Source of the DNA: Streptomyces coeruleorubidus
GTDB taxonomy: Bacteria; Actinomycetota; Actinomycetes; Streptomycetales; Streptomycetaceae
Direction of reading: 5' to 3'
Length of the DNA: 64,000 nt
Assembly (NCBI RefSeq): GCF_028885415.1
Contig: NZ_CP118527.1
Coordinates: forward strand, 1,116,001 to 1,180,000
The position numbers and the translations under genes were made by a program. The stretch's first letter is position 1. Every line of letters starts with the position of its first letter. Below, one piece after another: positions 1 through 64,000 of the stretch. The notes beneath the pieces are model-generated. The model did no database searches. It was given only the letters and a program-made list of their open reading frames with translations, and was not told the origin of the DNA.

Positions 1-1383
1 CAGCACGGTGGAGGCGTTCGGCCAGTCCGCGACCCAGTCGCCCCAGGTCAGGTCGTACTGGTTCTTCACGTTGTTGACGATGCTGAAGTAGTTGTTCTTG
101 TCGAGGGGGGAGATGTTCACGGTGATGCCGATCTTCGCGAGCGCGGTCTTCACGGCGTCCGCGAAGTGCTCCTGCGTGGGGATGTTCTCCACCGCCAGCG
201 ACATGGTGAGCTTCGGGTTGCCGCCCTGCTTCATCAGGGCCTTGGCCTTGGTGACGTCACCGGCGGGGTTGCTGCCGTAGAGGTTGAAGTCCTTGTGGCC
301 GTTGATGCCCGGGGCCAGCATCGTGGTCGCGTAGTCGCCGTAGACCGCACCGCCGAACGCGCCACGGACGGTGGTCTTGTCGACGGCGTACTCGATCGCC
401 TGGCGGACCTTGATGTTCTTGACCCGACCCGTGTTGATCGCCATGTAGTTGATGCCCGGAGCCGCCATCTTGTAGAAGCGCGACTTCAGCGACGGGTTGT
501 TGGCGAACGACGTCAGGTCGGAACCGGCGAGCGGGGTCTGCGTGATCGCGCTCTGGGCCGTGCCGGCGTCGGACTTGATCTGCTGGTCGATCGCGGACTG
601 GTCCTGCCCGAACTTCGCGTCGATCTCGTCGAGGTTCTGCTGGCGGATCGGGTCGGTCGACTGGCTCCAGTACTTGTTCTTGACGAAGACCAGTTCCTTG
701 TTCTTGTTGTACGACTTGATCATGTAGGGCCCGTCGGACCAGACGTGCAAGTCGTACGTGGCGCCCGTGTCGTGGGCCTTGGGCACCGCCGACCATCCGG
801 TCATCGTCGTCGTCTCGTTGAAGTCGGCGACCGGCTGGTTGAGCTGGAAGACGATCGTGTACTTGTCCGGCGTCCGGATCGAGTCCAGCTGCTTTCCCTT
901 GTAGGGGCCCTTGTACGAGGAGCCGCCGACCAGCCACTGACTGGCGTACGGCGGACCGCCGTTGATGTCCGGGGAGAAGGTGCGCTCGACGCCGTACTTG
1001 ACGTCCTGTGCGGTGACCTCCGTGCCGTCCTGCCACTTGACGCCGTGGCGCAGGTGGAAGGTCCACTGTGTGGCGCCCTTGGCGGGCGTTCCCGTGTCGG
1101 TGGCCAGGTCGCCGACCAGCTTGGGCTTGGCCCCCGTCTCGTCCCATCCGGTGAGGGTGCGGACGAGCTCGTAGTCCATGCTCGAACCCTCGGTGGTGTA
1201 CGTCCGCTGAGGGTCGATGTGGTTGTAGTCCGCGTCGTTGAGGATCGTCAGCGTGCCGCCCTTCGACGGGGAACCGCTGGCGCTGTTGCCGGAGGACCCT
1301 CCGCATGCGGTGGCTCCGAGGGCGATCACGACAGCGGTTGCCGTGAGAGCGACCGTGCGCGATCTGCGCGTGCTGCGCGTCAT
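1..1383 (-). CDS. Oligopeptide ABC transporter substrate-binding lipoprotein (family 5), partial
   Basis: Extracytoplasmic solute-binding protein that delivers peptides to the membrane permeases of an Opp/Dpp-type importer. The first 461 codons are in the window; the C-terminus lies beyond position 1. The N-terminus (MTRSTRRSRT, then a hydrophobic stretch ending ATACGG) is a lipoprotein signal with the likely lipidated cysteine near residue 27, followed by a Ser/Gly linker. The body has family-5 features (GGTLTILNDADYNHIDP, WTFHLRHGVKWQDG, AVDKTTVRGAFGG). The ATG is preceded by GGAG at a good distance. It lies downstream of a DppC-type permease on the same strand, so the operon continues to the left. 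Family assignment is firm; the substrate (peptide, nickel or sugar) is not readable. Confidence 0.93.
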   Translation of the reverse strand, partial: MTRSTRRSRTVALTATAVVIALGATACGGSSGNSASGSPSKGGTLTILNDADYNHIDPQRTYTTEGSSMDYELVRTLTGWDETGAKPKLVGDLATDTGTPAKGATQWTFHLRHGVKWQDGTEVTAQDVKYGVERTFSPDINGGPPYASQWLVGGSSYKGPYKGKQLDSIRTPDKYTIVFQLNQPVADFNETTTMTGWSAVPKAHDTGATYDLHVWSDGPYMIKSYNKNKELVFVKNKYWSQSTDPIRQQNLDEIDAKFGQDQSAIDQQIKSDAGTAQSAITQTPLAGSDLTSFANNPSLKSRFYKMAAPGINYMAINTGRVKNIKVRQAIEYAVDKTTVRGAFGGAVYGDYATTMLAPGINGHKDFNLYGSNPAGDVTKAKALMKQGGNPKLTMSLAVENIPTQEHFADAVKTALAKIGITVNISPLDKNNYFSIVNNVKNQYDLTWGDWVADWPNASTVL

Positions 1384-1412
1384 TGAGGAAACTCCGTTTC
1401 TTGCTACGGGCT

Positions 1413-1436
1413 CGGCGGTCGTTCGTGGGACCGCCG
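1413..1436 (-). other. Stem-loop between permease and binding-protein genes
   Basis: Perfect 8-bp inverted repeat (CGGCGGTC / GACCGCCG, 8-nt loop) in the 77-bp gap between the permease stop and the binding-protein start. In transport operons such a hairpin often protects the binding-protein mRNA or attenuates transcription, so that the binding protein can be made in excess. That role is inferred here. Confidence 0.45.
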
Positions 1437-1460
1437 GGCCGACACTCGGGGGGTGGCTTG

Positions 1461-2492
1461 TCAGCCGCGCCGGGCGCGGGGATCCAGGGCGTCCCGGACG
1501 CCGTCCCCGAGGAGGTTGAGCGCCAGGACCAGCAGGAAGAGCAGGACGCCGGGTACGAAGAGGTACATCGGGTCCTGGAGGAAGAACTGGGAGGCGTCGG
1601 ACAGCAGGGCTCCCCAGTCGGGGTTGGGCGGGATGACGCCGACGCCCAGGTACGACAGGGCCGCCTCGGTGGTGATGTTCTGCGGGACGGCGAGAGCGAA
1701 GGAGATCAGGATCGGCGCCCACAGGTTGGGCAGCAGCTGCCGGAAGAGGATGTGCCGCCGGCCGGCGCTCATCAGCCGCGCGGCGTCGACGAACTCCCGC
1801 TCGCGCAGGGACAGCACCTGTCCGCGCACCAGACGGGCGGTGTACGCCCAGGCGAAGACGGCGATGTTGAGGACCAGGACGAGCAGCCGGAGGTTCTCGT
1901 CGGTGCCGCCGTGGGTGTTGGTCTGCAGCGCGTTCTGGATCACCGGGGTGAGCGCGATGATGAACAGCAGTTGCGGGAACGCCAGCATCACGTCCATGAC
2001 CCGGGACAGCAGGGAGTCGACCCAGCCGCCGAAGTAGCCGGCCGCGAGCCCCGCCACGACACCGACCGCGGTGGACAGCGCGGCCGAGGCGAAGCCCACG
2101 TAGAGGGAGGTGCGCAGGCCGTAGACGATGCGGGCGAACAGGTCGTAGCCGGTGCCCGGTTCGACGCCGAGGAGGTGCTGGGCGCTGATGCCGCCCAGCG
2201 ATCCGTAGGGGAAGTTGCCCGTGTCGGGGTTGATCGCCTTGTTGTCGGGGGTGATCGGCCCCCAGCTGGTCAGCGCGGTGAGGACCGGCGCGAGCAGCGC
2301 GATCGCGATGAACAGGAGGGTGGCCGCCAGGGCGGCCGTGGTGACCTTGTCCCGCCGGATCCGCTTCCAGGCCATGCGGGCCGGTGAGCGGCCGGCGACG
2401 ACCGTGCCGCCGGGTCTGGAGTCCTGCGTCGGCGGCTCGGTCAGCAGCGCGGTGCCGCCGCCGGCGTCGGCCGGCTGGTGTTGCGTGGTCAT
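1461..2492 (-). CDS. Oligopeptide ABC transporter permease (DppC/OppC type)
   Basis: Inner-membrane permease of the peptide importer, 343 aa from the chosen ATG (MTTQHQPADA). A cytoplasmic N-terminal tail leads to a first membrane helix (about residues 38-62), the periplasmic loop typical of OppC proteins, and several further helices. The EAA-type loop that contacts the ATPase is visible as DAARLMSAGRRHILFRQLLP. The C-terminus (LNLLGDGVRDALDPR) is diagnostic for the DppC/OppC subfamily. A longer frame opens upstream to 2579, but family length and the absence of conserved residues there favour this start. The partner DppB is not upstream, so the order is DppC, binding protein, then presumably DppB and the ATPases beyond the window. 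Confidence 0.92.
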   Translation of the reverse strand: MTTQHQPADAGGGTALLTEPPTQDSRPGGTVVAGRSPARMAWKRIRRDKVTTAALAATLLFIAIALLAPVLTALTSWGPITPDNKAINPDTGNFPYGSLGGISAQHLLGVEPGTGYDLFARIVYGLRTSLYVGFASAALSTAVGVVAGLAAGYFGGWVDSLLSRVMDVMLAFPQLLFIIALTPVIQNALQTNTHGGTDENLRLLVLVLNIAVFAWAYTARLVRGQVLSLREREFVDAARLMSAGRRHILFRQLLPNLWAPILISFALAVPQNITTEAALSYLGVGVIPPNPDWGALLSDASQFFLQDPMYLFVPGVLLFLLVLALNLLGDGVRDALDPRARRG

Positions 2493-2798
2493 CGTACGGA
2501 CATCCCGGATCTGCCCCTGAGGCAAGGAAATTGAGTGGCGGTCGCAATCACCGCCGTGAGACTCTGCGGACTTTCGCAATGCCGTGCGAGTCCGGTCAAG
2601 CCGAGCAGGGGCCGGAAAAGGGATTGTTTGCGGTCATGGAAAAGTGTTGACGAGAGTGGGGAATGCGATTACCCGCCGCGTGAAGGAGTGCGGGAGATTC
2701 CTTGGGCAGTGATTGGCGATGGGGCCGTGGACGTTTCCTTTTGCTTTTCCCTCGGAATCGCCCGCGCCGGGTAAAGAGCAGGAACGGACAGCTCGGCG
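2493..2798. other. Intergenic region upstream of the peptide-transporter operon
   Basis: About 300 bases between the permease start and the stop of the kinase-Nudix gene. It is richer in A/T runs (for example around 2610-2650 and 2735-2760) than the flanking coding DNA, as expected for a promoter region of the leftward operon. No clear -35/-10 pair, operator or small gene could be supported. Confidence 0.4.
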
Positions 2799-3842
2799 TC
2801 AGCCGACCGGCACCCCGGCTTCCAGATAGAACGCCGCTCCGCGTTCGCGTGCCCGCAGTGCCCAGCGCAGCCGCTCGTAGCGCACCGGGGGCAGCAGGTC
2901 GGCGGCCTCCTCCTCGGTGACGAACCGCCAGTCGCGCAGCTCCGGCCCGGGCAGCAGCAGCCGTCCGGCCTCCGTGGAGTCGAGGGTGCCGCCGTCGAAG
3001 AGGAGCCGCAGTCCGCCGAACCCGGGGGGCGAGGGGCGCTCCCAGTCGACGACGAGCAGGCTCGGCACCTCGTCGAGGTGGATGCCGGTCTCCTCGGCGA
3101 CCTCTCGCACACCGGCGCGTGCGGGCGCCTCACCGGGTTCGACGACCCCGCCGGGGAACTCCCAGCCGGCCTTGTAGGTGGGGTCGACGAGCAGCACCCG
3201 GTCCTGCTCGTCGAAGAGGAGCACACCGGCGGCGAGTGTCTCGGCGGTGGGCTCGGGCGTCTGCACGATGTCGCAGACGGGCACGGAGCCGCTGCTGACG
3301 GCCTCGGCGATCCGGGCGGCGGTCTCGTAGGGCGTGAGGTCGCTGGTGTCGACCGGGTGGGCGTCGGCGGTGAGCCAGGAGGCGAGGGCGGCCCGGTAGG
3401 GCTCGATGTGCTCGAAGGACCACTGGCGTATTCGTATCTCGCCGTCGGGCAGGTCCCGCGGGACCTCGCGGCCCGCTATCCGCTCCCGCAGTATCGTTTC
3501 GGCCGGAGCGAGCAGGATGTGACTGACCGGAATCCTGCGGGCGGCCAGGCCGCCGAAGATCTCGTCGCGGTACTCCTGGCGCAGCAGCGTCATGGGGACC
3601 ACCAGGGTCCCGCCGAGCTCGGCGAGCATCGCGGCCGCCGTGTCGATCACGAGCCGTCGCCAGATCGGCAGGTCCTGGAAGTCGCCGACCTCGGCGAGGT
3701 GTTTGGGCGGCAGCAGATACCGGAGCGCTCCGCCGATGACCTCGGGGTCGAAGAGCGTGCTGTTCGGGATCAGTTCGATCAGTTCCTGTGCGGTGGTGGT
3801 CTTCCCCGCACCGAACGCGCCGTTGATCCAGACGACGGTCAC
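2799..3842 (-). CDS. Fusion of P-loop kinase-like ATPase and Nudix hydrolase
   Basis: A two-domain protein of 347 aa. Residues 1 to about 190 form an AAA/AK-like P-loop domain with Walker A GAFGAGKTTTA (about 8-18) and a lid-like region rich in Arg (ILRERIAGREVPRDLP). Residues about 205-347 form a Nudix domain with a complete Nudix box (GVVEPGE, then REVAEETGI), which binds the Mg2+ needed to cleave nucleoside-diphosphate-linked substrates. Both active sites look intact. Similar fusions occur in Streptomyces, but the physiological substrate is unknown; a nucleotide-like metabolite is inferred from the Nudix half. It is monocistronic by appearance, with the peptide transporter 300 bp downstream. 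Confidence 0.88.
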   Translation of the reverse strand: MTVVWINGAFGAGKTTTAQELIELIPNSTLFDPEVIGGALRYLLPPKHLAEVGDFQDLPIWRRLVIDTAAAMLAELGGTLVVPMTLLRQEYRDEIFGGLAARRIPVSHILLAPAETILRERIAGREVPRDLPDGEIRIRQWSFEHIEPYRAALASWLTADAHPVDTSDLTPYETAARIAEAVSSGSVPVCDIVQTPEPTAETLAAGVLLFDEQDRVLLVDPTYKAGWEFPGGVVEPGEAPARAGVREVAEETGIHLDEVPSLLVVDWERPSPPGFGGLRLLFDGGTLDSTEAGRLLLPGPELRDWRFVTEEEAADLLPPVRYERLRWALRARERGAAFYLEAGVPVG

Positions 3843-3925
3843 AGGTCCCCCTCTTCTGTTGGCCCCCTGAGGCTTGCCCGCTCCACCCTGCCACGGAAAC
3901 CAGCCGCAGTTGAGGGCGCATGACG

Positions 3926-3965
3926 ACGGCGCCGGCGCCCCCTTGTTCGGGAGCGCCGGCGCCGT
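3926..3965 (-). terminator. Hairpin terminator after the small secreted protein gene
   Basis: Perfect 13-bp inverted repeat ACGGCGCCGGCGC / GCGCCGGCGCCGT with a 14-nt loop, about 20 bases past the leftward gene that ends at 3987. There is no U-tract, as is usual for Streptomyces terminators. Confidence 0.65.
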
Positions 3966-3986
3966 GGGCCGGTGACGGGCGGACCG

Positions 3987-4187
3987 TCAGCCCTTCTCCT
4001 TCTTCTGCGCGCCGTCCTCCCTGTCCAGGGACAGGCTGTCCTCGGCGACGGTGTCGGGGAGGGTGCGGAGGGTCTCGTCCACGCTGAGGGAGCCGAGGCC
4101 GTCTCCGAGGGCGTGCGACGGGGTGACCGCCGCGACGACGAATCCGGTGGCGAGGGAGGCGATGGCGAGCATGCTGCGCTTCTTCAT
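3987..4187 (-). CDS. Small secreted protein of unknown function
   Basis: Predicted 66-aa exported peptide. From the ATG at 4187 it begins MKKRSMLAIASLATGFVVAA, a clear signal peptide with likely cleavage after SHA near residue 26. The mature part is about 40 aa, acidic in the middle (VDETLRTLPD, EDSLSLDRED) and lysine-rich at the end (QKKEKG). There are no cysteines or known domain. A longer GTG start at 4226 would place charged residues before the signal and is less likely. Function is not recognisable. Confidence 0.6.
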   Translation of the reverse strand: MKKRSMLAIASLATGFVVAAVTPSHALGDGLGSLSVDETLRTLPDTVAEDSLSLDREDGAQKKEKG

Positions 4188-4254
4188 GCCCGACTCAACT
4201 GCCGGACCCGTCGCGGGGTCACGCACCCGGACCCGACCGGGCGAAGCACGGGCT

Positions 4255-4491
4255 TCACACCAGGTCGTCGTCCGGGTCGGTGCCCCAGGCGCCGGGGCCG
4301 CCGCCGCGCCATTCGATCAGGCCGGACGCCGCCACGTAGGCCTCGTCCGCGTCCTCGATCCCCGCCCGCCGCAGGAACTCGGCGACGTCCAGCAGCCCGT
4401 ACGCGATCCCGAGGAACCGGTCGTCCACGCGCACCCGCCGGCCACCGTCCGTGGCGGGCGGGTAGACCACGACGGGTTTCACGGACGCCAT
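4255..4491 (-). CDS. Hypothetical protein, 78 aa
   Basis: Short acidic protein starting MASVKPVVVYPPATDGG, with a central helix-like segment (FLGIAYGLLDVAEFLRRAG) and a Gly/Asp-rich tail (GGGPGAWGTDPDDDLV). It resembles a conserved Streptomyces hypothetical protein rather than a chance frame: the codon usage has the expected G/C third positions, and the tail sits right before the stop without repeats. A longer frame upstream to 4653 is Arg-rich and probably non-coding. No domain or function is recognised. Confidence 0.55.
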   Translation of the reverse strand: MASVKPVVVYPPATDGGRRVRVDDRFLGIAYGLLDVAEFLRRAGIEDADEAYVAASGLIEWRGGGPGAWGTDPDDDLV

Positions 4492-4541
4492 GGCACCAGG
4501 GTGCGCGGGAACGGCGCCGGACGCTCGCCGGAGTAGGCCGT

Positions 4542-4817
4542 TCAGCTCGCCTTCTGGGTCTGCCGGAATTCGTGGACGTCGGCGGTGAGGGTGCCGTCGT
4601 GCTGCTCGTAGTGGGACAGGGCGAGGCCCAGACCGAAGAAGGTGGGTGCCCATTCGCCGACGAAGATGCCCCAGCGGTCGGCACGGGCGAGGCCGGTGCC
4701 CGGTTCCATCTTCATGGAGCCCATCCAGGCGACGACGCTGAGGCCGACGGACGCCATGGCGGCCATGTAGGCGTGTTCGCTGCGAACGCCCTTCTCGTGC
4801 ATCTTCTTGATGATCAT
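4542..4817 (-). CDS. Small membrane protein, 91 aa
   Basis: Begins MIIKKMHEKGVRSEHAYMAA with GGAG about 7 bases upstream. Two hydrophobic segments are visible (about residues 18-35, AAMASVGLSVVAWMGSM, and about 50-66, IFVGEWAPTFFGLGLAL), followed by a soluble tail ending RQTQKAS. The topology would put both termini on the same side. It lies on the same strand and just downstream of the UvrA-like gene, but a strong hairpin at 4915-4952 separates them, so it is probably transcribed on its own. Function unknown. Confidence 0.65.
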   Translation of the reverse strand: MIIKKMHEKGVRSEHAYMAAMASVGLSVVAWMGSMKMEPGTGLARADRWGIFVGEWAPTFFGLGLALSHYEQHDGTLTADVHEFRQTQKAS

Positions 4818-4914
4818 CAGCGGCTCCGTTCTGTGGGGGGTGCTCAGGAGACGGAGTGCCCTCGGAGCGTGCCGTTATTCGACCGTTTTGCGGCTTATCT
4901 ACAGATTGGCCTGA

Positions 4915-4952
4915 GGTCCCCTGGAGCGGCCGCGAGGCCGTTCCAGGGGACC
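4915..4952 (-). terminator. Strong hairpin terminator after the UvrA-like gene
   Basis: 17-bp stem with one mismatch (GGTCCCCTGGAGCGGCC / GGCCGTTCCAGGGGACC) and a GCGA tetraloop, beginning 5 bases past the stop codon of the leftward UvrA-like gene. Confidence 0.8.
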
Positions 4953-4956
4953 CGCG

Positions 4957-7350
<2,394 letters not shown>

Positions 7351-7476
7351 CGGTCTCCATCTGTCGGGCGGGGCTGCCGCGGTCGGACGATCTTGCTTCC
7401 CCCCGTCGGCCCGGAGGTCCGGCGCGGGGGGATCTGCTGTTGCGTGTGGATCTGCAGGCCGGCCGCTACCACGCCG

Positions 7477-7896
7477 TCACGGCTTCCGCTGCTGGATGCG
7501 GACCATGTTGCCCGCGGGGTCGCGGAAGGCGCAGTCGCGAACGCCGTACGGCTGGTCCACGGGCTCCTGGACCACCTCGGCGTCGCGCGCCTGCACCCGC
7601 TCGAAGGTGGCGTCGACGTCGGGGGTGGCCAGGACGATGCCGGCGTAGGTGCCCTTGGCCATCATCTCGGCGATGGTCCTGCGCTCGTCCTCGGTGACGC
7701 CGGGGTCGGCGGCCGGCGGATGCAGCACGATGTTCGTGCCGGGCTGGCCGACGGGGCCGACCGTGATCCAGCGCATCCCCTCGTATCCCACGTCGCCCCG
7801 GACTTCGAAGCCGAGGGTGTCGCGGTAGAACGCCAGGGCGGCGTCCGGGTCGTCGTGCGGAAGGAAGCTGGCGTGAATGGTGAGGTCCATGGCCAT
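7477..7896 (-). CDS. VOC (glyoxalase/bleomycin-resistance fold) protein
   Basis: About 139-aa single-domain VOC protein with paired beta-alpha-beta modules. The first starts MDLTIHASFLPHDDPDAALAFYRDTLGF, the second has IVLATPDVDATFERVQARDAEVVQEP and ends FRDPAGNMVRIQQ. Metal ligands typical of the fold (His near residue 8, a Glu/Gln in the C-terminal strand) are plausible. Two in-frame ATGs (7896, 7890) compete. The start lies 5 bases inside or next to the stop of the AraC gene, so the two are translationally coupled. AraC-VOC pairs usually form a small sensing and detoxification module; the ligand is unknown. Confidence 0.85.
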   Translation of the reverse strand: MAMDLTIHASFLPHDDPDAALAFYRDTLGFEVRGDVGYEGMRWITVGPVGQPGTNIVLHPPAADPGVTEDERRTIAEMMAKGTYAGIVLATPDVDATFERVQARDAEVVQEPVDQPYGVRDCAFRDPAGNMVRIQQRKP

Positions 7897-7900
7897 CACG

Positions 7901-8374
<474 letters not shown>

Positions 8375-8465
8375 TCGGGCGCTTTCCGAGAGGAAACCCG
8401 GTATCCCGGACCGGCCGGCTGGTGCGTGGTGTCATAGGCATGCCGGTCCGGGAAAAGCGAGAGGC

Positions 8466-8607
8466 GGCGGGGAAGCGTTCGGTGGGCTTCTCCAGGAGCC
8501 GGGCGGAGGCGGCGCGCTGCGGCGGCCGCGGCTCGGTCCGGCCGGCCTCCCAGTTCCCGACCGCCTCACGGCGCGTGTCGAGCCTTCGCGACCTGGGCCT
8601 GGCTCAG
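8466..8607 (-). pseudogene. Frameshifted relic of a Tap-like XRE helix-turn-helix gene
   Basis: Reading leftward, one frame gives LSQAQVAKA and, after a small deletion near 8578, another frame gives LDTRREAVGNWEAGRTEPR followed by PPQRAASARLLEKP. Joined, these match the N-terminal XRE-type helix-turn-helix found in telomere-associated (Tap) and other plasmid or integrative-element proteins of Streptomyces. Only about 47 codons survive, with no start codon and no downstream domain. It lies in the 250-bp gap between the AraC and sigma-factor genes. The similarity is from memory of the family and needs a search. Confidence 0.6.
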
Positions 8608-8625
8608 CCCGGCAGCCGGCTCAGG

Positions 8626-9564
8626 TCACCATGCGTCGATGACCGGCGCTTCGGGATCGCGCTGCCGCCAGACCTCATTGAGACGCGCGAGCCGGTGTGC
8701 GGCGGCGATGCCGCGCAGGGACGCGACCTTGCCGTCGCTGACTTCGAACGCCACGGCGCCCACGACCCGGCCGTCGACCACGGCGAGGACGGCCGGGGAG
8801 CCGTTGACCAGCGCGATATGCATCGCGGGCGAGCCGCCGGCCAGCCGCCGCTTCGCCGGCGTGGGCTTGAAGCCGGCCCGCACGTAGGAGGCGACGCGCT
8901 CGCGCGTCTTGTACCGCAACAGACGCCTGGCCAGTCCGGCGCCGTCCGAGACCGCGGTCACGTCGGCGGTGAGCATGGCCACCAGCCGTTCGGTGCGTCC
9001 CGACGTGGCGGCGGCGAGGAACTCCTCGACGATCCGGCGCGCGGACGCGGGGTTCACCTCGCCGCCGCCACGGCGCTCGGCGGCGACCCGGCGTCGGGCG
9101 CGGTGGACATGCTGCTGGCTCGCGGACTCGGTGATGTCGAGGATCCGGGCGATCTCGGCATGGGGGTAGGAGAAGGCCTCGCGCAGGACGTAAGCGGCCC
9201 TCTCGACCGGTGAGAGGCGCTCCATGAGGGTCAGGACGGCCAAGGACACCGATTCGCGCTGCTCGAAGGTATCGGCAGGGCCGAGCATCGGGTCCCCGTC
9301 GAGGAGCGGCTCGGGCAGCCAGTCTCCGACAGCGCGTTCATGGAGCGCCTGCGCCGAGCGGAGCCGGTCGAGACAGAGATTGGTGACGACCTTGGTCAAC
9401 CACGCCTCCGGCACCTCGATACGTTCCCGGTCCGCGGCCTGCCAGCGCAGGAACGTGTCCTGCACGGCGTCCTCGGCGTCGGCGGCCGAGCCGAGCAGAC
9501 GGTACGCGAGCGAGGCCAGCCGGCCCCGGCCGGCCTCGAACCGATCGACGGCTGCGCTGTCCAT
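8626..9564 (-). CDS. ECF sigma factor of the SigJ/ECF41 type with SnoaL-like C-terminal domain
   Basis: 312-aa extracytoplasmic-function sigma factor. Region 2 (about residues 8-75) contains YRLLGSAADAEDAVQDTFLRW and the DNA-melting part; region 4 (about 110-165) contains LSPVERAAYVLREAF and HAEIARILDITESASQQHVHRARRRV. A WLPEP motif (about 81-86) in the linker and a SnoaL/NTF2-like C-terminal domain (about 180-300) are hallmarks of ECF41, in which the C-terminal domain modulates activity instead of an anti-sigma factor. The usual C-terminal NPDKL motif is not evident. The NDH-2-like flavoprotein gene ends 10 bases upstream, so the two probably form one operon, as ECF41 genes commonly sit beside oxidoreductases. 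Confidence 0.92.
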   Translation of the reverse strand: MDSAAVDRFEAGRGRLASLAYRLLGSAADAEDAVQDTFLRWQAADRERIEVPEAWLTKVVTNLCLDRLRSAQALHERAVGDWLPEPLLDGDPMLGPADTFEQRESVSLAVLTLMERLSPVERAAYVLREAFSYPHAEIARILDITESASQQHVHRARRRVAAERRGGGEVNPASARRIVEEFLAAATSGRTERLVAMLTADVTAVSDGAGLARRLLRYKTRERVASYVRAGFKPTPAKRRLAGGSPAMHIALVNGSPAVLAVVDGRVVGAVAFEVSDGKVASLRGIAAAHRLARLNEVWRQRDPEAPVIDAW

Positions 9565-9574
9565 GCGGAGCAGC

Positions 9575-10765
9575 CTATGCCGCGACCCTCACGCCGGCCG
9601 GGCCAGGCGCGGTGGCCAGGCGGCGTTTGCGCTTCGGCATGCCGAAGGTCGGGTGGGCGATGCCCCACCCGGCCCCCTTGAGCACGCCCGACTTGAGCCG
9701 CGCGGCGGTCCGCCCGCCCAGGTACCAGGACTTCGACCGGGCGTGTGCGTCCACCATCTGGAAGATCGCGTCCCGCCGCCCGAGGCTGATGTGGTTGCCG
9801 TGGTACTTCAGCCCGGTGGTCGGGACCTTGCCGCCCGTCAGGCGCGCGATGATCGCGGAGGTCGCCTGCATGTTGGTGTAGCCGGCCGAGGCGCAGGACA
9901 TCGGCAGCGGCCGGCCGTTCTCGCCGATCGCGTAGGCGCAGTCACCGGCGGCGTAGACGTCCGGGTGCGAGACCGAGCGCATGGTGCGGTCGACGACGAT
10001 CTGGCCGGTCTCGGCGACCTCCAGGCCGCTGGCGGCCGCGATGGGGTGCACGGCGAACCCGGCCGACCACACGGTCACGACCGCCGGGATGGACCTGCCG
10101 TCGGCGGCGATCGCCCGTGTCGGCTCGACGGCTTCGATGCCGGTGTACTCGTGGACGGTGATGCCGAGCCGGTCGAAGGCCTGGCGCAGGTGACGACGGG
10201 CCTTCGGGGAGAGCCAGGCGCCCAGCTCGCCGCGGGCGGCGAGCGCGACCGAGAGGTCGGGCCGGGACTCGGCGAACTCGGTGGCGGTCTCGATGCCGGT
10301 CAGCCCCTCACCGACGACCAGCACCGTGCCGCCCCCGCCCAGGCCGGCCAGGCGCTCGCGCAGACGCAGCGCCGAGGACCGGCCGGTCACATCGAAGGCG
10401 TACTCGGCCACGCCCGGGACGTCATGGTGGGCCACGGAGCTGCCGAGCGCGTAGAGAAGCGTGTCGTACGCGAGCTCGCCGTCACCGTCCTCGCCGGTCA
10501 CGGCGACGGTCCTGCGCTCGGGGTCGACGCCGGTGACGCGCCCCAGACGCAGCCGCACCCCGGTGCCCGCGAATATGTCGGCGAGCTTGCGGAACGCGAG
10601 GTCCTGGCCGATCGCGAGCTGGTGGAGCCGCATCCGCTCGACGAAGTCGGGCACGGCGTTGACGACGGTGATCTCGGTGTCGGCGGAGGAGAGCCGACGG
10701 GCCAGGTTTCCGGCGGCGAAGGCCCCGGCGTATCCGGCGCCGAGTACGACGATGCGGTGCTTCAT
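9575..10765 (-). CDS. NDH-2-like FAD/NAD(P)-dependent oxidoreductase
   Basis: 396-aa flavoprotein with an FAD-binding Rossmann motif at the start (VVLGAGYAGAFAAGNLA, about residues 6-22), an NAD(P)H motif (VLVVGEGLTGIETATEFAE, about 155-173) and the second FAD motif (VSHPDVYAAGDCAYA, about 280-294). This pattern fits type II NADH dehydrogenases and related carotenoid/quinone reductases. The tail is basic (MPKRKRRL) and may touch the membrane. ATG 10765 has AGGAG 7 bases upstream; a longer upstream frame has no conserved sequence. It precedes the ECF41-like sigma gene by 10 bases and is probably co-transcribed with it; it is a likely sigma target. The exact electron acceptor is unknown. Confidence 0.9.
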   Translation of the reverse strand: MKHRIVVLGAGYAGAFAAGNLARRLSSADTEITVVNAVPDFVERMRLHQLAIGQDLAFRKLADIFAGTGVRLRLGRVTGVDPERRTVAVTGEDGDGELAYDTLLYALGSSVAHHDVPGVAEYAFDVTGRSSALRLRERLAGLGGGGTVLVVGEGLTGIETATEFAESRPDLSVALAARGELGAWLSPKARRHLRQAFDRLGITVHEYTGIEAVEPTRAIAADGRSIPAVVTVWSAGFAVHPIAAASGLEVAETGQIVVDRTMRSVSHPDVYAAGDCAYAIGENGRPLPMSCASAGYTNMQATSAIIARLTGGKVPTTGLKYHGNHISLGRRDAIFQMVDAHARSKSWYLGGRTAARLKSGVLKGAGWGIAHPTFGMPKRKRRLATAPGPAGVRVAA

Positions 10766-10930
10766 GGCGTTGCTCCTGTCTCGTTCGCGTGCCCCTTGGA
10801 CGAGACGGCGCCCCGATTGCTGACAGGAGCTGGGTGTGACGCGGGTCACTGAACCAAGACGAGCGGCCGAGCCTCCTCCGGCACAGCTGCTGCACGCTTG
10901 CCGGCGTCGCCCTGTCTCGGGTGCGCCACG

Positions 10931-10967
10931 GGTTGTTCGGGGTGCTGGAGCAGGTTCCCGAACAACC
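10931..10967. promoter_or_regulatory. 11-bp perfect inverted repeat in the NDH/secreted-protein intergenic region
   Basis: GGTTGTTCGGG and CCCGAACAACC separated by 15 bases, within the 330-bp divergent gap between the flavoprotein (start 10765) and the secreted-protein gene (start 11096). It could be an operator or an RNA hairpin in a leader. Nothing else in this gap (10766-11095) was recognisable as a gene. Confidence 0.5.
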
Positions 10968-11095
10968 AGGCGGCCGCTGGAATCGGTTCGGCGGGACACA
11001 CCCGGCCGACTCGGATCCGAGCGCACGAGCGCCTGGGCTCCGGCGGCGCAGGAACTCCCCGCCGTACCGTTTCCGACCGACCGAAGGGCTATGAC

Positions 11096-11503
11096 GTGAA
11101 CTGCAACCGTATGGGCCATCCGGCAGCCGCCACCCCGGTGACCAGCGCCGGTGTGCGCCGGCGGGCCGTGACGACCGCCATGACGCTGACCATGGCGGGC
11201 ACACTCGGGTTCGGCCTGATGACGCCCGTGGCGTCGGCCGCCAACGGGCCCTGCTACGACGGGCGATGCAAGACCACCGTGTCGGCGCCCAAGACCATCA
11301 AGGTCGACAGCCGCAAGTTCGGGTTCGGGAAGCTCAAGATCACGAGCATCAGCTCCCGATCCGTGAAGATGTCGGCCGCCGACGGGAGCCTCAGCGGCAG
11401 CACCAGCCCGGGCGGCACGGTCAAGTTCAACAACCTGAAGATCTGGGTGAAATCGGTCTCCGGCAAAAAGGCCAGGCTCCAGCTGTTCCCCACGCGGTAC
11501 TGA
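11096..11503 (+). CDS. Secreted protein of unknown function, about 135 aa
   Basis: GTG start preceded by GAAGGG. The signal peptide is long: RRRAVTTAMTLTMAGTLGFG leads to cleavage after VASA around residue 47. The mature part of about 88 aa has two closely spaced cysteines (GPCYDGRCKT), then a beta-rich, Ser/Lys-rich body (DSRKFGFGKLKITSISSRSV, GTVKFNNLKIWVKSV) ending LQLFPTRY. The pattern suggests a small beta-sandwich exported protein, perhaps cell-wall associated. An ATG 15 bases further in is an alternative start. A perfect hairpin terminator follows. The family was not identified. Confidence 0.75.
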   Translation: MNCNRMGHPAAATPVTSAGVRRRAVTTAMTLTMAGTLGFGLMTPVASAANGPCYDGRCKTTVSAPKTIKVDSRKFGFGKLKITSISSRSVKMSAADGSLSGSTSPGGTVKFNNLKIWVKSVSGKKARLQLFPTRY

Positions 11504-11513
11504 GCCGGTCATG

Positions 11514-11546
11514 GAACCCCGGCGCGTCCGCCTCGCGCCGGGGTTC
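11514..11546 (+). terminator. Perfect hairpin terminator after the secreted-protein gene
   Basis: 13-bp perfect stem GAACCCCGGCGCG / CGCGCCGGGGTTC with a 7-nt loop, starting 11 bases past the stop codon at 11503. Confidence 0.85.
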
Positions 11547-11803
11547 GCCAGCCCCGGACGGCAGGCGTGCACCCTGCGGATCCCTCACCCGTTGGGACGA
11601 GTCCGTACGACCAGGCCCGACTCAACGCGAACATCCGCCCGGGTGGCTGAGCAGAGGTCGGCTCATTCACGCCGTAGGACTCGGCGTGGAAGGCGACGGC
11701 CTGGGCTTGATCAGGCAACTGCGGCGACACGCAGGGCCCCGTGTCCGGCCACCGGTCCCGCGCACGGCTGGACGGGGCCGGCCTCCCGCCGACTCTGCCA
11801 TGG
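11547..11803. other. Intergenic stretch with no recognisable gene
   Basis: About 257 bases between the terminator at 11546 and the stop of the leftward membrane-protein gene. It contains short open frames in several directions but none with good start signals or family resemblance. It may be decayed coding DNA. Confidence 0.4.
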
Positions 11804-12271
11804 TCAGGTGTAGTACGTGTCGAACGTTCCGATCCACCACGCGGCGAGCGGCAGGAGGCACACCTGCACGCCGGCCGTGATCCAGCACCGGCCGAGGACC
11901 GCGATCCCGAAGGTCCACCACGCCGTGGTGTGCAGCGCACTCACCACTCCGGCCTGGTATCCCCGCCCGGTGAGGTCCATCATGCCGGGATAGCCCATCC
12001 AGTCCTCGGTGAAGACGCCGTCCGCCCCGAACACGATGGCCGCAGACACGAGCCACAGGTCGGCCAGAACGGCCGTCACGGCGAGCGCCACGTCGAAGCG
12101 CAGGAACGCGGGCGCCGGCACCAGCAGCCGCGCCACGGGGTGTCCATGGCGCCGCAGCCAGTCCTCCGGCCAGATGCGGACGAGCGTGACGACGGCGTAC
12201 ACCAGCGCGCCGAGCGCCGCCGCCCATCCGCCCATGAAGGCGAGCCCGAAGAACAACATCCCGACACCCAC
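11804..12271 (-). CDS. Multi-pass membrane protein, 155 aa
   Basis: Hydrophobic protein with four likely membrane segments: about residues 3-30 (MLFFGLAFMGGWAAALGALV), 60-85 (ALAVTAVLADLWLVSAAIVF), 107-128 (VVSALHTTAWWTFGIAVLG) and 130-148 (TAGVQVCLLPLAAWWIG). A charged cytoplasmic loop (RIWPEDWLRRHGHPVARLL) follows the first. No catalytic motif was recognised. Its upstream region carries six 16-17-bp tandem repeats (12318 onward), which lie where a promoter or regulator-binding site would be. Function unknown. Confidence 0.75.
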   Translation of the reverse strand: MGVGMLFFGLAFMGGWAAALGALVYAVVTLVRIWPEDWLRRHGHPVARLLVPAPAFLRFDVALAVTAVLADLWLVSAAIVFGADGVFTEDWMGYPGMMDLTGRGYQAGVVSALHTTAWWTFGIAVLGRCWITAGVQVCLLPLAAWWIGTFDTYYT

Positions 12272-12317
12272 GCCGGGCCAGATGCCGCCCGCGTCGGAGT
12301 GGTTCCTTCCGCATCAC

Positions 12318-12423
12318 GAACGTGCCGACTCAGGAACATGCCAGCTCAGGAACATGCCGGCTCAGGAACATGCCGGCTCAGGAACGTGCCGAGCTCAGCA
12401 ACGTGCCGGACTCAGGGACGCGC
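12318..12423. repeat. Six imperfect tandem repeats of 16-17 bp
   Basis: Consecutive copies of a unit close to GAACATGCCGGCTCAG begin at 12318, 12334, 12350, 12366, 12382 and 12399, with a partial copy at 12416. The middle copies are nearly identical; the outer ones carry substitutions or one extra base. The array lies in the 193-bp gap upstream of the membrane-protein gene (start 12271) and downstream of the ROK kinase stop (12465). Iterated regulator binding or simple repeat expansion are both possible. Confidence 0.85.
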
Positions 12424-12464
12424 CGGGCGTAGGAAGCATCCCGACTGAACGTTCCTGCTCGGTC

Positions 12465-13418
12465 TCACACTCCCGCCGCGGCCGTGTCCGTCCGCTTCGC
12501 CAGCGCTGCCGCCGCCGCACCCACCAGCCCGGCGTCGGTGCCCATCTGGGCCGGGGCCACCGTCAGGTGCCGGACGAAGGACAGCGTCGCGTAGCTGCTC
12601 AGGGCCTTGCGCAGGGGCGTGAACAGGAGGTCGCCCGCCTTGCCCACTCCCCCGCCGATCACGGCGATGTCGATCTCCACGAGGGTCGCGGTCGCGGCGA
12701 TCCCGGCGGCCAGGGCCTGGGCGGCCCGTTCGAAGGAGGCGACGGCGACCGGGTCACCGGCCCGGGCGGCGGCGGCCACCGCGGCGGCTGACGTGTCGCC
12801 GTCGGGGCCGGGCCGCCAGCCGTTCTCCAGGGCCCGCCGGGCGATGTTGGGGCCGCTCGCGATGCGCTCCACGCAGCCGTGCGAGCCGCACGGGCACAGA
12901 TCGCCGTCGAGGTCCACGCTGATGTGACCGATGTGGCCGGCGTTGCCCGTGGGCCCGGCGTGCAGCCGGCCGCCGAGCACCAGGCCGCCGCCGACGCCCG
13001 TGGAGACGACCATGCACAGCGCGTTGTCGTAGCCGCGGGCGGCGCCCTGCCAGTGTTCGGCCGCCGTGATCGCCACACCGTCGCCGATCAGCTCGACGGG
13101 CAGGTCCCCGGCCACGGCCCGGACGCGCCCGACGAGCGGGTAGTCGCGCCAGCCGGGCACGTTCACCGGGCTGACGGTGCCCGCCGTCCTGTCCACCGGA
13201 CCGGCGCTGCCGATCCCCACGGCCGTGGCCCGCTCCCAGAGCGGCGACCCGGTGAGTTCGCCGAGCACCTCCTCCACGGCCCGCATCACGGTGTCGCCGT
13301 CCTCCCGGGCGGGCGTCGGCCGCTGGGCGCGGACCAGGATCCGTCCCTGGCCGTCCACCAGAGCGCCGGCGATCTTGGTGCCGCCGATGTCGAGCGCGGC
13401 CACGAGGTCGGTGTGCAT
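12465..13418 (-). CDS. ROK-family sugar kinase (glucokinase-like)
   Basis: 317-aa cytosolic ATP-dependent sugar kinase. The N-terminal phosphate-binding motif is ALDIGGTKIAGALVD (about residues 7-21). The sugar-binding and catalytic Asp lies in the ELIGDGVAITAAEHW region, and the ROK zinc signature CPCGSHGCVERIASG (about 163-177) is complete. It therefore looks like an active kinase, not a ROK repressor (no HTH). Likely substrates are glucose, N-acetylmannosamine or similar hexoses. ATG 13418 is chosen because DIGGTK should lie close to the N-terminus. It is divergent from a LacI-family regulator, with a LacI-type operator between them, so catabolic induction by a sugar is inferred. Confidence 0.92.
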   Translation of the reverse strand: MHTDLVAALDIGGTKIAGALVDGQGRILVRAQRPTPAREDGDTVMRAVEEVLGELTGSPLWERATAVGIGSAGPVDRTAGTVSPVNVPGWRDYPLVGRVRAVAGDLPVELIGDGVAITAAEHWQGAARGYDNALCMVVSTGVGGGLVLGGRLHAGPTGNAGHIGHISVDLDGDLCPCGSHGCVERIASGPNIARRALENGWRPGPDGDTSAAAVAAAARAGDPVAVASFERAAQALAAGIAATATLVEIDIAVIGGGVGKAGDLLFTPLRKALSSYATLSFVRHLTVAPAQMGTDAGLVGAAAAALAKRTDTAAAGV

Positions 13419-13512
13419 CAGTGTCGGATCTCCCCGTTGACAGTGAAAAAGGACTGGCCGGCCAGCGGTGGGGCACGGTCCGGAGATTGCGGTGGACAGT
13501 CTCCCCCGAGCC

Positions 13513-13526
13513 TGACAACGTTGTCC
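13513..13526. promoter_or_regulatory. LacI-family operator between ROK kinase and regulator
   Basis: TGACAACGTTGTCC contains a perfect 12-bp palindrome (GACAACGTTGTC) with the central CG that fits the LacI-family pattern TGNNANCGNTNNCA except for the last base. It lies 83 bases upstream of the LacI GTG start and 95 bases upstream of the kinase start, placed to control both. Confidence 0.75.
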
Positions 13527-13608
13527 AGGCCCTATGCTCGACGCCACATCCTCATACAAACCCAGGACCGACGCACCCGTCGTGGACGACAGGACAGGAC
13601 ACCGCACC

Positions 13609-14646
13609 GTGCCCCAGACCAACCTCCGATCCGCCACGCGCTACGGCTCCCGGCCGACCATGAAGGACGTCGCGGCCCGTGCCGGGGTCGGACTCAAGAC
13701 GGTCTCTCGCGTCGTGAACGGGGAGCCGGGCGTGACCCCGGAGACGGAGCGGCGTGTCCAGGAGGCGATCGACGCGCTCGGTTTCCGCCGCAACGACAGC
13801 GCGCGGGTGCTGCGCAAGGGCCGCACGGCGAGCATCGGTCTGGTCCTGGAGGACCTCGCGGACCCGTTCTACGGGCCGCTGAGCCGGTCGGTCGAGGAGG
13901 TGGCGCGTGCGCACGGCGCCCTGCTCATCAACGGCTCCAGCGCGGAGGACCCGGACCGTGAGCAGGAGCTGGTGCTGGCCCTGTGCGCGCGGCGGGTGGA
14001 CGGGCTGGTGGTGATCCCGGCCGGTGACGACCACCGGTATCTGGAGCCCGAGCTCAAGGCGGGTGTCGCCACGGTGTTCGTGGACCGGCCGGCCGGGCAC
14101 ATCGACGCCGACGTGGTGCTGTCGGACAACTTCGGCGGTGCCCGGGACGGCGTCGCCCACCTCATCGCGCACGGGCACCGCCGGATCGGCTTCATCGGCG
14201 ACATGCCCCGCATCCACACGGCCGCCGAGCGGCTGCGCGGCTACCGGGCCGCGATGGAGGACGCGGGCATACCGGTGGCGGACTCCTGGATGTCCCTCGG
14301 TGTCACCGACCCCGAGCGGGTGCGCAGGGCTGCCGAGGAGATGCTGTCCGGCCGGGACCCGGTCACCGCGATCTTCGCGGCCAACAACCGGGTCACGGTC
14401 ACCGTGATCCGCGTGCTCGCCGAGCAGACCCGCCGGGTCGCCCTGGTCGGCTTCGACGACATCGAGCTCGCCGACCTGCTCCAGCCGGGCGTCACGGTCG
14501 TCGCCCAGGACGCGGCGGCCATCGGCCGCACCGCGGCGGAACGTCTCTTCCGGCAGCTGGACGGCACCCTGGTCACCCCAGAACGCATCGAGCTGCCGAC
14601 CCGGCTGATCACCCGCGGCTCGGGCGAGCTGCCCCCGGCGGACTGA
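13609..14646 (+). CDS. LacI-family transcriptional regulator
   Basis: 345-aa regulator. The helix-turn-helix is PTMKDVAARAGVGLKTVSRV near residues 16-35, followed by the hinge helix (RRNDSARVLRKGRTASIG) and a periplasmic-binding-protein-like sensor domain (VDGLVVIPAG, ALVGFDDIELADLLQPGVTV). The GTG at 13609 is chosen because it places the HTH close to the N-terminus; the frame stays open upstream to 13534. It is divergent from the ROK kinase and very probably represses it and itself. The effector is expected to be a sugar, identity unknown. Confidence 0.92.
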   Translation: MPQTNLRSATRYGSRPTMKDVAARAGVGLKTVSRVVNGEPGVTPETERRVQEAIDALGFRRNDSARVLRKGRTASIGLVLEDLADPFYGPLSRSVEEVARAHGALLINGSSAEDPDREQELVLALCARRVDGLVVIPAGDDHRYLEPELKAGVATVFVDRPAGHIDADVVLSDNFGGARDGVAHLIAHGHRRIGFIGDMPRIHTAAERLRGYRAAMEDAGIPVADSWMSLGVTDPERVRRAAEEMLSGRDPVTAIFAANNRVTVTVIRVLAEQTRRVALVGFDDIELADLLQPGVTVVAQDAAAIGRTAAERLFRQLDGTLVTPERIELPTRLITRGSGELPPAD

Positions 14647-14653
14647 GCGGCCC

Positions 14654-15487
14654 ATGGAACATACGGAGCACATGGAGCACCTCACCGATCGCACGCTGCG
14701 AGCCCTCGGCCTGGCCGATGCCCCGCGCGAGCACCCCCTGCTCTACCCGGGCGCGTGGCCCGCCGACTCCGGGCTCCTCGACGGGGACCGCTTCCTGCCG
14801 CTGGACCGGCTCGTGCACGAGGATCGCACGCCGGTTCTCGCCATCGGCTCCAACGCCTGCCCCGGGCAACTGCGGCACAAGATGGAGGAGTTCGGGATCA
14901 TGTCGCCGATCCCGATGGTCAAGGCCCGCGTGACGGGCGTCGACGCCGGTGTGTCGGCACATGTGAGCCGCATGGGGTACGTGTCGGCCTCGCCGGTCAG
15001 CGCCCCCGACGCCGTACGGGAGCTGTTCGTCATCTGGCTCGACGCCGAGCAGCTCGCCGTGATCGACGCGAGCGAGGGCGTGCCGGTGCCGGCGGGCAAC
15101 TACGACCGTGCCTGGCTGCCCTCGCCCGACGTCCGCATCGACCTCGCGGACGGCACCCGCCTGCCCGGCGCGTACGCGTACGTCAACCGGCACGGCGTCC
15201 TGCACGACGGCACGGGCGAGCCGCGCACCCACCCGGGCCAGCGGGAGCTGCTCACCGAGCTGCTCGTCGACCTGCCGCGCTTGCGGGAGCTGTTCGGCGT
15301 CGTGCCCGAGGAGTTCTCCGCACGGGCCCGCTCCGACCGGCGGCTGTGCGAGCGGGGCACGCGGCTGTTCGTCGAGGAGAAGCTGGTGACGGCCTCGGGG
15401 CTGGAGCGGTACGCGGTGGTGTCGCTGCGCGCTCAGCAGACCGGGAGCCCGGGGACGGGCGCGTCGTTGTCGCCGCCCTTGATGTAG
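14654..15487 (+). CDS. Gamma-glutamylcyclotransferase-like protein
   Basis: 277-aa cytosolic protein starting 7 bases after the LacI stop. The stretch VLAIGSNACPGQLRHKM (about residues 56-72) resembles the substrate-binding YGSN motif of the gamma-glutamylcyclotransferase fold; a candidate general acid Glu lies in the IDASEG region. The rest (FVIWLDAEQLAVIDASE, RLFVEEKLVTASGLERYAVV) is consistent with a conserved actinobacterial protein. The enzyme reaction is inferred from a weak motif only. The last 55 bases overlap, tail to tail, the 3' end of the Ser/Thr kinase gene on the other strand. Confidence 0.6.
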   Translation: MEHTEHMEHLTDRTLRALGLADAPREHPLLYPGAWPADSGLLDGDRFLPLDRLVHEDRTPVLAIGSNACPGQLRHKMEEFGIMSPIPMVKARVTGVDAGVSAHVSRMGYVSASPVSAPDAVRELFVIWLDAEQLAVIDASEGVPVPAGNYDRAWLPSPDVRIDLADGTRLPGAYAYVNRHGVLHDGTGEPRTHPGQRELLTELLVDLPRLRELFGVVPEEFSARARSDRRLCERGTRLFVEEKLVTASGLERYAVVSLRAQQTGSPGTGASLSPPLM

Positions 15488-17799
15488 ACGTCGCTGACCC
15501 AGACGTTCGTGTTGCCGCTGTCGTCGTCGGTCCTGGCCCACCAGACGTTGGTCCACTGGCCGTCGGTCTCTCGCCGGCCCAGGTTCTGCTGGCAGTAGAA
15601 GTAGTTGGTGCCCGCGTTGAGGACGCCGACCTCGGTGCCGGAGGCGGTGTACGACTTGGCGGTCTTCCAGACCTGGCAGTTGTACTTGCCGCCGCCGATG
15701 GCGTGGCAGACGGGTGCCTCGGTGGTCGTTCCGCCGCCGCCTGTCGTACCGCCGTCGCCGGATCCGCCGCCGGTGCCGCCGCCTCCGGAGGTGCCGCCCG
15801 ACGTCCCCCCGGTCGTGTCGCCGGTGGTGCCGCCGGAGGACTTGGCGGGGGCCGAGGTCGTCGCCCGGCCGGTGGGCTCCGGCTTCTTCTCGTCCCCGGG
15901 CTTCTTCGACGGGGCCTTGCCCTTCTCGTCGCCCTGTCCCTCGGGCCTGGGGGCGTTCGAACCGTCGTCGCTACGACCGGACTCGGCCGCGGAGGCCCCG
16001 GCATCGGCTCGGGCGGCGTCGGTCCGCGCGCCCGTGCCCTTGCCGTCGGAGTCGGCCAGCAGGGCGACCGTGGTACCGGCCGCCGCCAGGACGACGGTGA
16101 CGGCCGCAGCGGCGAGCAGGACGCGGGTCTTACGGCGAGGCGTGGCCGGGGAGTTCATCGGACCTGTGGGAGCGGAGGCGCCGGGGGCGGTGCCGCCCGG
16201 GCCGGCCGGCCCGAAGCCCTGGGGGCCGGGTCCTGGGGCGAGCGGGCCCGGGGCTGAGGCATGCGGGCCGGCCCCCGAGCCGTGCGGGCCGGGCCCTGAG
16301 CCCTGCGGACCGGGCGCTGAGCCGTGCAGGCCAGGCCCTGAAGCCTGCGGGCTGGCCCCCGAGCCATCCGAGCCGAGCGCCGAGCCATGCGAGCCGGACC
16401 CTGAACCCTGCGGACCGTGTCCTGAGCCATGCGAGTCGGGCACTGCACCGTGCAGCCCTGCCCCCGAGCCGTGCAGGCCGGGCCCTGAGTCATGCTGAGC
16501 GGACCCTGAGCCATGGGAGCCGGGCACTGCGCCATGCGGGTCGGGTACTGCCCCGTGGGGACCGTGTGCCGAGCCATGCTGACCGGACCCTGAGCCCTGC
16601 GAGCCGTGGCCCGAGCCATGCGGACCGGACCCCGAGCCGTCCGAGCCGGGCACTGAGCCCTGCGGACCTGGTCCTGCTTGCGCCGGCTGGCCCGAACCCG
16701 ATCCCGCCTGTCCTGGTGCGCCGAAGGCCGTCGCCCCTGGAGTGCCGGTGGTTCCGAAGGCGGCAGCCGTGCCGGAGTCCGGGGTGGCCGGGTCCTCGTG
16801 GGGTCCGGCGGCGCCCGGCCGCAGGTGCTGCGGTGGGCCGAATCCCGGCGGTACCGACGGGACGCTGCGCTCCGTCTCCGGGCGCGTGGGGGAGGCCGGG
16901 GCCGCAGTGCCTCGGAGTGAGGACGTCGGCGTGTCCGTGCCGCCCGTGTCCGCCACCGTCTGGAGCATCTCGCGGGCCCGGTCGGCCTCCGGGCGGCCCT
17001 CGGGGCGCTTGTCCAACAGCTGCTTGAGGACGGGGGCGAGAGGACCGGCGCGCCGGGGCTCGGGCAGCGGCTCGGTGACGATCGCGGTGAGCGTCGAGAA
17101 CGTGGACGTACGGCGGAACGGGGAGGAGCCCTCGACGGCCGCGTACAGCGTGGCGCCCAGGGCCCAGATGTCGGAGGCGGGGCCCGGGTCGGCGCCCTGG
17201 GCCCGCTCGGGGGCCAGGTAGTCGAGGGAGCCGACGAGTTCGCCGCTGCGGGTGAGGTGTGTGGCCGAGCCGTCGCCCGGGTCTTCCATGGTGGCGATGC
17301 CGAAGTCGGTGAGGACGACCCGGCCCGAGCGGTCGAGCAGGATGTTGCCGGGCTTCACGTCACGGTGCAGGACGCCCACGCGGTGGGCGGCGGCCAGCGC
17401 GTCCATGACCTTGGCGCCGATCCCGGCCGCCTCGCGCGCGTCCAGCGGGCCGCGGTCGCGCAGTACGTCGTCCAGGGACGGCCCGTCGACCAGCTCCATG
17501 ACGATGAGCGGGCGGCCGTCGACCTCGGCGATGTCGTGCACGGCGATGACGCCGGTGTGGCGCACCCGGGCCGCCGCACGCGCCTCGCGCTGCATCCGCA
17601 CTTGCAGACCGGCCAGTTCGGGACCGGCCGCGTCGGTGTAGGTTCGCAGTTCCTTGACGGCCACCTCGCGGCCGAGAACTTCGTCGACGGCCTTCCAGAC
17701 GACGCCCATGCCGCCGCGCCCCAACTGGCCCGTGACGCGATAACGGCCTGCCAGCAGCCGACCGGCCCCGTCCGCCTGCCCGTACTCCCCCGTTGACAC
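15433..17799 (-). CDS. Transmembrane Ser/Thr protein kinase with His/Gly repeat linker and extracellular domain
   Basis: 788-aa PASTA-less eukaryotic-type kinase from a GTG start. Kinase domain: Gly loop GRGGMG (28-32), Lys49, Glu72, catalytic HRDVKPGN (145-152), DFG (165-167), APE-like APERAQG. All key residues are present. A juxtamembrane region of about 250 residues contains a repeat of the type (P/S)-(H/Q/D)-G-S-G (about 378-530), a single membrane helix (about 559-582), then a Ser/Gly/Thr-rich extracellular stalk and a C-terminal domain with four cysteines (APVCHAIGGGKYNCQVW to VPGLPVC), resembling a small SH3-like secreted module. It probably transmits a cell-envelope signal; ligand and substrates are unknown. 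Confidence 0.93.
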   Translation of the reverse strand: MSTGEYGQADGAGRLLAGRYRVTGQLGRGGMGVVWKAVDEVLGREVAVKELRTYTDAAGPELAGLQVRMQREARAAARVRHTGVIAVHDIAEVDGRPLIVMELVDGPSLDDVLRDRGPLDAREAAGIGAKVMDALAAAHRVGVLHRDVKPGNILLDRSGRVVLTDFGIATMEDPGDGSATHLTRSGELVGSLDYLAPERAQGADPGPASDIWALGATLYAAVEGSSPFRRTSTFSTLTAIVTEPLPEPRRAGPLAPVLKQLLDKRPEGRPEADRAREMLQTVADTGGTDTPTSSLRGTAAPASPTRPETERSVPSVPPGFGPPQHLRPGAAGPHEDPATPDSGTAAAFGTTGTPGATAFGAPGQAGSGSGQPAQAGPGPQGSVPGSDGSGSGPHGSGHGSQGSGSGQHGSAHGPHGAVPDPHGAVPGSHGSGSAQHDSGPGLHGSGAGLHGAVPDSHGSGHGPQGSGSGSHGSALGSDGSGASPQASGPGLHGSAPGPQGSGPGPHGSGAGPHASAPGPLAPGPGPQGFGPAGPGGTAPGASAPTGPMNSPATPRRKTRVLLAAAAVTVVLAAAGTTVALLADSDGKGTGARTDAARADAGASAAESGRSDDGSNAPRPEGQGDEKGKAPSKKPGDEKKPEPTGRATTSAPAKSSGGTTGDTTGGTSGGTSGGGGTGGGSGDGGTTGGGGTTTEAPVCHAIGGGKYNCQVWKTAKSYTASGTEVGVLNAGTNYFYCQQNLGRRETDGQWTNVWWARTDDDSGNTNVWVSDVYIKGGDNDAPVPGLPVC
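16210..16668 (-). repeat. Coding tandem repeats in the kinase linker
   Basis: About 25 degenerate copies of an 18-base unit (core of the type GAGCCATGCGGACCGGG on the + strand) encode a hexapeptide rich in Gly, Ser, Pro, His and Gln between the kinase domain and the membrane helix. Unit order and composition vary, with short runs of almost identical copies. Confidence 0.85.
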
Positions 17800-17945
17800 C
17801 GCTGCCCCGTTCCTCTGACCCCACCGGATTCACCGACACGTCTGTGCGTGGCGTACAGACTACGGGGCGGCGGTGACAGCGACAGCCGGTGGTGACGGCT
17901 GTGACAGTGCCGGTACGGGGCAGCAGAACCCTCGCGGAGAAGCCG

Positions 17946-19247
17946 TCAGGCGGACGCCGTCAGGTTCCCCCGCCGGGGTACCGCGAAGCTCTCCAGGTCG
18001 GCGCGGGTCAGGCCGGTCAGCCGGGCGACCTCCCCGATGTCCAGGGCGCCGCAGTCCAGGCCGCGCAGCAGGTAGCCGCTGAGGGCCTTGGCGGTGGCGG
18101 GTTCGTCCATGACGTCGCCGCCGGTGCGGGCCGCGTAGCGGGTGAGACGGGCGGCGGCCTGCTCCAAGCCCTCGCGGTAGAAGGCGAAGACGGCCGCGTA
18201 GCGGGTGGGGATGTGGCCGGGGTGCATGTCCCAGCCCTGGTAGTAGGCGCGGGCCAGGGCGCGGCGGGTGAGGCCGTAGTGCAGGCGCCAGGCGGCGTGC
18301 ACCTTCTCGGTCGGGCCGATGGGCAGGACGTTGGTGGAGCCGTCCGAGACGCGGACGCCGGTGCCGGCCGCGGCGACCTGCATGACGGCCTTGGCGTGGT
18401 CGGCGGCCGGGTGGTCGCTGGCCTGGTGGGCGGCGGAGACGCCGAGGCAGGCGCTGTAGTCGAAGGTGCCGTAGTGCAGGCCGGTGGCGCGGCCCTCGGC
18501 GGCCTGGATCATGCGGGCGACGGTGGCGGTGCCGTCGGCGGCGAGGATGGACTGGCTGGTCTCGATCTGGATCTCGAAGCCGATCCGGCCGGGCTCCAGC
18601 CCGTGCGTCTTCTCGAAGGCGTCCAGCAGTCGCGCCATGGCTGTGACCTGCTCGGCGTAGGTCACCTTCGGCAGGGTGAGCACCAGCCCGCCCGGCAGGC
18701 CGCCGGCCTCCATCAGGCCGGTGAGGAAGATGTCGAGGGTGCGGATGCCCCGGGCCCGTACGGGCGCCTCCATGCACTTCATGCGGATGCCCATGTAGGG
18801 GGCGGCGGTGCCGTCCTCGTACGCCTCGGCGATCAGCCGGGCGGCGCGGGCGGCGGCCTCGTCCTCCTCGGCGTCGGGGCGGTTGCCGTAGCCGTCCTCG
18901 AAGTCGACGCGCAGGTCCTCGATCGGCTCGCGCTCCAGCTTGGCGCGCACGCGCGCGTGGACGGGCTCGGCGAGTTCGTCGGCCAGGCCGAGGACGGCGG
19001 CGAAGGAGGCGGCGTCCGGGGCGTGTTCGTCGAGGGCGGCCAGGGCCCGGTCGCCCCAGGAGCGGACGGTGTCGGCGGCGAAGGCGTCGCCGGGGACGTA
19101 GACGGTGTGGACGGGCTGACGGGTGCCGGGGTCTCCGGGGTAGCGGCGCTCCAGCTCGGCGTCGACCGGCGCGAGGGAGGCGCTGATCTCCTCGCTGACG
19201 GCGCCCGCGAGGCTCGTCGCCACCTTCTCCTGCTGGCCCTGACCCAT
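17946..19247 (-). CDS. HpcH/HpaI aldolase / citrate-lyase beta-like protein
   Basis: 433-aa protein of the CitE-like TIM-barrel superfamily. Recognisable elements are the early acidic motif LRVDFEDGYGNR (about residues 113-124), GGLVLTLPKVTYAEQ, the metal-ligand region IGFEIQIETSQSIL, and GLHYGTFDYSACLG. The long N-terminal part before the barrel and the C-terminal helical tail match a conserved actinobacterial family (DUF6986-like). A lyase acting on a CoA-ester or oxo-acid is expected; the true substrate is unknown. AGGAGGG precedes the ATG. The promoter carries a paired TTCCG/CGGAA palindrome, which suggests repression by an IclR-type (AllR-like) regulator. Confidence 0.8.
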   Translation of the reverse strand: MGQGQQEKVATSLAGAVSEEISASLAPVDAELERRYPGDPGTRQPVHTVYVPGDAFAADTVRSWGDRALAALDEHAPDAASFAAVLGLADELAEPVHARVRAKLEREPIEDLRVDFEDGYGNRPDAEEDEAAARAARLIAEAYEDGTAAPYMGIRMKCMEAPVRARGIRTLDIFLTGLMEAGGLPGGLVLTLPKVTYAEQVTAMARLLDAFEKTHGLEPGRIGFEIQIETSQSILAADGTATVARMIQAAEGRATGLHYGTFDYSACLGVSAAHQASDHPAADHAKAVMQVAAAGTGVRVSDGSTNVLPIGPTEKVHAAWRLHYGLTRRALARAYYQGWDMHPGHIPTRYAAVFAFYREGLEQAAARLTRYAARTGGDVMDEPATAKALSGYLLRGLDCGALDIGEVARLTGLTRADLESFAVPRRGNLTASA

Positions 19248-19265
19248 TCCGAGACCCTCCTGTTT

Positions 19266-19300
19266 TTCCGCTTTACGGAATCAACAATCCGTAGAGCGAA
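19266..19300. promoter_or_regulatory. Paired palindromic operator upstream of the CitE-like gene
   Basis: TTCCG-CTTTA-CGGAA (19266-19280) is a perfect 15-bp dyad, and a second half-matching inverted copy (AATCCGTAGAGCGAA) follows at 19286-19300. Together they form a larger inverted repeat (CGCTTTACGGAAT versus CGCTCTACGGATT). The site is 20-50 bases upstream of the leftward ATG at 19247. Confidence 0.65.
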
Positions 19301-19442
19301 GTTATCGGCCGACCTTCGGCCTGGTCAACACCGTCTTGAAGTGGGGTTCCCCATCCTTCACCCTTGGTCACTGCCGACCCACCCTCTTCTTCCGTATTCA
19401 GAAGGCAAGCTTCATCCTGACGTGCAAGGGGAGGGAGATCAC

Positions 19443-20348
19443 GTGCCGAACGAGGTCGGAGTGACGCGCCGCCACGGGCTCAAGGCGGCGGCCGCCGCCG
19501 CCATCGCAGGACCGCTGCTCACCAGCGCGGGCCCCACACAGCCCGCTTCCGCCGGCGAGCACCCGGGCGCCCTGAACGTCATGACGTTCAACGTGCGCTT
19601 CGCGACCGTCGTCGACGAGACACCGCGCTGGGCCGTGCGCCGACCGGTGATGCGAGAACTGCTGCGCCGCGAGCGACCGCACGTCATCGGCACCCAGGAA
19701 GGGCTCTACCAGCAGCTGCGCATGATCGAGACAGATCTCGGCGGGCACTACGACTGGATCGGCACCGGACGTGGGGGCGGCAGCAAGGACGAGTTCATGG
19801 CGATCTTCTACGACACGCGCAGACTCGACCCGATCGAGTTCGATCACTTCTGGCTGTCCGACACCCCGAACACGATCGCCTCGAACACCTGGGGCGCAGA
19901 CTGGCTGCGCATGGTGACCTGGGTCCGTTTCGCCGATCTCGGCGACGGGGGACGGGAGTTCTACGTCCTCAACACCCACCTGGACAGCGTCAGCCAGTAC
20001 GCCCGGGAACGCTCGGCGGGGCTCATCGGCGAGACGATCGCCGGGTGGGACCGGTCGTTACCGGTCATCGTCACCGGCGACTTCAACGCGGACGCCCACG
20101 ACAACCGGGTGCACGACCTGATGCTGGACATCGGACTGGTGGACGCCTGGGACGCGGCGGCCTCGCGGAGTCCGGCGTACGGGACGCACCACGGCTACCG
20201 GGGGCTCAGGCCCGGCGGGCGGCGCATCGACTGGATCCTCACCACGCCCGGGGTGACCACGCACTGGGCCGGGATGAACACCTTCTCCGTGGACGGGACG
20301 TACCCGAGCGACCACCTGCCGGTGCAGGCCTCGATGACCCTGGGATGA
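19443..20348 (+). CDS. Secreted endonuclease/exonuclease/phosphatase-family protein
   Basis: 301-aa exported phosphoesterase. The N-terminus VTRRHGLKAAAAAAIAGPLL is a twin-arginine-like signal; mature protein starts after about residue 38. EEP-fold motifs are in order: LNVMTFNVRF, RPHVIGTQEGLYQQL (metal-binding Glu), EFYVLNTHLDS, LPVIVTGDFNADAHD (catalytic Asp/Asn), RIDWILTT and the catalytic YPSDHLPVQA near the end. All expected active-site residues are present. Substrates could be nucleic acids, sugar or phospholipid phosphates; none can be chosen from sequence. GGGAGGGAG precedes the GTG at 19443. Confidence 0.92.
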   Translation: MPNEVGVTRRHGLKAAAAAAIAGPLLTSAGPTQPASAGEHPGALNVMTFNVRFATVVDETPRWAVRRPVMRELLRRERPHVIGTQEGLYQQLRMIETDLGGHYDWIGTGRGGGSKDEFMAIFYDTRRLDPIEFDHFWLSDTPNTIASNTWGADWLRMVTWVRFADLGDGGREFYVLNTHLDSVSQYARERSAGLIGETIAGWDRSLPVIVTGDFNADAHDNRVHDLMLDIGLVDAWDAAASRSPAYGTHHGYRGLRPGGRRIDWILTTPGVTTHWAGMNTFSVDGTYPSDHLPVQASMTLG

Positions 20349-20352
20349 GAAG

Positions 20353-20386
20353 AGGCCCCCGTGACCGGCGAGGGTCACGGGGGCCT
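20353..20386. terminator. Bidirectional hairpin terminator between phosphoesterase and etfA
   Basis: 14-bp perfect stem AGGCCCCCGTGACC / GGTCACGGGGGCCT with a 6-nt loop, 5 bases after the rightward stop and 18 bases after the leftward etfA stop, so it can serve both converging genes. Confidence 0.85.
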
Positions 20387-20404
20387 GCTGCGGCCGAGAG
20401 GCGA

Positions 20405-21367
20405 TCAGCCCTTGCGGGTCTTGATCTCCTCGGTCAGGGCCGGGACGACGTCGAACAGGTCGCCGACGACGCCGTAGTCGACGAGGTCGAAGATCGGAGC
20501 CTCGGCGTCCTTGTTGATCGCCACGATCGTCTTCGAGGTCTGCATACCGGCACGGTGCTGGATCGCGCCGGAGATGCCCGAGGCGATGTACAGCTGCGGG
20601 GAAACGCTCTTGCCGGTCTGGCCGACCTGGTTGGTGTGCGGGTACCAGCCGGCGTCCACCGCGGCACGCGAGGCGCCCACGGCCGCGCCGAGCGAGTCGG
20701 CGAGGGCCTCGATGATCGCGAAGTTCTCCGCGCCGTTGACGCCACGGCCACCGGAGACCACGATCGCGGCCTCGGTCAGCTCCGGACGGCCCGTCGACTC
20801 ACGCGGCGTGCGACCGGTGATCTTCGTGCCGGTGGCCTGGGCGGAGAAGGTCACGGACAGGGCCTCGACCGCACCGGCGGCCGGGGCGGGCTCCACGGCG
20901 GCGCTGTTCGGCTTGACCGTGATGACCGGCGTGCCCTTGGAGACACGGGACTTGGTGGTGAAGGACGCGGCGAACACCGACTGCGTGGCCACCGGGCCCT
21001 CGTCGCCGGCCTCGAGGTCGACGGCGTCGGTGATGATGCCGGACCCCAGACGCAGCGCCAGACGGGCGGCGATCTCCTTGCCCTCGGCGGAGGACGGGAC
21101 CAGGACCGCGGCCGGGGACACTTCGGCAACCGCGGCCTGGAGGGCGTCCACCTTCGGTACGACCAAGTAGTCGGCGTACTCGGACGCCTCGTGCGTGAGC
21201 ACCTTCACCGCGCCGTGCTCGGCGAGCGCGGCGGCGGTGTCGGCGGCGCCGTTGCCCAGCGCGACGGCGACCGGCTCGCCGATGCGGCGGGCCAGGGTCA
21301 GCAGCTCCAGGGTGGGCTTGCGGACGGCACCGTCCACGTGGTCGACGTAGACGAGAACTTCAGCCAT
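20405..21367 (-). CDS. etfA: Electron transfer flavoprotein alpha subunit
   Basis: 320-aa FAD-binding subunit of ETF, which takes electrons from acyl-CoA and other dehydrogenases and passes them to ETF-quinone oxidoreductase. The N-terminal half ([20 protein letters not shown]) is the ETF fold. The C-terminal FAD domain has [20 protein letters not shown] and the family signature region [20 protein letters not shown] followed by [17 protein letters not shown]. Length is typical. It follows etfB with a 55-base gap on the same strand. Confidence 0.97.
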
Positions 21368-21422
21368 GGGACTTCTTCTCTCCTGCTTGCGAAAGATGAG
21401 GGGCGGTCAGCGAATGCGGGGC

Positions 21423-22211
21423 TCAGATGAACTTCTGGCCCGCGAGGAACTCAGCGAGCTGCTTGCCGCCCTCGCCCTCGTCCTTGACGATCGTGCCCGC
21501 GGTGCGGGCCGGGCGCTCGGCCACGTTCTCGACCGTGGTGTAGGCGCCCTCCAGGCCGACCTCCTCGGCCTCGATGTCGAGGTCGGACAGGTCCCAGGAC
21601 TCCACCGGCTTCTTCTTGGCCGCCATGATGCCCTTGAAGGACGGGTAACGCGCCTCGCCCGACTGGTCGGTGACCGACACGACCGCCGGCAGGGACGCCT
21701 CAAGGTTCTCGGAAGCGGCGTCGCCGTCCCGGCGGCCCTTGACCGTGCCGTCCTCGACCGATACCTCGGAGAGCAGGGTCACCTGCGGCACGCCCAGACG
21801 CTCGGCGAGCAGCGCGGGGACGACGCCCATGGTGCCGTCGGTGGAAGCCATGCCGGAGATCACCAGGTCGTAGCCGGCCTTCTCGATGGCCTTGGCCAGG
21901 ACCAGGGAGGTGCCGATGGCGTCGGTGCCGTGGATGTCGTCGTCCTCGACGTGGATCGCCTTGTCGGCGCCCATGGACAGCGCCTTGCGCAGGGCGTCCT
22001 TGGCGTCCTCGGGGCCCACCGTCAGGACGGTGATCTCCACGTCGTCGTCGGAGTTCTCGGAGATCTGCAGCGCCTGCTCGACCGCGTACTCGTCGAGCTC
22101 GGAGAGCAGACCGTCCACGTCGTCCCGGTCGACGGTCAGGTCATCGGCGAAGTGCCGGTCGCCAGTGGCGTCGGGCACGTACTTCACAGTGACAACGATC
22201 CTCAAGCTCAC
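21423..22211 (-). CDS. etfB: Electron transfer flavoprotein beta subunit
   Basis: 262-aa AMP-binding subunit that pairs with EtfA. Sequence marks: SLRIVVTVKYVPDATG at the start, EYAVEQALQISE, DVEITVLTVGPEDAKDALRKAL, DLVISGMASTDGTMGVVPAL (nucleotide-binding) and VSVTDQSGEARYPSFKGIMA (recognition loop). GTG start with AGGAGA 6-7 bases upstream. First gene of the etfBA operon. The leader carries a perfect 9-bp stem (22240-22263) and a TACT/AGTA palindrome (22319-22330), suggesting regulation linked to acyl-CoA metabolism. Confidence 0.97.
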   Translation of the reverse strand: MSLRIVVTVKYVPDATGDRHFADDLTVDRDDVDGLLSELDEYAVEQALQISENSDDDVEITVLTVGPEDAKDALRKALSMGADKAIHVEDDDIHGTDAIGTSLVLAKAIEKAGYDLVISGMASTDGTMGVVPALLAERLGVPQVTLLSEVSVEDGTVKGRRDGDAASENLEASLPAVVSVTDQSGEARYPSFKGIMAAKKKPVESWDLSDLDIEAEEVGLEGAYTTVENVAERPARTAGTIVKDEGEGGKQLAEFLAGQKFI

Positions 22212-22239
22212 GCCGGCTCTCCTACTGCATCGTCATTTC

Positions 22240-22263
22240 ATGCTGCCTACTCGCAGGCAGCAT
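22240..22263 (-). promoter_or_regulatory. Inverted repeat in the etfB leader
   Basis: ATGCTGCCT / AGGCAGCAT, 9 bp perfect, 6-base loop, 29 bases upstream of the etfB start. It can fold as an RNA hairpin in the 5' leader or serve as a protein-binding site. Confidence 0.55.
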
Positions 22264-22318
22264 AGGCGCCTCAAGCGGCCGATCCCGGTCGGGGCGACCC
22301 ACGCTCCGAGCGAAATAT

Positions 22319-22330
22319 TACTCGTCAGTA
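22319..22330. promoter_or_regulatory. Palindrome at a possible etfB promoter
   Basis: TACT-CGTC-AGTA. On the minus strand it overlaps TAATAT (22320-22315), a good -10 candidate. The dyad resembles sites of TetR-type regulators of fatty-acid genes, but the regulator is not in this window. The rest of the 218-bp gap upstream of etfB holds no supported gene. Confidence 0.45.
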
Positions 22331-22429
22331 CATCCAGTTCGTTCCCGCTAAGCAAGCGCTTTGAACTGTGACCTTCGCAACGCAGCGTAACCGGAACTCG
22401 ACGGTCCCGCAGCCCGGGGGACATGCGGA

Positions 22430-23008
22430 TCAGTCGCGCAGGCGGTTGAAACGTCCCTGGTGGTAGAGGAGCGGCCGGCCGGTGCCCGTGGCGTCGCCGT
22501 GCATCACCTCCGCGATCACGATCCGGTGGTCGCCGGCGGGCACGCGCGTCACGACCCGGCCCACCAGCCAGGCCGGCACACCGTCGAGCACGGGGACCCC
22601 CTCGGGCCCCTCCCGCCAGGCGGTGGGCGGCGCGAAGCGGTCGGCTCCGCTGCGGGCGAAGGTGGCGGCCAGCTGCTGCTGATGCTCGCCGAGGATGTGG
22701 ACGCCGACGTGGTCGGCCGCCGCGATCGCGGGCCAGCTCGAGGAGCCGGTGCCGACGCCGAAGGACAGCAGGGGCGGCTCGGCGGAGACGGAGGCGAGGG
22801 AGGTGGCGGTGAAGCCCACCGGACCGGTGTCGCCACGGGCGGTGATCACGGCGACCCCTGCCGCGTGCCGCCGGAAGACCGAGCGCAGGAGGTCGGGCGT
22901 GGCGAGAAGGTCCGCAGGCATGAGGTCAGGCTGACGATAAATGGTTGCCGCAGTCAAGTGCGTTCCCTGATGTGGGAGATGACTCACTGACGGGGTCGCG
23001 TCCGTCAC
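22430..23008 (-). CDS. Flavin reductase-like FMN-binding protein
   Basis: 192-aa protein of the flavin reductase-like (split-barrel) family that supplies reduced FMN/FAD to monooxygenases or acts as a small flavoprotein. Motifs: LRSVFRRHAAGVAVITARGD, GPVGFTATSLASVSAEPPLL (flavin binding) and HILGEHQQQLAATFARSGAD. The end (GDATGTGRPLLYHQGRFNRL) is typical of the family. The GTG start at 23008 overlaps the stop of the upstream thioredoxin gene as GTGA, so the two are coupled. ATG 22924 is a shorter alternative. The partner monooxygenase is not in view. Confidence 0.9.
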   Translation of the reverse strand: MTDATPSVSHLPHQGTHLTAATIYRQPDLMPADLLATPDLLRSVFRRHAAGVAVITARGDTGPVGFTATSLASVSAEPPLLSFGVGTGSSSWPAIAAADHVGVHILGEHQQQLAATFARSGADRFAPPTAWREGPEGVPVLDGVPAWLVGRVVTRVPAGDHRIVIAEVMHGDATGTGRPLLYHQGRFNRLRD

Positions 23009-23418
23009 ACCGCCTCCCCCAGCGCGGCGATCACATCCGCCTTGCGCGGCTGCCCGGTGGCCCGCCGCACCACCCGGCCATCGGCGTCGAGGACCAGCAC
23101 GGTCGGGGTCTTGAGGATGTCCAGCCGTCGTACGAGGTCCAGGTGCGCCTCGGCGTCGATCTCGACGTGGGTCACACCCGGGACCATGCCGGCGACCTCG
23201 CCGAGGACCCGCCGGGTCGCCCGGCAGGGCGCGCAGAACGCGCTGGAGAACTGCACGAGTGTGGCCCGCTCGCCCAGTTCCGCGCCCAGCTCGGCCGCGT
23301 CCAGCCGCTTGCCGTCGTCCCGCCCGCGCACCCGCACTCTCCCGCTCCGCCGCCGTTGCAGCACTCCGTAGGCGCTCGCCGCCGCGAGCACCAGTACGCA
23401 CACCACCAGTCCGGTCAT
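23005..23418 (-). CDS. Membrane-anchored thioredoxin-like protein
   Basis: 137 aa. The N-terminus MTGLVVCVLVLAAASAYGVL is an uncleaved membrane anchor, followed by a basic linker (QRRRSGRVRVRGRDDGKR) and a thioredoxin domain with the active-site pair FCAPCRATRRVL (Cys near residues 62 and 65) and cis-Pro context KTPTVLVLDADG. It should perform dithiol-disulfide exchange at the membrane. It is coupled by GTGA to the flavin reductase and divergent from a DUF4395 membrane protein, a common actinobacterial neighbour. Confidence 0.9.
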   Translation of the reverse strand: MTGLVVCVLVLAAASAYGVLQRRRSGRVRVRGRDDGKRLDAAELGAELGERATLVQFSSAFCAPCRATRRVLGEVAGMVPGVTHVEIDAEAHLDLVRRLDILKTPTVLVLDADGRVVRRATGQPRKADVIAALGEAV

Positions 23419-23496
23419 CACCTGCTGCAAGCGTTCACGAGACCGCAAAGATTCCCGCCCTTCCCGCGGGCCCGTACTGCGGAATGCTTGGTTCCC

Positions 23497-23913
23497 ATGG
23501 ACATCGATGTGAGAGGGCCGCGTTTCGGTGCGGCCGTGACGACCGTCGTCCTGGCGGTCGTCCTGGTCACGGGGAGCGCGTGGCTGCTGGCCTGGCAGAC
23601 GCTGGCGTTCCTGCTGGGCGCGGCGGGCGGGGTGACCCGGTCGCCCTACGGCCTGCTGTTCCGGAAGGCCGTGCGGCCGCGACTCGGGCCGCCGACCGCG
23701 TTCGAGGCGCCCGAACCGCCGCGTTTCGCCCAGGCGGTGGGGCTGGTTTTCGCCGGGCTCGGGCTCGTGGGCTACACCCTGGGGCCCGGCTGGCTGGGTC
23801 TCGCGGCGACCGGCGCCGCGCTCGCGGCCGCCTTCCTGAACGCCGTGTTCGGGTACTGCCTGGGATGCGAGATGTACCTGCTCATGCGGCGGGTGACGGT
23901 ACGCGCGGAGTAA
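23497..23913 (+). CDS. DUF4395 family membrane protein
   Basis: 138-aa protein with hydrophobic segments at about residues 15-43, 78-98 and 100-122, basic loops and a cysteine pair FGYCLGCEMYLLMRR near the C-terminus. DUF4395 proteins are commonly found beside membrane thioredoxins, and the CxxC-type pair in a membrane helix suggests a redox partner. That role is inferred from context. ATG start at 23497 lies 79 bases from the divergent thioredoxin start. Confidence 0.85.
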   Translation: MDIDVRGPRFGAAVTTVVLAVVLVTGSAWLLAWQTLAFLLGAAGGVTRSPYGLLFRKAVRPRLGPPTAFEAPEPPRFAQAVGLVFAGLGLVGYTLGPGWLGLAATGAALAAAFLNAVFGYCLGCEMYLLMRRVTVRAE

Positions 23914-24098
23914 TGGGGGCGTAAAAGCACGAGGTGGGATCCGCGGCGACGTGACGAGAATCTCCTCACGCGCGGGCACGGGGACTGGCTACCCGGCCGT
24001 TCTTCGGGCACGATCTGCGACAAGCCGTAAACCTACGGCTGCGTAACTTTCCACTGGGAATCCCTTCCCAGGCAGAGCAGGAAGGGTCCGACCCGCCC

Positions 24099-24827
24099 AT
24101 GGCAGAGCTCGTCTACCGTCCCGTCGTCGGTTTCGCCCGCACGCTGTTCAAGGCGTGGGACCTCAAGATCGACTGCCAGGGTTCGGAGAACATCCCGCGC
24201 TCGGGCGGCGCCGTGCTGGTGAGCAACCACATCAGCTACCTGGACTTCGTCTTCAACGGCCTGGCGGCCCTGCCTCAGAAACGTCTCGTGCGCTTCATGG
24301 CGAAGGAGTCCGTCTTCCGCCACAAGATCTCGGGCCCGCTGATGCGCGGGATGAAGCACATCCCCGTGGACCGCAAGCAGGGCGAGGCGGCCTACGCGCA
24401 CGCCCTGGACTCGCTGCGGTCGGGCGAGATCGTCGGGGTCTTCCCGGAGGCGACCATCTCGCAGTCGTTCACACTGAAGAGCTTCAAGTCGGGCGCCGCG
24501 CGCATGGCCCAGGAGGCCGGCGTCCCGCTGGTCCCGATGGCGGTGTGGGGCACGCAGCGGCTGTGGACCAAGGGCCACCCCCGCAACTTCAAGCGCAGCC
24601 ACATCCCCATCACGATCCGGGTCGGCGAGGCGATCGAGGCCTCCCGCGACAAGTACGCGGGCGCGATCACCCGTCAGCTGCGCGGGCGCGTCCAGGAACT
24701 CCTCGAGGCCGCCCAGCGCGCCTACCCCGTACGCCCGAAGGGCCCGGACGACACTTGGTGGATGCCGGCCCACCTCGGCGGCACGGCTCCGACGCCGGAG
24801 CAGGTGCGGGAGGCCGAGGCGCACTGA
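24099..24827 (+). CDS. 1-acyl-sn-glycerol-3-phosphate acyltransferase (PlsC family)
   Basis: 242-aa acyltransferase of phospholipid synthesis. The catalytic HX4D motif is NHISYLDFV (about residues 42-50), the phosphate/glycerol motif GVFPEATISQSFTLKSF (about 112-128), and VPLVPMAVWG closes the core. A short N-terminal amphipathic segment could bind the membrane. The C-terminal extension (RPKGPDDTWWMPAHLGG) is typical of actinobacterial members. It probably transfers an acyl chain to lysophosphatidic acid, though members with other glycolipid acceptors exist. Confidence 0.93.
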   Translation: MAELVYRPVVGFARTLFKAWDLKIDCQGSENIPRSGGAVLVSNHISYLDFVFNGLAALPQKRLVRFMAKESVFRHKISGPLMRGMKHIPVDRKQGEAAYAHALDSLRSGEIVGVFPEATISQSFTLKSFKSGAARMAQEAGVPLVPMAVWGTQRLWTKGHPRNFKRSHIPITIRVGEAIEASRDKYAGAITRQLRGRVQELLEAAQRAYPVRPKGPDDTWWMPAHLGGTAPTPEQVREAEAH

Positions 24828-24864
24828 CCCCCGGAGGTGACCGGCCCGGGCTCGCGGTCCTGCC

Positions 24865-25437
24865 TCAGAGTGCGGTGGGGAGCGTCTCCCACAAGTGGGG
24901 CCGGTCGCGGGCTGCTTTGAGGGTGTCGAGTACGACCGGGTGAGGCGCGGCATACAGCACCGGACAGTCCGTCTCACCGGACGCCGTATCGGGCGTGAAG
25001 GCGAGCCGCTCGCCGTCCAGGGAGAACTGCGCGTCCACACCCGGCTTGTTGCCCCGGGGGTCCTGCCGGTGCCATGCACCGTTGAACCGGACGGCGACCA
25101 AGCCGTGCACCACGTCGAGCTTCTGGTAGCACAACGCGGTCGGGATGTCCTCGGCCCGTAGCAGCGCCGCGAGCGCGTGGGCCTTGGCGTAGCAGATGCC
25201 GGTGCGCTGTTCCAGGACATCACTGGCGCGCCAGGTGACGCGGAGATCGCCCGAATCCTGCGAGTGCGCAATGGTGTCGCGCACGAACTCGAACGCCGCC
25301 TGCGCATACTCATACGAGTTCGCCACACCCCTGGCCAGCTTGGCCGCCGCCTCGCGAACGACCGGATGGTGATGGTCTATCGCCTCGTCAGCGGCCAAGT
25401 AGGCGGAGAGGTCGGGGGTTTCCTGGATCAGCTGCAT
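24865..25437 (-). CDS. Transglutaminase-like cysteine protease-fold protein
   Basis: 190-aa protein from ATG 25437 (MQLIQETPDLSAYLAADEAI). The catalytic triad of the transglutaminase-like fold is visible: Cys in QRTGICYAKAHALAALLR, His in KLDVVHGLVAVRF and Asp in AWHRQDPRGN. The N-terminal helical part contains EYAQAAFEFVRDTIAHSQD. Such soluble bacterial proteins are probably peptidases or amidases; the substrate is unknown. A first Met at 25464 would add nine unlikely residues. The gene is convergent with the acyltransferase. Confidence 0.9.
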   Translation of the reverse strand: MQLIQETPDLSAYLAADEAIDHHHPVVREAAAKLARGVANSYEYAQAAFEFVRDTIAHSQDSGDLRVTWRASDVLEQRTGICYAKAHALAALLRAEDIPTALCYQKLDVVHGLVAVRFNGAWHRQDPRGNKPGVDAQFSLDGERLAFTPDTASGETDCPVLYAAPHPVVLDTLKAARDRPHLWETLPTAL

Positions 25438-25611
25438 GCAGGCAGAGCATAGGGATGAGATCACCCCTGGGTCAATTCATTTTCGAGCGTCCGTATATCT
25501 ATGCATCGGCTGGAAGAACGGCTGAACCCCGCCGCAACCACCCGCCCGGCCACAACCCTTCCCCCGCGCCACCGGTCTCGGCCTCCGCAGATCCGTGACA
25601 AGGGGGAAGAC

Positions 25612-26982
25612 ATGAAGGACCCACACCGCCTGCTCGGCGCCGCGCTCGTGAGTTGCGCCCTGGCGGCGGCCGGAATCGGGGCCGGGCCCGCGTACGCCCA
25701 GGAGAACCAGCTGTGGATCAGCGCGCCCTACGAGACGGTGCTGCCGGGCGCGGACGGGGACGGCGGCGCGCGTGAGCGCAGCCTGGCCGTGGAGGTCAGC
25801 CGCGACGTCGCCGACGACAGGGTCCCGGCCGGGCGACTGACCGTCGACATCAGCGAGATCGCCTCGTTCGCGCGGGTGTCCTGGCCGGCGAACTGCGAAC
25901 CCGAGTCGGAGGTCAGGGCGGTCTGCGACTTCCCCGAGATGCCCGTCGGGACGGAGAGCGTGCCGGCCGCCGTGTTCGGGCTGCGCGCGCTGCCGGGAGC
26001 GGACGCCGGCGCCTCGGGGTACGTGCGCTACTCGGCCGTCGCCGGAGAGGCGACGTCCCACCCGGCCGAGACCCGCGTCGGCGTGGGCGACGGCCCGGAC
26101 CTCGGCCTCAGTCAGGCCGACTACCAGCACGGCCTCAGGCCGGGCTCGAAGACCGGCGTGCGCGCCACGGTCTCCAACAGCGGCAACCGCACCGCGGAGC
26201 GCACACTGCTGTGGCTCAACGCCTCGTACGGGCTGCGTTTCGAGGAGCGGCACGCCAACTGCGAGTACCGGGAGCACCACACCGGTACGTCCGCCCTGTG
26301 CGTGCTGGACGAGGCGGTGGCACCGGGGCAGCAGTACGCGCTGGACACCGGTCTCGGCGTGGGCCGCAAGGCGCTGTACGAGCGGTTCGACCACGCCGTC
26401 CATCCGTACTCCGACGAGGCGCTGGAGGAGATGCGCGGCGAGGGGACGTGGACCCGGGGCACGGGCGCCGAGCTGGACCTGCGTCCCGTGGCCGCCACCC
26501 GGGCCGCGGCAGCGGAGTCCGACATCGACCCGCAGGACAACTACCGGACCGTCATGCTCAACGCCCGGAACACCGCCGACCTGAAGCTCACCGACAGCAG
26601 GGTGAGCGGGGCCGCCGGTGACACCGTGACCGCCCGGGTCACCGTGCACAACCGCGGTCCGGCCTGGGTGGCGTCGCTGGGTGCGGGCGCCGCCGTGGCG
26701 AAGGTGCGGTTCCAGGCGCCGGAGGGGACCACGGTGACGGGGCTGCCGGAGGAGGACTGCTGGACCTCGGCGGACGGCACGTCCCCCACGACCTACTACT
26801 GCAGGACGCCGATCTACCTGCACGACAAGGCGTCGCACACCTTCGAGATCCCCTTGCGGATCGACCGGGTGGTGCGCGGCGCACACACCACCGTCGCCAC
26901 CGTCAACGACGATCCCGAGCTGAGCATCGGGAAGTTCGACCCGAACCTGCGCAACAACAGCGCAAGGATCGTCGTCAACTGA
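25612..26982 (+). CDS. Secreted cell-surface-type protein with beta-sandwich (CARDB/DUF11-like) repeats
   Basis: 456-aa exported protein. Signal peptide MKDPHRLLGAALVSCALAAA with cleavage after AYA near residue 28; GGGGAAGAC precedes the ATG. The mature protein has no catalytic motif but contains repeated beta-rich modules: VGVGDGPDLGLSQADY leads into TGVRATVSNSGNRTAERTLL, and a last module NTADLKLTDSRVSGAAGDTV, TARVTVHNRGPAW. These resemble CARDB or DUF11 domains found in adhesive or wall-linked proteins. There is no LPXTG motif or terminal membrane helix, so the protein is probably released. Function unknown. Confidence 0.82.
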   Translation: MKDPHRLLGAALVSCALAAAGIGAGPAYAQENQLWISAPYETVLPGADGDGGARERSLAVEVSRDVADDRVPAGRLTVDISEIASFARVSWPANCEPESEVRAVCDFPEMPVGTESVPAAVFGLRALPGADAGASGYVRYSAVAGEATSHPAETRVGVGDGPDLGLSQADYQHGLRPGSKTGVRATVSNSGNRTAERTLLWLNASYGLRFEERHANCEYREHHTGTSALCVLDEAVAPGQQYALDTGLGVGRKALYERFDHAVHPYSDEALEEMRGEGTWTRGTGAELDLRPVAATRAAAAESDIDPQDNYRTVMLNARNTADLKLTDSRVSGAAGDTVTARVTVHNRGPAWVASLGAGAAVAKVRFQAPEGTTVTGLPEEDCWTSADGTSPTTYYCRTPIYLHDKASHTFEIPLRIDRVVRGAHTTVATVNDDPELSIGKFDPNLRNNSARIVVN

Positions 26983-27006
26983 CGCGGCAGCCGTGAGGAG
27001 GTGGCC

Positions 27007-28077
27007 CTAGCGGGCCATCTCCTCCTTCAGTGCCGCGACGAACGCGTCCACGTCCTCCTCGGTCGTGTCGAAGGCGCACATCCAGCGGACGTCGCCCGCG
27101 GCCTCGTCCCAGAAGTAGAAGCGGAACCGCTTCTGCAGGCGCTCGCTCACGTCGTGCGGCAGGCGGGCGAACACCGCGTTGGCCTGCACCGGGTGGAGGA
27201 TCTCCACGCCGTGCACGGCGCGTACGCCCTCGGCGAGGCGCTGGGCCATCTCGTTGGAGTGGCGGGCGTTGCGCAGCCACAGGTCGCGGGCGAGCAGGGC
27301 CTCCAACTGCACCGACACGAAGCGCATCTTGGAGGCGAGCTGCATGGACAGCTTGCGCAGGTGCTTCATGTGGCTGACGGCGTCCTGGTTCAGGACCACG
27401 ACCGCCTCGCCGAACAGGGCACCGTTCTTCGTGCCGCCCAGGGAGAGGATGTCGACACCGGCGGCGTTGGTGAGCGTGCGCATCGGGACGTCCAGGGTGG
27501 CGGCGGCGTTGGCCAGCCGGGAGCCGTCCAGGTGCACCTTCATGCCGTGCGCGTGGGCGTGCTCGCACAGGGCGCGTATCTCCTCCGGCGTGTAGACCGT
27601 GCCCAGCTCGGTGGCCTGGGCGATGGAGACTACCTGCGGCATCGCGCGGTGCTCGTCGTCCCAGCCGTACGCCTGCCGGTCGATCAGCTCGGGCGTGAGC
27701 TTGCCGTCGGGCGTGGGCACGGTGAGCAGTTTCAGGCCGCCGACGCGCTCGGGCGCCCCGCACTCGTCGACGTTGATGTGGGCGCTCTCGGCGCAGATCA
27801 CCGCGCCCCAGCGGTCGGTGACCGCCTGGAGGGCGACGACGTTGGCGCCGGTGCCGTTGAAGACCGGGAACGCCTCGGCCGTGGCCCCGAAGTGGCTGCG
27901 GACAACGCTCTGGAGGTTCTCGGTGTAGGCGTCCTCGCCGTACGCGACCTGGTGCCCGCCGTTGGCCAGGGCCAGGGCGGCGAGCACCTCCGGGTGGGCG
28001 CCGGCGTAGTTGTCGCTGGCGAAACCGCGGACCTCGGGGTCGTGATGGCGACGGGCGTCGGTCTTCGGCGGGTTCAC
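27007..28077 (-). CDS. Low-specificity threonine aldolase-like PLP enzyme
   Basis: 356-aa fold-type I PLP enzyme. Conserved features: FASDNYAGAHPEVLAALALA, FNGTGANVVALQAV (cofactor phosphate), AESAHINVDECGAPE, HLDGSRLANA (Asp184 pairs with the PLP ring) and the Schiff-base Lys217 in SLGGTKNGALFGE. It should cleave L-threonine or another beta-hydroxy-amino acid to glycine and an aldehyde, or act in reverse. The GTG start overlaps the SDR stop as GTGA. It is the last gene of the operon DUF6421-SDR-aldolase. Confidence 0.92.
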   Translation of the reverse strand: MNPPKTDARRHHDPEVRGFASDNYAGAHPEVLAALALANGGHQVAYGEDAYTENLQSVVRSHFGATAEAFPVFNGTGANVVALQAVTDRWGAVICAESAHINVDECGAPERVGGLKLLTVPTPDGKLTPELIDRQAYGWDDEHRAMPQVVSIAQATELGTVYTPEEIRALCEHAHAHGMKVHLDGSRLANAAATLDVPMRTLTNAAGVDILSLGGTKNGALFGEAVVVLNQDAVSHMKHLRKLSMQLASKMRFVSVQLEALLARDLWLRNARHSNEMAQRLAEGVRAVHGVEILHPVQANAVFARLPHDVSERLQKRFRFYFWDEAAGDVRWMCAFDTTEEDVDAFVAALKEEMAR

Positions 28078-28868
28078 GGCTTCTCGGTGAGCCACAGACG
28101 GTTTCCGTTCACTTCGGCGGCGGGCTTCTGCCAGACCTCGGTGATGGCCTCGGCCAGGTCCTTGACGTCCGTGAAGCCCGCGAACTTCGCGTTGGGTCGC
28201 TCGGCGCGCATCGCGTCGTGCACCAGTGCCTTCACCACCAGGATGGCAGCCGCCGAGGTCGGGCCGTCGGGGCCCCCGGCCTTGCGGAAGTAGTCGGCCA
28301 TGGCCAGCGTCCACGCCTCGGCGGCGGCCTTGGCCGCGGCGTAGGCGGCGTTGCCCGCGGTGGGCTTGCTGGCGCCCGCCGCGCTGATCAGCACGTAGCG
28401 ACCGCGGTCGCTGCGCTGGAGCGCCTCGTGGAAGGCGAGGGACGTGTGCTGCACGGTGCGCACGAGCAGCATCTCCAGGAAGTCCCAGTCGTCCAGGCTG
28501 GTCCTGGTGAAGGTCTCGCTGCCGCGCCAGCCGCCCACGAGATGGACCAGGCCGTCGACGCGGCCGAAGTCCTTCTCGATGCGGGTGGCCCAGTCGTGAG
28601 TCGCCCGCAGGTCGAGCAGGTCGACCGTGTCACCGGTGACGGTGGCGCCGCCGGTCGCGTAGCTCGCCGCGTCGACCGCCTCCGCCAGCCGCTCCGGGTC
28701 GTTGTCCGAGCCGATGACGGTGGCTCCCGCCTCGGCCAGCCTGAGCAGTGCGGCCCGGCCCGCGGGTCCTCCCGCTCCGGCCACCGCGATCACCGCGCCG
28801 CTGAGCGCCCCGTTCCCCGCCATGGTCTTCGCCTCCTGAGCAGTGTTCTCGCTTCGCCGATCGCTCAC
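28074..28868 (-). CDS. Short-chain dehydrogenase/reductase
   Basis: 264-aa SDR. The cofactor loop is GAVIAVAGAGGPAGRAALLR (about residues 24-43), a variant of TGxxxGxG; VHLVGG replaces the NNAG motif, and the catalytic Ser (VLISAAGASKP) and YxxxK (AAYAAAKAAAEAW, near 173-185) are present, so it should be active with NAD(P)H. It opens with GTG overlapping the upstream DUF6421 stop (GTGA) and ends overlapping the aldolase start. An ATG at residue 16 is an alternative start. Its substrate is probably made or used by the aldolase, by inference. Confidence 0.9.
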   Translation of the reverse strand: MSDRRSENTAQEAKTMAGNGALSGAVIAVAGAGGPAGRAALLRLAEAGATVIGSDNDPERLAEAVDAASYATGGATVTGDTVDLLDLRATHDWATRIEKDFGRVDGLVHLVGGWRGSETFTRTSLDDWDFLEMLLVRTVQHTSLAFHEALQRSDRGRYVLISAAGASKPTAGNAAYAAAKAAAEAWTLAMADYFRKAGGPDGPTSAAAILVVKALVHDAMRAERPNAKFAGFTDVKDLAEAITEVWQKPAAEVNGNRLWLTEKP

Positions 28869-30262
28869 GCGGCGATCCGCTCGGCGCCGTCCGCCGTGAT
28901 GCCCTTGGTGGAGGCGATCACGTTCTTCAGCTTCTTGGACAGTGCCTCATAGAACATGCTCAGCGGAAACTCGTCCGGAAGCACGTCATCGACGAGTTTC
29001 CGCGGCGGCTGCGTCACGTCCAGCGCGTCGGGGCCCTTGGCCCACTTCGAGCCCGGGTGCGGGGCGAGGTAGGTGGAGACGAGCTCGTACCCGGCGAACC
29101 AGTGGACGAGCTTGGGGCGGTCGATGCCGTCGCGGTAGAGCTGCTCGATCTCGGCGCACAGCTGGTTGGTGACCTGCGGGGCGCGCTCCCAGTCGATCGA
29201 GAGCTTGTTGTCCTTCCAGCGGACGACGTCGTGTTTGTGCAGGTAGGCGAAGAGGAGCTGGCCGCCGAGGCCGTCGTAGTTGCGCACGCGCTCGCCGGTG
29301 ACGGGGAAGCGGAACATGCGGTCGAAGAGGACCGCGACCTGCACGTCACGCGCCTGCGGCACGCCGTCGGCGGCCAGCTTCACGGCCTCCTTGAAGGCGG
29401 TGAGGTCGCAGCGCAGCTCCTCCAGGCCGTACATCCAGAACGGCTGGCGCTGCTTGATCATGAACGGGTCGAACGGCAGGTCGCCGTGGCTGTGGGTGCG
29501 GTCGTGGACCATGTCCCACAGGACGAACGCCTCCTCGCAGCGCTTCTGGTCGTGGACCATGGCGGCGACGTCCTCGGGCAGCTCCAGGCCGAGGATGTCG
29601 ACGGCGGCGTCGGTGACGCGGCGGAAGCGGGCGGCCTCGCGGTCGCAGAAGATGCCGCCCCAGCTGAACCTCTCGGGGGCCTCGCGCACGGCGATGGTCT
29701 CGGGGAAGAGCACGGCGGAGTTGGTGTCGTAGCCCGCCGTGAAGTCCTCGAACTTGATGCCGCAGAACAGCGGGTTGTCGTAGCGGGTGCGCTCCAGTTC
29801 GGCCAGCCAGTCCGGCCAGACCATGCGCAGCACGACCGCTTCGAGGTTGCGGTCCGGGTTGCCGTTCTGCGTGTACATGGGGAAGACGACCAGGTGCTGG
29901 AGGCCGTCCGCGCGGTTCGCGGCGGGCTGGAAGGCCAGCAGCGAGTCGAGGAAGTCAGGCGCCTGGAAGCCGCCGTCGGCCCACCGGCCGAGGTCCTTGG
30001 CCAGGGCCTCGTGGTAGTCGCGGTCGTGCGGGAGCAGCGGGGAGAGCTCCAGGACCGCGTCCGTGACATGACGGACGGCGAGCTCGGCATCGGCCGGGTC
30101 GGGCGCGCCCTCGGCGTCGAAGTCGATCGACCCGTCCTTGGACTGCCATGGCCGGATCCGCTCCACGGCATCCTTGAGCACGGGCCATGCCGGGTGCTCC
30201 ACCACCCTGACCACGGGAGGAACCCGTTCCTCCGAACCCACCTGCACAAGAATTTCCGTCAT
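28865..30262 (-). CDS. DUF6421 family protein
   Basis: 465-aa cytosolic protein of an actinobacterial family without known function. It starts MTEILVQVGSEERVPPVVRV. The middle contains a striking block of acidic and His residues, FVLWDMVHDRTHSHGDLPFD followed by PFMIKQRQPFWMYGLEELRC, which looks like a metal site or active centre. There is no signal peptide or membrane helix. It is the first gene of a tightly coupled three-gene operon with an SDR and a threonine aldolase, so a role in hydroxy-amino-acid chemistry is suggested by context only. Confidence 0.85.
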   Translation of the reverse strand: MTEILVQVGSEERVPPVVRVVEHPAWPVLKDAVERIRPWQSKDGSIDFDAEGAPDPADAELAVRHVTDAVLELSPLLPHDRDYHEALAKDLGRWADGGFQAPDFLDSLLAFQPAANRADGLQHLVVFPMYTQNGNPDRNLEAVVLRMVWPDWLAELERTRYDNPLFCGIKFEDFTAGYDTNSAVLFPETIAVREAPERFSWGGIFCDREAARFRRVTDAAVDILGLELPEDVAAMVHDQKRCEEAFVLWDMVHDRTHSHGDLPFDPFMIKQRQPFWMYGLEELRCDLTAFKEAVKLAADGVPQARDVQVAVLFDRMFRFPVTGERVRNYDGLGGQLLFAYLHKHDVVRWKDNKLSIDWERAPQVTNQLCAEIEQLYRDGIDRPKLVHWFAGYELVSTYLAPHPGSKWAKGPDALDVTQPPRKLVDDVLPDEFPLSMFYEALSKKLKNVIASTKGITADGAERIAA

Positions 30263-30299
30263 GTCCCACCCTCCACGGGAGAATCTCGCGTACACCGAC

Positions 30300-30311
30300 C
30301 GTATACATACG
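30300..30311. promoter_or_regulatory. Small palindrome in the DUF6421/phosphodiesterase intergenic region
   Basis: CGTAT-AC-ATACG, 38 bases upstream of the DUF6421 start in the 249-bp divergent gap (30263-30511). It may be an operator. No gene was seen in this gap. Confidence 0.4.
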
Positions 30312-30511
30312 AGGTTCCTCCCAGCAAGGGTCGCCTCGGGAAAATATCCTGCTCTACCCCGCCCTTCACCGCATTTTTTCCTGCCGGTCACGCTTATGCC
30401 CGCACGCGCGCCGACCATGCCCTCACCCTCTGCACAGGGTGGGTGCAGGCGATACGGTCAGGTGGGCCGTCAGGCCCCCAGTGCCGCCTGTCGACGGAAG
30501 AGAGTCGCGTC

Positions 30512-31195
30512 TTGAACTTCCTCACCATCGGTCACCGCGGAGTCATGGGTGTGGAACCCGAGAACACCCTCCGGTCCTTCGTCGCCGCGCAGGAGGCCGG
30601 TCTCGACGTCATCGAACTCGATCTGCATCTGAGCAAGGACGGCGCGCTCGTCGTCATGCACGACACGGACGTGGACCGCACGACCGACGGCACCGGGCCG
30701 ATCGCCGAGAAGACCCTCGCCGAGCTGCGGGCCCTGGACGCGGGCCGGGGCGAGCGGGTGCCGGTCTTCGAGGAGGTCCTGGAGGCCGTATCGACGCCGC
30801 TCCAGGCTGAGATCAAGGACGTGCAGGCGGCGCGGGCCCTGGCCGAGGTGATGAACCGGCGCGGGCTGGCCGGCCGGGTGGAGGTGTCCTCGTTCCACGA
30901 CGAGGCGATCGCCGAGATCGCCCGCCTGGTGCCGGGGGTGCGCACCGCGCTGATCGCCAGCCGGTACGGCACCGACATCGTGGAGCGGGCCGTCCAGGCC
31001 GGTGCCGCGACCGTCTGCCTGAACATCCGCCGGCTCACCCTGGAGATCGTGGAGCGCGCCCGCAAGGCCGACCTGAGGATCATCGGCTGGGTGGTGAACA
31101 CGCAGGACCATCTGCGTCTCGTCCGCGCCTTCGGTCTGGACGGCGCGACGACCGACCACCCGGACATCAAGCGCACGGGCCGTTTCACGGCGTAG
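30512..31195 (+). CDS. Glycerophosphodiester phosphodiesterase
   Basis: 227-aa enzyme that cleaves glycerophosphodiesters to glycerol-3-phosphate and an alcohol. The TTG start at 30512 (GGAAGAGAG upstream) gives NFLTIGHRGVMGVEPENTLR, which holds the catalytic His and the Glu/Asn of the GDPD active site; the metal ligands appear in VIELDLHLSKDGALVVMHD and the second His in that HD pair. Later strands (QAEIKDVQAA, VEVSSFHDEAI, IIGWVVNT, GATTDHPD) follow the TIM barrel. It lacks a signal peptide, so it is cytosolic. Upstream frames extend further but have no conserved sequence. Confidence 0.94.
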   Translation: MNFLTIGHRGVMGVEPENTLRSFVAAQEAGLDVIELDLHLSKDGALVVMHDTDVDRTTDGTGPIAEKTLAELRALDAGRGERVPVFEEVLEAVSTPLQAEIKDVQAARALAEVMNRRGLAGRVEVSSFHDEAIAEIARLVPGVRTALIASRYGTDIVERAVQAGAATVCLNIRRLTLEIVERARKADLRIIGWVVNTQDHLRLVRAFGLDGATTDHPDIKRTGRFTA

Positions 31196-31222
31196 GGCCC
31201 GGTGCTGAACAGGCCCTGGTGA

Positions 31223-31762
31223 CTAGGCGAGCTCCTTGACCAGCAGCTCGAACTCCAGGTCGTCGCGCTGCGGGATGCCGAAGCGCTCGTCGCCGTACGG
31301 GAACGGGGTCGTCCGTCCCGTACGGCGGTAGCCGCGGCGCTCGTACCAGGCGATGAGGTCGTCGCGTACGGAGATCACGGTCATGTGCATCTCCGTCACG
31401 CCCCAGGTCTGGCGCGCCTGCCGCTCCGCCTCCGCGATGATCACCTTGCCGAGGCCCGCGCCCTGGAGCCGGGGGCTGACCGCGAACATCCCGAAGTAGG
31501 CGTGCTCTCCCCGGTGCTCGAGCTGGCAGCAGGCGACGATCGGCCCCTCCCGCTCCACCGTCAGCAGCCGGCCGTCGGGCGACTTGATAACGGCCAGCAC
31601 ACCCTCCGGATCGGTCCGCTGCCCCTGGAGAATGTCCGCCTCGGTGGTCCACCCGACCCGGCTCGCGTCGCCCCGGTACGCCGACTCGATCAGCGCGACC
31701 AGCTCGTCCACGTCGGCGTCCGTGGCATCGCGGAAGGTCAGTCCGGTGGCGGCGGTGTCCAT
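31223..31762 (-). CDS. GNAT-family N-acetyltransferase
   Basis: 179-aa acetyltransferase. After MDTAATGLTFRDATDADVDE, the GNAT core is visible: VACCQLEHRGEHAYFGMFAV (beta4), the acetyl-CoA pyrophosphate loop VSPRLQGAGLGKVIIAEAE (Q/RxxGxG/A) and LIAWYERRGYRRTGRTTPF near the C-terminus. All these fit an active enzyme; the acceptor amine is unknown. ATG 31762 is preferred over an upstream Met at 31834 for family length. Divergent from a VOC gene. Confidence 0.9.
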   Translation of the reverse strand: MDTAATGLTFRDATDADVDELVALIESAYRGDASRVGWTTEADILQGQRTDPEGVLAVIKSPDGRLLTVEREGPIVACCQLEHRGEHAYFGMFAVSPRLQGAGLGKVIIAEAERQARQTWGVTEMHMTVISVRDDLIAWYERRGYRRTGRTTPFPYGDERFGIPQRDDLEFELLVKELA

Positions 31763-31832
31763 GGGCGTACGTCTCCGTTTCGTGGGGCGCGCGGGCAGGG
31801 ACGAGAGTAACTCCGCCCCTAGGCTCCGGTGC

Positions 31833-32225
31833 ATGGTGCATGTACTCAGCAGCCGACTCCTGCTCCGCCCCAGCGACCCCGAGCGGTCCCGTGCCTTCTA
31901 CGGCGAACAGCTCGGGCTCGCCGTGTACCGGGAGTTCGGCACGGGGCCGGAACGCGGGACGGTCTACTTCCTCGGCGGTGGCTTCCTGGAGGTCTCGGGC
32001 CGGTCCGAGGCCCCGCCGGCGCCGGCCACGCGGCTGTGGCTGCAGGTCGACGACGCGGCGGCGGCGCAGGACGAGCTGCGGGCGAAGGGCGTGGAGATCG
32101 TACGGCCGCCGGTGAAGGAGCCCTGGGGGCTGGTCGAGATGTGGATCGCGGATCCGGACGGGACGCCGATCGTGCTGGTGGAGGTCCCGGCGGACCATCC
32201 GATGCGCTACCGGCCGGGCATCTGA
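31833..32225 (+). CDS. VOC (glyoxalase/bleomycin-resistance) protein
   Basis: 130-aa single-domain VOC protein: VHVLSSRLLLRPSDPERSRA, FYGEQLGLAVYREF, LWLQVDDAAAAQDELRAKGV and EPWGLVEMWIADPDGTPIVLVE form the two half-domains. The C-terminal Glu that often ligates the metal is present (VLVEV). Likely binds or modifies a small hydrophobic or electrophilic compound; the ligand is not predictable. ATG at 31833 follows the divergent GNAT promoter region, and its stop is 2 bases from the stop of the convergent GNAT gene at 32228. Confidence 0.87.
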   Translation: MVHVLSSRLLLRPSDPERSRAFYGEQLGLAVYREFGTGPERGTVYFLGGGFLEVSGRSEAPPAPATRLWLQVDDAAAAQDELRAKGVEIVRPPVKEPWGLVEMWIADPDGTPIVLVEVPADHPMRYRPGI

Positions 32226-32227
32226 GG

Positions 32228-33349
32228 TCACCCGGGGCGGTGCTCCCAGCCCCGGTCGGTGCGGGTCAGCTCGCGAAAGCCCGCACCTGTCAGGTGGCCG
32301 AGCATGGTGCTGTCGGCGGCGGATTCGTAGGCGACGAGCCGGTCGACACCGCACAAGCGAAGCCAGTCGGCGGCCTGGCCGAGCAGCCAGTGCTCCAGTC
32401 CCGTGCCGTACTGCGCGGGGTCGATGTGCAGGTTGCCGATGTCGGCCAGACCGGCGGCGCGGGCGTGGCGTTCCGGGCGGGCCAGGGCCGTGTCGATCTC
32501 GACGAAGCCCAGGGGGCGTCCGCAAAGTCCCGTCGTCCGCCGGGAGGGCGGGCCCTGCGGCGTCCGGTGCGTGCTCTCGGCGTGCCGGGCGGACGCCCGC
32601 GTACTGGTTGTACGCGGGTGTTCACCCGGTGCGGCGAGTGGGGGTCCCCCCTGCTCGAAGCGCTTGGGGGAGCGTGCCGGGCGTCGCAGGGCAGGCGGGA
32701 CTTTGCGGACACCCCCTGGGGCGCCGGTGTCGGCGCGGGCCGTGAAGCGGGTGCCGCACTCCCCCAGCGTGCGCTCGATCGTGACGCCGGGCCGGGGCTC
32801 GGGCGCCGGCAGGTCGGCCACCCGGGCGATCAGGATGACCTCGGTGTCCCCGACGTGCCGGAAGCCCGCCCGTTCGTAGACGGCCCGGATGTGCGGCCAG
32901 TTGCGGGGCAGGCCGTAGACGAGGGGGGCGGGCAGCGCGCCGTCGGCGTACCGGACGCGTACGTTCCAGCGGGCGAACTGTGCCAGGCACGCCCGCATCA
33001 GGAGGTCAGCGGCCTGGTCGGCGTCCGGCCAGAACGACGCCGCCGGACGGCACACGAACCAGTCGATCTCGGCGGCGTCCCGGTAGCTCTCGCCGACCTC
33101 GGCGTCGGCGCGGTAGCGCAGCAGGTGGGCCGCGGCGACGACGTACTCGCGCTGCTCGGCGACGAGCGTCGTCCGCTCGGCCACCCACGGGTCGGTGATG
33201 AACTCGCCGGGCTGCCGCTCCAGGTCGCTGAGGACGGTGTTGACCGAGACCGAGACTCCGGGGACGACGGCCGCCACGTGCATGTTGACCAGGTCGGTGA
33301 GCTGGTCGCGGTCGGCTCGGCGGAAGGGGCGCACCTCGAGCGCGGGCAT
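32228..33349 (-). CDS. GNAT-family acetyltransferase interrupted by an in-frame palindromic insert
   Basis: 373-aa protein from ATG 33349 (AGG upstream). N-terminal GNAT half: LEVRPFRRADRDQLTDLVNM to WPHIRAVYERAGFRHVGDTE. The C-terminal half has LGFVEIDTALA, GNLHIDPAQYGTGLEHWLLG (acetyl-CoA loop) and MLGHLTGAGFRELTRTDRG. Between them, residues about 210-280 (starting GVRKVPPALRR, ending SRRTTGLCG) are Pro/Arg-rich and unlike GNAT. They coincide with a 213-bp element with 25-bp terminal inverted repeats, 71 codons in length, which keeps the frame. Without it the protein would be about 302 aa. Activity may be reduced or retained, because the insert sits between strands of the second module. Confidence 0.85.
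   Translation of the reverse strand: MPALEVRPFRRADRDQLTDLVNMHVAAVVPGVSVSVNTVLSDLERQPGEFITDPWVAERTTLVAEQREYVVAAAHLLRYRADAEVGESYRDAAEIDWFVCRPAASFWPDADQAADLLMRACLAQFARWNVRVRYADGALPAPLVYGLPRNWPHIRAVYERAGFRHVGDTEVILIARVADLPAPEPRPGVTIERTLGECGTRFTARADTGAPGGVRKVPPALRRPARSPKRFEQGGPPLAAPGEHPRTTSTRASARHAESTHRTPQGPPSRRTTGLCGRPLGFVEIDTALARPERHARAAGLADIGNLHIDPAQYGTGLEHWLLGQAADWLRLCGVDRLVAYESAADSTMLGHLTGAGFRELTRTDRGWEHRPG
32508..32720. mobile_element. MITE-like palindromic element inserted in-frame in the GNAT gene
   Basis: The ends are inverted repeats: CCCAGGGGGCG plus TCCGCAAAGTCCCG on the left (32508-32532), matched by the reverse complement at 32696-32720 with one mismatch in 25. Partial symmetry continues inward (GCCCTGCGGCGTCCGG versus GCCCTGCGACGCCCGG). 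The interior holds a perfect hairpin (ACGCCCGCGTAC / GTACGCGGGTGT, 32593-32621) and a GGGGGTCCCCC palindrome near 32640. No transposase is encoded. This pattern matches small dispersed palindromic repeats seen in Streptomyces genomes. The insertion date and target-site duplication could not be defined. Confidence 0.75.
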
Positions 33350-33528
33350 GGGAAACCTCCGGGCAGGGTGAAGGAGCTGGAGGCCGCCACGCGGTGCGGT
33401 ACGGGGATGAGGGTATGCCGGGGCCGGTGCGGCACACCAGTGGGTTTTCCCGGATGGCAGGGAGAACGGACCGCGGCTTAGCGTGCTGGAGAGGCTCAAG
33501 CCCGGGGACCCCCTGTGGAAGGAACGCC

Positions 33529-34290
33529 ATGAAGCTCGACGCACCGGTGACCGGCGGGCCCTGCTGGACCGAGCTGGGGACCACCGATCCGGTGGCGGCC
33601 CAGCGGTTCTACACGAGACTGTTCGGCTGGCGGCCCGGGACGGACCCGCGTCAGGAGGCGGGCGGCTACACCGTCGCGCACCTCGGGAACGCGGCCGTCG
33701 CCGCGCTCGCCCCGCTGTACCAGCCGTCGCAGCCGGTCGCGTGGAACGTGTCGTTCGCGGTGACCGACGCGGACGCCACCGCCCATGAGGTGACCGAGGC
33801 GGGCGGGACGATGCTGTTCGGCCCGGTGGACGTGCTCGACGCGGGCCGGTTCGCGGTGGCCGCCGATCCGGGCGGTGCCGTGTTCCAGATGTGGCAGGCG
33901 GGCACCTTCCGGGGCGCCGGGCTGTTCAACGCACCCGGTTCGCTGGGCTGGGTGGAGCTGTACACCCGGGAGCCCGAACAGGCCCTGGCCTTCTACACGC
34001 GGGTGTTCGGCTGGACCGTCAACGCCTCGGAGCGGTACACCCAGTGGGGCGTCGGCGGGGCGGACTTCGGCGGCATGGTGACGATGGACGACAAGTTCCC
34101 GCCCGAGGTCCCGGCGCACTGGCTGCCGTACTTCGCCGTGGCGGACGTGGACGCCACGACCGCCGTCGTCCAGAAGCACGGCGACGTCCTCATGGTCCCC
34201 ACCTCCGTGCCCGACGGACCGCGCATCGCGGTGCTGCGGGACCCGCAGGGGGCGATGTTCGGCGTGTACCGGGCGGGCGACGAGGGTTGA
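33529..34290 (+). CDS. Two-domain VOC family protein
   Basis: 253-aa protein built from two VOC domains (about residues 8-120 and 132-250). Each shows the PVAAQRFYTRLFGWRPG-type start (also EPEQALAFYTRVFGWTVN) and a glycine-rich DPGGAVFQMWQ / DPQGAMFGVYR end. Such tandem VOC proteins in Streptomyces are often called hydroxylase-like or glyoxalase-like; the ligand is unknown. GGAAGGAACGCC precedes the ATG. The stop is followed after 11 bases by the GTG of the shortened aldo/keto reductase. Confidence 0.9.
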   Translation: MKLDAPVTGGPCWTELGTTDPVAAQRFYTRLFGWRPGTDPRQEAGGYTVAHLGNAAVAALAPLYQPSQPVAWNVSFAVTDADATAHEVTEAGGTMLFGPVDVLDAGRFAVAADPGGAVFQMWQAGTFRGAGLFNAPGSLGWVELYTREPEQALAFYTRVFGWTVNASERYTQWGVGGADFGGMVTMDDKFPPEVPAHWLPYFAVADVDATTAVVQKHGDVLMVPTSVPDGPRIAVLRDPQGAMFGVYRAGDEG

Positions 34291-34301
34291 GGCGACGGTG
34301 T

Positions 34302-35267
34302 GTGACGCCGGGGTCGTGGTTCGCCCGAATCGTCGATGCCTATGCGGAGGCGGGCGGCAACTTCATCGACACCGCCGACAACTACACCGACGGCAGCTCG
34401 GAACGGATCCTCGGGGCGCTGCTGGAGGGTCGCCGCGACACGTTCGTACTGGCCAGCAAGTACACCTGCGGGATCCGCGACGGCGACGTCAACGCCGCGG
34501 GCAACCACCGCAAGAACCTCATCCAGTCGGTGGAGGCGAGTCTGGAGCGGCTGCGCACCGACCGGCTGGACGTGCTGTGGGTGCACGCCCGGGACAACTT
34601 CACACCGGTCGAGGAGGTCATGCGGGCCCTGGACGACCTCGTCCGCACGGGCAAGGTGCTGTACGTCGGCGTCTCGGACTGGCCGGCCTGGGAGATCGCG
34701 CAGGCCAACACCCTGGCGGAGCTGCGGGGCTGGACCGCGTTCGCCGGTTCGCAACTGCGCTACAGCCTGCTGGAGAGGACCCCGGAGCGCGAACTGCTGC
34801 CCCAGGCGAGGGCGTTCGACCTGGCGGTGCTGGCATGGGCGCCGCTCGCGGCCGGGAAGCTCACCGGCAAGTACCGCAGGGGCGAGACGGGGCGGCTGGA
34901 CACCACGGGCGATGACATCGACCCGCGCGAGGAGGCGGTGATCAGTGCCGTCCTGGAGATCGCCGAGCAGGGCGGCTGGAGTCCGGCCCAGGTGGCGCTG
35001 GCCTGGCTGCTGGCCCGGCCGGGCAACGTGGTCCCGATCATCGCGGCGACCAAGGAGAGCCAGCTCGCCGACAATCTGGGCAGCGTCGACGTCCGCCTCG
35101 ACGCGGATGCCCTCGCCCGCCTCGACGAGGTGAGCGCGGTGCCGCTGGGCTTCCCGCACGACTTCGTCCGCGAACCGGCCATCACCCGCGCCATCGACGG
35201 CGACCGCTGGCCGGCCATCGAGGACCGCCGCTCCACGCACCGCCGCACGGCGCACGAGGTGCTCTGA
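34302..35267 (+). CDS. Aldo/keto reductase lacking the usual N-terminus (probably truncated)
   Basis: 321 aa as read from a GTG directly behind the VOC gene. It starts WFARIVDAYAEAGGNFIDTA; intact relatives have about 45 more residues before this point, including the first beta strand and the Gly-rich LGTMTFG segment. The catalytic tetrad is still present: Asp26, Tyr28, Lys53 (LASKYT), His95 (WVHARD). The NADPH-binding C-terminal part (AWLLARPGNVVPIIAATKES) is intact. The junction with unrelated upstream DNA at 34291-34325 suggests a deletion. The barrel may not close, so it could be a pseudogene even though the rest of the frame is open. Confidence 0.75.
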   Translation: MTPGSWFARIVDAYAEAGGNFIDTADNYTDGSSERILGALLEGRRDTFVLASKYTCGIRDGDVNAAGNHRKNLIQSVEASLERLRTDRLDVLWVHARDNFTPVEEVMRALDDLVRTGKVLYVGVSDWPAWEIAQANTLAELRGWTAFAGSQLRYSLLERTPERELLPQARAFDLAVLAWAPLAAGKLTGKYRRGETGRLDTTGDDIDPREEAVISAVLEIAEQGGWSPAQVALAWLLARPGNVVPIIAATKESQLADNLGSVDVRLDADALARLDEVSAVPLGFPHDFVREPAITRAIDGDRWPAIEDRRSTHRRTAHEVL

Positions 35268-35300
35268 CCGGTGAGCCGGGCCGCGGCCCCGCCTGGACGT

Positions 35301-36326
35301 TCAGCTCCTCAGCGCGCCCAGGCGGCCCTCCAGCTGAGCGAGCAACTCCCCGAGCAGGGCTGCCAGTTCGCCCTGCTCGGGGCCGTCCAGGCCGGACAGG
35401 ACCGCGGTCTCGTAGGCGAGCTGGGCGGGCAGGATGCCGTCGACGAGCTCGCGTCCGGCGTCGGTGAGGCGCAGGTGGGCGACGCGGCGGTCGCGGGTGT
35501 CGCCGCGGCGTTCGACCAGGCCGCGTTCGGTCAGTTGCTTGAGGCGCTTGGTGACGGCGGCGCCCGAGGAGAAGGTCTCCCTGGCCAGCTCGCCGGGCGT
35601 CAGCTCGTGCCCGGTGCGGCGCAGGGCGCCGAGCAGATCGAACTCGGGACGGCTGAGCCCCGCCCTGCGCAGGGGCGCGTCCTCGGCCTGCTGGAGGAGG
35701 GCGGCGCAACGGTTGATCCGCCCGATGATCTCCATCGGCCCGGTGTCGAGCCCGGGGTGAACGGCCTGCCACTGCCGGACGACGGCGGCGACGGTATCGC
35801 CCTGCCGACGGCCGACTGGATCCCCATCGACGGCAGAGGCATCACCGGCTGGATCCCGCCCGGGCTCAGGGGCCTCACCGCCCCAGCCTCCTCCAGCCGC
35901 AAGAGCCTCGCCCCCCGGGCGCCCTCCAGCCCCGGAAGTCCCGCCGGCCAGATCACCTTCAGCCACAGGGGCGGCACCGCCGGCGACTCCTCCAGCCGCA
36001 GACGTCCCGTCATCCAGGCCCTTTCCGGCCGCAGGGGCCTCGCCACCCGGGCCCCCTCCAGCGGCCGAAGCGATCCCGCCATCCAGACCCCTTCCAGCCG
36101 TAGAACCCCGGCCATCTGGGCCCTCTCCAGCCGCCTGAGCCCGATCGGCAAGGTCCTCTCCCACCCCCTGGACCTCATCAGCCGCCTGCCCGTCCCTCAC
36201 CGGGTCCCCCACCGGCTCCCCTCCGGCCACCGGCTTCGGGCCCGGCCCCGGGCCGGCCCCGGTCGCCGGCTCCGGGCCGCCCCCTGGCCCGTCCCCGCTG
36301 GGCGATGGTCCATCCGTCGCCGTCAT
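35301..36326 (-). CDS. MarR-family regulator with a long Gly/Ala-rich N-terminal extension
   Basis: 341-aa protein. Residues 1 to about 175 are Gly/Ala/Pro/Glu-rich with degenerate repeats of about 12 residues (such as GGGPGGEAPAAGKGLDDG), predicted disordered. A normal MarR winged helix follows: MEIIGRINRCAALLQQAEDA, AGLSRPEFDLLGALRRTGHE, the DNA-recognition helix LARETFSSGAAVTKRLKQLT and the wing ERRGDTRDRRVAHLRLT. Usual MarR proteins are 140-170 aa, so the extension is remarkable. Its ATG overlaps the stop of the upstream FUSC gene (ATGA), so the pair is translated together. The palindrome at 38005-38024 is a likely binding site. Confidence 0.85.
   Translation of the reverse strand: MTATDGPSPSGDGPGGGPEPATGAGPGPGPKPVAGGEPVGDPVRDGQAADEVQGVGEDLADRAQAAGEGPDGRGSTAGRGLDGGIASAAGGGPGGEAPAAGKGLDDGTSAAGGVAGGAAPVAEGDLAGGTSGAGGRPGGEALAAGGGWGGEAPEPGRDPAGDASAVDGDPVGRRQGDTVAAVVRQWQAVHPGLDTGPMEIIGRINRCAALLQQAEDAPLRRAGLSRPEFDLLGALRRTGHELTPGELARETFSSGAAVTKRLKQLTERGLVERRGDTRDRRVAHLRLTDAGRELVDGILPAQLAYETAVLSGLDGPEQGELAALLGELLAQLEGRLGALRS
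35802..36326 (-). repeat. Degenerate repeats encoding the Gly/Ala-rich extension of the MarR protein
   Basis: On the + strand, units resembling CCTCCAGCCGCAGACG recur about every 33-36 bases between roughly 35860 and 36130, with drift. They encode the low-complexity N-terminal region. The same DNA is also open in another minus frame, as expected for a tandem-repeat expansion whose unit is a multiple of three. Confidence 0.6.
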
Positions 36327-37987
36327 GGCCGTGCGTCCTCCGTCTCCATGTCCGCGCCCCGGTCAGGGAGCAGCCCCTGGCGTCGTGCCGTCGCGGCGAG
36401 CGTACGGTGTCCGGACTGTTCGGCGAGCACGACCCGCTCCTGGGGCAGAGCGCGCTGCCACCATTCGCCGGCCGCGGCGTCGGCGGTGGCGCGCAGATCG
36501 GCCAGGGCGACGGCGAGTGCGCGGCGGGCGGCCTCCAGGGCGGCGGCGTCGGGGTCCGGCTCGGCCAGGAGGCGGGCGGCGCGCTCGCGGGCCCGGTCGG
36601 CGGCGGTCAGGGCGCGTTCGACGCGGTCACCGGCACGCCGGTTGGTGACGGCCACGGCGGCGACGAAGCCGACCAGGGCTCCGACGACCGTGTCCACGAT
36701 CCGCTCCGTCATCAGCTCGCCCGGCTTCTGGTACCCGGCGAACTCGGTGATGAGCAGCGCCATGGGGGTCACGCAGACGCTGCCGAGCCAGTAGTTGCGG
36801 CTGATCAGCAGCTCGGCGCCGAAACTGAACGCCAGGCAGCACAGTACGAGAGCCGCCTGGCCAAGGTGCGCAAGCGGTACGACGGCCGCGAAGACGAGCA
36901 CTCCGACGACGTTCCCCACGACGCGCTGGACGGCCCGGCTCCAGGTCAGGGCGACGTTGGCCTGGTAGAGCGAGGCGGCGGTGACCAGGGCCCAGTAGGG
37001 GCGGCCGTTGCCGAGGGCCAGGGAGGCGTAGCCGGCGAGCGCGCAGCCGAGCGCGGTGCGTACCGCGAGCGGGGTCAGCGGGCCCAGCCGCGCCCAGAGA
37101 CCGCGGGCCGCCTCCACCCCGAGCAGTTCGTCGGCGGCGGCCCGCGGCAGCCCGGCCTGCGGGACGGGGCCGGTACCGCGCAGCGCGCCCGCCCACGCAC
37201 GCAGACGGTCGGCGTCCGCCTCCGTCGGCGCGGCGAGGGCCACCTCGGCACGGACGACGAGCCGTTCGAGCGCGCGCCGGGTACGGGAACGGACGCCGGT
37301 GGACAGCAGCGACTGCCAGGCGGCCTGCACGGCGGCGTAGCCCGTGGCGCGGGCCCGGGCATGGCCCTCACCTGTGCCGCACGTGTCGGCGTACGCGGCG
37401 GCGGCCTTCAGCGCGGCGGCGGTGGCGCGGCGCTCCGGGCCGTGCGGGCGGACCAGCGCGGGCGCCATGCAGACCAGCCAGGCCCAGACACCCGTCCCGG
37501 CGGCCAGGGCCAGATGGCCGGGGACCTGGGCGAGGGTCTGCGGCGCGAACAGGGAGGCGGAGCTGACGAAGGTGAGGACGACGTTGCCGGGCGGTCCGAC
37601 ACGGGTGGCGTCGCACAGCACCTTCTGCGCGGCGGCCAGCAGAGCGCCGACGGTGACCAGCACGACGGCACTGCCGGTGAGCGAGGCCGCGACCAGGGCG
37701 ACGGCGAGCCCGCCGAGCATGCCGAGCACCACCCACACCAGGGTCCCGGCCCGGGCGGCGTACGGCCGGTTGTGGGCGTACAGCGCGCACAGGGATCCGG
37801 CCATCGTGTACATCGCCAGGTCGAGCCGGCCGAGCGCCAGCAGGGTGAGGTTGGGCGGGGCGATCGCCGCGACCACGCTCAGCGCGGGCTTGAACCAGAT
37901 GTCCGACGGGCGGCCGACGCGCAGCACGCCCGCCAGCGGGAGACGCCGGGAGGGCGGGGAGGCGGGGGCGGGGGTCGCACTGCTCAT
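36323..37987 (-). CDS. FUSC-family membrane transporter
   Basis: 554-aa inner-membrane protein related to aromatic-acid exporters (AaeB) and fusaric-acid resistance proteins. Two hydrophobic blocks, each of several helices, are separated by a long soluble helical region: block one about residues 25-170 (IWFKPALSVVAAIAPPNLTL to VWAWLVCMAPALVRP), block two about 310-460 (PLAVRTALGCALAGYASLAL to IVDTVVGALVGFVAAVAVTN), with an Arg/Glu-rich C-terminal tail. ATG 37987 is chosen over 38068 because the upstream stretch covers the palindromic operator. It is coupled to the MarR regulator (ATGA). Export of an aromatic or phenolic compound that also relieves MarR repression is inferred. Confidence 0.88.
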   Translation of the reverse strand: MSSATPAPASPPSRRLPLAGVLRVGRPSDIWFKPALSVVAAIAPPNLTLLALGRLDLAMYTMAGSLCALYAHNRPYAARAGTLVWVVLGMLGGLAVALVAASLTGSAVVLVTVGALLAAAQKVLCDATRVGPPGNVVLTFVSSASLFAPQTLAQVPGHLALAAGTGVWAWLVCMAPALVRPHGPERRATAAALKAAAAYADTCGTGEGHARARATGYAAVQAAWQSLLSTGVRSRTRRALERLVVRAEVALAAPTEADADRLRAWAGALRGTGPVPQAGLPRAAADELLGVEAARGLWARLGPLTPLAVRTALGCALAGYASLALGNGRPYWALVTAASLYQANVALTWSRAVQRVVGNVVGVLVFAAVVPLAHLGQAALVLCCLAFSFGAELLISRNYWLGSVCVTPMALLITEFAGYQKPGELMTERIVDTVVGALVGFVAAVAVTNRRAGDRVERALTAADRARERAARLLAEPDPDAAALEAARRALAVALADLRATADAAAGEWWQRALPQERVVLAEQSGHRTLAATARRQGLLPDRGADMETEDARP

Positions 37988-38004
37988 AACAACAAGATTA
38001 GCAG

Positions 38005-38024
38005 GTGTTTTACCTGTAAAACAC
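38005..38024. promoter_or_regulatory. MarR-type operator at the FUSC-MarR promoter
   Basis: Perfect 8-4-8 palindrome GTGTTTTA-CCTG-TAAAACAC, 18 bases upstream of the FUSC start. On the minus strand TAATCT (38000-37995) is a candidate -10 just downstream, so a bound regulator would block transcription. A/T-rich arms contrast with the local G/C. This fits autoregulation by the MarR protein of the same operon. Confidence 0.75.
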
Positions 38025-38152
38025 ATTCCTTCACTTGGCGTGCTCCGTCGAATGCTCCCCGTGTACATCCTTGCGCTCGCGTGCGCGCCACATCACCCGG
38101 GCATCGAATGACCGACTGTCGGACCGACCGACTGCCGAGCGGGGAGGTGCGC

Positions 38153-38713
38153 GTGCACGGACCGGCTTCGTCCGGCTGGCTGCTGGTGGCGCTCTGCGCG
38201 GTGACCGGTGCCTACTGCCTGGTGCGGATGCGCGGGGGCACCGGGGAGCAGCGCGGCACCGCGGGCGGCGAGGCGCTGATGGGTTTCGGGATGGCCGCGA
38301 TGGCCGTGCCGGCGGCGGTGTTCACTCCGCCCTCGTGGGCCTGGCCCGCCTACGCGGTGGTGTTCGGGGCGGCCGCGGTTCCCGCGCTGTGGGCGGCGCG
38401 GACCGGCGTTCACCACCTCCACCACCTGGTGGGGGCCGGGGCCATGGTCTACATGTCCGTCGTCATGGCCGGCGCTCCCGCACACGCGCACGGACAGGGG
38501 GGATCGGGAGTGCCGCTCCTGACGGGTGCGCTGCTGCTCTACTTCGCCGGATACGTGCTGCTGACCGGCGTCCGGCTGGTGCCGGTGACCGCCATGGCGG
38601 GAAGCGGGGCCGGGGGCGGCGCGTCCGCCGGGTGGGGCGACCGGCCGGAGCTGGCGCGGGCCTGCCGGCTGTCCATGGGGATCTCGATGGTGGCGATGCT
38701 GCTGACGCTGTGA
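38153..38713 (+). CDS. DUF5134 family multi-pass membrane protein
   Basis: 186 aa from GTG 38153, preceded by GGGGAGG; an ATG at 38108 in the same frame lacks a ribosome site. Membrane helices are visible at about residues 6-24 (GWLLVALCAVTGAYCLVRM), 42-60, 66-85, 96-115 and 123-143. A His-rich loop (TGVHHLHHLVG) and an AHAHG sequence could bind metal. DUF5134 members often neighbour M56 metallopeptidases, as here. Role unknown. Confidence 0.82.
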   Translation: MHGPASSGWLLVALCAVTGAYCLVRMRGGTGEQRGTAGGEALMGFGMAAMAVPAAVFTPPSWAWPAYAVVFGAAAVPALWAARTGVHHLHHLVGAGAMVYMSVVMAGAPAHAHGQGGSGVPLLTGALLLYFAGYVLLTGVRLVPVTAMAGSGAGGGASAGWGDRPELARACRLSMGISMVAMLLTL

Positions 38714-38812
38714 GCGGGACCGTCCCGGCACGCCGTACGGATCCGTTGCCTGCGTCACTTCGGCGCCACAAGTCGTACCTCTGGGCGGCACCGCACTCAT
38801 AGGCTGCGCTTC

Positions 38813-39748
38813 ATGATGCTCCCCGCGGCACTGTTGCTGCTCGGCGCCCTGGCCGCCGTGGTCGCTCCCCGGCTGCTCGCCCGGGCGGACTGGCCGGATC
38901 GTGAGCCGGTCGTGGCGCTGTGGGTGTGGCAGTGCGTGGTGGCGGCCGTGCTCCTGTGCTGTGCGCTGTCGATGACGCTCAGCGCGGCGGCGGCCTGGCA
39001 CGCGGTCGGCGGGCACGTCTTCGCGACGGCGCCGAGCCCGGTCGTCGAGGCCTACGCGCTCGGTACGGCGGGTCCCTGGGCGGCGGCCACCGCAGTGGCG
39101 CTGGCCGCCGGCGGGCTGTGGAGCGCGGCGATGCTGGTCCGCGAGATCGGCGGGGCGCGCGCCCGTGGCCGCCGTCGGCGTGCCGATCTGCTGGTCAGGG
39201 CGCCGCTGCTGCCGGGCGAGGTGGCCGTGTCCGGCCGGCTCGTCGTCCTGGAGAGCGAGCAGCCCGACGCCTGGTGGCAGCCCGGCACTCCGCCGCAACT
39301 GGTCGTCACCACGGCCGCGTTGCGCCGGCTGAAGGGCCGGCAGCTGGACGCCGTGCTCGCCCACGAGCAGGGGCACGCGCGGGCCCGGCACGACTGGCTG
39401 CTGAACTGCTCCTCCGCACTTGCGGGTGGCTTTCCGCAGGTGCCGGTGTTCGCCGCGTTCCGCGACGAGATGCACCGCCTGGTCGAACTCGCCGCCGACG
39501 ACACTGCGTCCCGCCGCTTCGGCCGTCTGACCACGGCCCTGGCTCTGGTCGAGCTCAACGAGCACCGTGGTGTGTTCGGCCCCTGCCCGACGCCACAGGC
39601 ACATGTCCCGGCGCGGGTGAACCGGCTGCTCACTCCCCCGGACCGGCTGCCCGCGGCACGCCGGCTGCGGCTGACGGCGGCGGCCGCACTGGTGCCCGTG
39701 GTACCGGTACTGGTCGCGTTCGTACCGGGGTTGCGGGCGCTGGGATAG
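38813..39748 (+). CDS. M56 (BlaR1-like) membrane metallopeptidase
   Basis: 311-aa membrane protease. Helices at about residues 3-20, 34-58, 82-103 and near the C-terminus (ALVPVVPVLVAFVPGL). The zinc motif is HEQGH in AVLAHEQGHARARHDWLL (about 181-199), with the third ligand probably in HRLVELAADDTASRRF. Architecture matches BlaR1/MecR1-type peptidases without the penicillin sensor. In many Streptomyces such genes have a BlaI-type repressor gene next to them; none is present here. Substrate unknown. Confidence 0.9.
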   Translation: MMLPAALLLLGALAAVVAPRLLARADWPDREPVVALWVWQCVVAAVLLCCALSMTLSAAAAWHAVGGHVFATAPSPVVEAYALGTAGPWAAATAVALAAGGLWSAAMLVREIGGARARGRRRRADLLVRAPLLPGEVAVSGRLVVLESEQPDAWWQPGTPPQLVVTTAALRRLKGRQLDAVLAHEQGHARARHDWLLNCSSALAGGFPQVPVFAAFRDEMHRLVELAADDTASRRFGRLTTALALVELNEHRGVFGPCPTPQAHVPARVNRLLTPPDRLPAARRLRLTAAAALVPVVPVLVAFVPGLRALG

Positions 39749-39918
39749 CCGGGAGGAACGCCCCGGGGCCGGTGGCGTCCGTGCCGATTTCGCAGGCCTC
39801 ACAGCAGACCTCGGAGCAGCCCTCAAAGGGGCGTCAGCGTGGCCGAAGCGTGCGGTTCGGGACCCGAAGATCGTCACCGTACTGGATCCGGAGCCCCCGG
39901 TTCGGCGAGGATCGCATC

Positions 39919-40614
39919 ATGCACACCCCGACCGTCGACTCCCCGCCCCGCCCGCAGCACCGCACCGCCGCCCGGTCGGCCGGCGTCCTGGCCCTGTGCT
40001 CCGTTGTACTGCTGGCCCTCGTCGCGACCAGATGGAGCCCGTTGATCAGCGCGGACGGGGACATCTCCGCCACCACCCACCGCTGGGCGGTCGAGGAATC
40101 CGGCATCACCCAGGCGTGCCGCATCCTCACGGACTGGGTGTGGGATCCGTGGACCATGCGACTGCTGTGCGCGGTCGTCGTCGTGTGGCTGGTGGTGCGG
40201 TTCGCGGCGCGCTGGACGGCGGTGTGGCTGGCGCTGGCCGTGACGCTGGGCACGTTGTTCCAGCAGGCCCTCAAGGCGGTGGTGGACCGCCCCCGCCCGG
40301 TCTGGCCCGACCCTGTCGACTCGGCCCACTACTCGGCTTTCCCGTCGGGCCACGCCATGACCGCCACGGTCGTGTGCGGCCTCCTGCTGTGGCTCCTGCA
40401 CCGTCACGGTGTCGGCCGTGCCGTGTGGCGTACGGCCGTGACCGTGGCCGTCGTGTCCGTGGTCGGCGTGGGGCTGACCCGTGTCTGGCTGGGTGTCCAC
40501 TGGCCGTCGGACGTGGTGGGCGGCTGGCTGCTGGGCGCGACCGTGGTGGCCCTGGCCGTGTGGGCGCACGAGCACCGGCAGCCGCGCACCCGTCCGGACA
40601 CCGCCGCTTCGTAG
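39919..40614 (+). CDS. PAP2-superfamily membrane phosphatase
   Basis: 231-aa lipid-phosphate phosphatase-like protein. The three PAP2 motifs are complete: KAVVDRPRP (KX6RP), FPSGHAMT (PSGH) and TRVWLGVHWPSDVVGGW (SRX5HX3D), placing the active site on the outer face. Membrane helices lie at about residues 20-40, 73-92, 99-115, 142-160, 170-186 and 195-212. It may dephosphorylate undecaprenyl-pyrophosphate or phosphatidate. ATG at 39919. The 170 bases before it show no gene. Confidence 0.92.
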   Translation: MHTPTVDSPPRPQHRTAARSAGVLALCSVVLLALVATRWSPLISADGDISATTHRWAVEESGITQACRILTDWVWDPWTMRLLCAVVVVWLVVRFAARWTAVWLALAVTLGTLFQQALKAVVDRPRPVWPDPVDSAHYSAFPSGHAMTATVVCGLLLWLLHRHGVGRAVWRTAVTVAVVSVVGVGLTRVWLGVHWPSDVVGGWLLGATVVALAVWAHEHRQPRTRPDTAAS

Positions 40615-40623
40615 GATCACCCC

Positions 40624-41313
40624 ATGACGGCTGTGTTGTTCGACTTCTCCGGAACGCTCTTCCGTGTCGAGTCCACCGAGTCCTGGCTGCGCGGCGTGGT
40701 CGCCGACGCGGGAATCCCCTTCACCGAGGCGGAGTTGTCCGCCACCGCGCGGGCGCTGCAGGCGGTCGGGGCGCTGCCGGGCGGTGGCGATCCCGCCCGG
40801 GTGCCGGCCGAACTCGCCGACGCCTGGCTGATCCGGGACCAGAGCGCCGCACTGCACCGGGCCGCCTACACCGGCCTCTGCCGCCAGGTCACGCTGCCCG
40901 ACCCGGCGTTGCACGACGCGCTGTACGACCGCCATATGACACCGGCGGCCTGGACCCCGTACCCGGACGCCGTCGAGGTGCTCCGCGCGCTGCGGGAGCG
41001 GGGCATCCCCGTCGGTGTGGTCAGCAACATCGGCTGGGACCTGCGCCCGGTGTTCCGCGAGCACGGCCTGGACCCCTATATCGACGCGTACGTCCTGTCG
41101 TACGAGCACGGCATCCAGAAGCCTGATCCGCGGCTGTTCGCCACCGCCTGCGAGGCGCTCGGCGCCGATCCGCGCCGGACACTCATGGTCGGCGACGACC
41201 GCAGGGCGGACGGCGGGGCCGCCGCCCTGGGATGCGCAGTGCACTTCGTGGATCACCTGCCGGTGACCGACCGGCCGGACGGACTGCGTCCGGTCCTGGA
41301 CCTGGTGAGCTGA
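40624..41313 (+). CDS. HAD-superfamily hydrolase
   Basis: 229-aa cytosolic phosphatase-like protein. HAD motif I reads VLFDFSGTLF, where the usual second Asp (DxD) is Ser, as in some haloacid-dehalogenase-like members; motif II GVVSNIGWDL, motif III KPDPRLF and motif IV VGDDRRADGGAAA are present. The cap is helical (residues about 15-95). The odd DxS at motif I may indicate a different reaction (dehalogenase or phosphonatase-like) rather than a standard phosphatase. It starts 9 bases after the PAP2 stop and may be co-transcribed. Confidence 0.88.
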   Translation: MTAVLFDFSGTLFRVESTESWLRGVVADAGIPFTEAELSATARALQAVGALPGGGDPARVPAELADAWLIRDQSAALHRAAYTGLCRQVTLPDPALHDALYDRHMTPAAWTPYPDAVEVLRALRERGIPVGVVSNIGWDLRPVFREHGLDPYIDAYVLSYEHGIQKPDPRLFATACEALGADPRRTLMVGDDRRADGGAAALGCAVHFVDHLPVTDRPDGLRPVLDLVS

Positions 41314-41436
41314 GGCCACCACCAGGTCACCTGGTCACAGGTGACCTGCTCGCCCGCCTCGGACGATCCCCCGTGTCGCCCGAGGCAGACGGCATCCCCG
41401 GCTCGGACCGCACGGTCCTGGCCGGACGTCTCCGAG

Positions 41437-41461
41437 TATAGTTGGCTGGCAGCCAGTCAAC
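41437..41461. promoter_or_regulatory. TetR operator over the promoter of the TetR gene
   Basis: GTTGGCTGGC and GCCAGTCAAC flank one central base (41441-41461), matching at 9 of 10 arm positions. TATAGT (41437-41442) just upstream and overlapping looks like the -10, so binding would block its own transcription. It lies 15 bases before the ATG at 41476. Confidence 0.75.
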
Positions 41462-41475
41462 GCAGGAGTTTCCGC

Positions 41476-42162
41476 ATGTCCCCGCGCAGCGCCTCGGTCA
41501 ATGAAGAGTTGCGGAGGCGTTCGAAGGAGCGGCTTCTCCAGGCGGCGGTCGAGCTGGTCGGCGAGCGCGGCTTCGAGGCCACGACGCTCGGCGACATCGC
41601 CGACCGGGCGGGCTCGGCCCGCGGGCTGGTCTCGTACTACTTCCCGGGCAAGCGCCAGCTCGTGCAGTCCGCCGTGCACCGGCTGATGCACCGCACGCTG
41701 GAGGAGGCGCTGGAGCGCGAGCCGCGTACCGAGGACGGCAGGGAGCGGATGGCCCGGGCCATCGACGCGACTTTGGGCCTGGCCAGGGACCGGCCCGTGC
41801 TGATGCGCCAGCACATGGCCGGGCTGTTGCAGGCCGAGGGCTTCGTGCCCTGCCCGGAACAGCGGCGCCTGGCCGAGCTGCTGCGGGACACCGTCGCCCG
41901 GCTCGGGTCGCGGGACGTCGACAGCGACTACCCGATGCTGCGGGCCCTGCTGATGGGTGCCGTGTACGCCGCCCTGGTGCCGGGGGTGCCGATGCCGGTC
42001 CCGGTGCTGCGCGCCGAGTTGTTCAAGCGCTACCAGCTCGACTGGGAGCTGGGCCTCCCGCCGGAGACCGAAGCCTCCGACGGGAGGAGCGACAGGGATC
42101 TGTCGCGGTTCTTCGCGACCGGGGCCGCACCGCAGTGCGGTCCGAAGGGTCAGCCGAAGTAG
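41476..42162 (+). CDS. TetR-family transcriptional regulator
   Basis: 228-aa regulator. HTH: SKERLLQAAVELVGERGFEA, TTLGDIADRAGSARGLVSYY, FPGKRQLVQSAV (about residues 15-66). The C-terminal ligand domain contains LARDRPVLMRQHMAGLLQAE and MLRALLMGAVYAALVPG. The last 13 codons extend past a typical end and overlap the convergent LVIVD gene by 13 bases. AGGAG precedes the ATG. An operator covers its promoter, so it is autoregulated; other targets are not evident. Confidence 0.92.
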   Translation: MSPRSASVNEELRRRSKERLLQAAVELVGERGFEATTLGDIADRAGSARGLVSYYFPGKRQLVQSAVHRLMHRTLEEALEREPRTEDGRERMARAIDATLGLARDRPVLMRQHMAGLLQAEGFVPCPEQRRLAELLRDTVARLGSRDVDSDYPMLRALLMGAVYAALVPGVPMPVPVLRAELFKRYQLDWELGLPPETEASDGRSDRDLSRFFATGAAPQCGPKGQPK

Positions 42163-43652
42163 TCCGGCTGCGTCTGGACGTTGAGCTCGGGCAGGCGGAC
42201 CCACCGTGCCGGGTCCGTGCGCCGGTCCTTGATCTTCAGGACGTCGAAGCCCTTGGTGATCTCGTTCGAGTAGATGTAGCCGTTGTAGTAGTACGCCGAC
42301 CACGAGCCGCCGAAGGTCAGCCGGTCGGTGCTCGCCGGGCCGCGTTCGAAGTAGGCGATCTCCCTGGGCTTCGACGAGTCGGTGAACTCCCAGACGGAGA
42401 CACCGCCCTGGTACCAGGCCTGCACCATCAGGTCCCTGCCCTTCACCGGGATCAGCGAGCCGTTGTGGGCCACGCAGTTCTCGGTGTCCGCCTGGTGGCG
42501 GGGGATCTTGAAGTAGCTGCGGAAGACGAGCTTGCGCTCGTCGCCCTTGCCGACGATGTCGTAGATGCCGTCGGCACCGCGGTTCGGGCCGGTCGCTTCG
42601 TTGCAGGTGGCCCCGGGACCGCCGCCCAGTTCGTCGGTGAACACGACCTTGTTCGCCTTCTGGTTGAAGGTCGCCGAGTGCCAGAAGGCGAAGTTGACGT
42701 TGTCCTGCACCCGGTCGATGACCTTCGGGCGCTCCGGGTCCTTGACGGAGAACAGAATGCCGTCCCCCATGCAGGCGCCCGCGGCCAGGTCCTTCGAGGG
42801 CAGCACGGTGATGTCGTGGCAGCCGGTGGTCTTGGTCACGCCCGGGTTGGTGGGACCGCCCGGGTTGCCGCCGCCGTCCGGCCCCTCACCGGGGAACAGC
42901 AGGGGGAAGCCCACGACCGCCGCCTTCTCGGGCGCGTTCCGCGGCACCTTGATGACGGAGATGCCGTCGTGCGGCGGCTGGCAGTCGGGGTAGGCGGCGT
43001 TCGGCGAGTACGAGGAGACGTACACGTAGACGTTCCGCCGCTCGGGCACCAGGGTGTGGGTGTGCGAGCCGCAGGCGGTCTCGACGGCGGCGACGTACCT
43101 CGGGTTCCGCTTGTCGCTGATGTCGAAGACCTTCATGCCCTCCCACGAGGACTTCTCGGTCGCCGGCTGCGTGGTGCTGCTGCAACTGCTGTCGCTGCGC
43201 GAGGAGTCGGTGGACAGGAACAGCAGGTCGCCGGAGACGGAGATGTCGTTCTGCGAGCCCGGGCACAGCACCTGGGCCACCGTCTTCGGTGCCCTGGGAT
43301 TGGCGATGTCGAAGATGCGGAAGCCGTCGTAGTTGCCGGCGAAGGCGTACCTGCCCTGGAAGGCCAGGTCCGAGTTGGTGCCGGACAGCACGTCCTTGGG
43401 GATGTTGGCGACGTGCTCGATGTTGGCGGAGTGGACGATCTCGTCCTGGCCGGGTATCTCGCCGTTCGCGATGGCCTCGCGCGCCTCGGCCTGCGCGCTC
43501 TTGGAGACCTCCTTCGGCGTGGGCGGCACGTCCCCCGGGTCGGGGGTGGCCCCTGCCGGCGCCGCCACGAGGAGCGCGGCCAGCAGTCCGCCGGCGATCG
43601 CGCCTGCTCCCAGGCGTCTGCGGCGTGTTCTGCGGTCGTTCAACAGGATCAC
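42150..43652 (-). CDS. LVIVD-repeat secreted beta-propeller protein
   Basis: 500-aa exported protein. GTG 43652 has AGGGAGG 6 bases upstream, better than a GTG at 43694. Signal: LGAGAIAGGLLAALLVAAPAGA. The mature part has LVIVD-type propeller repeats, e.g. FAGNYDGFRIFDIANPRAPK, GMKVFDISDKRNPRYVAAVE, DGISVIKVPRN, GVSVWEFTDSSKPREIAYFE. Several His (ACGSHTHTLVPE, GCHDITVLP, FAFWHSATF) are regularly placed and may bind metal. It is divergent from a DUF305 lipoprotein, a recurrent pair in Streptomyces, suggesting a shared periplasmic process. Confidence 0.88.
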   Translation of the reverse strand: MILLNDRRTRRRRLGAGAIAGGLLAALLVAAPAGATPDPGDVPPTPKEVSKSAQAEAREAIANGEIPGQDEIVHSANIEHVANIPKDVLSGTNSDLAFQGRYAFAGNYDGFRIFDIANPRAPKTVAQVLCPGSQNDISVSGDLLFLSTDSSRSDSSCSSTTQPATEKSSWEGMKVFDISDKRNPRYVAAVETACGSHTHTLVPERRNVYVYVSSYSPNAAYPDCQPPHDGISVIKVPRNAPEKAAVVGFPLLFPGEGPDGGGNPGGPTNPGVTKTTGCHDITVLPSKDLAAGACMGDGILFSVKDPERPKVIDRVQDNVNFAFWHSATFNQKANKVVFTDELGGGPGATCNEATGPNRGADGIYDIVGKGDERKLVFRSYFKIPRHQADTENCVAHNGSLIPVKGRDLMVQAWYQGGVSVWEFTDSSKPREIAYFERGPASTDRLTFGGSWSAYYYNGYIYSNEITKGFDVLKIKDRRTDPARWVRLPELNVQTQPDYFG

Positions 43653-43774
43653 TGTTTTCCTCCCTGGTTTCCGTTCGCTGACGGAACGGTTCACGCACCA
43701 CGCAGTATCGCCCTCGTCATGCCCATATCAATAGGCTGTAATGTCCCCCAACCTGTCTGCCACAGGAGGTCGTT

Positions 43775-44428
43775 GTGCTCTTCCGCCGTGCGTCTCGTAC
43801 GTCCGTCGTCATGACGGGGCTGGTCGCCTTGGCCGCACTCACGGCCGGGGGTTGCGACTCAAGTCCGGACCGGAAGCCGGCAGCCGCGGACGGACCCGCA
43901 GTGATCGCGCCGGGCGAGCCCGGCGAGGCGAACCGCACCCTGTCCGCCGAGGAAGCCGCCGGCCGGCACTCGGAGAACGACTCCCCCAACTCGGCGGATG
44001 TCTCCTACGCCCGCATGATGATCGAACACCACGCCCAGGCCCTCGTGATGACCGAACTCGCCCCGGAGCGCGCGGAGTCGGCGAAGGTGAAGCGGGTCGC
44101 CGCACGGATCGCCGCCGCCCAGAAGCCGGAGATCGATGCCATGAAGAGCTGGCTGAAGTCGTACGGCAAGCCGCTGAAGGCCGAACGGCACGAGCACGCC
44201 GCGATGCCCGGAATGGCGACCGAGACGCAGCTGAACGAACTCCGCGCGGCTCACGGAAAGGCCTTCGATCAGCTCTTCCTGACGCTGATGACGACCCATC
44301 ACCAGGGCGCGATCACGATGGCCGCGGACGTGAAGGGACAGGGGAACAACATCCGGATCGAGGAGATGGCCGACGAGGTGATCGCCCAGCAGACAAGCGA
44401 GATCACGCGGATGCGGGACATGCTCTAG
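43775..44428 (+). CDS. DUF305 family lipoprotein
   Basis: 217-aa lipoprotein: a short basic N-terminus, hydrophobic core and lipobox LTAGGC near residue 27. The DUF305 core is a four-helix ferritin-like fold with metal-type motifs: SYARMMIEHHAQALVMTELA (MIEHH), and LTLMTTHHQGAITMAADV (TTHHQG) near the C-terminus, plus the HEHAAMPGMAT loop. These His/Met-rich motifs suggest metal (perhaps copper) handling, as inferred for the family. AGGAGG precedes the GTG. Divergent from the LVIVD-repeat protein. Confidence 0.92.
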   Translation: MLFRRASRTSVVMTGLVALAALTAGGCDSSPDRKPAAADGPAVIAPGEPGEANRTLSAEEAAGRHSENDSPNSADVSYARMMIEHHAQALVMTELAPERAESAKVKRVAARIAAAQKPEIDAMKSWLKSYGKPLKAERHEHAAMPGMATETQLNELRAAHGKAFDQLFLTLMTTHHQGAITMAADVKGQGNNIRIEEMADEVIAQQTSEITRMRDML

Positions 44429-44456
44429 GGAGCGTCGAACGCCGGGCCGGACCCGC

Positions 44457-44975
44457 TCAGCGCCGGGCGCGGCGTGGTGTCAGGAGTCCGGCGTCCCGGG
44501 CCTGGCCGATCAGTCTGAGGGACTTGCGGCGGCTGTGCCCGGTCGCGCACATCACGGCGAGGACCGGATCGGCACCGTCCTGCTGGGCCGCGCGGTACTC
44601 CCGCGCCACCAGCCACCGCCCCTCGGCACCGCGCGGCCCGGCCGGCCGGGCGCGCCGTCCCTGGGCTCCGCGGCCTTCGGGAATCGTCCCGGCACCGGCG
44701 CAGCACGCCTCGACCAGCGAGTCCTCGATCCAGTCGGCGAGCACCGCCAGGTCGTCGAGGGACAGCGCGGGCTGCGCGCGTACGTCCTCGACGCCGACGC
44801 ATCCCCCGGCCACGACGGCCAGTGCGTCGACGTGGGCGCCGTCCGTGAAGGCCAGCCGGACGTCGAACCACCGCGTGGCGTCCTCGTTCTCCCGCACTTC
44901 CCACGCGGGCCGTACGGACACCGCGCTGTCCGCCGGCGAGCGATCAGAAAGGTTGAGAAAGGATGCTTCCAGCAC
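44457..44975 (-). CDS. Hypothetical protein (DUF6214-like)
   Basis: 172-aa cytosolic protein. The N-terminal half has a beta-type core (VRPAWEVRENEDATRWFDVR, VDALAVVAGGCVGVEDVR), followed by an acidic helix (LDDLAVLADWIEDSLVEACC) and a C-terminal part ending ATGHSRRKSLRLIGQARDAG, with LLTPRR, that looks like a small helix-turn-helix. Similar proteins are conserved in Streptomyces without known function. Divergent from the ferredoxin reductase gene. Confidence 0.65.
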   Translation of the reverse strand: MLEASFLNLSDRSPADSAVSVRPAWEVRENEDATRWFDVRLAFTDGAHVDALAVVAGGCVGVEDVRAQPALSLDDLAVLADWIEDSLVEACCAGAGTIPEGRGAQGRRARPAGPRGAEGRWLVAREYRAAQQDGADPVLAVMCATGHSRRKSLRLIGQARDAGLLTPRRARR

Positions 44976-45130
44976 ACACAGAACGTAACCGCATGATCAC
45001 ATTCCATACAGATCGGACACGCGCCCCGAGTGGAGCACGGCACCCTGTCAGCGGAGCCCGGCCGGTGCGATGCTGGAGGAGTCAGCGCTCTCGTGAGACC
45101 CCTCGGGATCCCCGGGTAAGGAGTTCCGCC

Positions 45131-46474
45131 GTGCTGCGAGTCGCCGTCGTAGGCTCCGGGCCGAGCGGGTGCTACACCGCCCAGAGCCTCGTCCAGCAGG
45201 ACCCCGAGGTGCACGTCGACGTCCTGGACCGGCTGCCGTGCCCCTACGGCCTGGTCCGCTACGGCGTGGCTCCGGACCACGAGAAGATCAAGTCGCTCCA
45301 GAACAACCTGCGCACGATCCTGGAGCACGACCGGGTCCGGTTCCTCGGAGGCGTCCAGGCCGGACCCGGCGGGGTGCCGGCCGCCCGGCTGCGGGAGATC
45401 TACCACGCGGTGGTGTACTGCGTGGGCGCCGCCACCGACCGCCATCTGGGCATCCCCGGGGAGGACCTGCCGGGCAGTTGGTCGGCGACGCAGTTCGTGT
45501 CCTGGTACAGCGCCCACCCGGACGCCGTGGACGCCGGGTTCCTGCGGGACGCCCGGTCGGCCGTGGTGATCGGCGTGGGGAACGTCGCCGTGGACGTCAC
45601 CCGGATGCTGGCGCGCGGCCTGGCCGAGCTCAGCCCGACCGACATGCCGCAGGCGGCCCTGACCACACTGGCGGCGAGCCGGGTGACCGAGATCCACATG
45701 GTGGGCCGGCGCGGCCCGTCCCAGGCCCGCTTCACCACCAAGGAGCTGCGCGAGCTGGGCACCCTGCCGGAGACCGACGTCACCGTGGACCCGGCGGAGC
45801 TGGCCCTGGACCCCGGGTACACCGACCCGTCCGCACTGCCCGCCCCGCAGCGCCGCAACGTGGAGGTGCTGCGCGGCTGGTCCGAGACACCGCCGAGCGG
45901 CGCCCCGCGCCGGATCCGGCTGCGCTTCTTCCTCCGCCCGGTCGAACTGCTCGCCGAGCAGGGCCACGTGGGCGCGGTGCGCTTCGAGCGGACGGCGCCG
46001 GACGGGCACGGCGGCGTGACGGGCACGGGCCGGTTCGAGGACTTCGAGGCGCAGTTGGTGCTGCGCTCGGTGGGCTATCGCGGAGTGCTGCTGGAAGGAC
46101 TGCCCTTCGACCCGGACCGGGGCACGGTGCCGAATCTGGCCGGGCGCGTTCTGCGCGAGGGCGTCGTCACGCCGGGCGAGTACGTGGCCGGCTGGATCAA
46201 GCGGGGCCCGACGGGCGTCATCGGCTCGAACCGCCCCTGCGCGAAGGAGACGGCGACGTCCCTGCTGGAGGACGCCCCGGTCCTCATCCACAAGGACGTC
46301 CCCGAGGACCCGCTCACGGCACTGCGCGCAGAGGGAGCCGACCCGGTCGAGTGGACGGGCTGGCAGTCGATCGAACAGGCAGAGGCAATGCTGGGAGCGT
46401 CACTCGGCAGGAACGTGGTGAAGCTCCCCGACTGGCAGTCCCTCATGACCGCCGCGCACGGCGACGCGTTCTAG
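45131..46474 (+). CDS. Ferredoxin/flavodoxin NADP+ reductase (FprA/adrenodoxin-reductase type)
   Basis: 447-aa flavoprotein that passes electrons between NADPH and ferredoxin, for example to cytochromes P450. The FAD motif is VAVVGSGPSGCYTAQSL (residues 4-20), then LPCPYGLVRYGVAPDHEKIK, a hallmark of the mitochondrial adrenodoxin-reductase type. The NADP motif is VVIGVGNVAVDVTRMLARG and the FAD/NADP region ends YVAGWIKRGPTGVIGSNRPC. Length is typical. AAGGAG precedes the GTG at 45131. No ferredoxin or P450 lies next to it. Confidence 0.95.
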   Translation: MLRVAVVGSGPSGCYTAQSLVQQDPEVHVDVLDRLPCPYGLVRYGVAPDHEKIKSLQNNLRTILEHDRVRFLGGVQAGPGGVPAARLREIYHAVVYCVGAATDRHLGIPGEDLPGSWSATQFVSWYSAHPDAVDAGFLRDARSAVVIGVGNVAVDVTRMLARGLAELSPTDMPQAALTTLAASRVTEIHMVGRRGPSQARFTTKELRELGTLPETDVTVDPAELALDPGYTDPSALPAPQRRNVEVLRGWSETPPSGAPRRIRLRFFLRPVELLAEQGHVGAVRFERTAPDGHGGVTGTGRFEDFEAQLVLRSVGYRGVLLEGLPFDPDRGTVPNLAGRVLREGVVTPGEYVAGWIKRGPTGVIGSNRPCAKETATSLLEDAPVLIHKDVPEDPLTALRAEGADPVEWTGWQSIEQAEAMLGASLGRNVVKLPDWQSLMTAAHGDAF

Positions 46475-46503
46475 CACCCGTACCGGACCACGGACGATCA
46501 GCC

Positions 46504-46848
46504 TCAGAGCCGCCCGGCCTGCCGACCCGCGGCATCGAGCAGGGCATCCATAAGCCCCGGGAACAGCTCGTCCAGATCATCCCGCCGCAGCCCGTTCATC
46601 TTGGCCGTCCCCCGGTACACCTGCCGAATCACCCCACTCTCCCGCAACACCCGGAAGTGATGCGTGGTCGTGGACTTCGTGACCGGCAGGTCGAAGTGCG
46701 AACAGGACAACTCCCCGCTGACCGCGGCAAGCTCCCGCACGATCCGCAGCCGCATCGGGTCGGAGAGGGCATGCAGCACACCCTCCAGCCGGATCTCGTC
46801 ACGCACGGGATGCGGCAGGTCGCGGCTGCTGACGGCGGGAGAGGTCAC
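46504..46848 (-). CDS. ArsR-family transcriptional regulator
   Basis: 114-aa winged helix. Features: EIRLEGVLHALSDPMRLRIV, the recognition helix region FDLPVTKSTTTHHFRVLRES and wing GVIRQVYRGTAKMNGLRRDD. It lacks the metal-binding cysteines of ArsR (only one Cys, SCSHF), so the signal is likely organic or redox rather than arsenite. GTG 46848 is chosen (GTGGAG upstream) because the longer frame has no conserved residues. Divergent from an Old Yellow Enzyme, with two matching operators between them. Confidence 0.88.
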   Translation of the reverse strand: MTSPAVSSRDLPHPVRDEIRLEGVLHALSDPMRLRIVRELAAVSGELSCSHFDLPVTKSTTTHHFRVLRESGVIRQVYRGTAKMNGLRRDDLDELFPGLMDALLDAAGRQAGRL

Positions 46849-46879
46849 GGCGGCTCCACTTCCTTCGGGGATCCCATAG

Positions 46880-46929
46880 TACGAGAGACCTCGTAGTTTG
46901 ACATCCGCCGTACTACGATGCCTATCGTA
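46880..46929. promoter_or_regulatory. Two 6-4-6 operators between ArsR and Old Yellow Enzyme
   Basis: TACGAG-AGAC-CTCGTA (46880-46895) and TACGAT-GCCT-ATCGTA (46914-46929) are both perfect 16-bp palindromes with the same TACGA arms, starts spaced 34 bases. They lie between the divergent starts (46848 and 46967), one next to each gene, and are strong candidate ArsR sites. Confidence 0.8.
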
Positions 46930-46966
46930 CGAGTCGACATCGGCCCCGTGACGAATGGAGTCCGCC

Positions 46967-48046
46967 GTGACCGCGCTCTTCGAGCCCTGCACCCTGCGCG
47001 ATGTGACGATCCCGAACCGCGTGTGGATGCCCCCCATGTGCCAGTACTCGGCCGCACCGCAGGGCCCGGAGACCGGCGTCCCCAACGACTGGCACTTCGC
47101 GCACTACGCCGCCCGCGCCACCGGCGGCACGGGCCTGATCATCGTCGAGGCCACCGCGGTCTCCCCGGAGGGGCGCATCTCGCCGTACGACCTCGGCATC
47201 TGGAACGACACGCAGGTCGAGGCGTTCCGCCGCATCACCGGCTTCCTCGCCTCGCAGGGCACGGTGCCGGCGATCCAGCTGGCCCACGCCGGCCGCAAGG
47301 CTTCGACGGACCGCACCTGGAAGGGCGGCGCCCCGGTCGGCCCGGAGGCGTACGGGTGGGATTCCGTGGCGCCGAGCCCGATCGCCTTCGACGACCGGCA
47401 CCCGGTTCCGGCCGAGCTGACCGTCGATCAGATCAAGGAGATCGTCGGGCAGTTCGCGGCCGCCGCCCGTCGCGCGCTCGCCGCCGGTTTCGAGATCGCC
47501 GAGATCCACGGCGCCCACGGCTACCTGATCAACGAGTTCCTCTCCCCGCACTCCAACCACCGCACCGACGCCTATGGCGGCTCGTATGAGAACCGCACCC
47601 GCTTCGCGCTCGAAGTCGTCGACGCCGTACGGGAGGTGTGGCCCGAGGACAAGCCGCTGTTCTTCCGCGTCTCGGCGACCGAATGGCTCGACGAGGGCGG
47701 CTGGACCGCGGACGACACCGTCCGCTTCGCCGCCGACCTGCGGGCCCACGGTGTCGACCTGCTGGACGTCTCCACCGGTGGCAACGCCTCCGGCGTCCGC
47801 ATCCCCACGGGCCCCGGCTACCAGGTGCCCTTCGCCGCCCGGGTGAAGCAGGAGACGACACTGCCCGTCGCCGCGGTGGGGCTGATCACCGATGTCGAGC
47901 AGGCCGAGAAGATCCTGGCCAATGGCGAGGCCGACGCGGTACTGCTGGGCCGTGAGCTGCTGCGCAACCCTTCGTGGGCCCGGCAGGCGGCGCGGGAACT
48001 CGGCGGTGAGGTGCGGGTGCCGGACCAGTACCACCGGTCGGTCTGA
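46967..48046 (+). CDS. Old Yellow Enzyme-family NADH:flavin oxidoreductase (YqjM-like)
   Basis: 359-aa FMN ene-reductase. The YqjM-type Cys25 is in WMPPMCQYSAAP, the active-site His pair in IHGAHGYLINEFLSPHSNHR (His181, His184; Tyr186 is the proton donor), and HAGRKAS (about 107-113) binds FMN. The barrel end ISTGGN-like segment reads DVSTGGNASG. It reduces activated C=C bonds of enones or related electrophiles with NAD(P)H. GTG 46967 has GGAG 8-11 bases upstream. Divergent ArsR regulator with two operators; induction by electrophiles is inferred. Confidence 0.95.
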   Translation: MTALFEPCTLRDVTIPNRVWMPPMCQYSAAPQGPETGVPNDWHFAHYAARATGGTGLIIVEATAVSPEGRISPYDLGIWNDTQVEAFRRITGFLASQGTVPAIQLAHAGRKASTDRTWKGGAPVGPEAYGWDSVAPSPIAFDDRHPVPAELTVDQIKEIVGQFAAAARRALAAGFEIAEIHGAHGYLINEFLSPHSNHRTDAYGGSYENRTRFALEVVDAVREVWPEDKPLFFRVSATEWLDEGGWTADDTVRFAADLRAHGVDLLDVSTGGNASGVRIPTGPGYQVPFAARVKQETTLPVAAVGLITDVEQAEKILANGEADAVLLGRELLRNPSWARQAARELGGEVRVPDQYHRSV

Positions 48047-48080
48047 GCCGACACCCGCGCCCCGAGGCACACCGCCCACG

Positions 48081-49445
48081 TCAACCGGTCGCGCACGCCG
48101 TCCCGTTGAGCGTGAACGCGGCCGGAGCGGCGCTGTCGCCGCCGTGACCGGCCTGATAGCCGATGCGCACGCTCGCGCCCGGCGCGATGGTGCCGTTGTA
48201 GGACACGTTGGTCGCGGTCACCGACCCGGACGAGGGCGTGTACGTGGCGCCCCAGCCGCCCGTGACCGTCTGCCCGGCGGGGAGCGTGAAGCCGAGTTTC
48301 CAGCCGTTGACCGTCGTCGTGCCGGTGTTGGTGATGGTCACGGAGGCGGTCAGGCCGGTGTTCCAGGCGTTCACGGCGGCCGTGACCTTGCAGGCGCCGG
48401 GCTGGGGCTGGGGAGCCGGGCCCGGCTTGTCGAGGCCGAAGAAGGTGAGCACACGGGATGCCATGCCGTGGGCGTACAGGTTGTGGCCGACGCCCTGGAG
48501 GCTGACGGCCTCCACGGGCGCCTGGTCACCCGTGCCGCCGTAGCGGGTGCGGGTCCAGCCGGACTGGGGTGTGTCGGTGGCGGCCGGCGTCTGGCTCACG
48601 CCCTGCACGTTCGTCCACTGTTTGATCTGCTCCCCGAAGTTGGGGTAGCGCAGGACGTCGTCCTCGGTGCCGTGCCAGATCTGCATCCGCGGGCGGGGGC
48701 CGCTGTAGCCGGGATAGGCGTTCCGGACCAGGTCGCCCCACTCCTTCGGGGTGTGGGTGACCGTGCCGCCCGAGCAGTTGCTGTTCCACTCGGAGCCGTC
48801 GGTGGTGGCGAAGCAGGCGAACGGCACGCCGGAGAAGGCGGCGCCCGCCGCGAACACGTCGGGGTAGTCGCCGAGCAGGACGTTCGTCATCATCGCGCCG
48901 GAGGAGATGCCGGTGGCGAACACCCGGCCGGTGTCGGCGTCGTAGGTGCGGGTCACCCAGTCGATCATCGACTTGACGCCGACCGGGTCGCTGCCGCCGC
49001 CGCGGCGCAGGGCCTGGGGCGAGGAGACGTCGAAGCACTTGCTGCTGCGCGTGACGGACGGGTAGAGCACGATGAACCCGTACCGGTCGGCCAGGGTGTC
49101 GTACTCGGTGCCGTTGTACATGTCCGGGCCCGAGCCGGTGCACCAGTGCACGGCGACCACGACCGCCGGGTTCGGCGTGACGTTCTCCGGCACGTACAGG
49201 TACATCCGAAGGTTGCTGGGGTTCGTACCGAAGTTCGTGACCTCGGTGAGGGTCGCGGTGGGTACGGCCTTCTCACGGGCGGAATCACGGGCGGAATCAC
49301 GGGCGCTGTCGTGAGCGGCGGCCGCGGGTGCGGTGAGCACCGAGGCCGCGAGCAACGCCAGCAGCGCGGCGAGGAGCGTGGCGAGGAGTGCGGCGGGCAT
49401 CGACCGCAGCGGTCTCCTCGTCGTGGGGTGGGGAGTGGCAGGCAC
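48081..49445 (-). CDS. Secreted PHB-depolymerase-family esterase with C-terminal CBM2
   Basis: 454-aa exported enzyme. Signal peptide near MPAALLATLLAALLALLAAS; then a short DSAR repeat (HDSARDSARDSARE). The alpha/beta-hydrolase catalytic domain contains VVVAVHWCTGSGPDMYNG, the nucleophile elbow GISSGAMMT (GxSxG) and the catalytic His near EAVSLQGVGHNLYAHGMAS. From about residue 348 a Pro-rich linker leads to a family-2 carbohydrate-binding module (GACKVTAAVNAWNTGLTASV to GTACATG), with conserved Trp and paired Cys. It most likely removes acetyl or feruloyl groups from xylan or binds cellulose; the depolymerase name is structural only. Downstream partner of a broken GH62 gene. Confidence 0.92.
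   Translation of the reverse strand: MPATPHPTTRRPLRSMPAALLATLLAALLALLAASVLTAPAAAAHDSARDSARDSAREKAVPTATLTEVTNFGTNPSNLRMYLYVPENVTPNPAVVVAVHWCTGSGPDMYNGTEYDTLADRYGFIVLYPSVTRSSKCFDVSSPQALRRGGGSDPVGVKSMIDWVTRTYDADTGRVFATGISSGAMMTNVLLGDYPDVFAAGAAFSGVPFACFATTDGSEWNSNCSGGTVTHTPKEWGDLVRNAYPGYSGPRPRMQIWHGTEDDVLRYPNFGEQIKQWTNVQGVSQTPAATDTPQSGWTRTRYGGTGDQAPVEAVSLQGVGHNLYAHGMASRVLTFFGLDKPGPAPQPQPGACKVTAAVNAWNTGLTASVTITNTGTTTVNGWKLGFTLPAGQTVTGGWGATYTPSSGSVTATNVSYNGTIAPGASVRIGYQAGHGGDSAAPAAFTLNGTACATG
49273..49308 (-). repeat. Three 12-bp tandem repeats in the esterase gene
   Basis: TCACGGGCGGAA at 49273 and 49285 and a variant (TCACGGGCGCTG) at 49297 encode the DSAR repeat directly after the signal peptide. 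In frame, so a length-variable spacer. Confidence 0.7.
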
Positions 49446-49497
49446 GTCCGGGTCCCTTCGGTGGTGAGGCGCGGCTCGCAGGACGTCGTACGGCGGT

Positions 49498-50087
49498 TCA
49501 GCAGGTGGAGTTCGTCTGGGTCGGCAGGGCGGGCTGCCAGGGCAGCCGGTGGTACTCGCCGCTGGAGGCCGGGTCCATCCCCTGGTAGAGGAACCGGAGG
49601 CGGCACGGATCGATGGTGAGGGTCTGGTCGACGCCGGAGCGGATCAGCTCGCCGTGGCTGAAGTCCCTGGTCCAGGCGGGTTGTCCGGCCTCGAAGGCGA
49701 CGTTGGCCGAGCGGGCGAAGGGGTTGGCCTCGGTGTCGGCCGGCGGTTTCCACGTGCCACCCAGGCCGTCGGCGGTCCAGGCCCGGAAGTGGCGCCGCCA
49801 GGCTCCAGCGTCCGGCGGTGTCGGCGGTCGTGAAGTAGCCGTGCCGGTGGTCCTGGCACCGGAACACCGTCGGGTCCTCGACCGAGAGGATCGGGTGGCC
49901 GGCGTCCGGTTTCGGACTGATCTGCGGGCCGCTCGAAGACCATGTGAACAACCCCGGCAGGGAGTCCTCGCGGCCCGGCTGCGGCGTGCCCGCGAGCGCC
50001 GGTCCCGGCGCCAGGGCCAGGACACCGACGGCCGGCAGCGTGAAACACGGGCCCGCTGACGAACGTACGCATGCGCGGAGTCCTCAT
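49498..50087 (-). pseudogene. Broken GH62 alpha-L-arabinofuranosidase
   Basis: Three frames together spell a GH62 enzyme. From ATG 50087, MRTPRMRTFVSGPVF is the start of a signal peptide; a frameshift near 50042 joins it to LPAVGVLALAPGPALAGTPQ and then to LFTWSSSGPQISPKPDAGHP and SVEDPTVFRCQDHRHG. Near 49815 the frame shifts again and about 150 internal residues are missing. The C-terminal part then reads FRAWTADGLGGTWKPPADTE, TRDFSHGELIRSGVDQTLTI and DPCRLRFLYQGMDPASSGEY, ending LPTQTNSTC. The catalytic core is lost. CebR-like boxes upstream show it once belonged to the polysaccharide regulon. Confidence 0.8.
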
Positions 50088-50149
50088 CGACCCGCCCTCT
50101 CCTGAAGGGAAGCGCCCGATCGGCATGGTGACATGCGCATGGCTTTCAT

Positions 50150-50163
50150 GGAAGCGCTCCCAC
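50150..50163. promoter_or_regulatory. CebR-like LacI operator upstream of the GH62 relic
   Basis: TGGAAGCGCTCCCA differs at one position from the TGGGAGCGCTCCCA palindrome bound by cellulose-utilisation regulators of the LacI family (CebR) in Streptomyces. It is 63 bases upstream of the relic's ATG. Confidence 0.7.
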
Positions 50164-50224
50164 ACCGCTTCCCGCAGCGCCGGCGCTCCGACCAGGTCCG
50201 GCCGAATGTGTTCTGCGCGAAGCG

Positions 50225-50253
50225 TTGACTAGAAAGCGCTTGCCCCCTACGTT
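50225..50253 (+). promoter_or_regulatory. Pectate lyase promoter with LacI-type box in its spacer
   Basis: TTGACT (50225-50230), 17-base spacer, TACGTT (50248-50253) form a plausible promoter for the rightward pectate lyase. The spacer holds AAGCGCTT (50234-50241), the core of LacI-type sugar operators, so repression by occlusion is expected. The leader to the start at 50454 is about 200 bases with no gene. Confidence 0.6.
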
Positions 50254-50453
50254 CCGTTCAGCAGTGTGACCCGCAAGCGCCTCCGCCAGGGCGCCCGCCG
50301 AGACCTGCCACGCCCGGGGAAGTGCACCCCCAGGGCATGACAGGACCTCCGGACCGGTCGCACGCAGCGCACGCGGTGAGCAACATGGCGAACGTCATTC
50401 ATGTACATGACCGACCTGGCACCATGAAGGCACCACGAAGGGACGCACCCCAC

Positions 50454-51434
50454 ATGCGTACTCATCCCCCACGTACTCGTGTCCGCAGATCCACCCTGGC
50501 GCTCGCCGCCGCATCCGCACTGGCGACCGTGACGGTCCTGGCCGTTCCCCAGCCGGCCGGGGCCGCCGAGACCTCACCGGTCGGGTTCGGCGCGGGGACG
50601 ACCGGCGGCGGCAGCGCCTCGGCGGTCACCGTCTCCACGCTGAGCGCCTTCAAGTCGGCCGTGACCGGCAACTCGGCCAAGGTCGTCCGGGTCAACGGCC
50701 TGATCTCGCTGAGCGGTCAGGTCGACATCGGTTCCAACACGACCGTCCTGGGCGTGGGTTCCGCGTCCGGGTTCACCGGCGGCGGACTCCGGCTGAAGAA
50801 GGTCTCGAACGTCGTCATCCGCAACCTCAACATCAGCAAGCCGGTGGCGCCCGCCGACGGCATCACCGTCGAGGCGTCCAGCAAGGTCTGGATCGACCAC
50901 AACTCCTTCTCGGCCGACCGCGATCACGACAAGGACCATTACGACGGCCTGCTGGACGTCAACCACGGCGCGGACAACGTCACGGTGTCCTGGAACACCT
51001 TCAAGAACCACTTCAAGGGCTCGCTCGTCGGCCACAGCGACAACAACGCGAGCGAGGACACCGGCCGCCTGAAGGTGACGTACCACCACAACCACTTCGC
51101 CAACGTGTACTCGCGCATCCCCAGCCTGCGCTTCGGCACCGGGCACTTCTACAACAACTACGTCCAGGGCGCCGACACCGCCTGCCACTCGCGCATGGGC
51201 GCCCAGATGCTGGTCGAGAACAACGTCTTCCGCTCGACGAAGGTCGCGGTCACCACGAACCGCAGCAGCGACGTCGACGGATACGCCAACCTGCGCGGCA
51301 ACGACCTCGGTGGAGCCGCTACCGAGGTCTCGCGGGTCGGCACCTTCACCAGCCCGCCGTACGGCTACACGGCGGAGCCGGCCTCGTCCGTCGTCGCCTC
51401 GGTGACGTCGGGTGCGGGCGCCGGAAAGCTCTGA
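50454..51434 (+). CDS. Secreted pectate lyase, PL1 family
   Basis: 326-aa exported enzyme that cleaves polygalacturonate by beta-elimination. Signal peptide RRSTLALAAASALATVTVLA with cleavage after GAA near residue 38. The parallel beta-helix has VSTLSAFKSAVTGNSAKVVR, the Ca2+-binding region VWIDHNSFSADRDHDKDHYD, and the catalytic Arg in SRIPSLRFGTGHFYNNYVQG. Length is right for PL1. ATG 50454 is preferred to an earlier in-frame Met because the signal begins here. It is followed 55 bases later by a PL3 lyase on the same strand. Confidence 0.94.
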   Translation: MRTHPPRTRVRRSTLALAAASALATVTVLAVPQPAGAAETSPVGFGAGTTGGGSASAVTVSTLSAFKSAVTGNSAKVVRVNGLISLSGQVDIGSNTTVLGVGSASGFTGGGLRLKKVSNVVIRNLNISKPVAPADGITVEASSKVWIDHNSFSADRDHDKDHYDGLLDVNHGADNVTVSWNTFKNHFKGSLVGHSDNNASEDTGRLKVTYHHNHFANVYSRIPSLRFGTGHFYNNYVQGADTACHSRMGAQMLVENNVFRSTKVAVTTNRSSDVDGYANLRGNDLGGAATEVSRVGTFTSPPYGYTAEPASSVVASVTSGAGAGKL

Positions 51435-51489
51435 CACCCCGTCCGCTCGGACACCCCTCATCCGCTCAGACGACAGAAGGAATCGGGAC

Positions 51490-52278
51490 ATGACTTCTGC
51501 GACACGTCCGCGCGCCCGCAGGCGCGCACTGACCGGCGCGCTGGCCACTCTCGGCCTGTCGGTTGGCATGATCATGACTACCAATGCGCCGACGGCGAGC
51601 GCCGCCACCTGGCCCACCCCCAACGGCAGCCAGGGAACCTCCTCCACCATCTCCGTGTCCGGCACCAAGGACTACGGGATGAAGCGGTTCTACGGCACCG
51701 GAAGCCTGGCCGGCGACGGCCAGGAGGAGGGCCAGGACCCGATCTTCAAGCTCGCCGACGGCGCGGTGCTGAAGAACGTCATCCTCGGCGCCCCCGCCGC
51801 CGACGGCATCCACTGCCAGGGCAGCTGCACGCTCCAGAACGTCTGGTGGGAGGACGTCGGCGAGGACGCCGCCACCTTCCGCGGCGGCACCGGCGCCACC
51901 TACCACGTGATCGGCGGCGGCGCGAAGAAGGCGGCGGACAAGGTCTTCCAGCACAACGGCGGCGGCACCCTGAACATCTCCAACTTCGCGGTGCAGGAGT
52001 TCAAGACGCTCTACCGCTCCTGCGGTGACTGCTCCACGCAGTACACGCGGAAGGTGAACCTGAACACCATCGACGTGACCGGGACGGGCTCCACGGCGCG
52101 TCTGGTCGGCATCAACGTCAACCGCAACGACGTGGCGACGCTGCGCGGCATCACCATCCGCAACGACGCCGGCCGCAAGGTCGTCCCCTGCCAGAAGTAC
52201 AACAACAACACCGCCGTCGGGTCGGGACCCGACAGCAAGAACTGCCTCTACTCCGCCTCGGACATCACCTACAGGTAG
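51490..52278 (+). CDS. Secreted pectate lyase, PL3 family
   Basis: 262-aa exported pectate lyase. Signal RRALTGALATLGLSVGMIMT and cleavage after ASA near residue 37. Beta-helix features: DPIFKLADGAVLKNVILGAP, DGIHCQGSCTLQNVWWEDVG, the Ca2+-binding EDAATFRGG, and the C-terminal KTLYRSCGDCSTQY and VGINVNRNDVATLRGI. Cysteines are paired as in PL3 (HCQGSC, SCGDC, PCQKY/NCLY). AAGGA precedes the ATG. It probably acts with the PL1 lyase on pectin and shares its operon. Confidence 0.94.
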   Translation: MTSATRPRARRRALTGALATLGLSVGMIMTTNAPTASAATWPTPNGSQGTSSTISVSGTKDYGMKRFYGTGSLAGDGQEEGQDPIFKLADGAVLKNVILGAPAADGIHCQGSCTLQNVWWEDVGEDAATFRGGTGATYHVIGGGAKKAADKVFQHNGGGTLNISNFAVQEFKTLYRSCGDCSTQYTRKVNLNTIDVTGTGSTARLVGINVNRNDVATLRGITIRNDAGRKVVPCQKYNNNTAVGSGPDSKNCLYSASDITYR

Positions 52279-52317
52279 TCCCTCAGGCAGTTCCTCGGGC
52301 AGTCCCCCCACGGTGAA

Positions 52318-52361
52318 GACGGCCGTGCGAAGCGTCCTGGCGGGCGCTTCGCACGGCCGTC
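52318..52361. terminator. Strong terminator between pectate lyases and PaaX regulator
   Basis: Perfect 17-bp stem GACGGCCGTGCGAAGCG / CGCTTCGCACGGCCGTC with a 10-nt loop. It can end transcription in both directions, between the rightward PL3 (stop 52278) and the leftward PaaX (stop 52366). Confidence 0.9.
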
Positions 52362-52365
52362 CGCG

Positions 52366-53124
52366 TCATACGCCCCGCACCCGCGCACGCACCTCGCCGA
52401 TCAGCTCCCGCTGGTAGTCGGTGTAGGCGGCGCGCAGCTCGGCTCCCGGCCAGTCGGCGGGCAGCAGTCCGGGCGGCAGGACGGGGTCGGCCAGCAGGTG
52501 CCGCACGACGGCGGCGAAGGCGGTCAGGCGGTCGGCCGGACGGGACGCCCCGGCGATGTGGGCGAGCAGCGCGCGGGCCGTGGCGGCCCAGGCGTCCAGC
52601 GGCCACAGGCTCCGGGCCAGGTCGCGGGCGGGCCGGTCGGGGCGGGCCGTGTAGTGCTGGGCCACCCGGTCCAGGTCGCCGGGGAGGGCGCGGGCCAGGT
52701 TGGCGGGGCGGAGCCAGATGCCCTCGCGGAGTTCGGCGAGCCGGAGGGCGGTCAGCCGGGCGCGCAGGTCGGCGCGTTCGGCGGGGCCGCGTCCCGTCGC
52801 GGTGATCACGACCATCTCCCAGTCGCCGTCCCACGCGTGCGTGCGCGGGTGCACGGCGTCGTCCTGGCGGCGCTGGCGTTCCAGCAGCCGGTCGCTGAGG
52901 CGGTAGCCGCTGTCCGTGCGCCGCAGATCACCGGCGGCCACCATCCGGCTGAGCGCCGCCCGCAGCGTGGAGCCGCCGACGCCGAAGCCCTCCACGAGCC
53001 GCACGAGCTCCCTGACCGGCAGCTCGGGGGGATGCGTTCCGAGCAGCAGGCTCAGCACGACCGACCGCGCGGACAGCGGCCGCAGATCGAGCGCGCCGGG
53101 CCGCGCCGGGACGTTCATCGGCAT
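52366..53124 (-). CDS. PaaX-family transcriptional repressor
   Basis: 252-aa regulator. The N-terminal GntR-like HTH contains ARSVVLSLLLGTHPPELPVR, VEGFGVGGSTLRAALSRMVA and DLRRTDSGYRLSDRLLERQR. The central ferredoxin-like and C-terminal domains (WEMVVITATGRGPAERADLR, LREGIWLRPANLA) complete the PaaX fold, which senses aryl-CoA compounds. Divergent from an AidB-like acyl-CoA dehydrogenase that starts 75 bases away; it likely controls this gene. ATG 53124 is used; ATG 53118 is an alternative. Confidence 0.9.
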   Translation of the reverse strand: MPMNVPARPGALDLRPLSARSVVLSLLLGTHPPELPVRELVRLVEGFGVGGSTLRAALSRMVAAGDLRRTDSGYRLSDRLLERQRRQDDAVHPRTHAWDGDWEMVVITATGRGPAERADLRARLTALRLAELREGIWLRPANLARALPGDLDRVAQHYTARPDRPARDLARSLWPLDAWAATARALLAHIAGASRPADRLTAFAAVVRHLLADPVLPPGLLPADWPGAELRAAYTDYQRELIGEVRARVRGV

Positions 53125-53153
53125 GGTCACGTACTGTACGCGGCCGAATTCCA

Positions 53154-53195
53154 TGTTGCAGGATTGCTGCGGTCGCAGGAAGAGTGCAACACTCG
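53154..53195. promoter_or_regulatory. Inverted repeats between PaaX and acyl-CoA dehydrogenase
   Basis: TGTTGCA (53154-53160) and TGCAACA (53185-53191) are mirrored across 24 bases, and GAGTG-CAA-CACTC (53183-53195) is a further dyad directly before the rightward start. Together they are candidate PaaX sites in the 75-bp shared promoter. Confidence 0.55.
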
Positions 53196-53199
53196 ACGT

Positions 53200-54867
53200 A
53201 TGGTCTCGACACTCGGCGAACAGCAGGCGCACGGCGGACCCGCCACGCACGACGTCACCAACCAGGCCCCGCCGCTCACCCCGTACGACGCCTCCGACGA
53301 CCCGGCCCTGCTGGAGGGCCTGCGGCGGGAGGGCGCCGGGTGGGCCGAGGAGGACCTGCGGCGGCTCGGCAGGCAGGCCGGCAGCGCCCAGGCGCAGGAG
53401 TGGGCCGACCTGGCCAACCGCCACGAGCCGGAGCTGCGAACGCACGACCGGTACGGCAACCGTGTCGACGAGGTCGAGTTCCACCCGAGCTGGCACCACC
53501 TGATGCGCACCGCGATCGCCGAGGGACTGGCCGCGTCGCCCTGGGCGGACGACCGGCCCGGCGCCCATGTCGCCCGGACCGCGGGCGGGTTGGCGTGGGG
53601 GCACACGGAGGCCGGGCACGGCTGCCCGACCTCGATGACGTACGCGGCCGTCCCCGCGCTGCGCAGGCAGCCGGAGCTGGCGAAGGTCTACGAGCCGCTG
53701 CTGACGAGCCGGGAGTACGAGCCCGGGCTCCGGGTGCCCACGGAGAAGCGCGGGCTGCTGGCGGGCATGGGGATGACAGAGAAGCAGGGCGGCTCCGACG
53801 TCCGGACGAACACCACGACGGCCACGCCCACGTCCGAACCCGGGGTGTACACCCTGCGCGGGCACAAGTGGTTCACCTCGGCGCCGATGTGCGACGTCTT
53901 CCTGGTGCTGGCGCAGGCCCCGGGCGGCCTGTCGTGCTTCCTGGTGCCCCGTGTGCTGCCCGACGGCACCCGCAACACCTTCCGCATCCAGCGGCTGAAG
54001 GACAAGCTGGGCAACCGCTCCAACGCCTCCTCCGAGCCCGAGTTCGACGGGACCGTCGCCTGGCTGGTCGGGCCCGAGGGGCAGGGCGTCAAGACCATCA
54101 TCGAGATGGTCAACTGCACGCGGCTGGACTGCGTGATGATGTCGGCCGCGCTGATGCGCAAGTCCCTCGTCGAGGCGGGGCACCACGCGCGGCACCGCAG
54201 CGCGTTCGGCGCACGGCTGGTGGACCAGCCGCTGATGCGCAACGTTCTGGCCGATCTGGCGCTGGAGTCCGAGGCCGCCACGACCCTCACCCTGCGGCTG
54301 GCCGGCGCGGCCGACCGGGCGAGCCGCGGGGACGCCCGGGAGACCGCGTTCCGCCGGATCGCCACCGCCGTCGGCAAGTACTGGGTGACCAAGCGGGGCC
54401 CGGCCTTCACCGCGGAGGCCCTGGAGTGCCTCGGCGGCAACGGCTACGTCGAGGACTCGGGCATGCCCCGGCACTACCGCGAGGCTCCCCTGCTGTCGAT
54501 CTGGGAGGGCTCGGGAAACGTCAACGCCCTCGACGTACTGCGGGCGCTGACCCGCGAACCGTCCACCGCCGAGGCCCTGTTCGGCGAGCTCGCCCTCGCC
54601 CAGGGGGCGGACGCCCGGCTGGACGCGGCCGTGACACGGCTCAGCAACCAGCTGTCCGGGGCGTCGCAGACGACGGCCCGCCGCCTCGTGGAGCTGATGG
54701 CCCTGACGCTCCAGGCCTCCCTCCTCGTCCGGTACGCCCCGCCGGCGGTCGCCGACGCGTTCTGCGCGACCCGGCTCGGGGGCGACTGGGGGTACGCGTT
54801 CGGGACGCTGCCGGAGGGTGCGGACCTCGACGCGATCGTGGGACGCGCGCTGCCCGGCGGAGACTGA
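53200..54867 (+). CDS. AidB-like acyl-CoA dehydrogenase
   Basis: 555-aa flavoprotein with extra length over classical acyl-CoA dehydrogenases, like AidB. The N-terminal domain includes THDVTNQAPPLTPYDASDDP; the flavin middle region has GLLAGMGMTEKQGGSDVRTN and GHKWFTSAPMCDVFLVLAQA; the C-terminal domain has MVNCTRLDCVMMSAALMRKS, KRGPAFTAEALECLGGNGYV and SIWEGSGNVNALDVLRAL. The catalytic base position (EALECLGG/GNGYVED) is of the AidB or isovaleryl type. It could dehydrogenate a branched acyl-CoA or take part in alkylation protection. ATG 53200. Divergent PaaX suggests an aryl- or branched acyl-CoA link. Confidence 0.92.
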   Translation: MVSTLGEQQAHGGPATHDVTNQAPPLTPYDASDDPALLEGLRREGAGWAEEDLRRLGRQAGSAQAQEWADLANRHEPELRTHDRYGNRVDEVEFHPSWHHLMRTAIAEGLAASPWADDRPGAHVARTAGGLAWGHTEAGHGCPTSMTYAAVPALRRQPELAKVYEPLLTSREYEPGLRVPTEKRGLLAGMGMTEKQGGSDVRTNTTTATPTSEPGVYTLRGHKWFTSAPMCDVFLVLAQAPGGLSCFLVPRVLPDGTRNTFRIQRLKDKLGNRSNASSEPEFDGTVAWLVGPEGQGVKTIIEMVNCTRLDCVMMSAALMRKSLVEAGHHARHRSAFGARLVDQPLMRNVLADLALESEAATTLTLRLAGAADRASRGDARETAFRRIATAVGKYWVTKRGPAFTAEALECLGGNGYVEDSGMPRHYREAPLLSIWEGSGNVNALDVLRALTREPSTAEALFGELALAQGADARLDAAVTRLSNQLSGASQTTARRLVELMALTLQASLLVRYAPPAVADAFCATRLGGDWGYAFGTLPEGADLDAIVGRALPGGD

Positions 54868-55009
54868 GCGGCCCTCCCCCCGGCGGCCACCGAGCCACTG
54901 TCGGCCATCGGGCACATGGTTCGCGGACAGTCATCTCCCGATTCCGCTTCGTTGTCAGTGCCGTGGTGCAGACTCCCCGTCAGTTGGCACTTCGCCTGGG
55001 GAGGACAAC

Positions 55010-57178
55010 GTGTTCAGGGGGATCGACGAGGTCGACTGGGCCTCGCTGCGGCATGCCTACGGCAGCGCGGAGGACGTGCCCGGACTGCTCCGGGGACTGG
55101 CCTCCGCCGACCCGGCCGAGCGGGAGACCGCGCTCGACCGGATGTACGGCGCCGTGCACCACCAGGGAGGCGTGTACGACTCGACGCTCGCCTGTGTTCC
55201 GTTTCTCCTCGCGCTCGCCGTCCGCGAGGACGTGCCCGACCGGGCGGGGGTCGTGGAGCTCCTCGTCAGCATCGGTGGGTCTGACGGGAGGGGGCGCGGA
55301 CTCGCCCGGGATGAGGGGGGATCCGACGGGGGCCGGGGCGGATCCGACGGAGACGGGGGCGGATCCGGCGAGGAGGAGGGCGGATCCGGCGATCTCGCCG
55401 TGAGGGCCCGTGCCGTGCTGCGCGCGGGCGCGGATGTCTTCATCCGGCTGGCGGGGGACGCGGACGCCGGAGTCCGCCGGGCGGCTCCGGGGGCGCTCGT
55501 GCGGTTCCTCGACCGGCCCGCGGGTGTGCTCGCCCTGTTACGGGAGCGGATCACCGTGGAGCGGGACGACCGGGTCCTGCTCGCCCTGGCCGAGGGCCTC
55601 GGCCTGTTCGCACGGCGGCACCTGCCGGCCGGTGACGCCCACGCCGCCGAGGCGGTGGACCTGCTGGCGACGCTGAGCAGGCCGCCTTACGGACCGGGGC
55701 TGCGGCTGGCCGCGCTCGGCCAGCTGGCGCGGTGCGCCCCGGAGTTGCTTCCCGAGGATCTCGTACCGACCGTGGTCCGGCTGCTCCGGGACAGGTCCGG
55801 GCAACGCGCCTGCGGCAGACACGAGCAGGACAGTCCCGGTGCGGACACGCTCGCCGGGCGGCTGCGGCGCCTGCGTCCCTCGGACGAGGAGGGCTCTCGG
55901 CTGCTGCGGACCCTGCACTGCGCGCTCGGCGGCCGGGTGGCCGACCGGGTCGCCCTGCTGTGCGGGCAGTTGACCAGTCCGGATGCCCTCGACCGGTGCA
56001 ACGCCGTGTTGATGTCGGCCGGGCTGTTCCGCGAGTGGCGTACCGGCGGGGCGGAGGCGGTCGCCCTCATAGGTGCCCAACTGGGCGCCGGGGAGGGCCG
56101 GTTGCACGACGCGGCGGTCGTCGTCCTGGTGGAGCTCTTCGAACTGGCCCGGCCCGCAGCGGACCACCTCCACGCCCTGGTGACCTGCCGTCCCGAGCTG
56201 CGCGTACGTCACGGGGAGCGGGGGGCGCCGACGCTGGGCGGCCCGCTCAAGGCGCTGGCCAGGGCCGGGGACGCGCGGGCCACGCCGGTGCTGGCCGAGG
56301 TGCTGGCAGGCCCGGTCGTACCGCACGACCTGGGGCTGGTGACACCCCACCTGGGCCGCGCTGCCGCGCCGCTCGCCCCCGCCCTGCGGCGACACCTCGC
56401 CCGCGTGCCGCTCGACGGCCCCGACACGCATGAGCGGGCCGTTCCCCTCCTGTCGGCGCTCACGGCACTGGGCGACACCGAGTCCCTGCCGGCGGTGCTG
56501 CGCCTGCTGCGCGGCATGCCGGACGGGCTGCGGCAGCGCGATGCCGTCACGGGGGCGGCGGTCCGTGCCCTCGGGGCGTTCGGCAGCGCCGCGCACGAGG
56601 CGATACCGGATCTGCGCGGGCTGCTGGAGACCGACTGCGCCGTCGCGGCCGCCGACGCGCTGTGGTCGGTCACGGGCGGGGCGGAAGCCGTCGTGCCCGT
56701 ACTGCTCCGGCAGTTGACCGATTCCGGGAGCGGCCGGTATCGGCCGTCGGCGGCCGCCGACGTCCTCGGGCGACTGGGGCCGGCAGCCCGTGCGGCCCTG
56801 CCCGCGCTGCGCCGGATGACCGGCTCCGGCGAGGCGTCGGAACGGACCGCGGCGGCATGCGCGGTGTGGCGGATCGCCGGGGAGCCTGTACAGGAGCAGG
56901 TCCTTCTCGTCCTCCGCTCCGCATGGGCGGAGCACCCGCGCACCCGCACGACGATCGCCGGGTGCGTGGCAGCGCTGGGTCCCACGGGAGCGCCCCTGCA
57001 CGATCTGCTGCGAGCGGAGCTCACGTCCCCGCGCCGGCATCGGGCCGACTCCGGCGGCTGCGACAGGCACGACATCCATGAGGACGAGAGGTTGTTGCGG
57101 GTGTGCCGGGAGGCGCTGGGCCGGGAGGGGGGCAGGTCAGGCCGTCGGGATGGGACGGGCCCGCCGCCGTCGGGGTGA
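55010..57178 (+). CDS. HEAT-repeat protein with Gly/Asp/Ser-rich insert
   Basis: 722-aa cytosolic protein from GTG 55010 (GGGGAGG upstream). Helical HEAT units are visible throughout, e.g. DVPGLLRGLASADPAERETA, LLRERITVERDDRVLLALAE, GAEAVALIGAQLGAGEGRLH, RDAVTGAAVRALGAFGSAAH, GRYRPSAAADVLGRLGPAAR. Near residues 91-125 is a low-complexity Gly/Ser/Asp/Glu stretch (GGSDGGRGGSDGDGGGSGEE) that interrupts the second repeat and looks like a tandem expansion. HEAT proteins act as scaffolds; a partner is not evident. Similar proteins occur widely in Streptomyces without known function. Confidence 0.85.
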   Translation: MFRGIDEVDWASLRHAYGSAEDVPGLLRGLASADPAERETALDRMYGAVHHQGGVYDSTLACVPFLLALAVREDVPDRAGVVELLVSIGGSDGRGRGLARDEGGSDGGRGGSDGDGGGSGEEEGGSGDLAVRARAVLRAGADVFIRLAGDADAGVRRAAPGALVRFLDRPAGVLALLRERITVERDDRVLLALAEGLGLFARRHLPAGDAHAAEAVDLLATLSRPPYGPGLRLAALGQLARCAPELLPEDLVPTVVRLLRDRSGQRACGRHEQDSPGADTLAGRLRRLRPSDEEGSRLLRTLHCALGGRVADRVALLCGQLTSPDALDRCNAVLMSAGLFREWRTGGAEAVALIGAQLGAGEGRLHDAAVVVLVELFELARPAADHLHALVTCRPELRVRHGERGAPTLGGPLKALARAGDARATPVLAEVLAGPVVPHDLGLVTPHLGRAAAPLAPALRRHLARVPLDGPDTHERAVPLLSALTALGDTESLPAVLRLLRGMPDGLRQRDAVTGAAVRALGAFGSAAHEAIPDLRGLLETDCAVAAADALWSVTGGAEAVVPVLLRQLTDSGSGRYRPSAAADVLGRLGPAARAALPALRRMTGSGEASERTAAACAVWRIAGEPVQEQVLLVLRSAWAEHPRTRTTIAGCVAALGPTGAPLHDLLRAELTSPRRHRADSGGCDRHDIHEDERLLRVCREALGREGGRSGRRDGTGPPPSG
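55305..55396 (+). repeat. Imperfect repeats encoding the Gly/Asp/Ser insert
   Basis: Four copies of a unit near GGGGCGGATCCGACGGAG recur about every 18-24 bases. They encode the low-complexity insert in the HEAT protein and keep its frame. Confidence 0.65.
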
Positions 57179-57225
57179 AACCGTCCTGCCCTGTTGGGCT
57201 GGGACGGCCGCGCTTGTCGGACTGT

Positions 57226-57409
57226 GACCGGCCGCAATTGCCGAACTGCGACCGGCCGCAATTGCCGGGATGAGACGGCCCTGCCCAGCCGGACCGGGAC
57301 CCGCCACGCCCACCGAGACGGACCCAGCACCGCCCCACCGAACCACAACCGACCACCCCCACCGAGACGGAACCGGCACCGCCCCACCGAACCAGAACCA
57401 ACCACCCCC
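57226..57409. repeat. Two sets of tandem repeats in the gap between convergent genes
   Basis: A 24-bp unit starting GACCGGCCGCAATTGCCG occurs at 57226 and 57250, and a 49-bp unit (starting ACCGAGACGGA, containing CACCGCCCCACCGAACCA) occurs twice, at 57312-57360 and 57361-57409, with few differences. They fill the 257-bp gap between the HEAT gene and the leftward Rv1733c-like gene. No gene in the gap is supported. Confidence 0.8.
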
Positions 57410-57435
57410 ACAGGGATGGAACCAGCCCCGCCCGG

Positions 57436-58020
57436 TCAGCCCATCGTGCGCCCCCACAGCGGGCCGAAGCGGGACCACTCGGCGTCCCACTGGTCCATGC
57501 GGCGGCGTTCCAGGCGGCGGCGTACCGCGCGGCCGGCGGCGAGTGGTGCGGCCGCCGCGAAGACGCCCGCCACGCCGCCGATCAGCCAGGCGCGTACGCG
57601 GGCCTGGGACTCGGTGACGGGGCGGGTCACCTGGCGGCCCTCGCGGTCCGTCCACACGGTGATCGGCGAACCGGCCCGGCTGCCCGCCAGGACCCGTACC
57701 TGACCGGAGTGCGAGGAACCGTCCGCGGCGGTCCACCGTGCCTCCGCCCACACGTGCTCGGAACGCGAGACGCTGCCGTTCTCGGAAGTCGTCCCGGGAG
57801 CCCGTTCGGTGAGCCGGGCCACGAGGGGGCGCCACTCGACGCGCTCGCGGGCCAGCCCGTCCTCGACGGACCGGCTCACCGCCGTGCCGGCCAGCACCCC
57901 GACGAACACGGTGAGCATCCACACGCCCAGCACGACCCAGGCCTCCACCCTGTCGGCGCGCCGCTTGAGCGGATTGCGCCGCCAGCGCCACAGCCACACC
58001 TTCGGACCACGTAACGCCAT
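57436..58020 (-). CDS. Rv1733c-family membrane protein
   Basis: 194 aa from ATG 58020 (GGAGGAG upstream; a frame opens to 58068). Two membrane helices: about residues 28-46 (WVVLGVWMLTVFVGVLAGTA) and 143-163 (AWLIGGVAGVFAAAAPLAAG). Between them an extracytoplasmic beta-rich region (HVWAEARWTAADGSSHSGQV, SPITVWTDREGRQVTRPV) is conserved in mycobacterial Rv1733c, a dormancy antigen. The N-terminus begins MALRGPKVWLWRWRRNPLKR, the typical basic start. Function unknown. Confidence 0.88.
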   Translation of the reverse strand: MALRGPKVWLWRWRRNPLKRRADRVEAWVVLGVWMLTVFVGVLAGTAVSRSVEDGLARERVEWRPLVARLTERAPGTTSENGSVSRSEHVWAEARWTAADGSSHSGQVRVLAGSRAGSPITVWTDREGRQVTRPVTESQARVRAWLIGGVAGVFAAAAPLAAGRAVRRRLERRRMDQWDAEWSRFGPLWGRTMG

Positions 58021-58290
58021 CGAAGGCTCCTCCTCACGAGCGCACGACCATCCCGCCGCCCTCCCCATACGGAAGCGGGCCGCTGGATGCTCACTGCACG
58101 TACCCCCGAGAGGGCGCAGCGGTCTGCGGCGGCGTCTTCACGGACGAGGGCGACGGACGCCCGCACGCAGCGCCGACACGGCGCTGACCTGCGCCGGAGC
58201 CCGCTCCGGGGGTGACTGTCAGTGGTGGGGTGCAGACTGGCCCGTGTCCGAGACAAGGGCGTCGACGACGACGCCGCGGAGGTGATCGGC
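58021..58290. other. Divergent intergenic region between Rv1733c-like and beta-propeller genes
   Basis: About 270 bases containing the promoters of the two divergent genes. No palindrome or clear -35/-10 hexamer stood out; no small gene is supported. Confidence 0.4.
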
Positions 58291-59379
58291 ATGACCGAGG
58301 TACTGCTCGCCGTGGGCACGCGCAAAGGCCTGTTCATCGGGCGCCGGCGGGATGGTGGCGCCTGGGCGTTCGACGAGAGTCCCTACTTCAACGCACAGGC
58401 CGTGTACTCGGTCGCCATCGACACCCGCACCGCGACCCCGCGGCTGCTGGCCGGCGGCGACAGCGCGCACTGGGGCCCGTCCGTGTTCCACTCCGACGAC
58501 CTGGGCCGGACCTGGACGGAACCGGCCCGGCCGGCCGTCAAGTTCCCCAAGGACACGGGGGCGTCCCTGGAGCGGGTGTGGCAGCTGCACCCGGCCGCCG
58601 CCGAGCCGGACGTGGTCTACGCGGGCACGGAACCGGCCGCGCTGTACCGCTCGGAGGACCGCGGGGAGACGTTCGAGCTCGTCCGGCCCCTGTGGGAGCA
58701 CCCCACGCGGTCGAAGTGGGTGCCGGGCGGTGGCGGTGAGGGCCTGCACACCGTGCTCACCGACGCGCGCGACCCGAAGGCGGTGACGGTCGCCGTCTCG
58801 ACGGCCGGTGTGTTCCGCACGCTGGACGGCGGCGCGAGCTGGGCGCCCTCCAACTCGGGAGTCTCCGCGGTGTTCCTGCCCGACCCGAACCCGGAGTTCG
58901 GCCAGTGCGTGCACAAGGTCGCCCGGGACTCGGCCACCCCGGACCGGCTCTATCTCCAGAACCACTGGGGTGTCTACCGCAGCGACGACGCGGGTGCGCA
59001 CTGGACGGACATCGGCGAGGGCCTGCCGTCCACGTTCGGCTTCGCGGCGGCCGCGCATCCGCACAGAGGCGACATCGCGTACGTGTTCCCGATCAACGCC
59101 GACGCCGACCGGGTCCCGGCCGACCACCGGTGCCGGGTCTACCGGACGGCGGACGCGGGCAAGAGCTGGGAGCCGCTCTCGGCGGGGCTGCCCCAGGAGG
59201 ACCACTACGGCACGGTGCTGCGCGACGCGATGTGCACGGACGACGCGGATCCGGCGGGCGTCTACTTCGGCAACCGCAACGGCGAGGTGTTCGCCTCGGC
59301 GGACGACGGCGACAGCTGGCAGCAGCTCGCCTCGCATCTGCCGGACGTGCTGTGCGTGCGGGCCGCGGTCGTCGGCTGA
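58291..59379 (+). CDS. Beta-propeller protein of the BNR/sialidase-like superfamily
   Basis: 362-aa protein without a signal peptide. It shows repeated propeller blades with Asp-box-like motifs: VFHSDDLGRTWTEPARP, LYRSEDRGETFELV, VFRTLDGGASWAPS, VYRSDDAGAHWTDI, VYRTADAGKSWEPL, VFASADDGDSWQQL (S/TxDxGxxW). Six or seven blades fit. Such proteins (WD40/YVTN-like) may be glycosidases or protein-binding propellers; catalytic residues of sialidases are not clear. GGAGG precedes the ATG at 58291. Confidence 0.88.
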   Translation: MTEVLLAVGTRKGLFIGRRRDGGAWAFDESPYFNAQAVYSVAIDTRTATPRLLAGGDSAHWGPSVFHSDDLGRTWTEPARPAVKFPKDTGASLERVWQLHPAAAEPDVVYAGTEPAALYRSEDRGETFELVRPLWEHPTRSKWVPGGGGEGLHTVLTDARDPKAVTVAVSTAGVFRTLDGGASWAPSNSGVSAVFLPDPNPEFGQCVHKVARDSATPDRLYLQNHWGVYRSDDAGAHWTDIGEGLPSTFGFAAAAHPHRGDIAYVFPINADADRVPADHRCRVYRTADAGKSWEPLSAGLPQEDHYGTVLRDAMCTDDADPAGVYFGNRNGEVFASADDGDSWQQLASHLPDVLCVRAAVVG

Positions 59380-59475
59380 GGCAGTGATGAGGGGGGCGAG
59401 GCAGGGGATGAGCTTACGAGCGGCCCTTGGCCACCGGTTGATCGCCGCTGCCCGTACGGCAGTAGGGTGACGCCC

Positions 59476-60153
59476 GTGGCACCACGACCCTTGCATGAGA
59501 TCGTCGAAGCGGGCTGGGCGAAGGCCCTGGAACCGGTGGCCGAACGCGTCGCCGCGATGGGGGACTTCCTCCGCGCGGAGATCGCCGCGGGGCGCACCTA
59601 CCTCCCGGCCGGGCCGAACGTGTTGCGGGCCTTCCAGCAGCCTTTCGACGACGTACGGGTCCTGATCGTCGGTCAGGACCCGTATCCGACCCCGGGGCAC
59701 GCGGTGGGGCTGTCGTTCTCGGTCGCGCCCGAGGTGCGTCCGCTGCCCGGCAGCCTCATCAACATCTTCCGGGAGCTGAACGCCGATCTGGGACTGCCGC
59801 AGCCGTCCAGCGGTGACCTCACGCCGTGGACGCAGCAGGGCGTGCTGCTGCTCAACAGGGCGCTCACCACCGCCCCGCGCAAGCCCGGCGCCCACCGGGG
59901 CAAGGGCTGGGAGGAGGTCACCGAGCAGGCGATCCGGGCCCTGGCGGCGCGCGGCAAGCCGCTGGTGTCCATCCTCTGGGGCCGTGACGCCCGCAACCTG
60001 CGCCCGCTGCTCGGCGACCTGCCCTCCGTGGAATCCGCCCACCCCTCCCCCATGTCGGCGGACCGGGGCTTCTTCGGCTCCCGCCCGTTCAGCCGGGCCA
60101 ACGACCTGCTGATCCGTCAGGGCGGCCAACCGGTGGACTGGCGCCTGCCGTGA
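59476..60153 (+). CDS. ung: Uracil-DNA glycosylase, family 1
   Basis: 225-aa base-excision repair enzyme that removes uracil from DNA. Motif [19 protein letters not shown] (about residues 66-83) with catalytic Asp68, [11 protein letters not shown], and motif [21 protein letters not shown] with the active-site His are all present. GTG 59476 is preferred because AGGGTGA sits 5-6 bases upstream and relatives begin near this point; GTG 59467 is possible. The stop overlaps the start of a BadF-like kinase (GTGA), so the two are coupled. Confidence 0.96.
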
Positions 60154-61136
60154 CCGGGGCACCGGAAGGCTCCGGCTTTCTCGCCGTGGACTCCGGCGGG
60201 TCCGGGCTCCGGGTGGTGGTGGGAACCGCCGAGCGAGGGCCGCTCGCCCGGCGGGCGTCCGATGAGCCGGTGCGCACGGGCGACCGGGGAATCGACCCCG
60301 AACACTTCATGGCGCGGCTCGCGCCCCTGGTGCGTGCCCTGACCGCCGAGGCCGGTCCTGTGCGGCTGACCGCCGCCGTCGTCGGCGCGGCCGGGCTCGC
60401 CTCCCTCGGTGCCGGGCTGCGCGCCGAACTGCCGGGTGCGCTGGCCCGGGAGTTCGGTGTACGGAAGGTCGCGCTGGCCGCCGACGCGGTGACCGCGTAC
60501 GTGGGTGCGCTCGGGCCACGGCCGGGTGCCGTGATCGCCGGCGGTACGGGACTGATCGCGATCGGCACCGACCTGACGGGCTGGTGTCGGGCGGACGGCT
60601 GGGGGCATCTGCTCGGCGACTGCGGCGGCGGTGCCTGGATCGGGCGGGCCGGGCTGGAGGCCGCGCTGCGGGCCCACGACGGGCGGGAGGGCGGCTCGGC
60701 CCGGCTGCTGGCGTGCGCCGAGGAGGCGTTCGGGCCCGTATCGGGGCTGCCCGGCGCGCTGTATCCGCGGCCGGACCGGCCCGCCGTCCTCGCCTCGTTC
60801 GCGCCCCGGGTGGCCGACTGCGCGGAGGAGGACCCCGTGGCGGCGGGCATCCTGCGCGCGGCCGCCCGGCACATGGCCGACTCCGCGGCGGCCGTGTGCC
60901 CCTCCGGCGGCGCCTCGCGCGTCGCCGTCACCGGCGGCCTGTTCAGGATCGGCGACCCGCTCCTCGCACCGCTGGACGAGGAACTGGCGAAGCGGCTCCC
61001 GCACGCGCGGCGGGTGCCGGCCGAGGGCGATCCGCTGCACGGCTCGATGCGCATGGCGGCCGAGCTCAGCGCCGGTCCGCTCACCCTGCCGGGTGACGAG
61101 ACCATGCTGAGCGTGACCACCCTGTCGGGTGATTGA
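60150..61136 (+). CDS. BadF/BadG/NagK-family kinase
   Basis: 328-aa ASKHA-fold ATPase similar to N-acetylglucosamine kinases. Phosphate-1 [40 protein letters not shown], phosphate-2 [18 protein letters not shown], connect region [20 protein letters not shown], and adenosine [20 protein letters not shown] are complete. The likely role is phosphorylation of an amino sugar from cell-wall recycling or the environment. The GTG start overlaps the ung stop as GTGA. The link to ung is probably only transcriptional. Confidence 0.9.
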
Positions 61137-61262
61137 TCCGATCACGCATCATCCGCACGTCATTCCATCCGTACGTAACTCATCAGACAAAACCGGACGG
61201 ATACCGCTCACCTGCCCCCTCCCCGAACAAGGGAGCCCAAGAAGCCAGTAACATGCGGCGCC

Positions 61263-62186
61263 ATGAGTTCCCCCACTGGACCCGAGTCCGGCCTCCCAGT
61301 ACGAATGCCGCGACCCCGCCAGCCCGGACGGCACCGCCGTCCGGAGCCGCTGGTGGCTCCCGAGGGCGCGCCCGCGCTCGTCCTCGCCGTGCCGGGCACG
61401 CCCAGTAGCGCCACGCGCAGCCTCGCCGAAGAGGTCGTGAGCATCGCCCGCTCCGAGCTGCCGGGTCTCGACGCCCGCATCGGGTACCTCGACGGGGACA
61501 ACGCGGAGTTCCCCACGCTTCAGGCCGTGCTCACGTACGCCGCCGAGGAGCGCACCGCCCGCTTCGAGCAGGCGCGTGCCGCCGGCATGGACGTCAGGGA
61601 GCCCGACGGGCCCGTCGCCGTCGTCGTGCCGCTGCTCGCCGGTCCGGACAGCGCGCTGCTGCGCCGGGTCCGCCAGGCCGTCATGGAGAGCCGGATCGCC
61701 GCCGAGCTGACCGATGTCCTCGGTCCGCACCCGCTGCTCGCCGAGGCGCTGCACGTGCGGCTCTCCGAGGCCGGTCTGGCCCGCGCGGACCGCGCCCGGC
61801 TGTTCACCGTGGCGACCGCCGCCGACGGCATCATCCTGGCGTCGGTGGGCGGTGACGAGGCCGTGCAGGCGGCCGGGATCACCGGCATGCTGCTCGCCGC
61901 GCGCCTCGCGGTGCCGGTGATGGCGGCGGCCCTGGACCAGGAGGGCTCCATCGCGTCCGTCGCCGAGCAGCTGCGCTCCTCGGGTTCGCAGCAGCTGGCC
62001 CTCGCGCCGTATCTGATCGGCCCGGAGATCGAGCCGGGGCTGGTCGAGGAGGCCGCGAAGGAGGCGGACTGCTCCGCCGCCGAGTCGCTCGGGCCGTACC
62101 CGGCGGTCGGGAAGCTGGCGCTGGCCAAGTACACGACGGCGTTGGGAATCGCGCCGCAGCAGGCTCAGGGCACGCCGGTTCGCTGA
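61263..62186 (+). CDS. CbiX/sirohydrochlorin-chelatase-like protein
   Basis: 307-aa protein with two chelatase-type half-domains: ALVLAVPGTPSSATRSLAEE, LDARIGYLDGDNAEFPTLQA and PVAVVVPLLAGPDSALLRRV in the first, then AAALDQEGSIASVAEQLRSS, LALAPYLIGPEIEPGLVEEA in the second. The His residues usual for metal insertion in CbiX (HG at the start, H in the second half) are largely absent in the first half, so the protein may be structural or regulatory rather than catalytic. A basic, Pro-rich N-terminal extension (about 35 aa) precedes the domain. A hairpin terminator follows the stop. Confidence 0.78.
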   Translation: MSSPTGPESGLPVRMPRPRQPGRHRRPEPLVAPEGAPALVLAVPGTPSSATRSLAEEVVSIARSELPGLDARIGYLDGDNAEFPTLQAVLTYAAEERTARFEQARAAGMDVREPDGPVAVVVPLLAGPDSALLRRVRQAVMESRIAAELTDVLGPHPLLAEALHVRLSEAGLARADRARLFTVATAADGIILASVGGDEAVQAAGITGMLLAARLAVPVMAAALDQEGSIASVAEQLRSSGSQQLALAPYLIGPEIEPGLVEEAAKEADCSAAESLGPYPAVGKLALAKYTTALGIAPQQAQGTPVR

Positions 62187-62205
62187 CGTCCCTGGTACGA
62201 CTGAG

Positions 62206-62236
62206 AAGGCCCGCCCCCGGTCCGTGGGCGGGCCTT
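62206..62236 (+). terminator. Hairpin terminator after the CbiX-like gene
   Basis: 11-bp perfect stem AAGGCCCGCCC / GGGCGGGCCTT with a 9-nt loop, 20 bases past the stop. Confidence 0.85.
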
Positions 62237-62339
62237 CGTCGTCGGGGCGTCGAGCCCACCGCACGGCCGCGTCCCAGCGACAGACGGTGACTGAGCCGGG
62301 CCCGCTGCCGCCCGGCGAGCGACGGGCAGCGAGCAGCGA

Positions 62340-62650
62340 GCCGACGGGATACACAGCGGCCGAGCAAGCGCGGTCGGCGCCCGTTGCAGGGGCGCGCAGC
62401 GTTCAAGCCCCGACCAGCCGCGATCCCGACGGCGCACACAGCCACTGAGCGAGCCCTGGCACCCGCTCAGCAGCGAACCCGACGGCGACACGGCCGCCGA
62501 GTGAGCCCGGCCGGCGCCCGCTCAGGGGCGTGCAGCGCCGAAGCCCCGGCCGGCGGCAACCCGACCGTGCGCACGGTCACCGAGCGAGCCCGGCCGGCGC
62601 CGGCTCAACGCCGTACAGCGCTCACGCGTCGACCAGCGGCGAACCCGACG
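62340..62650. repeat. Degenerate repeats downstream of and entering the FUSC gene 3' end
   Basis: Blocks resembling GAGCGAGCCCGGCCGGCGCC, then AACCCGACGGCG, recur about every 80-95 bases (near 62361, 62448, 62501 and 62581 for the first part). The last block overlaps the final codons of the leftward FUSC gene (GGCGAACCCGACGGCG at 62638). The 380-bp gap upstream to the terminator at 62236 contains no supported gene. Confidence 0.6.
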
Positions 62651-64000
62651 GCGTGCGGAGGGGGCGGGCGAGTTCCGCCAGGGCCCGTTCCAGGCCGTGG
62701 AGGTGGGCCAGGGCGGGTTCCGTCGCGGGGAGGCCGTCCGTCTGGACCGAGACGTCTCCGCCCTCGGTGAGCGCCTCGACCGCGGCCTGCACGCGGTAGC
62801 AGGCGGCTGCCAGGCGGGCGTCGTGGGAGGCCTCCGGGTCGGCGGCGACGGCGACCAGGCCCCGGATCTCCCGGGCGCAGTCGTCGAGGAGGGCGAGCAC
62901 GTGCCGGGCGCGTCGCTTGCGGCCGAGCATCGGGTTCAGCGGGTGCACCAGCGGGGCGACCGAGAGCCGTACCCGGGCGAGCAGCTGCTCCAGTTCCGCC
63001 ACCCGCGGGGCCGGATCGGCGTCGGCCGCGCCCGCCAGGCGCCGGGCGGTCTCGGCGGTGCAGGCGTGGACACAGCGCAGGGCCCGCTGGATCCAGGCGT
63101 CGGTGACGCTGTGCGTGGTGACGGGCAGGACGAGGATCACGGCCAGCGCGGCGCCGAGCGCTCCGACGCCGGTCTCGGCGAGCCGCAGGGCCAGCAGGCC
63201 GGGACCGAGCACGCCGAGGAGGCCGTAGAGCAGCCCGGCGAGGAGGGTCACGCAGAGCATCATCCAGGTGTAGGAGACGGCGGCGGTGTAGAAGATGCCG
63301 AAGACGCAGACGGCGGCCAGGACGGCCGTGGCGGTCGGGTCGCCGTGCACGGGCATGGCGACGAGCAGGCCGAGGGCGATGCCGATGACCGTGCCGAGGA
63401 GCCGCCGGAAGCCGCGGACCAGGGTCTCGCCGCGCGAGGTGGTGTTGACGAAGATCCACCAGGTGGCGCCGACGGCCCAGTACCAGCGCTGCCCGGACAC
63501 CAGCTGGCCCACGACGAGGGCGAAGCCCGCGCCGGCGGTCGCCTGGATCGCCTGGCGGGTGGTCACCCGGGCCAGGCCGGTGCCGCCCGGCGGGGCGGGC
63601 ACGGCGGGCGGGGGCAGGCGGCGCTCGTAGCACCACAGCCCGAAGCGGACCAGGGTGGCGGCGAGGACGGACAGCAGGACCGCGGCGTACAGCTCGGGCA
63701 GCTGGTCCGTGGTGGCGTGCAGGAACTGGGCCACGAAGAAGGTCATGAACGCGAACACGCCGAGGCTGTGCCCGCGCGGACCCCAGCGGCGCGCGTACAC
63801 GCCCGCGCCGACCACGGCGAGGAAGGTGAGGTCGCGGGCCACCGGGTGGTCGTGCAGTTCGGCGGCGGCGGTGAGCACGGGCAGTCCGACGGCGGGCAGC
63901 AGCGCGGTGGTGACCGCCTGGCCCCGGACCGTGGCGTCGGTGACGGTGAACAGGGCGAGCAGGGCGGCGAGACCGCCGGTGACGGCTCCCGTGAGGGAGT
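62622..64000 (-). CDS. FUSC-family membrane protein, partial at its 5' end
   Basis: At least 459 codons; the frame remains open to the right edge (LTGAVTGGLAALLALFTVTD before residue VLTAAAELHDHP), so the start lies beyond position 64000. A GTG at 63878 is internal. Helices occur in two blocks separated by a soluble stretch: HSLGVFAFMTFFVAQFLHAT, LPELYAAVLLSVLAATLVRF, then WWIFVNTTSRGETLVRGFRR, LLGTVIGIALGLLVAMPVHG and ALRLAETGVGALGAALAVIL. The soluble C-terminal part (CVHACTAETARRLAGAADAD to RPLRTPSGSPLVDA) is helical. It resembles the FUSC transporter at 36323-37987 but is not coupled to a regulator in view. Confidence 0.85.
   Translation of the reverse strand, partial: SLTGAVTGGLAALLALFTVTDATVRGQAVTTALLPAVGLPVLTAAAELHDHPVARDLTFLAVVGAGVYARRWGPRGHSLGVFAFMTFFVAQFLHATTDQLPELYAAVLLSVLAATLVRFGLWCYERRLPPPAVPAPPGGTGLARVTTRQAIQATAGAGFALVVGQLVSGQRWYWAVGATWWIFVNTTSRGETLVRGFRRLLGTVIGIALGLLVAMPVHGDPTATAVLAAVCVFGIFYTAAVSYTWMMLCVTLLAGLLYGLLGVLGPGLLALRLAETGVGALGAALAVILVLPVTTHSVTDAWIQRALRCVHACTAETARRLAGAADADPAPRVAELEQLLARVRLSVAPLVHPLNPMLGRKRRARHVLALLDDCAREIRGLVAVAADPEASHDARLAAACYRVQAAVEALTEGGDVSVQTDGLPATEPALAHLHGLERALAELARPLRTPSGSPLVDA

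Follow-up and report, generated by a model that had tools for sequence, protein, structure and literature searches.

Several families of palindromic repeats are known to lie in frame within bacterial protein-coding genes. Rickettsia palindromic elements (RPE), of ~150 bp, occur in frame in unrelated protein genes, and a review reports the proposal that they are compatible with the structure of the proteins (PMC10969869). Wolbachia palindromic elements (WPE) are described as in-frame, mostly stop-free insertions inside recombination genes (PMC4224334). In Coxiella, the MITEs QMITE1 and QMITE2 are sometimes found in frame in hypothetical ORFs, have direct repeats that vary in sequence and measure 2-3 or 7-11 nt, and in the case of QMITE2 reside mainly in 3′ untranslated and intergenic regions (PMC5896051). 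For Streptomyces, a literature search that included few subscription journals found no published report of in-frame MITEs.

The locus examined here belongs to a window of 64,000 nucleotides of Streptomyces coeruleorubidus DNA. Very probably, a MITE with IS5-type ends has entered a tandem-GNAT gene in frame and would be read through, perhaps with tolerance by the enzyme, an outcome that seems to recur in the family. Judged by analogy, the phenomenon is of the Rickettsia/Wolbachia palindromic-element type, carried into a free-living actinobacterium. The likeness to RPE consists in palindromes placed in frame within unrelated protein genes; the likeness claimed is one of functional class, the Streptomyces element working like an RPE. 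The differences are a free-living, high-GC host, ends matching those of an IS5-type element, phase-fixing CTAG-type junctions, and peptides from four frames as opposed to one conserved peptide. WPE share the in-frame palindromes but have an endosymbiont as host, and Coxiella QMITEs share the location of a MITE in the frame of an ORF but differ by their variable direct repeats and by the position of QMITE2 mostly outside ORFs. What sets the Streptomyces case apart from these three systems is that the host is free-living and rich in GC, that an IS is its likely parent, that the target imposes a phase rule, that four frames are readable and that the tips vary over a common core.

The host gene encodes 373 amino acids in a reading frame devoid of internal stops, as the original prediction had it. 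Its homologues are named N-acetyltransferase or GNAT, are mostly 304 aa long without the insert, and come from Streptomyces wherever the organism is named. A Pfam scan of the 373-aa protein returned no family at E <= 0.01. Two GNAT folds are nevertheless recognizable, since tandem GNATs are among the best PDB matches of the predicted structure at a TM of about 0.5, for example 2wpw, a tandem GNAT of the clavulanic-acid pathway, and mycothiol synthase (2c27/1ozp).

Table 1. Features of the interrupted acetyltransferase gene, in coordinates of the window
Feature	Position	Strand	Basis or remark
Tandem-GNAT acetyltransferase gene carrying the insert	32228..33349	minus	ORF, homologue names and fold
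Terminal inverted repeat, 5′ side of the gene	32696..32720	minus	junction tetramer CCAG
Terminal inverted repeat, 3′ side of the gene	32508..32532	minus	junction tetramer CTGG
Inner hairpin, with two 29-nt arms complementary at 79%	32576..32638		arm pairing and folding
Nested small palindromic unit	32639..32672		alignment of copies; also present by itself at other places of the genome
Net inserted DNA, 207 nt = 69 codons, lacking in orthologues	32513..32719	minus	protein alignment and flank-joined tblastn

The insert has the size and structure of a MITE, with 203-213 bp, terminal inverted repeats and no transposase gene. The two outer arms of 25 nt are 96% complementary (24/25), and the 213-bp block has a folding energy as RNA of -150.2 kcal/mol, shuffled sequences averaging -99.9 (sd 4.6; z -11.0), while a control stretch of equal length from the same gene gives a z of -0.57. 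Arm pairing and folding thus confirm the 25-bp ends, inner symmetry and strong hairpin that had been noticed at the outset. The predicted length of 71 codons is to be corrected: the frame is indeed kept, but relative to orthologues the gain is 69 codons (CCA...CCC, placed between GCC for Ala and CTG for Leu), because the 213 bp include symmetrical junction bases at both ends. The term 'exonised' that had been applied to the event is likewise loose; in-frame insertion it is, but splicing is not involved. In Rfam, the block gave a sub-threshold microRNA match (26.9 bits, gathering score 75), which is taken as chance.

Orthologues were expected to lack the segment, and they do. In an alignment of 13 proteins it is absent from all 11 others, the two carriers being the 373-aa protein and P0001 of Streptomyces sp. 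NPDC050416, which has a 59-residue insert at the same place. Among the 120 homologues listed (of 2478 matches), P0001 is the one with an insert at the site, and the other 119 measure 280-317 aa. At the level of DNA, tblastn with the flank-joined protein gave 44 orthologous loci, 43 of which cover the site, none with an insert; the match at the remaining locus (L115) stops before it. In 392 genus genomes, 46 have a match at E <= 1e-60, some of them merely element copies, and no match runs from the GNAT gene into the insert apart from that of the source genome itself.

The sequence of the insert is a dispersed, multicopy repeat. BLAST of the block against the source genome yields at least 34 matches, three of which are the block itself, while the rest fall at at least 21 other places (three of these match solely around the nested unit); as 40 of 172 candidates were scored, the copy count is a lower bound. 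The 14-nt core of the ends, with at most one mismatch, matches 21 times in this genome (two being the block's own) versus 6 for a reversed control pattern. The length of the copies varies between about 70 bp and more than 200 bp. Elsewhere, four of 12 genomes searched have any end matches, with 48 in G016 and 18 in G017, and exact ends occur 41 times in the 392 genus genomes, 13 of which are positive. The mobile-element reading is supported by the recurrence of ends that might have been unique, together with the orthologues devoid of the segment.

Most frequent among the complete copies is a form that adds a net 177 nt, with a core of 167. The GNAT insert corresponds to this form plus a nested unit that explains its excess of 30 nt; outside the unit, 166 of 177 nt are identical to an intergenic copy in genome G275. 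The nested palindromic unit is also present alone at two places of the source genome (L027, C1:4405802; L029, C1:8387070), so that the MITE seems to hold a smaller repeat. One and the same MITE core is found with differing outer tips (TGTCGTCAAATTCCCG, TTGCGAAAGTGG, CTTCTGATGGATCTCCG and others) at L002, L004, L008 and L011 of the source genome, and differing tips also occur among the proteins P0123, P0128, P0131 and P0134. The core looks as if it had been paired with the ends of different IS5-type elements. Phages gave no match to the element, and no exact end patterns were found in viral contigs. On plasmids, 21 records match; of 20 listed places, 17 carry no annotated feature, two belong to unannotated records and one lies in a DUF6309 CDS. 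On a plasmid of Streptomyces sp. SAT1, a 231-bp copy (L220, 1486-1716) occupies a place annotated with two overlapping DUF6309 CDSs; its net length, 235 nt, does not divide by three. This copy is apparently a frame-breaking insertion.

A likely parent is identified through the tips. At a contig end of G017 the MITE tip is followed by unrelated sequence, and the same tip bounds an 893-bp element (both CTAG included) on plasmids of S. nigrescens and Streptomyces sp. NBC_01334 (L218/L219). This IS5-type element of ~893 bp contains two overlapping transposase frames, with a DUF4096 domain (PF13340, 1.3e-29) and a DDE domain (PF01609, 9.3e-24), and has CTAG on both flanks and tips ending in GTGTCCGCAAAGT. 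The MITE resembles this Streptomyces IS5-family member by the tips and the flanking CTAG; it differs in having no transposase, and the significant DNA match is limited to the ~20-bp tips, the interior not being matched. The suggested existence of a parent transposase with the same ends thus holds for other Streptomyces through L218/L219, by the tips. It does not extend to the source genome, where GTCCGCAAA ends lie near none of the 17 matches to DUF4096 transposases, the class to which this search was confined, in 1.5 kb on each side; the copies there accordingly look orphaned.

In the genus genomes, the exact ends are preceded by CTAG (32), CCAG (5), CTGG (2), CTCG (1) or CAAG (1), the first C and the G of this tetramer being fixed by the search pattern itself. 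CTAG is present on both sides in 19 of 26 copies with both flanks, a biased proportion in that several loci were fetched by patterns containing CTAG or C..G; the flank counts from the copy finder of the frame test, which demanded CTAG-like flanks and is circular in this respect, are left unused. The GNAT insert has the junctions CCAG/CTGG (window 32508-32513 and 32715-32720). Its orthologues read CTC-G at the site in 32 of 41 cases, CTG-G in two and CTA-G in none, so that a CTAG target there would be a deduction and not an observation. A second copy, L007, has CTAG/CTCG, and its four relatives all have CTC-G. Since CTAG is its own reverse complement, which matters for reading any target-site duplication, the sequence of the junctions at the GNAT gene and L007 may reflect either a duplication or AG/CT borne by the element. 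In the 64-kb window, CTAG occurs 7 times versus 30.0 expected from trinucleotides; the preferred target is depleted.

These data suggest the following course of events. A MITE with IS5-type ends would have transposed into a CTNG-like site of the tandem-GNAT gene, between Ala and Leu codons, presumably mobilised in trans by a transposase from an IS that shares its ends. With a net 207 nt and no stops, the GNAT frame would be kept, and the mRNA would be translated straight across the insert. A Pro/Arg-rich disordered loop would thereby be added where a beta-hairpin of the C-terminal GNAT domain makes its turn, and the enzyme may tolerate it, with chances slightly better than even. In-frame read-through would be a recurrent outcome for this MITE family.

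The position of P0001 raises the question of whether the site was entered once or twice. In a gene tree of 120 rows, confined to proteins of 290-320 aa (which leaves out the listed homologue P0028, of 280 aa), the source protein and P0001 do not group as sisters: the tree requires two changes, and the proteins are joined in 0% of 200 bootstrap trees. A non-sister position of this kind is not what a simple single insertion predicts, judging from the tree. It is a tangible, if lesser, possibility that two MITEs were inserted independently at the same codon, as opposed to one insertion that was inherited and then lost or exchanged. Besides the tree, double insertion would fit the presence of the common 59-codon form in P0001 and of a 69-codon form in the source gene, and the fact that the source insert is as near to the intergenic G275 copy (50/59 residues; 166/177 nt) as to that of P0001 (51/59 residues). 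It is countered by at least three residues (P1, L11 and R26 of 59) that the source and P0001 inserts share and the G275 copy lacks, and recombinational exchange of alleles would account for the tree and the shared residues alike. The DNA of the P0001 gene was not found in the 392 genus genomes, nor in a second draw of 390 which seems to represent the same set.

Whether the long protein is tolerated was approached through its predicted structure and the evolution of its gene. The AlphaFold model (63 rows) has a mean pLDDT of 69.4 and a pTM of 0.63; residues 210-274 fall below 50 and stand between strands 200-206 and 279-286 of the C-terminal domain; five shorter stretches of the protein likewise have a pLDDT below 50. 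In this model, the insert is a disordered loop between two strands. Compared with S. swartbergensis, the GNAT gene shows 29 synonymous and 8 nonsynonymous changes (dN/dS 0.09); dN/dS is 0.13 relative to S. coeruleorubidus and 0.25-0.36 relative to eight more distant species. Lineage-specific synonymous and nonsynonymous changes number 10:2 in the source, compared with 5:4 and 6:2 in its nearest species, S. swartbergensis and S. coeruleorubidus. These ratios support constraint on the flanking GNAT gene. Frame breaks are found in the insert-free genes of G139 (L141/L177) and S. afghaniensis 772 (L119) and, distantly, at L104, L121 and L123, some of which may be assembly errors; the GNAT gene may therefore be dispensable. 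In S. coacervatus (L115/L122), some 19 kb separate the two parts of the GNAT gene, which is broken near residue 195.

It is rather unlikely, though worth serious consideration, that the insertion inactivated the enzyme, with a frame open by chance, a gene that drifts and a long protein that is useless or not made. Dispensability as suggested by the broken insert-free relatives would agree with this, as would a hairpin strong enough to hinder translation, and when a related 173-bp copy is shuffled with its palindrome preserved, any one given frame stays open in 35-39% of cases. Against inactivation stand the low dN/dS to the nearest species and the excess of synonymous changes in the source lineage (a small count, part of which may predate the insertion), as well as the insert of P0001, which differs in length yet is also in frame. 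On balance, the predicted enzyme has a slightly better than even chance of keeping its function despite the insert.

Further apparent in-frame insertions occur in the source genome and among predicted proteins in databases. Gene context, defined as an open 240-bp frame with a third-position GC >= 0.88 on both sides (some copy borders being set by eye), was checked at 17 of 22 places of the source genome, and the same frame is found on both sides at two of them, the GNAT gene and L007. L007 (1500-1556; C1:4746674-4746732) encodes a 17-aa in-frame remnant, GGVRKVPPALRRPARPL, in a gene which, from its sequence, we take to resemble penicillin acylase. The gene was found in four of five relatives searched, and the 17 residues are absent in all four. 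Two unrelated genes of this genome thus combine an in-frame insertion with empty orthologues, as in the RPE-like functional class.

A search with the insert peptide in the first frame gave 19 proteins among 79 candidates, namely P0001 and 18 others, including an SDR oxidoreductase whose identity to the insert is 91%, ABC ATPases, a phosphotransferase, DHDPS, GH13, an amino acid kinase, a histidine kinase, a mannosyltransferase, AraC and others. The first search pointed to a single frame because that frame alone had been searched; a special coding frame for the family was rejected when the other three frames gave at least 49 further proteins, in a second search of about 100 words over three frames with 7980 candidates scored, whose sensitivity differs from that of the first. 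At least 68 database proteins, nearly all from Streptomyces, thus contain a peptide encoded by the element, with best frames A0 in 19, A2 in 20, B0 in 24 and B2 in 5. The idea that at least one frame of the palindromic family is readable proves to be an understatement, since peptides of all four CTAG-compatible frames are represented. These proteins were predicted by gene callers, programs that are biased towards in-frame cases and can produce spurious ORFs where GC is high, and orthologues were compared for P0001 alone of the 68.

The insert is internal, with more than 30 residues on both sides, in 59 of the 68 proteins, and a precomputed Pfam domain is available for 47 and lacking for 21. 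Pfam was run on 20 of them (10 of the 19 from the first search and 10 of the 49 from the second), P0001 being scanned separately. A domain is aligned across the insert in four of the 20 (P0144, P0148, P0163 and P0164). In four others (P0129, P0130, P0153 and P0178) the domain match is split into two stretches; the better stretch has one of its limits at the insert, and the position of the second is deduced. P0159 also has two stretches, the better one not touching the insert, and in P0125 the insert separates two ABC domains. In the remaining scanned proteins the insert lies at a domain edge or between domains, or the match is on one side.

The four frames follow from a phase rule. Within a coding sequence, CTAG is readable solely as CTA-G or xCT-AGx, the third phase being a stop, so that four readings are possible, two per strand. 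As CTAG forbids one phase and the strands of a palindrome are alike, a stop-free element whose length is a multiple of three would be readable however it lands in a gene. All four allowed frames are open in the six distinct 173-bp copies (net 177 nt) examined that bear GTGTCC tips. The two copies of 173 bp that end in TGTCGTC tips have two open frames, and the GNAT insert is open in three of the four CTAG-compatible frames, with a stop in one. In a table of 30 rows (24 distinct copies, six loci appearing twice), the length does not divide by three in 10 rows, and 18 are interrupted by a stop in one or more of the allowed frames. All four frames are open in 3.8% of palindrome-preserving shuffles and in 12% of plain dinucleotide shuffles, a rarity that is suggestive of selection for readability without proving it.

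On this basis, it is conceivable but doubtful that a widespread Streptomyces MITE superfamily, with one core and exchangeable IS5-type tips, constitutes a frame-neutral cassette that makes disordered insertions of ~60-75 residues and whose readability is under selection. More specifically, the element may have been selected as harmless in genes, its length in multiples of three and its open CTAG-compatible frames being kept as read-through copies survive; this is unlikely. It would be in keeping with the recurrence of the net 177-nt form with different tips, with the six GTGTCC-tip copies seen against the 3.8% of palindrome-preserving shuffles, and with proteins showing all four frames. However, plain dinucleotide shuffles reach the same state in 12%, the copies are related by descent, so that their four-frame openness counts as about one observation, the frame table includes the copies of unsuitable length or with stops mentioned above, and the GNAT insert itself has one closed frame. 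At least one copy whose length is not a multiple of three also lies where the two overlapping DUF6309 CDSs are annotated. Finally, an ancestral origin of the 69 residues, followed by loss in most orthologues, is extremely improbable, as no supporting point was found, the segment is by length absent from all 119 other listed homologues, and its sequence also stands elsewhere as a dispersed repeat.

The in-frame palindromic elements found in print are those of intracellular bacteria, where weak selection offers a natural excuse for their persistence. Here the hosts are large free-living soil bacteria with growable and editable strains and a likely parent IS, which makes it testable whether such insertions amount to noise that is tolerated or open a way to new protein parts. 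The finding also serves as a warning about protein databases: dozens of their Streptomyces entries include a segment derived from a transposon. Were the doubtful cassette reading to prove true, the family would steadily supply unrelated enzymes with disordered insertions, each about 60-75 residues long.
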